From a virus: DNA of 35,309 bases. The position numbers and the translations under genes are program-made. The DNA lies in IMG/VR virus record IMGVR_UViG_3300012920_000006, positions 1 to 35,309 of that record; one strand, written 5' to 3'. Position 1 is the first letter of the stretch; the number at the start of each line of letters is the position of its first letter. This document shows, piece by piece, positions 1 to 35,309 of this stretch. The notes beneath the pieces are model-generated. The model was given only the letters and a program-made list of their open reading frames with translations. It did not search any database and was not told the DNA's origin.

Positions 1-123
1 CCAAGATTCTTGATTTGATACTTGTAACCACTTCCACAAGCAGATGCAGCAGGTAAGAAAACTGATATATCAGCAGAGGGTGTAAGAATATAGATTTCCT
101 CATTATCTGCATGTGTAGAAATA
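1..123. repeat. Left copy of 123-bp terminal direct repeat
   Basis: Bases 1-123 are identical to 35187-35309. The repeat lies inside the tail fibre gene, and the reading frame passes through the junction without a break when the ends are joined. I infer that the contig closes into a circle of 35,186 bp. The sequence alone cannot separate assembler overlap of a circularly permuted genome from a true short terminal repeat. Confidence 0.95.
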
Positions 124-1997
124 GTGTAGTTTGCACTTGGTGAAGCACTTGTCACAGTAGGTGCAGAACCCCCCCCACTTGCTTGATCGACCCAAGCTAA
201 TTGCACCGAGTTTGGTGAGCCACCATTTCCACCATCAGTCTTTAATACTTGTCCATCAGTTCCCACTCCTGTGGGTAAAACAAGTTCATAAGTTGCGCTA
301 GCACTATGTGCAGGCCCTTTCAGCGTAATACCATGTGAGTTTTGCTCACAGTTTAGAACAATTCGCCCACTTCCACTTGTTGCATTGCCCTTGATGATGA
401 ATGATCCGTTTCCATCAGGAGCAATCTCAATATCACCGTTCGAGCTTGAGACTATATCATGACCGTTGACATCTATATTGCCACCAAGCGAGTCCGCACC
501 TGTGGCGCTTAAAAAGTCAGTGCTTGCACTTGTTGACGCTGTGCCAAGACCTAAATTAGTCCTAGCTGTCCCTGCGTTGTTTAGATCGCTTAGATTGTTA
601 GCTATAGCCAACTTGGTTGAATCGGTCGCTGTCACTCCTGTCAACTGACTACCATCAATCGCAGGAAGACCAGTAGAGTCCGCCACAATTACGTTTCCAT
701 TTGCTACTCCTGTTGTTAACGTTGCAACATTACCAAGGCCAAGATTGGTTCGTGCTGTCCCTGCGTTATTTAGATCACTTAAGTTGTTAGCAATAGCGAG
801 CTTTGTTGAATCGGTCGCTGTCACTCCTGTCAACTGACTACCATCAATCGCAGGAAGACCAGTAGAGTCCGCTACAATCACGTTTCCGTTTGAAACACCT
901 GTGGTCAGCGTTGCAACGTTGCCAAGACCAAGATTTGTTCGTGCTGTGCTTGCACTGTTCAAATCGCTCAAGTTGTTAGCTATAGCCAACTTGGTTGAGT
1001 CTGTCGCTGTGATACCTGTTAACTGACTACCATCAATCGCAGGAAGTCCAGTAGAGTCCGCTACAATCACGTTTCCATTCGCTACACCTGTTGACAGTGT
1101 CGCTACATTGCCAAGACCAAGATTTGTTCGTGCTGTGCTTGCACTGTTCAAATCGCTCAAGTTGTTAGCTATAGCGAGCTTTGTTGAATCGGTCGCTGTG
1201 ATCCCTGTTAACTGACTACCATCAATCGCAGGAAGTCCAGTAGAGTCCGCTACAATCACGTTTCCATTCGCTACACCTGTTGACAGTGTCGCTACATTGC
1301 CAAGACCAAGATTCGTTCGTGCTGTGCTTGCACTGTTCAAATCGCTTAGATTGTTAGCTATAGCCAACTTGGTTGAGTCGGTCGCTGTTATACCTGTCAA
1401 CTGACTACCATCGATGGCAGGAAGACCAGTCGAGTCCGCTACAATCACGTTTCCATTTGAAACACCTGTGGTCAGCGTTGCAACGTTACCAAGTCCAAGA
1501 TTCGTTCGTGCTGTCCCTGCATTATCAAGATCGCTTAAATTATTAGTAGTAATTAAAACATTGGTCGGTTCAGTATTGTCAATCTTATCAATCTTGCTGT
1601 TTGTGATTGAACCGCCCATATCTTCATTTATGAGCAAGCTGTCGTTTACGTCCCAAGTTTGGCCGTAAATTGTGCCACCTGTTGAGATCTTATAATAATC
1701 ACCTTTTTCAGCGTTTGCTAAACTTGGCAAGCCTGTTGTTGCGTTGAATGTTCCCTTGTATTCAAGACCACCTGTGAAGTCTAAAGTTGCAAAGCTTAGA
1801 GAGCCACTTCCATTTGTTTGGAGAACTTGATTTTCTGAACCATCAACAGTTGGAAGACTGTATTCAGTCCCGACACTAACACCACCAACTGTGATTGTGT
1901 TCGTTGTTGTTGCGCCTCGTGTCGTGACATCGTCGAGAGTGTCAGAGCCACCACCACCGCCACCAGTGCTTGAATATGTATCTGTCTTAATTGCCAT
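1..1997 (-). CDS. Repeat-rich tail fibre protein (partial at window edge)
   Basis: The start ATG at 1997 is preceded by AGGAG seven bases upstream. The frame stays open to base 1 and, through the circular junction, ends with TAA at 35045, giving 712 residues. The N-terminus has a glycine run (about residues 12-17). The centre is built from 63-residue repeats containing the motif NNLSDLxxxxTARTNLGLG, a hallmark of phage side-tail-fibre stalks. The C-terminal third is a beta-rich tip. The role is host recognition at the tail end. It follows a small virion gene and precedes three small fibre-associated genes. Fibre identity is strong; the receptor is unknown. In-frame near-identical repeats make it prone to expansion, contraction and assembly collapse. 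Confidence 0.88.
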   Translation of the reverse strand, partial: MAIKTDTYSSTGGGGGGSDTLDDVTTRGATTTNTITVGGVSVGTEYSLPTVDGSENQVLQTNGSGSLSFATLDFTGGLEYKGTFNATTGLPSLANAEKGDYYKISTGGTIYGQTWDVNDSLLINEDMGGSITNSKIDKIDNTEPTNVLITTNNLSDLDNAGTARTNLGLGNVATLTTGVSNGNVIVADSTGLPAIDGSQLTGITATDSTKLAIANNLSDLNSASTARTNLGLGNVATLSTGVANGNVIVADSTGLPAIDGSQLTGITATDSTKLAIANNLSDLNSASTARTNLGLGNVATLSTGVANGNVIVADSTGLPAIDGSQLTGITATDSTKLAIANNLSDLNSASTARTNLGLGNVATLTTGVSNGNVIVADSTGLPAIDGSQLTGVTATDSTKLAIANNLSDLNNAGTARTNLGLGNVATLTTGVANGNVIVADSTGLPAIDGSQLTGVTATDSTKLAIANNLSDLNNAGTARTNLGLGTASTSASTDFLSATGADSLGGNIDVNGHDIVSSSNGDIEIAPDGNGSFIIKGNATSGSGRIVLNCEQNSHGITLKGPAHSASATYELVLPTGVGTDGQVLKTDGGNGGSPNSVQLAWVDQASGGGSAPTVTSASPSANYTISTHADNEEIYILTPSADISVFLPAASACGSGYKYQIKNL
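544..1677 (-). repeat. 189-bp tandem coding repeats in the tail fibre
   Basis: The string ccaag plus flanking sequence recurs at 544, 733, 922, 1111, 1300 and 1489, an exact 189-bp period equal to 63 codons. Units are close to identical at DNA level, especially those between 733 and 1489. Each encodes NLGLGNVATL, then an ADSTGLPAIDGSQLTGI segment, then a KLAIANNLSDL segment. The boundary at 1677 is approximate because the outermost unit is partial. Confidence 0.9.
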
Positions 1998-2007
1998 GAT
2001 TCAACTC

Positions 2008-2397
2008 CTATTTATTAAAGCCACAAAGGATGACAACTTGATCAGAGCCAGCGCCCTTTGCATATGCAACTGAAGTGACTTCAGTTCCATTTTGTAAAGC
2101 TTGCAGATCAATTTCAAATCGACCAAACACAGGAACAACGCCATCTGTGTTTGTCTTGCCATCTCCAGCACCAGCGGCCGCCCTCGCTTTGAAAAAGCTC
2201 AGTGTTGATGTTGAAGAGCTTGTCAAGTTTGCATAAGCAAATTGAAGACCATCTGCAAGCTGGGTTCCTGAGATTGGATCATAGAAATCATTGCTTGTAA
2301 GTGAGTGCCAGTCAGTGTCATTGACTGATGATGCATTGTAAGCACCGAAGACTTGACCAGCTGAAATTGGATTTTGTACCCCTTTTTTATTGTTCAT
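2008..2397 (-). CDS. Small virion protein of unknown function
   Basis: It encodes 129 residues. Its ATG at 2397 overlaps the end of the holin-like gene by 11 bp, so the two are probably translationally coupled. The sequence is rich in serine, alanine and glycine, with no cysteine cluster, signal peptide or membrane segment apart from one near-terminal cysteine (VVILCGFNK). Predicted beta-strands such as GRFEIDLQAL and DQVVILCGF suggest a compact structural protein. It sits directly before the tail fibre gene, so a fibre-attachment or tail-tip role is plausible but inferred only from position. I do not recognise the family. Confidence 0.75.
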   Translation of the reverse strand: MNNKKGVQNPISAGQVFGAYNASSVNDTDWHSLTSNDFYDPISGTQLADGLQFAYANLTSSSTSTLSFFKARAAAGAGDGKTNTDGVVPVFGRFEIDLQALQNGTEVTSVAYAKGAGSDQVVILCGFNK

Positions 2398-2599
2398 TTT
2401 TTTCTTCTTCTTTCTTCAAAAGGTTACGTTTCGCCATGACATTTGCGCCAGCGTAGATGAAAAACAATGTATCAATCAGCCCTAAGACTTCAGTGTGTGC
2501 CTTATCGAGTAGCGCAAGAATAAAACAACAAGCAAGTGCAGCATAGAAACCAAGTGCTTTGCGCCCACCCGCTTTTTCAGTCAGTGTTTGTTCACTCAT
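2387..2599 (-). CDS. Holin-like two-TM membrane protein
   Basis: I chose the ATG at 2599 (MSEQTLTEK), which overlaps the endolysin stop in an ATGAGTGA junction and has GGAG nine bases upstream. A longer in-frame extension exists but lies wholly inside the endolysin gene. The 70-residue product has two hydrophobic segments (about residues 16-31 and 39-56) and a charged tail (KKEEEKNEQ). Small size, two membrane spans, charged C-terminus and coupling to the lysin fit a class II holin, which would permeabilise the inner membrane to time lysis. The assignment rests on architecture and position, not on a recognised family. Confidence 0.7.
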   Translation of the reverse strand: MSEQTLTEKAGGRKALGFYAALACCFILALLDKAHTEVLGLIDTLFFIYAGANVMAKRNLLKKEEEKNEQ

Positions 2600-3257
2600 C
2601 GAAGTCATCTCCAAGCAATCTATAAACGTGTGCAAACTCTTCAATCTTGCGCTCTCGTTTAATGACTCCCTCTCCATATTCGCCATCTCCCAAAGTACCA
2701 TGTGCATTGCCTTCAATCGTTGTGATGTAGCCATCTTTCAGCGTCGAGTTGTCAACACATAAAGTGATATGATCACCTTGAAGTGCTCGCTTTGCTGAGT
2801 ACACAACAACAATATCACCTGGCTGAACTTTAGCATGATCAATGCAACGAGAAGTTTTAGACCAATTTTTATAAAGTCTATAGCAACTTGGAAAGATCTT
2901 CTGACGAATTGGGAACTTCACAGCTGTGTGACAAAAAGCAGCAAAAAAACCACACCATGCATATTGTCCGTTTTTGGTGTAATCAGCTTGCCAAGACCAG
3001 CCTGAACCCTCTCGACTTTTGCAATAAGCGTCAACTCTTGAGTCAGGGTCAATGACAACACGCTCCCACTCTGAATGCGCTCTGTCTAAAGCTTGACGAG
3101 TCTGTTCAGAAAGTGCTGGAGTTGGATAATCTGCTTTAAATGCATTTGATTCAAGTTGTTCAAGATCGAGCATTGCTTGATTCAACGCTCTTTGAGTTCT
3201 TCGAATAATATGATTCTGCTCTTCAATCTTTGCTTCAAGATCTGCTTTTGTAGGCAT
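2592..3257 (-). CDS. CHAP-domain endolysin
   Basis: It encodes 221 residues. Residues 1-40 form a charged, probably helical N-terminal segment. Residues about 60-215 resemble a CHAP (NlpC/P60-like) peptidoglycan amidase/endopeptidase: cysteine C102 in AWCGFFAAFCH, histidine H163 in LQGDHITLC and a polar N184 in TIEGNAHG form the expected Cys-His-Asn set. PGDIVVVY before the histidine is a usual CHAP element. No signal peptide is visible, so export would need the adjacent holin-like protein. The ATG overlaps the preceding stop (TAATG) and AAGGAG lies eight bases upstream. It could instead be a virion-associated lysin, since it sits among tail genes. Confidence 0.88.
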   Translation of the reverse strand: MPTKADLEAKIEEQNHIIRRTQRALNQAMLDLEQLESNAFKADYPTPALSEQTRQALDRAHSEWERVVIDPDSRVDAYCKSREGSGWSWQADYTKNGQYAWCGFFAAFCHTAVKFPIRQKIFPSCYRLYKNWSKTSRCIDHAKVQPGDIVVVYSAKRALQGDHITLCVDNSTLKDGYITTIEGNAHGTLGDGEYGEGVIKRERKIEEFAHVYRLLGDDFDE

Positions 3258-6200
3258 TATGAAAACTCCTTTGCTTCAACTGTTGTGTCAATGATGTCGT
3301 TTGAATTAGCAAGATAAGCGTCAGCTTGATGACGAGCGCTTGCGTTTGAATATGTCGTTGGCTCAAGTGTGCCACCTGTTGAAGTTATACCATGAGCGCT
3401 TGTAAAAGTTATAAATGTTCCTGAGATCGCTTGTATCTCAAGACCTGTGATTGCGTTGTCATGGTCGCCTTTCGGAACATAGTCAACAACATCGCCAACT
3501 TTGAAAAAAGTGTCGTCAGCTGTGCCATAAATGTCATTGAACACAGTCACGCTTGTTGTTGTGTCAATCACTTCGACTTCAGCTGTTGAGTTCCACGCAA
3601 CAGGAGCTAAGCCCGTTGTGATGATCTCAAGTTCACAGCCTTCACTCATGAGTTCTTGATGAATTGATCGAATCATGCCAATACCATCTGTCACACCATA
3701 GCTGTCTGAATAGCCTCGTAAATGCGGGCTTGATACTGAAACATAAGAACCAACATCTAAGAATATGCTTGCACCGCTTCCAATTGAGCCACGCCAAAGC
3801 CGAAGAGGATTGCTGAGAATGTTAAAAATTCTGTTTGAAGTAGGCAAGAAGCGAGCGAAGCGATCCCCAGCGAATCGACCAACATCAGCGCTTGTGACTC
3901 CTGGCAAGCTCAGGGTGATCTTGCTTGACTCTCCGCCATATCGGTTGATTGCTTCTTGATTGTTGAAGATAACTTCACTTAAGTATTTATCTTGCTCAGG
4001 AGCATAGTCAAACTCGTATTTAATTTGTGTTACAATATCATCATAAATGTCCCAAGTTGGCGGAGTGTCTGCGAGCCAGTCACCGCTGTTGATTGTTGTG
4101 CTTACATCAGCTTCACGTTCTTGACCGATGGCTTGAAGCGTGATTTTACTGCGGCCTGTTGCTTCATCACGTTTCATGATCAAGACAGCACCGACAAGCT
4201 TTAATAAACTTTCAAATGTGCCTCTAAGGTCTTCACCACTGCCAGCAAATGTGCTTGACAATGTAAATGGACAACTTGAACCGATGGCCAAAAAGCTTTG
4301 CTCATTTATATCATCTGAGTGAATATTGAATCCCATACTCAGAACATCATAATCACCGTTGATTTGACCACCACCACCGCTCTCAAGTAGCTTCAACATG
4401 ACGCTGCCAACATCTTCACGAGTCAATGAAGCGCCTTTGAAAATCAATGTTCGTTCTTTGTCTGTCCAGTCACCAAAGCTCACATTGTTTGAGAAGTCGT
4501 TGGTGTCACTGATATGAATCAAGAATCCAACATCTGAACCGCCAAATGTTGCTGTTGTCTGATGAGTTGCTTTGAATGACTGAGTCTTCACAGTGTCGCT
4601 TGCTCGCTCATAATATGAAACAACAATGTCATATTCAACGCCAGCTGTTGCGCTCGTTGGTAAACCAAGAGAGTTTTCAACTAATATGGCTGATTCATAT
4701 AATTGATAGTAGGCTTTAGCAACATCACGAAGTTGAGCGCTTGCACCAACTGTTCTTGATGTCGTTGTCACTGATCGAGTGAACCCAAGATCACCCTGTC
4801 TTGGTGAGTTCAAATAAGGGTCATCGCCCTCGCCAATATCAATTGCATAGTTCAAGCGGCTTAAGTCGTCTAGTTGATAATTAGTCCCTGAGCTTGACCA
4901 ATTTTGAATGGCCCTTGCTAAATATAGTTCTGATTGTCTTCGTGAGTATCGACGAAATCTTGCGTAATGAGTCCACAGAATAAGCGAGCTTGTGAACGGT
5001 GAATTGCTGAGCTTTGTTGCTCTGATTGTATTGTCAGCATTTAAGCGCCACTTCAAAAAGCCACCGCTCAAGCCTTGCGTTGAACTAGGGCCATCTGAGT
5101 CAAGTGTGTCATTAATTACGTCAGGCCAGCGCTTCACTTCATCATTGCCAAGCTCATGTTGCTTGATCTCATGAAGAGGAAGCTTCACTTCAAATGTTTC
5201 AGTGTTTGTGATCTCTGTTGCGTTTAGAGCGTTGTTTGGTGTGCTGTCTGCGTTGACAACATAGCCTGGCAAGCCAGTGTCAAATGTCAACGTTGTTGGA
5301 AATACGCAATCACTATCAAGAGCGCTGTCAGTTGTTCTTTTTAGTTTTGGATATCTGGGGTGCTCATATGAATAATCATCACGATCTTGTCCGCTTGGCA
5401 ATGAAACATCAAAGTCATCAAGCAAGTTTTGAAAACCACGCTCAACAGCAACAGTTGTTTGAAACGTGCTTGCTGTGATTGATGCGCTTGTATCTGTGAG
5501 CAAGCGCAATGTTGAACCATCGGCTGTGAAGTTCAAGCTTAGTGCATATTCAAGAACGCTTCCAAATTGACCATCGAAGTAATGAAAGTCTTGAAGTAAT
5601 TGTGTTTGATTAATCTTGTCACTAATCTCTGAATCAATCAGCGCTGTCAAAGGTACAATTGACAAAGAGACTGTGTCACCATCTTCAATGTTTGGACTCT
5701 GTTCAATGAAGCCATTTATGATTTCAACATAGTCACTTGTTGTTCCATCTGAATACCGATGAGCCGCAAAAAGCTTGGCTCGCCTACCTCTGAATGTTGT
5801 GATTTCAGTTGTGACTTCAGGAACAAATGAACCCTCCAAATCAACAGAGTGACTTTGCTGTGTAGTGTCACCTACTCCACGATTAGACACAAACAATCTG
5901 TTGCTGAGGTAGTTTGTCACTCTGACAGTCTCTGAACCTACATGAAATAATCTTGGATAAGTTAATGATGCAAGATTCTGATCAATGTTGAAGATGGTTG
6001 ATGTTCTGTTTGCTGTGCTTGTCAACTGTGTTCGTGTGCCTGCGCTCCTAGCGCCACACCTCCCAAAGATGATGCCAGGATCACCCAAGTCAGCTTTTTT
6101 GTCAATTTGTAGCGTGATGCTCAAAGGGCTATATTGTGCGATTCCTCCAGCGGGATCAACCGAAGCGCTAAAAGCGCCAACTGAGATAATGCCTTGTCTG

Positions 6201-6337
6201 TCAATGTATGGAATTGACGTTGCAATATTGGTGTCAAGATTGCTTGAAGTTGGTGGCGTATTGCTATGAAAACGGTATTCAAGACCGCTGACTTGAAGCG
6301 CAAAAACTCGTCGGCCAAGATCGCTTGAAATACTCAT
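3257..6337 (-). CDS. Large tail tip / baseplate hub-like protein
   Basis: It encodes 1026 residues and is the largest protein of the genome. It has no signal peptide or membrane span. The content is almost entirely beta-type, rich in serine, threonine and aspartate. Its position downstream of the tape measure and three other tail genes, and upstream of the lysin and fibre, is where siphoviruses encode the hub or central tip protein. The ATG overlaps the upstream stop by four bases (6334-6337). No catalytic motif was recognised. The tip role is inferred from order and size; it could also be a fused hub and fibre-attachment protein. Confidence 0.75.
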   Translation of the reverse strand: MSISSDLGRRVFALQVSGLEYRFHSNTPPTSSNLDTNIATSIPYIDRQGIISVGAFSASVDPAGGIAQYSPLSITLQIDKKADLGDPGIIFGRCGARSAGTRTQLTSTANRTSTIFNIDQNLASLTYPRLFHVGSETVRVTNYLSNRLFVSNRGVGDTTQQSHSVDLEGSFVPEVTTEITTFRGRRAKLFAAHRYSDGTTSDYVEIINGFIEQSPNIEDGDTVSLSIVPLTALIDSEISDKINQTQLLQDFHYFDGQFGSVLEYALSLNFTADGSTLRLLTDTSASITASTFQTTVAVERGFQNLLDDFDVSLPSGQDRDDYSYEHPRYPKLKRTTDSALDSDCVFPTTLTFDTGLPGYVVNADSTPNNALNATEITNTETFEVKLPLHEIKQHELGNDEVKRWPDVINDTLDSDGPSSTQGLSGGFLKWRLNADNTIRATKLSNSPFTSSLILWTHYARFRRYSRRQSELYLARAIQNWSSSGTNYQLDDLSRLNYAIDIGEGDDPYLNSPRQGDLGFTRSVTTTSRTVGASAQLRDVAKAYYQLYESAILVENSLGLPTSATAGVEYDIVVSYYERASDTVKTQSFKATHQTTATFGGSDVGFLIHISDTNDFSNNVSFGDWTDKERTLIFKGASLTREDVGSVMLKLLESGGGGQINGDYDVLSMGFNIHSDDINEQSFLAIGSSCPFTLSSTFAGSGEDLRGTFESLLKLVGAVLIMKRDEATGRSKITLQAIGQEREADVSTTINSGDWLADTPPTWDIYDDIVTQIKYEFDYAPEQDKYLSEVIFNNQEAINRYGGESSKITLSLPGVTSADVGRFAGDRFARFLPTSNRIFNILSNPLRLWRGSIGSGASIFLDVGSYVSVSSPHLRGYSDSYGVTDGIGMIRSIHQELMSEGCELEIITTGLAPVAWNSTAEVEVIDTTTSVTVFNDIYGTADDTFFKVGDVVDYVPKGDHDNAITGLEIQAISGTFITFTSAHGITSTGGTLEPTTYSNASARHQADAYLANSNDIIDTTVEAKEFS

Positions 6338-6954
6338 GTTGACACCTCTGGAATTAAAACATCATAAACATGAATGGTGGCTGGCAACAATAGATTTGCT
6401 TCAACAACAATGTTCAAAAGTTCGCCTCTGTTTGCACTTGGAACAAACAAAGGTCTTGGCGCTTCGGGTGTTGTATTCGTCGGTGCTTCGATTTGCGTAG
6501 TACCTGAAAAAGCAACGCTCAAAGCATCTCTTGTATTGTCTAAATCGACACCCTCAAGAAACCTCATACCATAATCAAGAATCGTTCCTGTATAGCTGTT
6601 TGATGCTGTATCTCTTAAGCTTACGTTTAAATACACGTTGCCAAACTCAAAGTTTGAAGCTCTGTATTGAACAATGATAGCCAAGTGTGAACTGAGTGCT
6701 GTTGACTGATAAAGTATGTTATAAGTATTTGATGTTGTGATTGATCCGCTTATGCCATAGCCAAAGTTAATCATGCCACCGATGGCTGGTAAGACTTGTT
6801 GACCAACATGATAATGTGCTTCACCAAGAAACTTACAATTTGTCAATTGAGCTAGAGCATTTGCCATTTGTCCCACTGTGCCACCGAAGACAATTTGATT
6901 ATTGTGACATGATTCTTGAGCTGGCAATTTTGTAAACGCTGTTGGAATAAGCAT
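6334..6954 (-). CDS. Tail tip-associated protein, unknown family
   Basis: It encodes 206 residues starting MLIPTAFTKLPAQESC, with AGGAGTG just upstream. The stop overlaps the next start (ATGA), indicating coupling to the large hub-like protein. Strands such as AIIVQYRAS, FGNVYLNVSL and ELLNIVVEANLLLP alternate with turns, suggesting a beta-sandwich. One histidine/cysteine-containing segment (LTNCKFLGEAHYHVGQQ, residues about 37-53) stands out but is not a known catalytic motif. Position favours a minor tail or distal tail component. I do not recognise the family. Confidence 0.72.
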   Translation of the reverse strand: MLIPTAFTKLPAQESCHNNQIVFGGTVGQMANALAQLTNCKFLGEAHYHVGQQVLPAIGGMINFGYGISGSITTSNTYNILYQSTALSSHLAIIVQYRASNFEFGNVYLNVSLRDTASNSYTGTILDYGMRFLEGVDLDNTRDALSVAFSGTTQIEAPTNTTPEAPRPLFVPSANRGELLNIVVEANLLLPATIHVYDVLIPEVST

Positions 6955-6955
6955 T

Positions 6956-8017
6956 TCACACTCCTATAATTGACAAGCCTTTGATGTACATTGCTGAATT
7001 AGTTTGCTTGTAATTCTGACTTAATAGCGTTTCTGTGTTGCGTGTCGTGTTTTCAAGTCCAACTTGATACATTGACATGTTGAATTGATCGCTGATTTGA
7101 AGTTCATTCAATCGCAAGTTCAACCCAAAGCTATTCCAGCCATTTTGAATTGGTGTCAGCTGATGACCAAAGATGTCATAAGACTTGTTGGCTGTGTAGT
7201 TTGCAATGTTTATGAATACATCAACATCAAGATTGATTTGATTCATGCCAGCAAACAGAGCAACGTTTGAGTACATCACTTGCTGGTCGAATATGCCAAG
7301 TCCAACTGGTGCATTGTGGCCAGTCATGGTGTTTGAGCTGCCTGACCAATTGAAGAGAGAGCGGCCACGTTTGCGAAGTATTTCAATGTTGCTCAGTGTC
7401 TGAACGCCAAAGCGAGCTGACAAGGGGAGATCAGCACCAAGTCTTGAAGCGCCAACAGGTATGAACTCATCATCACCTTGTTCAAGCGCTCCTGTTGCGA
7501 GCGGTGAAGTCAATGGTGACCATCTTCCACAAACTGAAGCCACTTCAACATAGTGAGTGATTGCAATTGATGTCACATAAAAACGACAAACAGCAAACAT
7601 TTCATTTTCACTTGCTGTGATGTTCACAGTCAATTCATCAAATTGCGCTGCATATCTTGATGAATCACTGACTGTTGTTGAAGCTGTGTAACTGTTGCCT
7701 GACAGAGGAAAGTATATTTCACATTCAACAGTTGCATTTGCTTTTGTTGTGTGTGCTGCGACTCTGAACTTGAATGTATTATGAATGTTGCTGGGTCTTG
7801 CAATATACCATTCACACACTTGAACTTTAGTTGTTGAGTTAATTCTCAAGACTTCAGCATCCCAAAGCTGATTGACAACATCATGAGAACCGCCATTTGC
7901 AAATGCATAATTCTGCAAGTCACCAAGCTTTGATGCTTCTGTTGTTCTGATTGTCTGACTTGCTGACACACGACCAGGATCAACAAGCTGAGGACTACTT
8001 GAAAAAGAATTGCTCAT
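6956..8017 (-). CDS. Tail tip-associated protein, unknown family
   Basis: It encodes 353 residues starting MSNSFSSSPQLVDPGRV. Two halves are beta-rich (KFRVAAHTTKANATVECEI and MNQINLDVDVFINIAN segments), with no membrane span. It overlaps the upstream gene by four bases (8014-8017) and leads the 206-residue gene by one base, so the three are expressed together. Like its downstream neighbour it probably forms a jelly-roll or carbohydrate-binding-like virion component, but this is inference from composition. No known tail family is recognised by eye. Confidence 0.72.
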   Translation of the reverse strand: MSNSFSSSPQLVDPGRVSASQTIRTTEASKLGDLQNYAFANGGSHDVVNQLWDAEVLRINSTTKVQVCEWYIARPSNIHNTFKFRVAAHTTKANATVECEIYFPLSGNSYTASTTVSDSSRYAAQFDELTVNITASENEMFAVCRFYVTSIAITHYVEVASVCGRWSPLTSPLATGALEQGDDEFIPVGASRLGADLPLSARFGVQTLSNIEILRKRGRSLFNWSGSSNTMTGHNAPVGLGIFDQQVMYSNVALFAGMNQINLDVDVFINIANYTANKSYDIFGHQLTPIQNGWNSFGLNLRLNELQISDQFNMSMYQVGLENTTRNTETLLSQNYKQTNSAMYIKGLSIIGV

Positions 8018-9219
8018 AGGTGTTCAAGCTCCATTGATACAGGGACACGTCTACGCAGTCTAGTTGGATAAGCAAGATCATAATTAGCAGTCAATAAACT
8101 TGCTCTTATTCTTCCTTGATCTCCGTTATCTTCGCTCGTGTAAAGCAAATCATAAGCGCTTTGAGTTCCGACAACTTCAGCTGTTGTCAATGCTCGCCTT
8201 GAATCACCCCAGCCTTGATAAAAGTTGATTCGCTCTCCTGGCCCGACTAAAGGCAAAAAACGATTTATAAAATGTCGATAGTCGTCAACTTGATCAAGCA
8301 ATGCATCAAGATCAAAGCTTAGGACTCCGACAACATAACTTCCGATAAAGTTTGCAACATAGCCGCCGCCAATTTTTCTGCGGTTTTGTCCGACATTCTC
8401 CACTCTCAGATGATAGGACTGATATGGCCTTGTTGGAAGCAAAGCCCCAGCATTCACCAAAGTTGAAGTCAGTCGTTTGTAGACTCCGCTTGTCGTCGGT
8501 GTCTCGTTGCCTGTAAAGCCTAGTTGATCTCTCAGTTTTGTGCTTGACCATATTATATCTCCAGCGCTCGATGGATAAAAACAATGAGTATGGCCGTCGT
8601 TATCAATCGCCCAATAAATATCAGTTTCGCTTTGCGCTGTATTGTCCAACTCTGTCAAGCTGGTCAAGCTGAAATCATCAGCATCATTTTCACTTTTTCT
8701 GAGAAAAGTTGTCACGTCTTGAACGTCAGGCACGTTTAAAGGAAAGCTGAATGTGCCAGCGCCAACAACTTCTTCGATTTGGTAAAGTACGTCTTCAAGC
8801 TCAATCAGTCCCCTTGTCCAGTCGTTGGGAGCTGTCACAATATATTCAGAGCCAACAAGCGTTGCATTCAATTCACTTGAACCAAAGCCAAATGGGTCAT
8901 CAGTTCCGCTTTGCGTCAATGTGAAGTCAACATCACTTTTGACTTGAATCTTGTCATCAGCGCTGATTGAGATCGACCAACTTGACGCAGTGCCAAAAGT
9001 TGCATCAGTTTGAAGTTGGTCAGTACCATGCACTGAGCTGTTTGATTCTCGATTATTCAAGAAAAAAAGCACGTCTTCATAAACGCCTTGCCCCTGTGAG
9101 AAGTCAGGCATGTCAACAACGCTTCCACCGCTCCTTGTGAAAAGCTCTTGATCTGAAAAACTTCTCATGTCCCAAGATGCAAGAAGTCCAAATTGTGGTG
9201 CTGGGTTATTCAAAGGCAT
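8014..9219 (-). CDS. Distal tail-like structural protein
   Basis: It encodes 401 residues and begins immediately after the tape measure stop (9219/9220). In siphoviruses the first gene after the tape measure usually encodes the distal tail protein (Dit) that joins tube to tip; that positional rule is the main evidence. The sequence is mixed alpha/beta with motifs such as MRSFSDQELFTR and NFIGSYVVGVLSFDLDALL. The length is larger than many Dit proteins, so extra domains may be inserted. The family call is tentative. Confidence 0.72.
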   Translation of the reverse strand: MPLNNPAPQFGLLASWDMRSFSDQELFTRSGGSVVDMPDFSQGQGVYEDVLFFLNNRESNSSVHGTDQLQTDATFGTASSWSISISADDKIQVKSDVDFTLTQSGTDDPFGFGSSELNATLVGSEYIVTAPNDWTRGLIELEDVLYQIEEVVGAGTFSFPLNVPDVQDVTTFLRKSENDADDFSLTSLTELDNTAQSETDIYWAIDNDGHTHCFYPSSAGDIIWSSTKLRDQLGFTGNETPTTSGVYKRLTSTLVNAGALLPTRPYQSYHLRVENVGQNRRKIGGGYVANFIGSYVVGVLSFDLDALLDQVDDYRHFINRFLPLVGPGERINFYQGWGDSRRALTTAEVVGTQSAYDLLYTSEDNGDQGRIRASLLTANYDLAYPTRLRRRVPVSMELEHL

Positions 9220-11577
9220 TTACATTGCTCCTCTTCTTGGCGCTCCACGTCTTCTTGTATTTTGCAGTGTTGTGATTCGATCCGCAAGAGCTTGTTCAGC
9301 TGCTCTTTGTGTATCATAGATCACAGCGCCACCAAAGTTGATGTTGAACACCATTTGACTTGTGTCAGCTTGCTCTCGTTGCGGTGTGCTTGATGTCATT
9401 GGTGATCCACTCGGCGAAGTAGATCCAGCACCTCTGCCAGCTCTTGACATTGCTGTGTTTGCGCTATTTGTTAAAGCTGCGCCACCGATGCCAGCGGCGG
9501 CGGCTGCACTTGCAAAAACTCCAGCGGCGGCGAAGTGATTTGCTGACACAGCTGGCATTGTGAAAGCTGTTGCGATACCTCTTGCTGTTTCCATCATTGC
9601 CTCAACAGCGGCCTCTTGTCCTAGTCCCTTTAAGAGTTGACCAAACATCAAAGGAAGCGTTTGTGACTCTTGCGCTCTGAGCTTTTGACGCTCCGCTTCA
9701 AACTCCTTTGTGATGTTTGTAATTTCTTCTTCTTTTTGACGTACAAGATTTATATCATTAGCGGCTTGAGCTTGCGCCATCTCTTCACGAGCTTTGACAA
9801 CATTTTGATCAAAGTTGTATCTCAACTCTTCAAACTGCAAATCAAAGTCACCAGCATCAACAAGGCTTTGATATATCGCTCTGACTGAAGACCTTGTCAA
9901 GTCTTCACTCATTGACTTGAGTTTATCAATTGAAGCATTTAAGGATTGAGCCAAGATCTTTTGACGCTCTATTGATTGTCTTCTCTGAAGCTCTGTGATT
10001 TCTTCTTGTGTATGCTTGTTTAAGCTTAATTCTTTTTCATAACGAAGTTCTAAAAGTTTTAGCTCTCGTTCTGTTTGATTGCTGATCTGTTGTGCATCAA
10101 ACTCTTGTGATTCAAAGATGAAGTTTGCTCTGTGTTGAGCAAGTCTTTTCTCTTCTTCAAGTCTTCGTTTTCTACTCTCTTGTTCAGCTCGATCTTTTGC
10201 CTCTTGTTCAGCTTGATCTATCTTGCGCTGTTCAATAGTCAGCTGAGTCAAAGCATTATTATATCGCTTGAAAGCTATAATCTTTTTATTATTGTTATCT
10301 TTAGCAAGCTTCAACTCTTGTTTATATTGAAGCTCAAGAATCTTCTCTTGATCTAGTCCCATTATACGAAGACGATCAATTTCAAGACTTCGGATCTGAG
10401 CAAGCTCTGCTTCTGTTTGCCGTTCTTTAGCAATTCGCTTTGCTCTGTTAGCGGCTGCAAGTGCTCTTCGTTTTGCTTCTTCTTGCTGTGCTTTTATCTG
10501 TGCATTCTTTTGAATCTGCGCAAGCTCAAGCATCAAACGTTTTTGCTCTGCTTTTTCAGCCTGTGCTTTGATTTCTCTGCTTAATGTTTCTTGTGCTCTG
10601 ATTTCTCTTAATCTTCGATTTGATTCAATGATTGCAATCGTTGTTAGATTCTTTTCAGTTTGCTCTTTGAGCTTCAATTGTTCAAGCGCTGCATCTTCCA
10701 AAAGCTTTGCTTCAGCATTAAGTTGTTCGCCTCTGAGTTTTGGAGATCGCTTTAATAAACGCTCTTTTTCAGCCTCAAACTTTGCGAAGTTTTCAGCACC
10801 TCTTCGACCAAGTTCAATTGCTTCTTTTTCTTTTCTTGCTAGCTTTTCACTTAGTCTAAGCCTTGTTCGCTCTTTACTTTCTATTTCAGCTTGGGCCTTT
10901 GCCATTGCAAGTGCGGCTTGTTCAAGCATTCTTGATGAAGCAATTGATTTATTTTGACCCTCTAGAATTGCTTGATTTGTCTTCAGCCGCTCTTTTGCTT
11001 TTTTGATTTCCTTATCTAATCTGAATATGCGCTTGTCAATTAATGCGTTTCGCTCTCTTGTTTCTTGTGCCGCCTCAATGTCAAGCTTGGCTGTCATGCT
11101 GAGATTCTGCAAACGCTCAACTTCTGAATTATTGAGTATAACTTGATAAGTTGCCAATTCTTCAAGCGCTGAAGTCAACTCAGATACTGAAGCAATATAA
11201 GCATCATGTCTGATGTTTACACCATTGATTTCATCTTGATAATCTCGCCACGCTTTGGCCACTTCAAAAACAGCAACAGAGACTAGACCCAGCGGCCCAA
11301 GTAAAGCGCCAAAACTTAAGCCCGTTGTCCTTGCTGAATCACCCAGTGCCATAATTGAGCCAATTGCACCTTGTGCAGTTGCTCCCACCGCTCCAAGCTT
11401 TTGTGTTGCTGTGTCTCCCATACTTGAGATTGCACCGCTGACACCTGTGAATGTTTCACCCACTCCTGTGAAAGTTTTTCCTAGATCCTTGCCGCCCTCT
11501 TCGATTTCTTGGAAGCCTTGATCAACTTGTTCAGTATTTAAAACAACGTCAATTTCGATTCGTCTATTTGTTGCCAT
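9220..11577 (-). CDS. Tape measure protein
   Basis: It encodes 785 residues. After an N-terminal segment with repeated GVGETFTGVSG-like turns, hydrophobic stretches appear at about residues 70-105 (GSIMALGDSA, GPLGLVSVAVFEVAKAW). A very long helical coiled-coil follows (about 190-620), rich in Glu, Lys, Gln and Ala (for example KAEQKRLMLELAQIQKNAQ). A hydrophobic Ala/Gly-rich region (about 655-705) and a basic end (RRRGAPRRGAM) close it. This layout, and the position after the frameshifted chaperone pair, is diagnostic of the protein that sets tail length. The common ratio of about 0.15 nm per residue suggests a tail near 120 nm (inference). The start overlaps the chaperone extension by 14 bp. 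Confidence 0.92.
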   Translation of the reverse strand: MATNRRIEIDVVLNTEQVDQGFQEIEEGGKDLGKTFTGVGETFTGVSGAISSMGDTATQKLGAVGATAQGAIGSIMALGDSARTTGLSFGALLGPLGLVSVAVFEVAKAWRDYQDEINGVNIRHDAYIASVSELTSALEELATYQVILNNSEVERLQNLSMTAKLDIEAAQETRERNALIDKRIFRLDKEIKKAKERLKTNQAILEGQNKSIASSRMLEQAALAMAKAQAEIESKERTRLRLSEKLARKEKEAIELGRRGAENFAKFEAEKERLLKRSPKLRGEQLNAEAKLLEDAALEQLKLKEQTEKNLTTIAIIESNRRLREIRAQETLSREIKAQAEKAEQKRLMLELAQIQKNAQIKAQQEEAKRRALAAANRAKRIAKERQTEAELAQIRSLEIDRLRIMGLDQEKILELQYKQELKLAKDNNNKKIIAFKRYNNALTQLTIEQRKIDQAEQEAKDRAEQESRKRRLEEEKRLAQHRANFIFESQEFDAQQISNQTERELKLLELRYEKELSLNKHTQEEITELQRRQSIERQKILAQSLNASIDKLKSMSEDLTRSSVRAIYQSLVDAGDFDLQFEELRYNFDQNVVKAREEMAQAQAANDINLVRQKEEEITNITKEFEAERQKLRAQESQTLPLMFGQLLKGLGQEAAVEAMMETARGIATAFTMPAVSANHFAAAGVFASAAAAAGIGGAALTNSANTAMSRAGRGAGSTSPSGSPMTSSTPQREQADTSQMVFNINFGGAVIYDTQRAAEQALADRITTLQNTRRRGAPRRGAM

Positions 11578-12504
11578 GCTGAGCTTCTTTCATCATACGT
11601 TCTTGTGATCTATAATGCGCTTCTTCTGTGTTTGAGTGTAGCACGTCAACCGCTTCAAGCAATGCGCAAGTTGGTTTTGGATATGTGTGCGTAATCTCAG
11701 CGAGTCCAGCTCTGTGTCTGTGATATGCTTGAATGATTGAAGCGAGTCTGTTTGCTGAAGCAACAGGACAAGAGCGAATCCTTAAATCAGAATACTCTTC
11801 ACCGCAGTCAGGAGCGACACGATAACCTGGCAAGTATGGCCCTTGTTCATCAGTCTGAAGCATAGGCAAGCCTTTTTGAAAAGCTCCGCCACAATTACCA
11901 CGAAGTCTTCTTAAACCTTTTTTGGCTTGGCATTGTTCGCATGACCAAGCTCGCCCCCTCGAATGACTAAGCCAAACCGAAGAGGCCAGTGCTATTTTCC
12001 CGAAATACCGAGCAAACTTATTCTTTGGATATGTGCGACCAATTCAGAGATTGCTTTGATTCTTGCAGATTCTGGTCTGATCAATTGAACCTTTTCAATG
12101 CTCGCTTCTTCATTGTCAATGTGAGTCAATGAAGCTTTGATCATTTCAAAGTACACTCGATTCAAGTAGGCTTCATAATTTGCCATTGCTTCACGCTCTT
12201 CATCAGTCAAGCCATGATGCCAAACAGCACGAGCTTTTGAGTCAGTTGGCGCTTCAACCCACAACAAGCGACCAAGTTCACTTCTTGTGTAAGCACCAGC
12301 AGCAACTTCAGCTTCTTCACGCTCGCTCGGTGACAATGCTTTGATTGTGAATCTTGTTGCATCATCACTCACAGAATCTAATTCATCAAGATCACCGCTT
12401 TGAATATACGCTGACTTTTGTTCGTCTGTACCTTTGACACCCTCATCACTTGTGATGACAATGTCAATTGTTTGATCTGAGCTAGTTAAGAAGCTTAAAG
12501 CCAT
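11564..12504 (-). CDS. Tail assembly chaperone G-T fusion made by -1 frameshift
   Basis: The upstream frame (start 12504) ends TCG GGA AAA TAG, and G GGA AAA is a canonical X XXY YYZ slippery heptamer at 11995-12001. Slipping back one base bypasses the TAG and enters a frame that stays open to a stop at 11564, adding 143 residues to 170 for a 313-residue fusion. The extension contains a CEQC pair followed by a GNCGG segment, suggesting a zinc-binding knob, and a helical region. This matches lambda G/G-T logic: G coats the tape measure protein and T recruits tail tube subunits. It lies exactly between tube and tape measure genes. The extension has no convincing ATG or ribosome site of its own; an internal TTG is possible but weak. 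Confidence 0.85.
11992..12504 (-). CDS. Tail assembly chaperone G (unshifted product)
   Basis: It encodes 170 residues from ATG 12504 (MALSFLTSSDQ). A TTG-initiated extension to 12516 is possible but lies within the tube gene's end. The protein is acidic, with a beta-like N-terminus (QTIDIVITSDEG) and a helical C-terminal half ending RISLLGISGK. Length, acidity and the slippery sequence at its stop match tail chaperone G proteins. It starts two bases after the tail tube stop. It should be the more abundant of the two products because frameshifting is usually a minority event. Confidence 0.85.
   Translation of the reverse strand: MALSFLTSSDQTIDIVITSDEGVKGTDEQKSAYIQSGDLDELDSVSDDATRFTIKALSPSEREEAEVAAGAYTRSELGRLLWVEAPTDSKARAVWHHGLTDEEREAMANYEAYLNRVYFEMIKASLTHIDNEEASIEKVQLIRPESARIKAISELVAHIQRISLLGISGK
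11995..12001 (-). promoter_or_regulatory. Programmed -1 frameshift slippery heptamer GGGAAAA
   Basis: On the minus strand the zero-frame codons TCG GGA AAA TAG place G GGA AAA in perfect register for tandem tRNA slippage, with the stop immediately after. No strong downstream hairpin is obvious; a short CCTC (11985-11982) to GAGG (11960-11957) pairing is possible. Its position between tail tube and tape measure is the expected one. Confidence 0.88.
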
Positions 12505-12505
12505 T

Positions 12506-13810
12506 TTAATCACCAATTCCTAAGCCGAGTCTAAATGGAGAGTTGCCAGCGTTTGCTTCATAAGCAGCTGTAGAGAAGTCTCCAGCATATCTTGATTGAA
12601 CGTAGTTTAGTTGCTGTCTGACAATATCGTTTCCTGAGACATCGTAAACACTAGGGTCACTTGTCAGCATAGCCGCTGGAAGCATGATTGCACAGCCTTG
12701 ACCAGTGCCTTGTGGCCCTGTCCCAACTACAACCTGTCTGACAGTCCTATTGAAGAAGTCATCAGCAATCGTTGTGTTGACTGTTGACAGAGTCAACGAC
12801 AGCTCAACTTGTACGTCGCTGATCTCCATGTTTGACATTGCAAGAATACTATTGCTGTGTCCCATCGGTGTCAGTGTGTTTGTATAAGTCAAGCTGAAGT
12901 CTTCACAGTCAAGCGCTGTTCTTCCAAGCTTGTCACCGCTTGTTGCGTTTGTAAGTGAACTTGGTGCTGTTGAAGATACAACAACATAAGCACCTCTAAA
13001 CAATGGAGCTGAACCGCTGTTGTAAGTTGGTTCAACTGGGCCTGTTGCGCTTGAATGATCATCTGTGATGTAAGCAGCTTGGAAAGTGAATTCACCCATC
13101 AAGCGACCGTTGTCAAGCGTGATGTTTAAGCTTTCCAGAACACAGCCAAATGCTTCACTTCTGAAGTTCACGCCATCAATACGAAATGCAACAGAGCTTT
13201 CATAATCACCTGTCAATGTTCGGCTTGGTGTGTACCAAGTTTGAAGACCACGAATTGCAGTGTAAGAGCTTGAAGACAAAGCTGGTGAGATTGTCACGTC
13301 ACTGCTTGCGTCTGCATTGTCTGTCATTGCTGAGTATTCAGCACGACCATTGATTGAACTACTGATCAAAGTTCCAATGTCAGCAATAGCTGGAGCGCTT
13401 GTCGGTGTGTAAGTGTTAGCATCAACAGCGGTCACAGAGTCACTTTGAACACTTGGAACTTTTGTTTTGAATCCAGCTCCAAGCAAGTAGCCAAGATAGT
13501 TTGTTGAATAGTCACTTGCAGCACTTCCGATGGTTGTCAAGTCAACTCGACAGACAACTTGTCCTGTTCTTCTTCTGACTCGACTTCCTGAGCTGTACAC
13601 AGTGTCAGGTTCACTTGGCACATTGTAAGAACCATCTCTTGCATCATTGCGATCTGAAACAATCGCTTCACCAGGAATCACGATCGGGTCACGCTCGCAA
13701 GGAATTGAAATGAATGTCAAGCCGCTTGAGCTTGGTAAACCTGTTGACGCTGCGAGTGAACCAAAACTTGATTCAACAGCAATGCTTAAACTTCTGTGTG
13801 TTACTGCCAT
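12506..13810 (-). CDS. Major tail tube protein
   Basis: It encodes 434 residues starting MAVTHRSLSIAVESSFGS. Beta-strand-rich and Ser/Thr-rich, it contains features common to siphovirus tube subunits: an early VESSFGSLA region, a NITLDNGRLMGEFTFQAAY hairpin near the middle and a DVQVELSLTLST strand near the end. It lies between the tail terminator and the chaperone pair, the standard tube position. At 434 residues it is longer than lambda V-type tubes, so an inserted surface domain is likely. No sheath gene is seen nearby, supporting a non-contractile tail. Confidence 0.82.
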   Translation of the reverse strand: MAVTHRSLSIAVESSFGSLAASTGLPSSSGLTFISIPCERDPIVIPGEAIVSDRNDARDGSYNVPSEPDTVYSSGSRVRRRTGQVVCRVDLTTIGSAASDYSTNYLGYLLGAGFKTKVPSVQSDSVTAVDANTYTPTSAPAIADIGTLISSSINGRAEYSAMTDNADASSDVTISPALSSSSYTAIRGLQTWYTPSRTLTGDYESSVAFRIDGVNFRSEAFGCVLESLNITLDNGRLMGEFTFQAAYITDDHSSATGPVEPTYNSGSAPLFRGAYVVVSSTAPSSLTNATSGDKLGRTALDCEDFSLTYTNTLTPMGHSNSILAMSNMEISDVQVELSLTLSTVNTTIADDFFNRTVRQVVVGTGPQGTGQGCAIMLPAAMLTSDPSVYDVSGNDIVRQQLNYVQSRYAGDFSTAAYEANAGNSPFRLGLGIGD

Positions 13811-13812
13811 TT

Positions 13813-14277
13813 TTAAGACTCCAAATAGAGAAGATCAAAAGGAAGAATCAAGAGATAAGCAAAGACTTCACCTCTGTCATCAAGTATTGTTTCAAGTGTA
13901 GATTGAAGAGGAATCAAACTAATTATGCCTGTTGTTGCTAGTGAATATTGTGGGCCTTTTAATTTGTCGATTAAATCAGCAACATCTTCATTGATTTGTC
14001 TAGTCAAGAATCCTGAGTCATGAGGTATGTCATATCGAACACGACATTGAATCCTTGTACGCTTGCGCCCACTGAGGCCAGCCGCACCATCGTCAATTGG
14101 CAAGCCATCAATTGCAAGTTCAAAGTAGCGTGTTGAATTGGGCCTGTCTTCTAAACTTGTTGTGAAGCCACCGCCACGATTGATTGCAACAAAGCCATGA
14201 TGCGCATCAGTCTTTGGATTGATTGCTTCAATTGAGTTTTCTAAATACTCAAGCGCTGAAAAGATACCTTGTGTCAT
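13813..14277 (-). CDS. Tail terminator / neck protein
   Basis: It encodes 154 residues (MTQGIFSALEYLENSIEAI). A helical N-terminus is followed by alternating strands and helices (RTRIQCRVRYDI, VADLIDKLKG, EVFAYLLILPFDLLYL), the usual pattern of small tail-terminator proteins that cap the tube and join it to the neck. It overlaps the upstream gene by four bases (ATGA at 14274-14277) and precedes the tube gene by two bases. The call comes from size, fold impression and order. Confidence 0.7.
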   Translation of the reverse strand: MTQGIFSALEYLENSIEAINPKTDAHHGFVAINRGGGFTTSLEDRPNSTRYFELAIDGLPIDDGAAGLSGRKRTRIQCRVRYDIPHDSGFLTRQINEDVADLIDKLKGPQYSLATTGIISLIPLQSTLETILDDRGEVFAYLLILPFDLLYLES

Positions 14278-14777
14278 TGTAGTTTTCTCCGCAAATCAAA
14301 GTCTACAGCTCTTACAAGAATGTCAACTTCTTGATCTGTCAAACCTATGAATTCACGATCAGCGTTGACGTTATAACCATAGTTTACATGCTGTGTTAAA
14401 CCGATCTTGAATCCGTTTGCTGTTGCTTGCTTGACAACAAAGTTGTTGAGCATGTTCCCGCTTAATACTAGATCAACTTCAGCGCTTTCACCTGGTGTGC
14501 CTCGTCGTCTGCTCTCGTGCTTGTATTGTCTATAGCCCTTTTGATAAAACACGCTTTTACCAGTGCGAGACAATCGGCCACCTTTTGGCTTGAGTCTTGC
14601 GCCACGTTTCACAACATAAAGCGGTCTCGTTGAATATGCTCTGAAGCTTCTTCCATTTGCATCAATGCCCTTGCTTGTCCTCATCTTGATTGAAGCAAGT
14701 GTATTCGACGCAAGCACGAGACTGTCTCGCCTTGTCCAAAGCGCTCTGGGTAGATTTAAGTTTACTCTTGCTTGCAT
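14274..14777 (-). CDS. Neck / tail-completion protein (virion morphogenesis type)
   Basis: It encodes 167 mostly basic residues. The segment RTSKGIDANGRSFRAYSTR (about residues 33-51) resembles the 'GxDxxGxxFxxYS' signature of phage virion morphogenesis and neck proteins (Mu G-like, HK97 gp10-like). LVLSGNMLNNF and HVNYGYNVNADREFIGLT (about 103-145) are the usual later elements. The role would be in joining head to tail. The ATG overlaps the upstream stop by one base (TGATG). Confidence 0.8.
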   Translation of the reverse strand: MQARVNLNLPRALWTRRDSLVLASNTLASIKMRTSKGIDANGRSFRAYSTRPLYVVKRGARLKPKGGRLSRTGKSVFYQKGYRQYKHESRRRGTPGESAEVDLVLSGNMLNNFVVKQATANGFKIGLTQHVNYGYNVNADREFIGLTDQEVDILVRAVDFDLRRKLQ

Positions 14778-15733
14778 CAGTGTTTCATACCTCGTTTTGG
14801 TGTAAAGAATGAATCACTAGCTGTCTTTGAGTAAAAGCGCCACGATGCACGAAAGTCTCTTGCGCTTCCTCCACTTCTTGGCAAGATCTCTTCACCGCTG
14901 TCAACAATGCCATCACCATCAAGGTCAAGCGAAATCGTTGCAAGTGCTTTATCTGTCAACTCTTCACAGCGTGTTCTCATTGCTTGAGCTGCGTCAAGTT
15001 GAAGAGCTTGTTCATAAACTCTTGCGGCCGCACAATAAGCGTGAGCAAGTTTGAAGCTTTCAGGATTGAATACTTCATCTTCTGTGATATCATCAGCTGT
15101 TAAATGATTTCTGATTGTCAGCACCATCTCTTCAAGACTCGCTTTGATTTGCGGTTCAAAGCTTGACTGTCTTCTTGGAATCATGTCTGCAAGATTTGCA
15201 AACGTGTTGACCAATTCGTCATGATCAAGACCAGTGTCAAAGGGCCTGTTCGTGACTTTAATCAACCCCTTTTCACTTCGTGCTTGATTCTGACTTCCAA
15301 GATCAGCTGTATAGCTAATTGTAAATGGATAATAGCCTGGTGTGTCTGTCACTTGCGCTGTTGTCACTGTGCCATAATACATTGCAAACTGAAGTGTTGC
15401 GCTTGTGCTTAGGTCAATCTCTCTTGGCAACGGTTCAGCAAGTATTGCTGTTGTGTCCACGATTCGAGAGATCTTGACAGCAAAGTGCGAATCTCCATTT
15501 GTGATGATGAATGCTCTGACTTGATCAGACTGGAGAGCTGTTGCGCTTGCGTTCAGTGTCAATGTGCGTCTGTCATTTGCAACAGCTGTCACAGTCAAGT
15601 CTGCTCTGCTTTGTGTTAATGTGATACTGACATCACCCGAAGCGCCAAAGATGTCGAGTGTCACCGCTCCTGTTGTTGGTGCTGGTGAGTTCCACTCAAA
15701 AAGCAAATTGTCGTCTGTCGCTACTTTGATCAT
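14777..15733 (-). CDS. Head-tail connector protein with an EF-hand-like loop
   Basis: It encodes 318 residues. Residues 1-165 are beta-rich, Ig-like (PTTGAVTLDIFGASGDVSIT). Residues about 185-268 form helices (LEEMVLTIRNHL, AHAYCAAARVYEQAL) like phage adaptor proteins that bind the portal ring. Residues 270-281 (DLDGDGIVDSGE) match an EF-hand/dockerin calcium loop with D270, D272, D274, G275, D278 and E281, which is unusual in this family. It has AGAGG upstream of its ATG. The adaptor role is inferred from position between MuF and neck protein; the calcium site is inferred from motif alone. Confidence 0.72.
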   Translation of the reverse strand: MIKVATDDNLLFEWNSPAPTTGAVTLDIFGASGDVSITLTQSRADLTVTAVANDRRTLTLNASATALQSDQVRAFIITNGDSHFAVKISRIVDTTAILAEPLPREIDLSTSATLQFAMYYGTVTTAQVTDTPGYYPFTISYTADLGSQNQARSEKGLIKVTNRPFDTGLDHDELVNTFANLADMIPRRQSSFEPQIKASLEEMVLTIRNHLTADDITEDEVFNPESFKLAHAYCAAARVYEQALQLDAAQAMRTRCEELTDKALATISLDLDGDGIVDSGEEILPRSGGSARDFRASWRFYSKTASDSFFTPKRGMKH

Positions 15734-15735
15734 GA

Positions 15736-16656
15736 TTACCTCTTTGCTTTTGCGTTTGCTCTTGTGATGTCGCTTGATTTCGCTTTGGTCAAGTTGGCCG
15801 CTTCAATGAAGCCTTCACTGACAGGACTCCAGCTGTGCCTACAATTATAACCGCCACCGCTGATTAAGACAGACAAGCCCTGTCCATTGTTAAGCTTGTT
15901 CATCTGTTGCTTGTCCACAACGAGATTGATCAACTGTCGACAGAATGGCCTTGTTATTCCATCTTTTGGCCCAGTGTATAAATAGTGATCAAGTCCAGCT
16001 TGCTCAGCAACAGCGGCATTGATCGAGCGACCATAAGAACTTATTTGTGTTTTTACTTCTGTTAGCTGGCGGCCTATAGAGCGTTCAAGCTTAAGTTGTA
16101 AATTGCTCGCAATCACTGTCGATGGTACTTCAAGCATGACATCACGCAAGCTTTCCGCAATGCCTTTCTTCACAGGTGGAAGTATAACATCATCAAAAAC
16201 TGTTTGCGCTGTGATTGCTTGTATTGCTTCCATGTCAGAAGCGATTGCTGAAAAGTTAACGTCAGCTTTAATTGCTGAAATTGATTTTTGGACAGCTTGC
16301 CTTATTAAGTCAGTCTGTTCTATAAACTCATCAACAGCAAGACCAAGACCGCTTTGAAGTATGAACTCCAATAATTGCTGGTCATTGTATCCAAGTATGG
16401 ATTGAACACGTCCTGTGTTGATGGCGGCTTCGATTGTTTTAGATAAATCAATTGCAGATGTTTTTAACGCTTTAGCAAAAGCCTCTTCAGCTTTCACTTC
16501 AGCTTTTAATTGATCTCGTCTTGCTCTGATCAGTGTGGCCATCGGCCCAGACTCAGCTTTTGCTTGTCGAGTCAAATCAGCAATTGCTTCTTTATCAGCG
16601 TCAGATTCAGCCAATAAAGTTGCGTTTGTATGTTGATGACCACAAGAACAAGACAT
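15736..16656 (-). CDS. Minor head protein, Mu F / SPP1 gp7 family
   Basis: It encodes 306 residues. The C-terminal part carries the MuF signature: YTGPKDGITRPFCRQL (about residues 227-242) and then GGGYNCRHSWSPV (about 267-279), with the paired cysteines and NCRH typical of this domain. The long helical middle (residues 40-215) should contact the portal. The N-terminus MSCSCGHQH has a C-x-C-x-H-x-H cluster that could bind metal. These proteins are packaged in the head in few copies and aid assembly or DNA entry. It lies after the capsid gene rather than next to the portal, an atypical position. Confidence 0.88.
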   Translation of the reverse strand: MSCSCGHQHTNATLLAESDADKEAIADLTRQAKAESGPMATLIRARRDQLKAEVKAEEAFAKALKTSAIDLSKTIEAAINTGRVQSILGYNDQQLLEFILQSGLGLAVDEFIEQTDLIRQAVQKSISAIKADVNFSAIASDMEAIQAITAQTVFDDVILPPVKKGIAESLRDVMLEVPSTVIASNLQLKLERSIGRQLTEVKTQISSYGRSINAAVAEQAGLDHYLYTGPKDGITRPFCRQLINLVVDKQQMNKLNNGQGLSVLISGGGYNCRHSWSPVSEGFIEAANLTKAKSSDITRANAKAKR

Positions 16657-16669
16657 GATTCACCGCTGA

Positions 16670-17677
16670 TTATAGACAGTCCGTGATGATGCGACCAAGA
16701 GAAGAGTCAACAGCGTGGAAAGTGCCAATTTCTTCAGCGTAAACATATCTTCTTGTACTGTCGAGACTGTCATATTGACCGCTGACCATATTTGAAAATG
16801 ATAAGTTTAAAGCTGCAACTGGCATTCCTTTGACGTTGCCTGACTTCTGAACAATAGCGTCTGAACCCTTTAAGATACCCATAAAGAGTGCGTCACCTGT
16901 CCAAATGTAAGATTCAGAACTAGTTGCGCCAGGAATCGCATTGTCTTGACGAGCTTGGCCAACATAAATGTTCGGAATACCAAGAACATCACGAAGCACA
17001 GCAATGACCGCTTCATCATTCAAGATGCGTTCACCGCTTGCAATACCGTTTGGAGTACCACCCACTTGAACATATCCACGAACTTCAGGATTTCTTGCAA
17101 GCTCTCTGAAGAGTTGACGACCAAAAACAAGAGTGTCGGGATTAATGCCATGAGCCGCTTCAAAGACAGTGTCTTTTAATTCGTGAAGATTGCTCAAAGC
17201 TTCAGCGCCAGCTGCGTTGAACTTGCCGCCAAACTCGTTTGTTGCTGTGTCATTGTTAAAGTTGTTTGTACCAAAAAGCAAATCAGCTGCACGTTTTTCA
17301 CGAGCAAGCTTCATAACACGAGCTACTTTTTTTGCAATGCGAGCTTCTTCAGAGCCAGGATATTGACTGTCAAAGATGTCCTCCATTGCGATTGAATCGC
17401 TCGCTGAATAGATCTTTGCTTTGAAAGTTTGGCTAGTGCGATCAAAGCCACCAATTGAAGTGCGGCTTGATCCTGGCGCTCGCTCAAGATCAAGACCAGC
17501 TCCAGCACCCATAAAGTTTCTAGTGTTCTCAACTAGTAGAGTGCCTGAGCGCTCAGGTACTTTGATTGTTTCAAAGATCTTGTCAGCAATGAGTTGATTA
17601 TCACTTGGAACTACTTCTTGTACAAGGCTAGTTAGGATCTGGTCAACTGGGTGTAAATTAGAATATGAGGAAGCCAT
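16670..17677 (-). CDS. Major capsid protein
   Basis: It encodes 335 residues, starting MASSYSNLHPVDQILTSL after a strong AAGGAGAG ribosome site. HK97-fold features fit: an N-terminal helix, an extended loop (NTRNFMGAGAGLDLERAPG), a spine helix (SEEARIAKKVARVMKLAREK, about 129-148), a central FGRQLFRELARNPEVRGYV segment and later GIPNIYVGQAR and SYIWTGDALFMGI strands. It follows protease/scaffold and DUF2190 genes, the standard order in Mu-like head modules. It is a typical length for a capsid subunit without a delta domain, consistent with a separate scaffold. Confidence 0.92.
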   Translation of the reverse strand: MASSYSNLHPVDQILTSLVQEVVPSDNQLIADKIFETIKVPERSGTLLVENTRNFMGAGAGLDLERAPGSSRTSIGGFDRTSQTFKAKIYSASDSIAMEDIFDSQYPGSEEARIAKKVARVMKLAREKRAADLLFGTNNFNNDTATNEFGGKFNAAGAEALSNLHELKDTVFEAAHGINPDTLVFGRQLFRELARNPEVRGYVQVGGTPNGIASGERILNDEAVIAVLRDVLGIPNIYVGQARQDNAIPGATSSESYIWTGDALFMGILKGSDAIVQKSGNVKGMPVAALNLSFSNMVSGQYDSLDSTRRYVYAEEIGTFHAVDSSLGRIITDCL

Positions 17678-17690
17678 TGTTCAACTCTCC

Positions 17691-18071
17691 TTAAGGAATT
17701 AGATTGCTAGGGCCAGTGAACTTGATCAATACTTGTTCATTAGCGCTTGAAGAAGCTTGGTTGATATTCGGTAAGATTTGGCCAATTGAATAATTGCCTG
17801 TTGTTGCGTGTGCAATAACAGCGCCCGCTGTGGTCGCCATTACAAGTGTATTACCAGCAGTTAAGCCAGCAGAACCGACAATCACTCGTGATTCACCTTG
17901 AATAAGCACGTCAACAACTTCACCATCAGCACAAGCTCTTTGAGCAATACCGATGCAACGTGAGTCACTGCCCGCAGTAGTCACAGCGACCTTACCAGCG
18001 TTTGTTGTTGAAACAAGAGCAAACTCAGTGATTGCTCCATCTGCCACGAAAGTCTTAATGCTATTATTCAT
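17691..18071 (-). CDS. DUF2190-type capsid decoration protein
   Basis: It encodes 126 residues. The pattern of an early ADGAITEFALVSTTNAGKVAV strand pair, a CIGIAQRACADGEVVDVLIQ core and AGLTAGNTLVMATTAGAV fits the DUF2190 family found between protease and capsid genes in many siphoviruses. These small beta-barrel proteins are thought to decorate and stabilise the shell. GGAG is present nine bases upstream of the ATG, and it lies two bases after the protease/scaffold start-side neighbour's stop. Family assignment is by recognition of the pattern and position. Confidence 0.83.
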   Translation of the reverse strand: MNNSIKTFVADGAITEFALVSTTNAGKVAVTTAGSDSRCIGIAQRACADGEVVDVLIQGESRVIVGSAGLTAGNTLVMATTAGAVIAHATTGNYSIGQILPNINQASSSANEQVLIKFTGPSNLIP

Positions 18072-18073
18072 GA

Positions 18074-18769
18074 TTAAGCTCCAAATACTTTGTTGTAATA
18101 GTCAGGATTAGATTTTGCGAATAGCTCAAGCGCTTCTGAATAACTTACTGTTTTTTCAGTTGCGAGCTTACGAACTTCTTGATCAAGAGTTGCTTTGTTG
18201 ATCTCTTGACCGCTTGCGCCATGTCCAACTTCAACAAGAGGCAATGCGCTGTTTGCTGGTCGCTCGCTGAACATAGTCCAAAACTCAGATTGCAATTCAC
18301 GCAATTCAAAAGCCTTGCCAGCAACAGCCGCTTCTGATGGTGTGATTTTGCCTTCATTTAAAAGATTGTTGATTGCTTCACGCTTCTCGACTTCACGCTT
18401 TTCAGCTTCGATTGCTTCAAGACGCTCTGACAGTTTAGCGTTGCTCTCACGAAGTGCAGTCACTTCACTGAGTAAAGTTGATTCAGACAATTGCTCTGAC
18501 ATCTTGTAAGACTTCTTGACTTCTCTCTTCTCGTCATGATCGGGACTATGAGCAAGTTTATTCTCTTTGTCTTCGTCTTTAGACTCAGCCATCTTTTTTT
18601 TCTTGTCTTCGTCTTCTTCTTTCATGGCCTCTTCTTTTTTATCGACCATTGCAGATTCAGACTCTTTCATCATGTCTTTCATCTTTTGTTCAAGTTCCTT
18701 GACCAAAGCGTCTTTAGCAACGAGCATTTGGCGAAGTTCTTCAACAGATAAGCTTTCAATGTTGTCCAT
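18074..18769 (-). CDS. Nested scaffold protein from an internal start (Mu Z-like)
   Basis: An in-frame ATG at 18769 (MDNIESLSVEELRQML) has AAAGGA followed by eight bases, a strong internal ribosome site exactly where the protease domain gives way to the coiled coil. The 231-residue product would be a free scaffold: Lys/Glu/Met-rich helices (KELEQKMKDMMKESE, KREVKKSYKMSEQLSE) and a C-terminal capsid-binding-like end (LELFAKSNPDYYNKVFGA). Nested protease/scaffold pairs are established in Mu (I/Z) and lambda (C/Nu3). Production of this product is inferred. Confidence 0.75.
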   Translation of the reverse strand: MDNIESLSVEELRQMLVAKDALVKELEQKMKDMMKESESAMVDKKEEAMKEEDEDKKKKMAESKDEDKENKLAHSPDHDEKREVKKSYKMSEQLSESTLLSEVTALRESNAKLSERLEAIEAEKREVEKREAINNLLNEGKITPSEAAVAGKAFELRELQSEFWTMFSERPANSALPLVEVGHGASGQEINKATLDQEVRKLATEKTVSYSEALELFAKSNPDYYNKVFGA

Positions 18770-20077
18770 TGAGTTTATCCTTTCGTTTAAAAGTACCCTG
18801 CCAATTTTATCGTTAGATTGTGCAGGTCTGGGGGTGAGTGTAATTGCTAAAAGTTGAGCGTCTCCGACTTTTGAACCGCCATCTCTTGAGAAGACTTCAC
18901 CGTTCAGAAACTCAGGACTTGACCACAGGACACCGCCAGCGGCCTTGACTACATCAAGGCCACGTTCATTGTATGCTGGTGTTGCGTAAAGGCCATCCTC
19001 ACGAAGTTCAAGGTCAACGATCAATCCAAGAGCGTTGCCACTTTCGGGAGGTGCTGGCGATCCACCTTGAAAAGGTGATGTTGCATGTTGCCAGTCAATG
19101 ATGACAGGGTCACTTTGTCTTCGCTCGTTGAATACTCTGATCATTTCAGACAGTAGCTCATGATCAATTTCTTGACCGATATTTTCACCATTCATTCGTG
19201 AGCTGACTTGACCAAGAGCAAGTGTCTTGAATGGCTTTCCAATGGTCAATCCATCAGGCAAATCATAACTTGGTTCACCTAAATGATTGAGTTGAATTGC
19301 TTCACCATAAGCACGAAGACTTGTCGCTTTTTCATCAGCACGTTTCATTTGATTCACAACTTTCCTTGCAAATGAGAATCCAGCGTCACCGCCCCAGCCA
19401 TTCCAAGCTTGCCAACCTTTGCCTTTGTCACTCCACGTTGAACCCTGCTTATCGACTTCATGGCGTGTGAAATAAGCAAGCATTCTTTTGACTGTGTCAG
19501 GTGACAAGCGCTTTCCGTTTGCCAAGTCTCTTGCTCTTGCAATACCAACGTCAGTCATGCCTCGTTGACTTGGTGGCTTGCTTGCTCTGACTTCAAGCGC
19601 TCGTTTTGCCGCTTCTTGCGCTCCCTTTGGCGGAGTGAAGTCAATGTGACTGTATTTGTCAGGAATCGAAAGCGCTTCAGCTTTGGCTTCAGTTCTTTGC
19701 GGGTGTCCCTTTGGCAACAAGTCAAGATCTGTGTTGTATGCTTTTTTTCTCTCACCTGTGCCAACAAGTTTTAAGAAAGCTTTAACACGAGCAAGCGCCC
19801 ACTGAGTACGATTCATGCCAGGTCTATGACTAACTGAAAAAGCTCCAGCGCCACGCCTAAACACTGCTTTAAGTGTGCCTAGATCAACCTTTTTGCTTTT
19901 AGCTTTGTATCTGTCATTGTGCTTGTCTCTCATGTTTTCGAGTGACTTGACAGCTTGATCACTGATCTTGATTCCACCTCGTGAACCGCTTGCACTTCCC
20001 TTTGGATTCTTTGCGCTTCCTTTAACTTGGTCTTTTTTTGGCGCTGGCGTTTGTGCCTGAGTTCGCTTCTTAGACAT
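18074..20077 (-). CDS. Capsid maturation protease with scaffold domain (Mu I-like)
   Basis: I chose ATG 20077 (MSKKRTQAQT), which has GGAGG seven bases upstream; the stretch to 20131 is only the portal overlap. The 667-residue product has several parts. An N-terminal basic region holds VFRRGAGAFSVSHRPG (DUF5824-like). A second conserved block is HEVDKQGSTWSDKGKGWQAW. A Mu I-type protease core follows (about 315-445), with DPVIIDWQHATSP and ALGLIVDLELREDGLYATP. A coiled-coil, charged scaffold forms the C-terminus (about 455-667). It should cleave scaffold and itself during head assembly. Portal and protease genes overlap by eight bases. Confidence 0.87.
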   Translation of the reverse strand: MSKKRTQAQTPAPKKDQVKGSAKNPKGSASGSRGGIKISDQAVKSLENMRDKHNDRYKAKSKKVDLGTLKAVFRRGAGAFSVSHRPGMNRTQWALARVKAFLKLVGTGERKKAYNTDLDLLPKGHPQRTEAKAEALSIPDKYSHIDFTPPKGAQEAAKRALEVRASKPPSQRGMTDVGIARARDLANGKRLSPDTVKRMLAYFTRHEVDKQGSTWSDKGKGWQAWNGWGGDAGFSFARKVVNQMKRADEKATSLRAYGEAIQLNHLGEPSYDLPDGLTIGKPFKTLALGQVSSRMNGENIGQEIDHELLSEMIRVFNERRQSDPVIIDWQHATSPFQGGSPAPPESGNALGLIVDLELREDGLYATPAYNERGLDVVKAAGGVLWSSPEFLNGEVFSRDGGSKVGDAQLLAITLTPRPAQSNDKIGRVLLNERINSMDNIESLSVEELRQMLVAKDALVKELEQKMKDMMKESESAMVDKKEEAMKEEDEDKKKKMAESKDEDKENKLAHSPDHDEKREVKKSYKMSEQLSESTLLSEVTALRESNAKLSERLEAIEAEKREVEKREAINNLLNEGKITPSEAAVAGKAFELRELQSEFWTMFSERPANSALPLVEVGHGASGQEINKATLDQEVRKLATEKTVSYSEALELFAKSNPDYYNKVFGA

Positions 20078-21488
20078 TGCGCTTCCTCCGCTTGATGAGT
20101 TGTTCAGCAAGTGCTGAAACGCCACCGCCACCGCTTAGGCTTGCAGTCCTTTCAAGTGCTGAGCGCTGAGCGTCTTCAGGTAAATCACCGGCTCCAAGAC
20201 GTTCTCTGATTGCTCGCTCAAGTTCATCATCGGGAGTAAGCAAGCCAGCTTGAACAAGGCCAGGTAACATGCCAAGACTTTCAGCAAGATCATCTGTGTC
20301 AAGTCCTGTGTGTGTCAGCTTTGGTAGTTTGCTTGGATCGACTAGGCCATAGTTCCACCGAATCAAGCGGCCAATTGTGCCGCCGCCACGTCTGTCAACT
20401 CCGCTGACTTGGCTTGCGACAAGATCACAAAGATTGATCGCTGCTCGTCTGAAAACTGACAGATGTATTTCACCAACTGACCTTGCGCCAGTCTCGGTGT
20501 TGCCAAGATCTGCAAACTGAGTCAAAAAAGCCGCTGACATTTGAGAGTCACATTTTGTGATGATCTCAAGCGGCCCGCTTGCATATAAGTTTGGCTGTGC
20601 TGCGTAAGTGTCAAAACTAACAGCATCGTTTTCAACTAGATAGGATTGTTCAGCGCTGATGAAGAGTTGTGCTTGTGCCTCAGCATCATTGACCATTGCA
20701 TCAATGTCTCCATCGGTTAAGCCAAGTGATTCAGCTTGCGAGCGATCAACTTTTACTTTTGGAGTTGGCACAGCCCAGCGATCAAGACCGACACACATTA
20801 AGTTGCTGACTCTTTGCTTTGTTCTCCACCACCACCACACAGGCCGAAGCATACCGACGCCCTCAAAGTTTGACCCCGTTTTATTCAGCGTCAAAAGCAA
20901 AAGCTTATTCGATGGTATTGGCTCAGGTGTATATGTCAACCCAACAACATTCTGAAGAACTCCATCAAGATTTTGATTGTCTCGACTTAGCCACTTTTGG
21001 TGTGCTGATGGCTCTCTGTCTGCATAGTGATCAAGCCAAACTTTGATGTTGCCATTTGCGCAAGGGCCAACTCTATAAACTTCTTCAGCGTATCTATAGC
21101 CAACTGGCACAAACTCGAATAAGTATGCCAGTTGATCTTCCCAGCTTAAAGTCATTTGACCAGCATAACCATCAAAGCCAAATGCTTCATTTGCGTATCT
21201 TGCCAACTCGTCAGCCAATGCATCGTTTTCAATGCCTGGCTCAAAGCGCCATGATGCTGACATTAAAGTTTGACGAAGCATGTGCCAAGAACGTCTGACA
21301 ATTGGATCAGTTCTCAACATTTCCTCAGCTTCTTGAACCCAATTTAACCCAGTTAGTTTTGGATTCTGCTCTTTGCCTGTGATCATTCCACCGCTTAACT
21401 GTGTGCCTGTGATCCCTCTTGTTGTGAATCTGGGTGTTAAGGCTCTCATATGCTTCGGAGAACGCTCTTTTGTTTGATCATAAGACAT
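20070..21488 (-). CDS. Portal protein, DUF935 / Mu gp29-like
   Basis: It encodes 472 residues from ATG 21488 (MSYDQTKERSPKH), preceded by AAGGGG; a longer upstream extension lies in the promoter region and is rejected. Family-like elements are EEMLRTDPIVRRSWHMLRQ (about 53-71), LAYLFEFVPVGYRYAEEVY, SNKLLLLTLNKTGSNFEGVG (about 193-212) and VWWWWRTKQR. These match the stem and clip region pattern of DUF935 portals. It forms the dodecameric DNA entry ring at one capsid vertex. It is separated from terL by the cyclase cassette and a terminator, so a promoter of its own is likely. Confidence 0.87.
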   Translation of the reverse strand: MSYDQTKERSPKHMRALTPRFTTRGITGTQLSGGMITGKEQNPKLTGLNWVQEAEEMLRTDPIVRRSWHMLRQTLMSASWRFEPGIENDALADELARYANEAFGFDGYAGQMTLSWEDQLAYLFEFVPVGYRYAEEVYRVGPCANGNIKVWLDHYADREPSAHQKWLSRDNQNLDGVLQNVVGLTYTPEPIPSNKLLLLTLNKTGSNFEGVGMLRPVWWWWRTKQRVSNLMCVGLDRWAVPTPKVKVDRSQAESLGLTDGDIDAMVNDAEAQAQLFISAEQSYLVENDAVSFDTYAAQPNLYASGPLEIITKCDSQMSAAFLTQFADLGNTETGARSVGEIHLSVFRRAAINLCDLVASQVSGVDRRGGGTIGRLIRWNYGLVDPSKLPKLTHTGLDTDDLAESLGMLPGLVQAGLLTPDDELERAIRERLGAGDLPEDAQRSALERTASLSGGGGVSALAEQLIKRRKRNV

Positions 21489-21522
21489 TAGCACCCCTTT
21501 GAGTTCTATTGTGCTTACAAAC

Positions 21523-21551
21523 AATATAAACACTGAACAACAATTTAGCAA
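21523..21551 (-). promoter_or_regulatory. Putative promoter for the head-tail operon
   Basis: On the minus strand TTGCTA (21551-21546) and TATATT (21528-21523) are separated by 17 bases. It lies downstream of the intrinsic terminator and about 35 bases before the portal ATG, so the structural genes could restart transcription here. A perfect 9-bp inverted repeat, ACTGAACAA/TTGTTCAGT (21532-21540 and 21559-21567), brackets the -35 box and could be an operator. Confidence 0.55.
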
Positions 21552-21593
21552 TAAAAGCTTGTTCAGTATGTTGCAAGTGTTTTCTGTAGATAT

Positions 21594-21626
21594 AAAAAAA
21601 GCCACCGACGGCAATCAGTGGCTTTT
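21594..21626 (-). terminator. Intrinsic terminator after the cyclase cassette
   Basis: On the minus strand GCCACTGA, a six-base loop and TCGGTGGC form an eight-pair stem (one T.G wobble) at 21622-21601, followed directly by seven T. The opposite strand reads stem then TTTTCTG, so it may work weakly in both directions. It separates terL-cyclase-TM transcription from the portal operon. Confidence 0.85.
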
Positions 21627-21684
21627 CTGTCATTCTTGTTCAACATGACAAAAGTTTTTTAAGTCTGTCTTTTGTCTATGTCAA

Positions 21685-22152
21685 TTACTTTTTTGGTATC
21701 CATTCTTCAACAGTTGGATCAAGAATCACTTGATTAACAGACCTTGTTTTAATCGGCTTCTGACCACTGAACATTGAAAGCTTGTCAATGACTGCGCCTT
21801 GCAATTCCATGAGCTGATCAGTCTTCAATTGCATTTGTATTTGTGCATCACGCAATCTTGCAATCAAAGCTTCCCTGTCAGCATTTGCCGAAGCTAGTTT
21901 GTCTTTGAGCTCTTCAACTTCAGACGGATCTCGGCCGCTTGCAATTGCGACCATTGAAGAAATTGAACCTGTGATCACACCAAGAATACCAACAAGAACA
22001 TCACGATTTTCATCAACAATTTTGACATATGTCAGGAACAAGATCAAGCCAACAATCAACAGCAAAAACATGACGCTAAACCACCAGCCTCGTCTTGCTT
22101 TGACATCTTTTGAAAACTCTTTAGCTTCTTGTCTATCTTCGATTGAATTCAT
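21685..22152 (-). CDS. Two-TM coiled-coil membrane protein, cyclase partner
   Basis: It encodes 155 residues. A basic N-terminus is followed by TM1 (about 23-43) and TM2 (about 52-72), then a charged coiled coil (about 76-125) and a short tail ending VEEWIPKK. By the positive-inside rule both ends should be cytoplasmic. The ATG overlaps the cyclase stop (ATGA), so the two are translated as a pair, and a terminator follows. No cyclic-nucleotide-binding, TIR or nuclease motif is visible. Possible roles are a membrane effector or sensor tied to the cyclase, a superinfection-exclusion protein, or a holin-like protein. The pairing is seen; the function is unknown. Confidence 0.8.
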   Translation of the reverse strand: MNSIEDRQEAKEFSKDVKARRGWWFSVMFLLLIVGLILFLTYVKIVDENRDVLVGILGVITGSISSMVAIASGRDPSEVEELKDKLASANADREALIARLRDAQIQMQLKTDQLMELQGAVIDKLSMFSGQKPIKTRSVNQVILDPTVEEWIPKK

Positions 22153-22973
22153 AATACACCTTGTAAAAACATCATGATAAACTCAAGAACGTGATCAATC
22201 CAAAAGAAATAGTCTTGTAGTTCATTCATGCGTCTTGCGTGTGGATCAATCAAAATTGGAACTGTTACTGATGCAGTATAGAACAGCATGATCAAACAGA
22301 AGCGAACATAAAACCATATCAACCACTCTTTTAATTTTCTGTCTCGCATCTTGCTTTTGATCTTCTTTGGCCCAGCAACACGCTTGACTTTGTCACCTCC
22401 AGGCGGTGGCTGCAATGATTCAATTGTTGCGCCAACTGTATAAATCAATTGTGTCTGTTTGACTCCCTTGAACTTGTATTCACCAGCGCAAGCGTATCTT
22501 GTCCCCTTTGGCGTAAAGCTGTTTGTTCTGCCTTTAATTGCTTTCATTGCCTCAGCTGTCAGCAACACTTGACCAGCTTGACAAAGTGACATTGTTCTTG
22601 CTGCTATGTTCTTTGAGATCCCCTCAAGTTCAATACTCTTTGCTCCTGTCATCGTGTATATTTCAGCCTGTTTGACTTCGACAATGACCCCCCAGTGTAT
22701 GCCAATTCGACAGCCAAGCCTTGTTTTTTGTGGAATCGTTTCTTGATAAATCAGCGCAAAGTTTACAGCGTCAATTGGTCGCTGAAAGCTCAGCAAGAAG
22801 CCATCTGATCTATCAATCTCTCGACCGTTGAACTTATAGATCAGCGACCTTGTCAGCCTGTCATGATATTGAAGCCATTGTGCCGCTTTCATTGCGCCTA
22901 CTGACTGAACGAATCTTGTTGAGCCAATTAGATCAAGCAGGACTATTGCAAGCTTTGTTTCGATGAGTTCCAT
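22149..22973 (-). CDS. Class III nucleotide cyclase with C-terminal membrane segment
   Basis: It encodes 274 residues. Residues 1-180 match the class III adenylate/guanylate cyclase domain: LLDLIGSTRF with metal ligand D14, GREIDRSDGFLLSF with second metal ligand D57, a RIGIHWGVIVEV strand (89-100) and EGISKNIAARTM with transition-state N122 and R126. The usual substrate-selecting Asp/Thr position is occupied by E115, so the base used (ATP, GTP, UTP or CTP) cannot be assigned. A basic linker (194-215) precedes a membrane segment (about 217-242) and a second hydrophobic end (255-274). AAGGAG sits seven bases before the ATG, inside the terL end (TGAATG junction), so it is co-translated with terminase. 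Cyclases are rare in phages. Confidence 0.87.
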   Translation of the reverse strand: MELIETKLAIVLLDLIGSTRFVQSVGAMKAAQWLQYHDRLTRSLIYKFNGREIDRSDGFLLSFQRPIDAVNFALIYQETIPQKTRLGCRIGIHWGVIVEVKQAEIYTMTGAKSIELEGISKNIAARTMSLCQAGQVLLTAEAMKAIKGRTNSFTPKGTRYACAGEYKFKGVKQTQLIYTVGATIESLQPPPGGDKVKRVAGPKKIKSKMRDRKLKEWLIWFYVRFCLIMLFYTASVTVPILIDPHARRMNELQDYFFWIDHVLEFIMMFLQGVL

Positions 22974-24347
22974 TCAGAAGCTCCTTGTTTGTGATCCTCC
23001 AACTTTAACATTTCTATTTCTAACAGCAACAGAGCGTCTTGGCTTATACTGTTTATCAAGTGCGCTCTCATGCCAATTGAACATGATGCAATCATATCTT
23101 AAAGCGTCAAGTGGATCTTCACGACCATCTTTTTTTGGCTGCTCTTTGTTGTCCCAAGCATAAGACAAGATTGCTTTTCTTATGCTATTTCCACTTACTC
23201 GCTCGCCTTTGTCCCACACTTCTTTGGTGATTAAGTAGCGCTTTGAATTGAAAGCACGTTTAAGTCTTTGGACTCCGTTCAAGATGTCAACTTTGATAGG
23301 GTCGCTTGTATGACGTAAAGGGACACCAATTCCTTTTGGCGGTTCTTGTCGCATAACTCTGAATGCGCTCTTGCCTGTTTGGTCATTGCGAGCTTTACCA
23401 GCTTTGTCAGCAACGCCAGCATCAAGCCAAATGCGCTTGCCTGGTGCTTGACTCTTCAATGATCGAGGCCACGCAATGGACAAGATTAGCGTTGTTAGTT
23501 GGTCGGTTGTCACCTCTTGCGGATTGATTTCATGACAAATGACAGATGCGTCAAGCTCTTCATCATATGCAATGATCAAGACTGATGGCTTCCTAAATCC
23601 CCAGTCAATAGCAATGCGCCCTGTCATGCTTTCTTTATATTGCCAATTGTCAATGACATGGCTTGCTTCGTTAAACTCTGAATAAATTAAACCTGTTGGT
23701 GGCTTTGGTTTATTCATGATCATCGCTTCTCGTTCGTCAGGAGGCAGCATCTTGGTCGCTTCAAACCATTCATCAGCGAGATTGTCTTGGTTGACATATG
23801 AACTAAAAAGTAAAGGTGTTAAGCCTTGATTCTCTGCCATATTGACCCACCAAGCATCGACGACAGGCAAGCCAACTAAGATCAAGATTGGACTAGGCCC
23901 AGCTCGAAGACGACCAAGTGCTTTATGTGCCACTTCCATTGTTAACGTTTGACATTCATCAATTAAGCATACTCCGCTTGTGACGTTTAAACCCTCAAGC
24001 GGGTTGTGCGTTGCTTCTCTTGTGCCTGGTCGAAAGTAGCTCCGACACCAAACAGTTGAACCATTGTTGTTGTCAGTCCATTGTTTCATAGTGTGGTTAT
24101 ATGTCCAGCCAAGAGGACTAAGCCACTTTTGCATTTCAGGCATCAAGACTGAATTGTATCTTGGTGTTGTGTCAGTGACTAAAAGCGATGAAGTGCCAGG
24201 CCTTGTTTTTGACAAGTAAAGAATGGAGAACACAAGCGCTGATGTCTTGCCTGAACCCCAGCCACAACGGGCCGCAATCACTTTGTCTTTGCGTGTTATG
24301 CCTCTTATGATTTCAAGCTGAAGTGGATTTAGTTTGATTTCAGTCAT
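22974..24347 (-). CDS. terL: Terminase large subunit
   Basis: It encodes 457 residues. The ATPase has Walker A GWGSGKT (residues 29-35) and Walker B VCLIDE (126-131, with D130-E131). The RuvC-like nuclease has D248 in AIDWGFRKPS, D309 in IWLDAG and D411/D414 in REDPLDALRYD. Together these show an intact packaging motor and headful or cutting nuclease. Its ribosome site is weak, but a good promoter lies just upstream. TerL is followed directly by the cyclase rather than by the portal. Confidence 0.95.
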   Translation of the reverse strand: MTEIKLNPLQLEIIRGITRKDKVIAARCGWGSGKTSALVFSILYLSKTRPGTSSLLVTDTTPRYNSVLMPEMQKWLSPLGWTYNHTMKQWTDNNNGSTVWCRSYFRPGTREATHNPLEGLNVTSGVCLIDECQTLTMEVAHKALGRLRAGPSPILILVGLPVVDAWWVNMAENQGLTPLLFSSYVNQDNLADEWFEATKMLPPDEREAMIMNKPKPPTGLIYSEFNEASHVIDNWQYKESMTGRIAIDWGFRKPSVLIIAYDEELDASVICHEINPQEVTTDQLTTLILSIAWPRSLKSQAPGKRIWLDAGVADKAGKARNDQTGKSAFRVMRQEPPKGIGVPLRHTSDPIKVDILNGVQRLKRAFNSKRYLITKEVWDKGERVSGNSIRKAILSYAWDNKEQPKKDGREDPLDALRYDCIMFNWHESALDKQYKPRRSVAVRNRNVKVGGSQTRSF

Positions 24348-24368
24348 GATTTGATCTAGTTTTCTAGT

Positions 24369-24398
24369 TGTATACAGCTGTCGTTGTATTCATGTCAA
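24369..24398 (-). promoter_or_regulatory. Sigma70-like promoter between terS and terL
   Basis: On the minus strand TTGACA (24398-24393) and TATACA (24374-24369) are separated by 18 bases, the best promoter match seen in the window. It would drive terL, the cyclase and the TM gene up to the terminator at 21594-21626. The spacer holds a palindrome, ACAGCTGT, a possible operator. Confidence 0.65.
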
Positions 24399-24400
24399 TG

Positions 24401-24444
24401 AAGCCTAGCTTTCGTCTGTGTTCTCCCTAGGCGAGGCTAGGCTT
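24401..24444. repeat. 9-bp inverted repeat across the terS stop
   Basis: AAGCCTAGC at 24401-24409 is perfectly complementary to GCTAGGCTT at 24436-24444, with a 26-base spacer. It spans the end of terS just upstream of the terL promoter. A hairpin here could attenuate read-through from terS or protect the transcript end. There is no T-run, so it is not a canonical terminator. Confidence 0.5.
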
Positions 24445-24878
24445 TCTTTATTTTGCATTTGCTCTTCAAGTTGCTTCATCATGCTGAGTACTTCTTCAGA
24501 GCCATCAGACTTTTTTGAAACATTCATTTCAATTTGCTTCAAGTCGCCATAGTACTCAGGAAAGCGCTTTGACAAACGCCAAGCCCAGCCACGCCAGTCC
24601 ATCTTGTCATCAATGCACCTGTCAAGCCTTGCGAGCATGACCGCTTCTGAATAGCCAATTGCAGCATCAACTTCTTCAGCATATGCAGCGTTCTTTTCAT
24701 ACCAGTCATAGTGCGTTGTACGACCAACTCCAGCCTGAGTGCAAGCGGCATGAATTGACATACCAGCTCTGATGTTATCCAAGAGAAGTTCTTGTTTTTT
24801 CTCTCGTTGAATCTGGGCTTTCCCCTTGCGTTTAGTCCTGGTCTTCTGTGTCTTCGATGTCTGTTTTGTCCCAGCCAT
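24405..24878 (-). CDS. terS: Terminase small subunit
   Basis: It encodes 157 residues from ATG 24878 (MAGTKQTSKTQK), chosen because AGGTGA lies five bases upstream; a GTG nine bases earlier is possible. A lysine/arginine-rich N-terminus precedes a helix-turn-helix (AACTQAGVGRTTHYDWYEKN, about residues 45-64), the DNA-recognition fold of small terminases of this type. FPEYYGDLKQIEMNV and a helical C-terminus (SMMKQLEEQM) would serve oligomerisation. It overlaps the upstream gene by 47 bp and precedes terL, as expected. Confidence 0.85.
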   Translation of the reverse strand: MAGTKQTSKTQKTRTKRKGKAQIQREKKQELLLDNIRAGMSIHAACTQAGVGRTTHYDWYEKNAAYAEEVDAAIGYSEAVMLARLDRCIDDKMDWRGWAWRLSKRFPEYYGDLKQIEMNVSKKSDGSEEVLSMMKQLEEQMQNKESLASPRENTDES

Positions 24879-25182
24879 AATGCTCACCTATTGCTTGCCA
24901 AATTGTTTGATATAGCTCTTCACTCTCTTTGTGAAGCGGAGAGCAATCAGTATCAACGAGTCTTTTTTTGATCTCACAGAGTGCATGAAGCACTTGTTCC
25001 TGCCTCGTGCGTGTGCGTTTTTGTTCGTCTTGTTCAGTCAAAGCTTCATCAAGCAAGCTCTGAACATCATCAAGCAACATCACAATGTCATGATTTGTGA
25101 TAATCGCTTTTTGAATCTCATTAACAGAGAAGCCATCTTGATAGAGTTTCACACAGAAAAGCTTTAAATACTCATCATTCAT
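24832..25182 (-). CDS. Hypothetical acidic helical protein
   Basis: It encodes 116 residues starting MNDEYLKLFCVKLYQDG, with GAGTGA before the ATG. It is entirely helical by appearance and ends in an acidic tail (DIEDTEDQD). The segment LYQDGFSVNEIQKAI (about residues 13-27) looks like a helix-turn-helix half. It overlaps terS by 47 bp, so it may assist packaging or regulate terminase, but this is positional inference. The family is not recognised. Confidence 0.72.
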   Translation of the reverse strand: MNDEYLKLFCVKLYQDGFSVNEIQKAIITNHDIVMLLDDVQSLLDEALTEQDEQKRTRTRQEQVLHALCEIKKRLVDTDCSPLHKESEELYQTIWQAIGEHYGWDKTDIEDTEDQD

Positions 25183-25217
25183 TTAATCACTCGATTCTAA
25201 AAAGTAGTTACCTTAAT

Positions 25218-25892
25218 TTATGATAACTCAGCACTAGAATCAAAGTAAGCTGACATTGAAATTGGAAAGCACTTTTCAAGCGCTCGTTGAATCTGCTCAG
25301 CGATGTCTTTTGTCTCAGGCTGTGCATGTTCATGATTCCTGAGTTTGATAAACTTAATCCAGTTGTGGAGATTGCCTGTCATATAGAATGTTGTATATGT
25401 CGATTGTGGCAAGACACCACGAGCGATTTCACGAGAAACACCAGCATTAAGCAATTGTTGATAACTAGCAAGACTGAACTCAGTCGCAAGCTTGAATGCG
25501 CTTTCAGCTTCACTTGATTCAACAACTCCATCTGAACACTGAAGATTGTCTTTTGCTTGTCCCCTCATCTGACTAGGCTTCCAAAAGTCAATGCGCTCTG
25601 AAGTGTACCGCCTGCTTACTTCATTGTATGAGAATGTTCTATGCCTCATGATTTGAGAACGAACAAACATAGGAACGATCAAGATGAATGTAGCAATGCA
25701 ATGTTCAAAAGGTGAAGTGTGATTGTGTGAAGCAAGAAACGTGATCAGCTTCTTGTCTCTGTCTGTCAGTTGCGTTTCAGCATGATCATCTTTGAGAAAC
25801 GAAACACGAGCTGCGTCAACAATACGCTTGTCACTTCCCATAAAGTCAATCAGCTTTGCGCTCCCATTACCATCTTGATAAATTTTACTCAT
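25218..25892 (-). CDS. thyX: Flavin-dependent thymidylate synthase ThyX
   Basis: It encodes 224 residues, a normal ThyX length. The signature RHRTFSYNEVSRRY (residues 83-96) is the ThyX motif that holds FAD and dUMP. HTSPFEHC (58-65) and the later MTGNLHNWIKFIKLRNHEHAQ region (His/Arg FAD contacts) also match. It makes dTMP from dUMP using methylene-tetrahydrofolate and a flavin, feeding phage DNA synthesis. Its start overlaps the upstream small gene by eight bases. The dCMP deaminase at 32230-32676 could supply dUMP. Confidence 0.96.
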   Translation of the reverse strand: MSKIYQDGNGSAKLIDFMGSDKRIVDAARVSFLKDDHAETQLTDRDKKLITFLASHNHTSPFEHCIATFILIVPMFVRSQIMRHRTFSYNEVSRRYTSERIDFWKPSQMRGQAKDNLQCSDGVVESSEAESAFKLATEFSLASYQQLLNAGVSREIARGVLPQSTYTTFYMTGNLHNWIKFIKLRNHEHAQPETKDIAEQIQRALEKCFPISMSAYFDSSAELS

Positions 25893-26127
25893 TAGTTGGT
25901 TTCTCCTTAATCAGCTTCGCAACTGCATCTGGTGTGAATTGACTGTTGTTTTTTGGAGTAGTCAAGCCAGCCTTGTTGAAAGTGTCTGCAATCTGCCCAA
26001 AACTGAAACCTAGTTTTTTATACTGAATAGCAAGCATTCTGATCTGATAGTCAACTTTCACTTTGAGTTCCTTAAGTTTCTTTTGACTGAAGATAACAGC
26101 GTCAAGACTTTCTTCCTTTGTTATCAT
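25885..26127 (-). CDS. Small helix-turn-helix-like protein
   Basis: It encodes 80 residues. A basic helix (SQKKLKELKVKVDYQIRML) is followed by GFSFGQIADTFNKAGLTTP and FTPDAVAKLI (about residues 40-72). This pattern resembles the DNA-binding tail of serine recombinases and related HTH modules, but no catalytic domain is attached. It overlaps both neighbours (ATGA at 26124-26127; eight bases with ThyX). A role as a DNA-binding accessory or regulator is an inference. Confidence 0.7.
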   Translation of the reverse strand: MITKEESLDAVIFSQKKLKELKVKVDYQIRMLAIQYKKLGFSFGQIADTFNKAGLTTPKNNSQFTPDAVAKLIKEKPTNE

Positions 26128-27467
26128 TTTAGCTTTTCAATTAAGAGCAATAAGCCTTCAATGATTCGCTCGTTTCTTGATAATTCATCGCCTAGCCAGT
26201 CATATCTTTGATTCATTGTATCTATCTTTTTTTGTAGTTCATCAGCTTGAACTTCGTCACTTTTAGGCTTTGTTGGCTGGCCTTGTGTAAAGCTTTTCAG
26301 TCTTTCAATTTCCGCTTCATACGCTTCTTTTTGAAGTTGGCTTAAGCCTTTGTCCTCTTGTTGATTCATGATATTTTCCTTTTGTTCAAGCTCTTGTTTA
26401 AATTGTTCGATTTGACTTTTCAATCTGCCACTTAATGCTAATTGCCCATGTAAGCGACTGCATATATGATTATAAAGTTTTTCTTTGAATGAATCCGAAG
26501 CCCATTCAAAAGGTGTTTGAATATGCTCGCTTTCATTTAAAATAGGATTGATCCAATTCCTAAAGTTGTCCCAGTGCAAGCCCTTGTTGTTTTCAGGCTT
26601 CAAGCAGCCATAAAGATAAGGCTGACTTTTTCCAAGCTTTCTTGAAATGTCTTCAAAAGGTTCACCACTACGAATTGCATCTTCAATCAAAGCTAGTTCG
26701 CTTTTTGAGAATGGCATATCTTCTGAAAGATTGCTTTCGATCTCTGTTGCTTCAAATGTAATCTGTTCTTGCGCCTCTTGCACCCAGCTTAATGGCTCAA
26801 TGTTTTGAGTGATTATTTGTGTGAAGTATTGATCAATCTGATCAGATGTTAAGCCAAGATCAAGATCTTTGACAAACTCCCTCAAGCCATCACATTGACC
26901 TGAGTTCTCATTGTTCTTATGTTGATTTACTGCTTGTTTAATCCGACCAGCAAACTCAATCACGCTTTTTGATTCAGCGATATAATCCCAAAAAAGTTCA
27001 TGCGTCAGCGTCTGATAAGTAATTATGTTGTTATGATTGATTAAAACTTTATAAGCAAAAAAGTGATCACTTGCGTCAAGCCCGTCAGTTGCCAGGTCTT
27101 GAATCACCTTATTGACAAACTCGCTATAAATCCCCAATATCGCCAAACTGCAATTTGCACTTTTTCCCATCTCGATCAGCTGCCAAAGTAAGCCACTTTT
27201 ATGACCATTTGATTGAGATGATCTTTTAATATCATCTCTAATTTTTTTTGAGAATGAGTCGATAGTTGATTCAGACTCTAAAGTTGGAATCCTGTGTGAT
27301 TTCACTTCAATTAGACTGTTTGTGTCACTTTCAATAAAATCAGCAATATATTTAAAGTCTGTGTCTTTAGTTCTATCTAGAATCAAGTCACACAATTCAA
27401 AGTTTTCAGCCATGTTTTTTTCAAACAATAAGCCAATTTGTTGAGAATTGCTCAGTGTTGCATTCAT
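26124..27467 (-). CDS. Candidate PD-(D/E)xK nuclease with HTH and coiled coil
   Basis: It encodes 447 residues with GAGGGAG upstream. Residues 10-60 resemble the start of a PD-(D/E)xK nuclease: GLLFEKNMAE with E16, then YIADF with D43, then SLIEVKSHR giving E54-x-K56. A helix-turn-helix-like region follows (about 252-290: FSKSELALIEDAI, EDISRKLGKSQPYLYG). The last 100 residues are coiled coil (SQIEQFKQELEQKE). It lies between SSB and thyX in the replication block, so DNA repair, recombination or host-DNA attack are options. The nuclease call rests on a short motif and is tentative; no known full-length family is recognised. Confidence 0.7.
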   Translation of the reverse strand: MNATLSNSQQIGLLFEKNMAENFELCDLILDRTKDTDFKYIADFIESDTNSLIEVKSHRIPTLESESTIDSFSKKIRDDIKRSSQSNGHKSGLLWQLIEMGKSANCSLAILGIYSEFVNKVIQDLATDGLDASDHFFAYKVLINHNNIITYQTLTHELFWDYIAESKSVIEFAGRIKQAVNQHKNNENSGQCDGLREFVKDLDLGLTSDQIDQYFTQIITQNIEPLSWVQEAQEQITFEATEIESNLSEDMPFSKSELALIEDAIRSGEPFEDISRKLGKSQPYLYGCLKPENNKGLHWDNFRNWINPILNESEHIQTPFEWASDSFKEKLYNHICSRLHGQLALSGRLKSQIEQFKQELEQKENIMNQQEDKGLSQLQKEAYEAEIERLKSFTQGQPTKPKSDEVQADELQKKIDTMNQRYDWLGDELSRNERIIEGLLLLIEKLK

Positions 27468-27484
27468 GTCTTTTTTTCTCCCTC

Positions 27485-27844
27485 TTAAATCTTTCGTGTT
27501 GGTAGTCTTCGATCAACATCATTGCCTGGCATTGTGCCATCTGCTTTGATCACAGTTTTGATTGATTTCACATTGACATAGAATTGCTTGTCAAAGCTCT
27601 TCAATGCTCCCTCAACAAGTATTGTGTCGCCTTGTTGGGTAGTCTCTGCGAGCATTCGACCAAGTTGGCCAAACACACGAACTTCATGTATTTCAATGTG
27701 CTGCTTAGCTTGTTGATCTTTGTCAACATAGCTTTCAATAGTTCTGACTTTGAATTGCAAGAACTGAGTGTATTTATTCTGTTCGATCTTTGGCGCTTCG
27801 ACAACATCGCCTTGAATCATGATTGTGTTGATGCTTCTCGCCAT
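27485..27844 (-). CDS. ssb: Single-stranded DNA-binding protein
   Basis: It encodes 119 residues forming an OB fold: NTIMIQGDVVEAPKI (strand 1), QFLQFKVRT, EIHEVRVFGQLGRML and GDTILVEGALKSF followed by FYVNVKSIKTV. The canonical acidic tip (DDDIPF-like) of bacterial SSB is absent; the C-terminus is GNDVDRRLPTRKI, so it may not recruit host partners the usual way. It overlaps the upstream small ORF by 71 bp. It should protect single strands during phage replication and RecT-mediated recombination. Confidence 0.9.
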   Translation of the reverse strand: MARSINTIMIQGDVVEAPKIEQNKYTQFLQFKVRTIESYVDKDQQAKQHIEIHEVRVFGQLGRMLAETTQQGDTILVEGALKSFDKQFYVNVKSIKTVIKADGTMPGNDVDRRLPTRKI

Positions 27845-27989
27845 CTGTTATTTCTTTCCTGAGTTTGACAAGCCTCCCAGCGAAATAATCCGCTGACTGT
27901 GCGGCTGTCGGTAAATGTCTATTTTCTGTCCAGAAGTTGTAGTAGATTTGAGCTTGCTCCAGCTCTTGTTTTAGCTTTTCGATACTCAT
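27774..27989 (-). CDS. Small ORF nested between RHH protein and SSB
   Basis: It encodes 71 residues from ATG 27989 (MSIEKLKQELEQAQ), with a short GGA ribosome site. The first 50 residues are a plausible charged helical protein (TAAQSADYFAGRLVKLRKEI). The last part lies inside ssb in another frame and reads like overlap sequence (HNHDSRRCCRSAK). It overlaps RHH upstream and ssb downstream by 71 bp each. It may be a real small helical protein of unknown role, kept partly for translational coupling. Confidence 0.55.
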   Translation of the reverse strand: MSIEKLKQELEQAQIYYNFWTENRHLPTAAQSADYFAGRLVKLRKEITDGEKHQHNHDSRRCCRSAKDRTE

Positions 27990-28125
27990 CAATTCCGATC
28001 CCCAGTAGTATTCTAGCAACCTTTGACAATTGCATTTGTTCAGTCTGTGCAATAGCTGATAAGTCAGCTTTCACTTCTGAACATACTCTAAAACCGATCA
28101 TTTTTAATTGATGTTCTTTATTCAT
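27919..28125 (-). CDS. Ribbon-helix-helix (Arc/CopG-like) regulator
   Basis: It encodes 68 residues. KMIGFRVCSEVKADLSAIA gives a beta-ribbon and first helix; SKVARILLGIGIDEYRK gives the second, the compact RHH pattern. GGGGG lies before the ATG. Upstream are two GTTAAC palindromes 11 bp apart, a helical turn, which could be its operator. Such proteins dimerise and bind short tandem sites, often autoregulating. The targets are unknown. Confidence 0.75.
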   Translation of the reverse strand: MNKEHQLKMIGFRVCSEVKADLSAIAQTEQMQLSKVARILLGIGIDEYRKAKTRAGASSNLLQLLDRK

Positions 28126-28144
28126 GAATTACCCCCGCTATTAT

Positions 28145-28161
28145 GTTAACGCTTTGTTAAC
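28145..28161. promoter_or_regulatory. Tandem GTTAAC palindromes, possible RHH operator
   Basis: GTTAAC occurs at 28145-28150 and 28156-28161, centre-to-centre spacing 11 bp, about 20-36 bases before the RHH gene start at 28125. This same-face repeat is a typical RHH operator layout. Binding is inferred. Confidence 0.45.
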
Positions 28162-28188
28162 AAGGAATAAGACATAAAAATAAAAAAA

Positions 28189-28296
28189 AGCTTATCTATT
28201 CAAGAATTAAGATCTCATACTCAACAAAAGGCTCACAACTAACTAAGTCAAAAATGTTTAACATTAATTAATTAATAAATTGTGAATAGATAAGCT
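28189..28296 (-). repeat. 14-bp perfect inverted repeat with a long loop and T-run
   Basis: AGCTTATCTATTCA (28189-28202) is perfectly complementary to TGAATAGATAAGCT (28283-28296), 80 bases apart, within the 210-base non-coding gap 28126-28336. Read on the minus strand, the second arm is followed by eight T, so the element resembles a long-loop terminator after the helicase loader gene. The AT-rich interior, with ATTAATTAATTAATA, could alternatively be a structured RNA, a protein-binding site or a replication element. No ORF of note lies in the gap. Confidence 0.6.
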
Positions 28297-28336
28297 AGAC
28301 GAACAATTTAAAACAAACTCAAAATAGTTTCAAGAG

Positions 28337-29260
28337 TTATTTCACCCCCCACGCTGACAAGTCTCCGTTGTCCCCTCGTCTATCTCGGCCTTGCATATGA
28401 ATTGGCTTCTTGAACATTGCCTGTAGTCGACTTGCGCCAGCTTTGTTTTTATTCAAAGCTTTGTTGAATAGCTCGTTTGGAGTCAGATTCGTTGTCATGA
28501 CAATACTCAGTTTGCCAGCGGCCCAACGTTCATAGATTCTTTGAATAATGTCAATCGTTGTGGCTTTGAACCATTCAGTCATATTTGCGCCGCCGCCAAT
28601 ACCACCAAACTCGTCAAACAAAAGCAAGTCAACTTTTGCAAGCCACTGATCAAGGGGATTGTCATTATTGCCTTTGAACGTTCTTTTGATTTGATCAATC
28701 AATTGAGTATGAGTTGTAAACATGACTCGATGATCAGAAAACACCGCTTGTCTTGCGAGTGCATAAAGCAATGAAGTTTTGCCATTGCCAGGTGAGCCAT
28801 AAAGATAAATGCTTGGACTGACATCAGCTCTTTGATCTTTTGGAGTGTTCAGCCAAGTCACAAGCGTCTTCACTCTGTCGAATTGCTCTTGAGAGTCAAA
28901 CTCATAGCGGCCTAGATGCATACCGATTGCATCATAGGGTAATTGAAGATCATTCAGCTTTTTCAATCGTCGTCTCGGTCGCTCGCAGTATTTACAAATT
29001 GTTGCAAATCTATTACCCAGTTCACAAACCGAGTAGATAAATCCCTCGCCACATCTTCCACAGTATGGAATCTGTTTAGTTTTGAAGTAAGCTGCGGCTT
29101 GATGGATCATGTCGTGATCTTCAAGATTGTCATGATTCAGATTCCTGAAGTCTTTGAAAACCACCTTTGGCTTTTCTGCTTTTGGCATATTGGCCCGTAA
29201 TCGTTTGAACTCTTCAAGATGTCGAGTGATCTTGTGAACTTCGCTTGCTAAGCTTTTCAT
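28337..29260 (-). CDS. DnaC/IstB-like AAA+ helicase loader
   Basis: It encodes 307 residues from ATG 29260 (MKSLASEVHKI), with AAGGA eight bases upstream; the stop-start gap to the initiator gene is one base. A zinc-finger-like module CGRC...CKYC (C67, C70, C89, C92) precedes a DnaC-type ATPase: Walker A GSPGNGKT (155-162), Walker B DLLLFDE (211-217) and a sensor VMTTNLT. Phage proteins of this type load the host replicative helicase, as lambda P or DnaC does. Its partner is the initiator and origin directly upstream. Confidence 0.88.
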   Translation of the reverse strand: MKSLASEVHKITRHLEEFKRLRANMPKAEKPKVVFKDFRNLNHDNLEDHDMIHQAAAYFKTKQIPYCGRCGEGFIYSVCELGNRFATICKYCERPRRRLKKLNDLQLPYDAIGMHLGRYEFDSQEQFDRVKTLVTWLNTPKDQRADVSPSIYLYGSPGNGKTSLLYALARQAVFSDHRVMFTTHTQLIDQIKRTFKGNNDNPLDQWLAKVDLLLFDEFGGIGGGANMTEWFKATTIDIIQRIYERWAAGKLSIVMTTNLTPNELFNKALNKNKAGASRLQAMFKKPIHMQGRDRRGDNGDLSAWGVK

Positions 29261-29261
29261 G

Positions 29262-29960
29262 TTAATTGTCCTTGTCGTTGTCAGTGTCAATGTCAGTGTC
29301 AGAGTATATGTCAGAGTGAGAAGAAATCAAAAGATCATTCTCCAAATGACCTCCCCAGAGATAAGAGTTACGAACTCCCCAGTCTGAAGCATCTTCATTC
29401 AAAGCAGAATCTTCAATACACTCTTGACCCAGTGTCATGTTTATATATTGATATTTTATTGTAATATTCTCGCTCTCTATTGATAGTGACCTGTTTCCTT
29501 TGTCATTGAGTGACCTATTTTCTTTGTCACTGAGTGACTTAATTCCTTTGTCACCCTGTGACATAGTTTTGATTTCTTCAAGCTTGAAGCTTGGCTTGGC
29601 TTTAGTCTTGCTTTTGTAGCGCTTGATCTTAGTTGCTTTGTACTCTTGGATAAGCTTTATGTTGACTTTCGTCGGTGGTGCTGTCCGCTTTGTAGCTTTG
29701 AATACATCACGCTGAATTAAGCTCAAACTCTCCAGCTTTTGAATTGCCTTGCCAACTGTTGGGAGCGTTAAACCACAGATGTCAGCAAGATCTCTCTGAG
29801 ATACATTCTTGAAGCCTTTTGAGCTTTCCCAAGTTGCCCAGTCAACTCTTGAGAGTATACCGATTAAAACAAGCTTTGCTGATGCTGTGATGTCACGTCG
29901 CTTCATTACCTGAAGACTTAATTGGTCTTTGAGTGCAAGACCGTTCTTTTGTGTAGTCAT
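29262..29960 (-). CDS. Replication initiator, winged-helix, lambda O-like
   Basis: It encodes 232 residues. Residues 15-90 form a winged helix: ASAKLVLIGILSRVDWATW, then SQRDLADICGLTLPTVGKAI (recognition helix) and LESLSLIQRD. A lysine-rich linker follows. Residues about 130-160 are repetitive (SLSDKENRSLNDKGNRSLS) because the gene's centre contains 24-bp DNA iterons. The protein ends in an acidic SDTDIDTDNDKDN tail. Binding iterons inside its own gene and handing over to a helicase loader is the lambda O/P scheme; that functional model is inferred from architecture. GGGAG precedes the ATG. Confidence 0.8.
   Translation of the reverse strand: MTTQKNGLALKDQLSLQVMKRRDITASAKLVLIGILSRVDWATWESSKGFKNVSQRDLADICGLTLPTVGKAIQKLESLSLIQRDVFKATKRTAPPTKVNIKLIQEYKATKIKRYKSKTKAKPSFKLEEIKTMSQGDKGIKSLSDKENRSLNDKGNRSLSIESENITIKYQYINMTLGQECIEDSALNEDASDWGVRNSYLWGGHLENDLLISSHSDIYSDTDIDTDNDKDN
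29439..29562. other. Putative replication origin: iterons plus AT-rich unwinding region
   Basis: On the minus strand three 24-bp repeats lie back to back (29562-29539, 29538-29515, 29514-29491), each beginning with an interrupted palindrome such as GTCACTCAGTGAC followed by AAAG and an A-rich spacer. A fourth partial GTCACT starts at 29490. About 20 bases further on, 29470-29439 is almost pure A/T, suited to strand opening. Iterons beside an AT-rich stretch inside the initiator gene closely parallel lambda ori in gene O. Confidence 0.75.
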
Positions 29961-29987
29961 TTCATTTCTCCCTTATATAGTGAACAA

Positions 29988-30016
29988 GATTTATCACCTC
30001 AACTTCATTTTGTCTA
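29988..30016 (-). promoter_or_regulatory. Leftward promoter of the divergent control region
   Basis: On the minus strand TAGACA (30016-30011) and TAAATC (29993-29988) are 17 bases apart, about 28 bases before the initiator ATG. The -10 is weak by consensus, but the same TGATAAATCTT string occupies the equivalent place in the rightward promoter, supporting both. Confidence 0.5.
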
Positions 30017-30041
30017 CAATTATTTTTTACTACAAAAAAAC

Positions 30042-30070
30042 TTGACTATGCTTTTTTAGTCTGATAAATC
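30042..30070 (+). promoter_or_regulatory. Rightward early promoter
   Basis: TTGACT (30042-30047) and TAAATC (30065-30070) are 17 bases apart, about 40 bases before the first rightward gene. An alternative -10, GATAAA, gives a short 15-base spacer. The AGGAGA ribosome site follows at 30099-30104. Confidence 0.55.
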
Positions 30071-30111
30071 TTCATCATGTTCAACAGATCGCCAGCACAG
30101 GAGAAGCGGTA

Positions 30112-30405
30112 ATGAAAAAACTTACTAACCAAGAAATTAATTTTTTTATCAGTGAAATGCAGCAAATGAAAAAAACAAACGCTCGTTTTTTAAATGCAAG
30201 CGGTCGTAAGCAAGCACACTCTCGTTTTGATTTAAGTCTTGAAGGTGTTGATTATCTTGGTCGTGAAATCAAAGCAAAGCTTTACTGTGATATCTCTTGC
30301 CGCTTCAATCGTTCAACAGCACCAATTTTCATTGATGGCAAAAAGTCAAACATTAAGGGCTTGAAGAAATCTTTACAAGATAAAATGGAGCAAAACAATG
30401 ACTGA
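30112..30405 (+). CDS. Hypothetical first gene of the rightward unit
   Basis: It encodes 97 residues with AGGAGA seven bases upstream. It is basic and probably mixed alpha/beta: MKKLTNQEINFFISEMQQM is a helix, and DLSLEGVDYLGREIKAKLYCDISCRF looks like strands with two cysteines. It overlaps the HTH gene by eight bases. First-position small basic proteins in phage early units are often host-takeover or regulatory factors, but no family is recognised. Confidence 0.72.
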   Translation: MKKLTNQEINFFISEMQQMKKTNARFLNASGRKQAHSRFDLSLEGVDYLGREIKAKLYCDISCRFNRSTAPIFIDGKKSNIKGLKKSLQDKMEQNND

Positions 30406-30640
30406 AGAGAAACGCAAGCAATTAAAATCAATGGTAAGACTGAGCACGCTCGCAGAGCTGTCAGGAACACAGGTTTCTTACTTATCAAGAATACTAAGCA
30501 ATCAATCAAAGCCAAGTTCTGAACTTGCGGAGCAACTCGCAAAGACAGCAAATCAAATTGTACTTGCTCACAAGCTCGCAGAGATCGCCAGCAAGCTTGT
30601 TCTTGATAATGAGTTTACAGCACAAGACTTTTTACAATAA
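30398..30640 (+). CDS. Cro/CI-like helix-turn-helix protein
   Basis: It encodes 80 residues with GGAG seven bases upstream. STLAELSGTQVSYLSRILSN (about residues 16-35) is a classic helix-turn-helix, followed by a KPSSELAEQLA helix of the Cro/XRE type, then a helical C-terminus. It probably represses or tunes the divergent promoters upstream. It is too short to carry a CI-type cleavage domain, so a Cro-like switch or simple autoregulator is more likely than a lysogeny repressor. Confidence 0.77.
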   Translation: MTEEKRKQLKSMVRLSTLAELSGTQVSYLSRILSNQSKPSSELAEQLAKTANQIVLAHKLAEIASKLVLDNEFTAQDFLQ

Positions 30641-30651
30641 GGACAACTGAC

Positions 30652-30822
30652 ATGGACACAACGACACTATCAATTGCAATGCGTATTGAACTACATCGCA
30701 TCAAACATCAAGACAATTATGAAGCTGAGAACGATGATCAAGAACAAGACGACATTGCTCAATATGAAGAAGAACTAAATGCTGAACTCGACAGAAAAGC
30801 AGCAAGAGAACTAAACAACTAA
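30652..30822 (+). CDS. Small acidic hypothetical protein
   Basis: It encodes 56 residues starting MDTTTLSIAMRIELHR, with AAGGA eight bases before the ATG. A short amphipathic helix is followed by an acidic stretch (EAENDDQEQDDIAQYEEE) and a helical end (AELDRKAARELNN). It lies 11 bases after the HTH gene and 14 before the membrane gene, in the same operon. Small acidic phage proteins can act as DNA mimics or inhibitors, but that is only a possibility. Confidence 0.65.
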   Translation: MDTTTLSIAMRIELHRIKHQDNYEAENDDQEQDDIAQYEEELNAELDRKAARELNN

Positions 30823-30836
30823 ACAAGGGCACTGAC

Positions 30837-31121
30837 ATGAATGCTGACAATCAATTAATTGAAGACTTTAAACTTGGCTGCTTAATCGCTTTAATCTTTG
30901 CGCCATTGCTTTTTGCAATGATGAGCTTTGGCGGCTATGCACCAGCTGATGAATGCGCAAATGTGATCAATGGCGGTATGAGTTACACACGAAAGCAAAT
31001 GCTCGTCAATGCTGAACCTACATACAACAACATCAGAGCTTGGTGTGTTGTTAATATAGAGCAATGGCAAGACAAACTTGATGACGCTCGTGATTATCAA
31101 ACAGCTGACTATCAATACTAA
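30837..31121 (+). CDS. Small membrane protein
   Basis: It encodes 94 residues with AAGGG seven bases upstream. A single hydrophobic segment (LGCLIALIFAPLLFAMMSF, about residues 13-31) precedes a soluble part with two cysteines (ADECANVING and IRAWCVVNIEQ). It would be a bitopic inner-membrane protein with its bulk outside or inside depending on topology. Two cysteines in the tail suggest a periplasmic disulfide. A superinfection-exclusion role is possible from position in the early unit but unproven. Confidence 0.68.
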   Translation: MNADNQLIEDFKLGCLIALIFAPLLFAMMSFGGYAPADECANVINGGMSYTRKQMLVNAEPTYNNIRAWCVVNIEQWQDKLDDARDYQTADYQY

Positions 31122-31146
31122 TAAAACAATAAAGGGAGAACACAAC

Positions 31147-32244
31147 ATGAAGTCAATTTATATTCCAAATACTCTTGAAGAAGCCAAAGATATTGCAACA
31201 CTTTTAGGTGATGACAAGCCAAAAGACTTGCTTAAATGTCACTCTGCTTTTGGTCATCATTTCAATTTTGATATGGGCCTTGTGTCTACTCAAGCATATT
31301 GTCTAAGAGGCAAGCCAAGCTTGAATGCTGACGCAATGGCTGGCATCTGTCGCAACTCAGGACTTGTTCGTTTCATGCGCATTGCGTCTTGGTCAGCTCA
31401 ACAATGCACAATGGAGTTTGCAAGAACAGATGAGCCAGCTGACATTGTCCACACGTTTCAATACACATTTGAGATGGCGCAAGCGCAAGGATTGACCAAC
31501 AATCGAAACTGGCGTCAAATGCCTTTGCAAATGCTTAGATCAAGAGTCTTGACAATGGGACTTCGTGCGACATTTCCAGACGCTGTTAGTGGTATTTATT
31601 CAGCTGACGAGATCGCAGACAACACAAACATGAGTGATGACGAGCGAGCGCAAATCAGCGCTGACTCACTTGGTGAAGAGATCAACGTTAAGCAGCCAGC
31701 ACCAAAGCGTCAAGCACCGAAGCGTCAAGCACCAAAGCAAGAGCAAGCACCGCAGCAAGCGCAAAAAAAAACTGAAGTAAAAGCTGAAGCCAAGACAGTT
31801 TGGTCATTCAGTAACGAGCAAGAGTTTTGGGACGTAATCGACGAGCATAATATTTCAAGAGAAGCGGCCCAGGGCCGATTGAATCGACAGAAGCTTGATC
31901 CAGCAGACATGACTCCTGAAGAACTTGAAGACGCTTTTTACAGCTTCATCAAGCATGATGTCATTCGTAGAAGCTGGTCAGATTTTACGAATTGGTGGCT
32001 TCATGAAAACAAGGAAGCGGTCGATGGTGTTCACGCTGGCTTTGTCGCACAATACCCAAAGCTTGCAGACTGTCCTCCTGACGTTTATGGCCCTCGAATC
32101 TGTGAACCCGCTTACGCTGAGCTTATCGCTGAACTTGATCGAATACCGGACGAGTACATGAATGAAGCTCAAAGACTGATGGTGTACATGAAGAAAAACG
32201 ACTGGAACAAAGTCAACGAGTTCTTTGACCTATGTTTCAATTGA
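31147..32244 (+). CDS. RecT-like single-strand annealing protein
   Basis: It encodes 365 residues from ATG 31147 (MKSIYIPNTLEE), chosen because GGGAGA lies seven bases before. RecT-family features are LNADAMAGICRNSGLVRFMRI (about 59-79) and, after a strand region, NWRQMPLQMLRSRVLTMGLR with ATFPDAVSGIYSADEI (about 120-155). A Pro/Gln/Lys linker with repeated APKRQ units (about 181-205) leads to a helical C-terminal domain of unknown role. It anneals homologous strands in recombination; SSB and the candidate nuclease may be partners, but no adjacent exonuclease gene is seen. Its end overlaps the convergent deaminase gene by 15 bp. Confidence 0.82.
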   Translation: MKSIYIPNTLEEAKDIATLLGDDKPKDLLKCHSAFGHHFNFDMGLVSTQAYCLRGKPSLNADAMAGICRNSGLVRFMRIASWSAQQCTMEFARTDEPADIVHTFQYTFEMAQAQGLTNNRNWRQMPLQMLRSRVLTMGLRATFPDAVSGIYSADEIADNTNMSDDERAQISADSLGEEINVKQPAPKRQAPKRQAPKQEQAPQQAQKKTEVKAEAKTVWSFSNEQEFWDVIDEHNISREAAQGRLNRQKLDPADMTPEELEDAFYSFIKHDVIRRSWSDFTNWWLHENKEAVDGVHAGFVAQYPKLADCPPDVYGPRICEPAYAELIAELDRIPDEYMNEAQRLMVYMKKNDWNKVNEFFDLCFN

Positions 32245-32676
32245 GACAAGCTTGACGTTGTTTTCATGTAAATATGATAGTCCTGAGCTTGTCCGCTGCG
32301 GACAATACACTTTGACAATGCCAGCGTGATGAATTGCTTTTGCACACATTAAACAAGGATCACAATTAACAATAAGCCACTTTCCAAGTGTTGAATTACC
32401 TGTCCTTGTAGCGTTTAGAATAGCGTTCATTTCTGCATGATGACAGCCAATGTCATTCTGTGCTCCGCTTTCAATTGCTTGTTCATCACGCTTGCAAGTT
32501 GCGCCTCCGCAAAAGTGATTTAGGCTTCCTCTTGGTGTGCCGTTATATCCCTCACTGATGATGACATTAGTCAAAGGGTCAATGATGATTGCGCCCACTT
32601 TGCGACGTGGGCAAGGAGAGCTTGAAGCGATCAATTCACACTGTTGAATGCGAACTTTTAAATGCTTGTCTTTCAC
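32230..32676 (-). CDS. dCMP deaminase
   Basis: It encodes 148 residues from a GTG start at 32676 that overlaps the upstream stop (GTGA). Zinc and catalytic residues are in HHAEMNAI (H80, E82) and CDPCLMCAK (C108, C111), with an SEGYNGTPRG substrate loop (41-50). It converts dCMP to dUMP, the substrate for ThyX. It is the last gene of the leftward unit, far from thyX, and its end overlaps the recT-like gene on the other strand. An additional Cys cluster (NHFCGGATCKRDE) matches the extra zinc site of phage T4-type enzymes. Confidence 0.93.
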   Translation of the reverse strand: MKDKHLKVRIQQCELIASSSPCPRRKVGAIIIDPLTNVIISEGYNGTPRGSLNHFCGGATCKRDEQAIESGAQNDIGCHHAEMNAILNATRTGNSTLGKWLIVNCDPCLMCAKAIHHAGIVKVYCPQRTSSGLSYLHENNVKLVSIET

Positions 32677-32921
32677 TGTTGATTGATTAACAACGTCAGT
32701 TGCGTTTCAAGCCTGGCATTGCTTTCAACGAGCTGATTAAGCTTTGTGTTGATTTCATTCAATTGCGCATCGACATTTGAAGCACGAGTTTCAAGAGATT
32801 TGATCTGTTGCTTCATCTGTCCAAGCTCTTCAGCTTTTGAAGCTTTGTCTTTTACAGTTGAGAACCAAAAAGCCGCAAGCGCTAAAAGTTGACCAATGTC
32901 AATTGGATTCATGCTGTCCAT
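32673..32921 (-). CDS. Membrane-anchored coiled-coil protein
   Basis: It encodes 82 residues from ATG 32921 (MDSMNPIDIGQLL); a further in-frame ATG nine bases in is possible. A hydrophobic segment (LLALAAFWFSTV) is followed by a long coiled coil (EELGQMKQQIKSLETRA to the end). This layout resembles an inner-membrane spanin or holin accessory, but no outer-membrane lipoprotein partner is evident. It is translationally coupled to the deaminase (GTGA). The function is unassigned. Confidence 0.68.
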   Translation of the reverse strand: MDSMNPIDIGQLLALAAFWFSTVKDKASKAEELGQMKQQIKSLETRASNVDAQLNEINTKLNQLVESNARLETQLTLLINQQ

Positions 32922-32925
32922 AATT

Positions 32926-33369
32926 TCACTTCTTTGCAATAAACAGTGTTGTTGTCGAAGCTGCTATAATAGCTAAGCCACCGCTCACATATAGAAGTAT
33001 TTTATTATAGTTTTCAGAATCATTCAATGCGGACTCAGTTTGTTTCAATCTGTGTTCATAAGCTGTTAACAAATCTTTCTGACTTGACTCGCGATTCAGC
33101 GCAATGTCAAGCTGTCGCTTTGCGCCTTTCATGCACTCGTTTGCTGTCTCAGTAATCGCCCACGAACACAAATCAGTTGAGCTTTCCATTGCTGATTTTA
33201 GACGAACGAAATCATGAATTGACAGCATCATCTTTGTTGTTGATGCCACTTCGCCAGCTTTGATTTTCTCTCCTTGAATTATTTCAATACCCTTGCCAAG
33301 CCAAATTGCTGTGGCTGGTATATCAACGAGCGGAGTCATGAACATCACAACGCTTAAAAAAAAGTTCAT
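32926..33369 (-). CDS. Membrane protein with signal-like N-terminus and C-terminal TM
   Basis: It encodes 147 residues from ATG 33369 (MNFFLSVVMFMTPLVDIP), with GAGGA six bases upstream. The N-terminal hydrophobic run looks like a signal peptide or TM. The middle is helical with two cysteines (DLCSWAITETANECMKG). A C-terminal TM (ILLYVSGGLAIIAASTTTLFIA, about 122-143) ends in KK. A protein with its middle outside the inner membrane and both ends anchored is likely. It lies in a tight three-gene membrane set, so its job is probably shared with them. Confidence 0.68.
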   Translation of the reverse strand: MNFFLSVVMFMTPLVDIPATAIWLGKGIEIIQGEKIKAGEVASTTKMMLSIHDFVRLKSAMESSTDLCSWAITETANECMKGAKRQLDIALNRESSQKDLLTAYEHRLKQTESALNDSENYNKILLYVSGGLAIIAASTTTLFIAKK

Positions 33370-33371
33370 GC

Positions 33372-33668
33372 TCAATCCTCGCAAGCTATAGACTTGTAAT
33401 TGTCAAGCGCTTTCTTAGTCTGCTCATCACAAACGCGCTTGCAATCAATCACTACGCCACCTGTTTTGGTTGATCTACAGAGCGTCAATTCTTCATTCAA
33501 TTGAATTGCTTTGCTCGTAGCCTCTCGCTCTTGGACGATGTACTCAGCACAGACAGCACTGGGCTCTTGATAGCCGAACATGTACCCAATCACTAAAGCG
33601 AGAACGATGCAAAAACAGGCGATTGCATAGGGTATCGTTTCTCTATTCACTAATAATTGTTCAATCAT
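33372..33668 (-). CDS. Single-TM protein with a cysteine-rich outer domain
   Basis: It encodes 98 residues from ATG 33668, which overlaps the upstream stop (ATGA) and has GGAG six bases before. TM at about 14-33 (AIACFCIVLALVIGYMFGY). The following domain carries five cysteines (C40, C64, C76, C80, C96) in helical sequence, suggesting disulfides in the periplasm. It could be a lysis accessory (spanin-like) or an exclusion factor. The family is not recognised with confidence. Confidence 0.68.
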   Translation of the reverse strand: MIEQLLVNRETIPYAIACFCIVLALVIGYMFGYQEPSAVCAEYIVQEREATSKAIQLNEELTLCRSTKTGGVVIDCKRVCDEQTKKALDNYKSIACED

Positions 33669-34168
33669 TCTATTCTCCACACTGCAAGTCTTGACTTGCC
33701 TCCATAGTTAGGAACTGTGTATGCATCCGTTGGATTTATGACAAAAGAGGCTGAACCCTCCGCCCACATTGATAACTCAATACTACTCCCACTTTCAATG
33801 TAGGCCGTAGCAATTTGATTTTTGTAGGGATTGCCTGAGTTGATCATCCCGTTTTCTCTGCCCTCATGACCAATCGTCGTATATGTTGTTGAACTTGAAT
33901 CATACGACCGCCAATAATATTCAATATTCCAAGTACCCCCCGCTGCACGTTTCACACTCAATGCACATTCAAGATAATATTTGCCTGCTGGCAAAGTAAT
34001 TCTATCGTCTGTTGTGCTGACTGTTGGAGTATAGTTAAAATAATTTTGCTGGGTGTAAATAGTTGAACCTAAACCCACAATAGCGCTCGCTGTGCTCCTG
34101 CTTTGACTGTCAGTACATGTGAAAATATGCTGACTTAGCTTTAGCTTGTGCATTCTTAAAAATGTCAT
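33665..34168 (-). CDS. Fibre-associated beta-sandwich protein (paralogue)
   Basis: It encodes 167 residues starting MTFLRMHKLKLSQHIF. The core has the pattern DRITLPAGKYYLECALSV then WNIEYYWRSYDSSS, and ends SRLAVWRIE. This matches C1q/TNF-like jelly-roll tips of phage fibres and aligns by eye with the 142-residue protein two genes upstream (DEITLLRGRYVLYAVPYV). It may form a small trimeric adhesin at the tail. It is translationally coupled to the cysteine-rich membrane gene, whose start overlaps its stop. Confidence 0.7.
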   Translation of the reverse strand: MTFLRMHKLKLSQHIFTCTDSQSRSTASAIVGLGSTIYTQQNYFNYTPTVSTTDDRITLPAGKYYLECALSVKRAAGGTWNIEYYWRSYDSSSTTYTTIGHEGRENGMINSGNPYKNQIATAYIESGSSIELSMWAEGSASFVINPTDAYTVPNYGGKSRLAVWRIE

Positions 34169-34177
34169 AATTAATCC

Positions 34178-34609
34178 TTATTTAGTCACTCTGTAGTATT
34201 CTAAATGAGTCCAATCGAGCCAGCTAAACTGACGAGTGCTAACAGCAGTATAATTTTCATAGATCTTGACCACATTATTTCTGCAATAGCTTTCAGAATC
34301 CCCTTTCATGTACTGAGTATCATTCTCATCACATGTTCGGCCGCTAAAAACATATTTTCTTTCTGTTGTGTCTGTCTCATTATCACTAGCGCAATATTGA
34401 GAAAGCCTTAATGATGTTGCCTGAGATTCATTTGCACAGATTCGACTAATACCTAAAATCGGAGTGCTGAATGTAGTGCTACGATCTGATGATTTATATA
34501 CAGCACCACTGTCTAGAACATCTGCAAAACCAATCTGGTCTACACTTAATTTGTTATTGCCGCCGTATGAAAAAACAAGCCCTAATGCTGGCCGTTTTAA
34601 AAAAGTCAT
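34178..34609 (-). CDS. Fibre-associated small protein
   Basis: It encodes 143 residues starting MTFLKRPALGLVFSYGG, sharing the MTF(L/V) opening with both flanking genes. Four cysteines (RICANES, QYCASD, RTCDEND, SYCRNN) could form two disulfides. It ends SWLDWTHLEYYRVTK, similar in tone to fibre tip ends. Its start overlaps the upstream gene by four bases. It is possibly an adhesin or a chaperone of the fibre set; the family is unknown. Confidence 0.68.
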   Translation of the reverse strand: MTFLKRPALGLVFSYGGNNKLSVDQIGFADVLDSGAVYKSSDRSTTFSTPILGISRICANESQATSLRLSQYCASDNETDTTERKYVFSGRTCDENDTQYMKGDSESYCRNNVVKIYENYTAVSTRQFSWLDWTHLEYYRVTK

Positions 34610-35034
34610 AGATCACCTCTACTAATTCTCACATAACCACCTGAGTCAGTAGCTGAGCCACCAAGTGTAGTTAATCTCAATCGAACTTTGACGCTTGAAG
34701 TGACGTCAAAAGCATAAACTGCTGCTGAGTTTTGGCCCGTTCCATCCCCTGTTATCGGAACTTTTCCAACTTTCCCAACGTCTGCAAATGAACCACTTTC
34801 GTCAGACTGCCAGGTAAATTGTACATTAGCTGTTGTTGTGACGTAGGGAACAGCATAAAGCACATATCGACCTCTTAATAGTGTTATTTCGTCACTGTCA
34901 GATCCGCTAATTGATAGCGACAAATTACCGACTGCATTGCTAAGCCCATAAGGCGAGCTTGTGCCACTTGCGTAACTATTACTTAAGTCAGCTATTGCTA
35001 TTTGTAACGAGCCAAGTTTATGAACAAAAGTCAT
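34606..35034 (-). CDS. Fibre-associated beta-sandwich protein
   Basis: It encodes 142 residues from ATG 35034 (MTFVHKLGSLQIAIAD), chosen because AAGGAG lies six bases before; a longer frame to 35085 runs inside the fibre gene. It has the DEITLLRGRYVLYAVPYV and VQFTWQSDESGSF motifs of small jelly-roll fibre proteins and ends GGYVRISRGDL. It directly follows the tail fibre stop, so it is probably part of, or folds with, the fibre tip. Confidence 0.73.
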   Translation of the reverse strand: MTFVHKLGSLQIAIADLSNSYASGTSSPYGLSNAVGNLSLSISGSDSDEITLLRGRYVLYAVPYVTTTANVQFTWQSDESGSFADVGKVGKVPITGDGTGQNSAAVYAFDVTSSVKVRLRLTTLGGSATDSGGYVRISRGDL

Positions 35035-35044
35035 AATTGTCTCC

Positions 35045-35309
35045 TTAAATAATGAACCAACGGTTATTTGAGCCATCAGAAACAAGTGTTACACTTTCAT
35101 ATTGCACAATGTCGAAAGTTGTTTGTGTTGAAAAGTCTATATATTCGCTTGCTGTCGAGTCAGGAGTTATTGTCAGAGTATAATCACCAAGATTCTTGAT
35201 TTGATACTTGTAACCACTTCCACAAGCAGATGCAGCAGGTAAGAAAACTGATATATCAGCAGAGGGTGTAAGAATATAGATTTCCTCATTATCTGCATGT
35301 GTAGAAATA
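35045..35309 (-). CDS. Tail fibre C-terminus (continues at 1-1997 through the circle)
   Basis: This is the 3' end of the fibre gene, read from the window edge to TAA at 35045. The last residues are LVSDGSNNRWFII, a common end for phage fibre tips. Bases 35187-35309 duplicate 1-123. The stop overlaps the ribosome site of the next gene, so the two are likely coupled. Confidence 0.88.
   Translation of the reverse strand, partial: ISTHADNEEIYILTPSADISVFLPAASACGSGYKYQIKNLGDYTLTITPDSTASEYIDFSTQTTFDIVQYESVTLVSDGSNNRWFII
35187..35309. repeat. Right copy of 123-bp terminal direct repeat
   Basis: It is identical to bases 1-123, so the contig ends overlap. Joining them restores one intact 712-codon tail fibre gene, supporting a circular map. 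Confidence 0.95.

What the first reader, a model, noticed from the sequence alone, without database searches (positions are those of the whole stretch)
21685..22973. Phage-borne class III nucleotide cyclase paired with a two-TM protein between terminase and portal
Seen: a cyclase domain with both metal-binding Asp (D14, D57) and the N122/R126 transition-state pair, fused to a C-terminal membrane segment. Its stop overlaps (ATGA) the start of a two-TM coiled-coil protein, and a strong terminator follows. Known: class III cyclases with membrane effectors form Pycsar anti-phage systems (cCMP/cUMP). Inference: the phage may carry a membrane-bound signalling module for superinfection exclusion, host reprogramming or decoy signalling. 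The partner has no visible cyclic-nucleotide-binding domain, so it is not a canonical Pycsar pair and may be a new type.
Basis: partly seen in the sequence, partly recalled or inferred. Interest (0 to 1): 0.85.

Follow-up and report, generated by a model that had tools for sequence, protein, structure and literature searches.

The report
Phage-borne cyclase and membrane-protein signalling pair
Uncultured phages of at least two different kinds carry what looks like a working cyclic-nucleotide enzyme, paired with one very conserved small membrane protein: a portable two-gene signalling device in viruses that I could not match to a described system.

Summary
Between terminase and Mu-type portal the window (a 35 kb virus record) has a 274-aa class III cyclase (C, 22149-22973, -) with a C-terminal membrane segment. 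C overlaps by ATGA a 155-aa protein (S, 21685-22152, -) with two membrane segments and a helical tail; a strong terminator-like hairpin follows. It is not a one-off. The viral contigs fetched hold 146 distinct C+S versions. Among 330 overlapping loci plus the window, neither gene stands intact without the other except where the contig ends. Small phages carry the pair at this site. Larger contigs (51-162 kb) with no related terminase, portal or capsid carry it elsewhere, one in reversed order. Catalytic residues are nearly invariant. Three natural deletions (L012, L033, L043) remove or wreck both genes, so the pair seems dispensable. C is not a Pycsar PycC by the tests run; S has no recognised nucleotide-binding domain and no accepted family. 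Best reading: an accessory two-gene module in which C makes a cyclic nucleotide that gates S at the membrane, probably in phage-phage or phage-host conflict. Genes, pairing, spread and active site are shown. Product, gating and benefit are inferred.

The parts
22149..22973 (-). C: class III nucleotide cyclase domain (residues about 5-185) with C-terminal membrane segment (about 225-243)
   Evidence: Pfam PF00211 above gathering score; fold Z 23.4 to Rv1900c; catalytic residues conserved in 138-146 of 146 versions; hydropathy
21685..22152 (-). S: two membrane segments, then a helical region and a conserved C-terminal tail
   Evidence: two TM-like segments in 146 of 146 versions; alignments A2 and A5
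22149..22152 (-). ATGA overlap of the C stop and S start
   Evidence: an overlap of 4 is the commonest arrangement among the 58 loci compared
21585..21640 (-). stretch holding the intrinsic-terminator-like hairpin that closes the terminase-C-S unit
   Evidence: -20.6 kcal/mol, z -5.44; hairpin and T run kept in L012 after loss of C and S
22974..24347 (-). terminase large subunit, directly upstream (context)
   Evidence: PHROG terminase 3.2e-9
20070..21614 (-). Mu-type portal, directly downstream (context); homology suggests the true start lies about 40 codons inside this ORF
   Evidence: PF06074 4.9e-25; many relatives match from about residue 39
2387..2734 (-). 115-aa protein with two TM-like segments beside the endolysin: candidate holin (context)
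   Evidence: the neighbour 2592-3257 matches PHROG endolysins (3.2e-8) and CHAP below its cut-off

Best explanation
C and S form an accessory, phage-carried signalling module. C is held at the inner membrane by its C-terminal segment and makes a cyclic mononucleotide. S is the module's membrane end: a two-TM hairpin with a cytosolic helical tail that oligomerises and is switched, on or off, by C's product. The module lies in the terminase operon and most likely acts in conflict: against a competing phage, or as a guard that senses destruction of cyclic nucleotides by a rival or the host (Pycsar-like or Panoptes-like logic, but owned by the phage). Shown: both genes, their pairing, the intact catalytic set, purifying selection, natural losses, and presence in different kinds of phage. 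Inferred: the product, oligomerisation and gating of S, membrane action, and benefit in conflict.
For: Pairing: among 57 terminase-selected loci with the whole interval, 44 have both genes and 13 have neither intact; none has one. In 330 overlapping loci plus the window, 296 have both; 14 of 16 C-only loci and the single S-only locus lie within 0-100 bases of a contig end, and the other two (L043, L044) hold a broken C. Spread: nine large contigs (51-162 kb) with the pair have no match to the window's terminase, portal or capsid, while two small-phage control contigs match all three; all 21 loci of the divergent-C scan show S, two cut by the contig end; one contig has the order S-C. Catalysis: D14 145 of 146 (one gap), D57 146, N122 145, R126 146, K169 138. 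dN/dS window vs L001, the one close pair: catalytic part 0.067, S 0.043, terminase 0.090, portal 0.085. C and S distances agree after correction for terminase (partial r 0.70, vs 0.29 C-portal and 0.18 S-portal). S is more conserved than C across phage types (50-69% vs 37-42% to the window in 14 representatives). Genes can sit between C and S (L006, L337, L342-L345), which suits a diffusible product.
Against: S shows no cyclic-nucleotide-binding domain, so gating by the product has no structural support. A late-operon toxin would harm its own phage unless held off. Agreement of C and S distances can come from linkage alone. No activity, host or phenotype is known. SLATT-like similarity of S is below the cut-off and no better than a hit to an unrelated TM family. 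Eight C versions have Gln for K169 and one has Ala for N122. The membrane segment of C reached the threshold in 124 of 146 versions only.
Confidence: 0.42

Rival explanations
1. S is a membrane subunit of the cyclase, not an effector. C and S form one complex, S senses a membrane or infection cue and switches C, and the product acts on host receptors (cAMP/CRP-like) to reprogramme the host.
For: Strict pairing and frequent overlap of the genes; both have membrane segments; C and S distances correlate; the S tail carries an invariant L...W near its end, possibly a docking motif.
Against: C's membrane part is poorly conserved while S changes less. S of L289/L291 groups with S of a contig that has the other C type (97/90 support; AU p 0.021 against one clade), suggesting partner exchange, although that test was made after the trees were seen. 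Genes intervene between C and S in some phages.
Confidence: 0.3
2. S is a lysis-timing protein (accessory holin or antiholin) and C tunes it.
For: S is a small two-TM protein in the terminase operon of a phage; a two-TM hairpin is a common holin shape (recalled).
Against: The endolysin gene lies elsewhere (2592-3257) beside its own two-TM candidate holin. The pair is missing from some related phages. S matches no family named as holin.
Confidence: 0.12
3. C is a decoy or host-metabolism enzyme that makes a common messenger (cAMP or cGMP), and S only anchors or protects it.
For: Class III fold with full catalytic set; an adenylate cyclase is reported beside curli genes in pelagiphages (PMC9599517, passages).
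Against: S is the more conserved partner, which is odd for a mere anchor. Base-contact positions are neither the adenylate nor the guanylate pair (D54 in 146 of 146; residue 115 E in 131 of 146; the placing of these positions and the canonical pairs are recalled).
Confidence: 0.12

Closest known systems
Pycsar (PycC + PycTM/PycTIR)
   Same: Two-gene system of a class III-type cyclase with a partner that can be a membrane protein (PMC11224242: first part of section 5, section 6 and passages)
   Different: Phage-borne; no PADLOC PycC match for the window protein; Leu where EaPycC (F100/D102) and AnPycC (F60/D62) have Phe two residues before the first metal Asp; C opens with the first strand, without the N-terminal helix called a PycC hallmark; S has no cyclic-nucleotide-binding domain hit
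Panoptes (OptS mCpol + OptE 2TM-beta)
   Same: Nucleotide synthase paired with a two-TM protein (PMC12657218 and PMC12657230, passages)
   Different: Synthase here is a class III cyclase, not an mCpol; S has no beta-barrel in its (poor) model; carried by phages
SLATT two-TM effectors
   Same: Two TM segments and a weak sub-threshold match; [quoted passage not shown]
   Different: S scores below the PF18142 cut-off (17.6 vs 26.5 bits); AbrB matches as many members
TIGR04510 'peptide modification system cyclase' and Rubrivivax/Rhizobacter STAND-TPR-like proteins
   Same: Best curated match of C; share a D..SDG / GAK..E..G..K type signature
   Different: Those are large multidomain proteins; at the Asn122 place they have Pro (6 of 8 Rubrivivax/Rhizobacter loci; 3 of the 4 over-cut-off TIGR04510 loci, the fourth not read) or Ala (2 of 8); no S in the 8 Rubrivivax/Rhizobacter loci

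Membership tests
Class III nucleotide cyclase | Cyclase homology domain | tested here: met
   PF00211 25.7 bits vs cut-off 21.9; fold Z 23.4 to Rv1900c, rmsd 1.9 over 170 residues
Class III nucleotide cyclase | Two metal Asp, transition-state Asn/Arg, phosphate Lys (roles recalled) | tested here: met
   145 (one gap), 146, 145, 146 and 138 of 146 versions
Class III nucleotide cyclase | Makes a cyclic nucleotide | not testable with these tools
   needs an enzyme assay
Pycsar | Cyclase matches a PycC model | tested here: not met
   window C: 0 families at E<=1. Of 44 members, three PycC models match 3, 1 and 1, best E 0.0033
Pycsar | Phe two residues before the first metal Asp, as in EaPycC and AnPycC | tested here: not met
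   Leu in 142 of 146, Phe in 1; PycC residues from PMC11224242. Ordinary cyclases can have Phe there too (recalled), so this is a weak discriminator
Pycsar | Partner with cyclic-nucleotide-binding domain | tested here: not met
   not among the 19 Pfam families matched by 37 S members at E<=0.05. The domain is described for PycTIR in the passages read; for PycTM it is recalled
Pycsar | Phage-triggered cell death | not testable with these tools
   needs infection assays
SLATT effectors | Score above the Pfam cut-off | tested here: not met
   17.6 vs 26.5 bits; 36 of 37 members match at E<=0.05, best 0.00052
Panoptes | mCpol synthase and 2TM-beta effector | tested here: not met
   the only Pfam match of C at E<=0.1 is PF00211; no 2TM-beta family among the matches of S
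TIGR04510 | Full-length match over the curated cut-off | tested here: not met
   142.5 vs 400 bits, only profile positions 7-204 of 814
Phage holin | Holin family match or place beside the endolysin | tested here: not met
   no family named holin (most PHROG matches have no known function); the endolysin gene is about 18 kb away with its own two-TM neighbour

The most novel reading that the evidence does not exclude
A phage-owned cyclic-nucleotide conflict system of a new type: a membrane-held class III cyclase with unusual base-contact residues makes a messenger read by a two-TM effector that has no known nucleotide-binding fold. It is exchanged between different kinds of phage and used by phages against rival phages or to guard nucleotide signalling during infection.
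Probability: 0.3. Interest if true: 0.88.

Novelty: new variant of a known kind. Interest (0 to 1): 0.68.

Why it matters
Cyclic-nucleotide signalling with membrane effectors is known as a bacterial weapon against phages. A strictly paired, spreading, strongly selected cyclase-membrane module inside phages would mean phages run such circuits themselves. S would also be a small membrane protein that may answer to a nucleotide without any known binding domain. The natural deletion phages make the question directly testable.

Tried and rejected
Limits of the scans. The search for related loci returns at most 80 loci per call: 80 of 134 relatives for terminase, 80 of 283, 293, 228 and 219 for the four C and S alignment scans, 10 of 10 for the first C scan and 21 of 21 for the divergent-C scan. 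Many loci overlap on the same contigs. Loci found with C or S are selected for the pair; the unselected sample is the terminase set.

Cultured relatives: C and S have no match in 50,697 phage records. A divergent S has none, and a divergent C has one weak gut-phage match. A 302-aa gene near the module of a large contig (L289 11035-11940) has none. S has none in 72,556 plasmids. Capsid and helicase-loader searches gave only distant matches. The host remains unknown.

S in bacteria: no match in 398 Pseudomonadota genomes at E<=1e-4. No positive control was available, so this shows little.

Origin of C: one scan of bacterial genomes gave 8 relatives at 31-36% identity, all in ORFs of 973-1356 aa. 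A tree against PycC proteins was not built, because the PADLOC PycC model also rings in two well-known control genomes, so its hits need not be PycC. PycC structures did not appear in the PDB sequence results or among the structure rows shown; that does not exclude kinship.

S structure: the model is poor (pLDDT 61), so no fold search was made with it.

S as the phage's holin, and SLATT membership: considered and set aside for the reasons given above.

Partner exchange: the AU test (p 0.021) was made after seeing the trees. Without L289/L291 the remaining type-II group is not rejected (p 0.153). Both trees used 48 of 79 representatives; the C tree was a quick one without bootstrap.

One search grouped loci by a shared 600-mer and hid L043; the counts used here come. 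In one search, 10 relatives were compared; for 9 of them dS is saturated or high in one or more genes, and the terminase row of L031 is out of line (dN 0.592). Only L001 is quoted.

Papers PMC9117128, PMC10580990, PMC11898732 and PMC10746233 (passages) held nothing on such a pair.

Full report
What is there. On the minus strand the order is terminase, C, S, terminator-like hairpin, portal. C (22149-22973, 274 aa) starts right after the terminase stop, and S (21685-22152, 155 aa) starts inside C's stop as ATGA. The hairpin after S folds at -20.6 kcal/mol, z -5.44. The window is a virus record of 35,309 bases. Its genes include a terminase small subunit-like protein, ThyX, a DnaC-like loader, RecT, an endolysin (CHAP below the Pfam cut-off) and a major head protein.

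C is a class III cyclase. It passes the PF00211 cut-off. Its model has mean pLDDT 84 and aligns with Rv1900c (Z 23.4) and Ma1120 (Z 22.5). In 146 distinct C+S versions (from 275 near-complete pairs, the window included) the two metal Asp, the Asn/Arg pair and the phosphate Lys are kept in 145 (one gap), 146, 145, 146 and 138. The assignment of these roles rests on recalled class III enzymology. Asp54, Lys112 and Lys121 are invariant in 146 of 146; residue 115 is Glu in 131, Asn in 11, Ser in 3 and Ala in 1. At the base-contact positions (placed from memory) this is neither the adenylate Lys/Asp nor the guanylate Glu/Cys pair, so the substrate cannot be named. A hydrophobic segment follows the domain (window 225-243). 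At least one such segment lies beyond residue 195 in 124 of 146 versions, but the same threshold flags a segment before residue 195 in 72 of 146, so the test is crude.

S is a two-TM protein: two TM-like segments in 146 of 146, then a region with conserved ADRxALIxRLRD and an invariant L...W near the end. Its model is poor (pLDDT 61). It has no accepted family match: SLATT_fungal scores 17.6 bits against a cut-off of 26.5, and at E<=0.05 36 of 37 members match SLATT_fungal while 37 of 37 match AbrB. PHROG 9990, of unknown function, matches 37 of 37 weakly.

The pair is real and strict. A terminase scan of viral contigs kept the best 80 of 134 relatives. Of these 80, 57 hold the whole terminase-portal interval: 44 have both C and S, 13 have neither intact (11 without a trace, one S tail, one C fragment), and none has one alone. 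On the terminase tree this needs 5 changes, at least 4 by starred branches. Across all viral loci fetched by then (330 plus the window, many overlapping on the same contigs) 296 have both, 18 neither, 16 C only and 1 S only. Fourteen of the 16 end 0-73 bases after C, the S-only one has 100 bases before S, and the remaining two (L043, L044) hold a broken C.

The pair can be lost. L012 (terminase 95%, portal 98% identical to the window) keeps the first 26 bases of C and then the hairpin and portal; the rest of both genes is gone. L043 keeps a short broken start of C, L033 only a tail of S. If these contigs come from viable phages, the module is dispensable. The same interval holds methyltransferase-like genes in several relatives, before C or between C and S (named from reading, not tested by family search).

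The pair has spread. In five large contigs (65-162 kb) C is 38-41% identical to the window's in four and 67% in one, and S 64-71% in all five; in the one with 67% (96.6 kb) the order is S then C. Nine large contigs (51-162 kb) gave no match to the window's terminase, portal or capsid at E<=0.001 over the whole records, while two 36 kb control contigs matched all three. The records may be fragments. A scan with the divergent C gave 21 loci, all with S. In L337 and L342-L345 other sequence of 1.3-1.6 kb lies between C and S.

Selection and co-evolution. Against the nearest relative (L001) dN/dS is 0.067 for the catalytic part, 0.084 for the membrane part, 0.043 for S, 0.090 for terminase and 0.085 for portal. 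For the 9 more distant relatives dS is often saturated. Among 48 representatives C and S distances correlate at 0.82, and at 0.70 with terminase held constant (permutation p 0.001), against 0.29 (C-portal) and 0.18 (S-portal); linkage could explain this. In the C tree 15 divergent cyclases (call them type II) and the rest fall on two sides of a long branch. In the S tree L289 and L291, which have type II C, group with L238, which has the other type (97/90), and one clade of type-II S is rejected at AU p 0.021. This hints that S can change partner.

Comparison. The best curated match of C is TIGR04510 (1.8e-41, but 142.5 of 400 bits and only a quarter of the profile); the bacterial-genome scan gave 8 loci of Rubrivivax and Rhizobacter (31-36%). 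At the transition-state Asn these have Pro in 6 of 8 and Ala in 2 of 8, and Pro in the 3 of 4 over-cut-off TIGR04510 loci that I read, so the phage enzymes look more competent than these bacterial relatives. PycC is not supported: no PADLOC match for the window protein, weak ones in a few of 44 members, Leu instead of the aromatic residue, no N-terminal helix. S was not found in the phage records. BFVD gave 9 matches to C at E<=0.001, mostly proteins of giant viruses, one of an uncultured Caudovirales phage. The paper searches showed no such phage pair in their listings; the nearest is an adenylate cyclase beside curli genes in pelagiphages (PMC9599517, passages). The library lacks most subscription journals and bioRxiv preprints.

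Mechanism. I favour a membrane signalling module in which C's product gates S, used in conflict during infection (0.42). The rival that S is a regulatory subunit of C is close (0.30). The data do not decide between an activating and a restraining messenger. A gene in the terminase operon of its own phage fits a restrained effector at least as well as an activated one, but this is inference.

Noticed in passing
window 21615-22976 and the same interval in L003, L006, L018, L043, L046, L050, L071, L072, L086, L087: The terminase-portal interval is a hotspot: methyltransferase-like genes of several kinds, and ThyX- and deaminase-like genes, are inserted there in different relatives (named from reading).
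   Followed up: partly
L314 1597-3757 (96.6 kb contig); L289 360-1496: Genes reading like adenylosuccinate synthase/PurZ and adenylosuccinate lyase sit a few kb from the module in large contigs, a possible sign of modified purines in their DNA. Named from reading only.
   Followed up: no
L289 7918-8178, L290 7764-8027, L291 8176-8436, L305 6434-6685, L328 3816-4097, L342 4561-4839: A second small protein of 83-93 aa with hydrophobic stretches (a shared SKKF.AYL.AD.GWK stretch near its start) recurs near the module in the large contigs.
   Followed up: no
L198-L205, L346, L347, L349: Bacterial STAND/TPR-like and TIGR04510 proteins have cyclase domains with Pro or Ala at the transition-state Asn, so they may bind rather than make nucleotides.
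   Followed up: partly
MT838110.1 5974-6465 (human gut phage record): A distant cyclase-like stretch (25.7% identity, E 8e-5) in an unannotated gut phage record.
   Followed up: no
L214-L217, L220, L226, L227, L248: Eight C versions have Gln at the phosphate Lys169, possibly altered catalysis.
   Followed up: no
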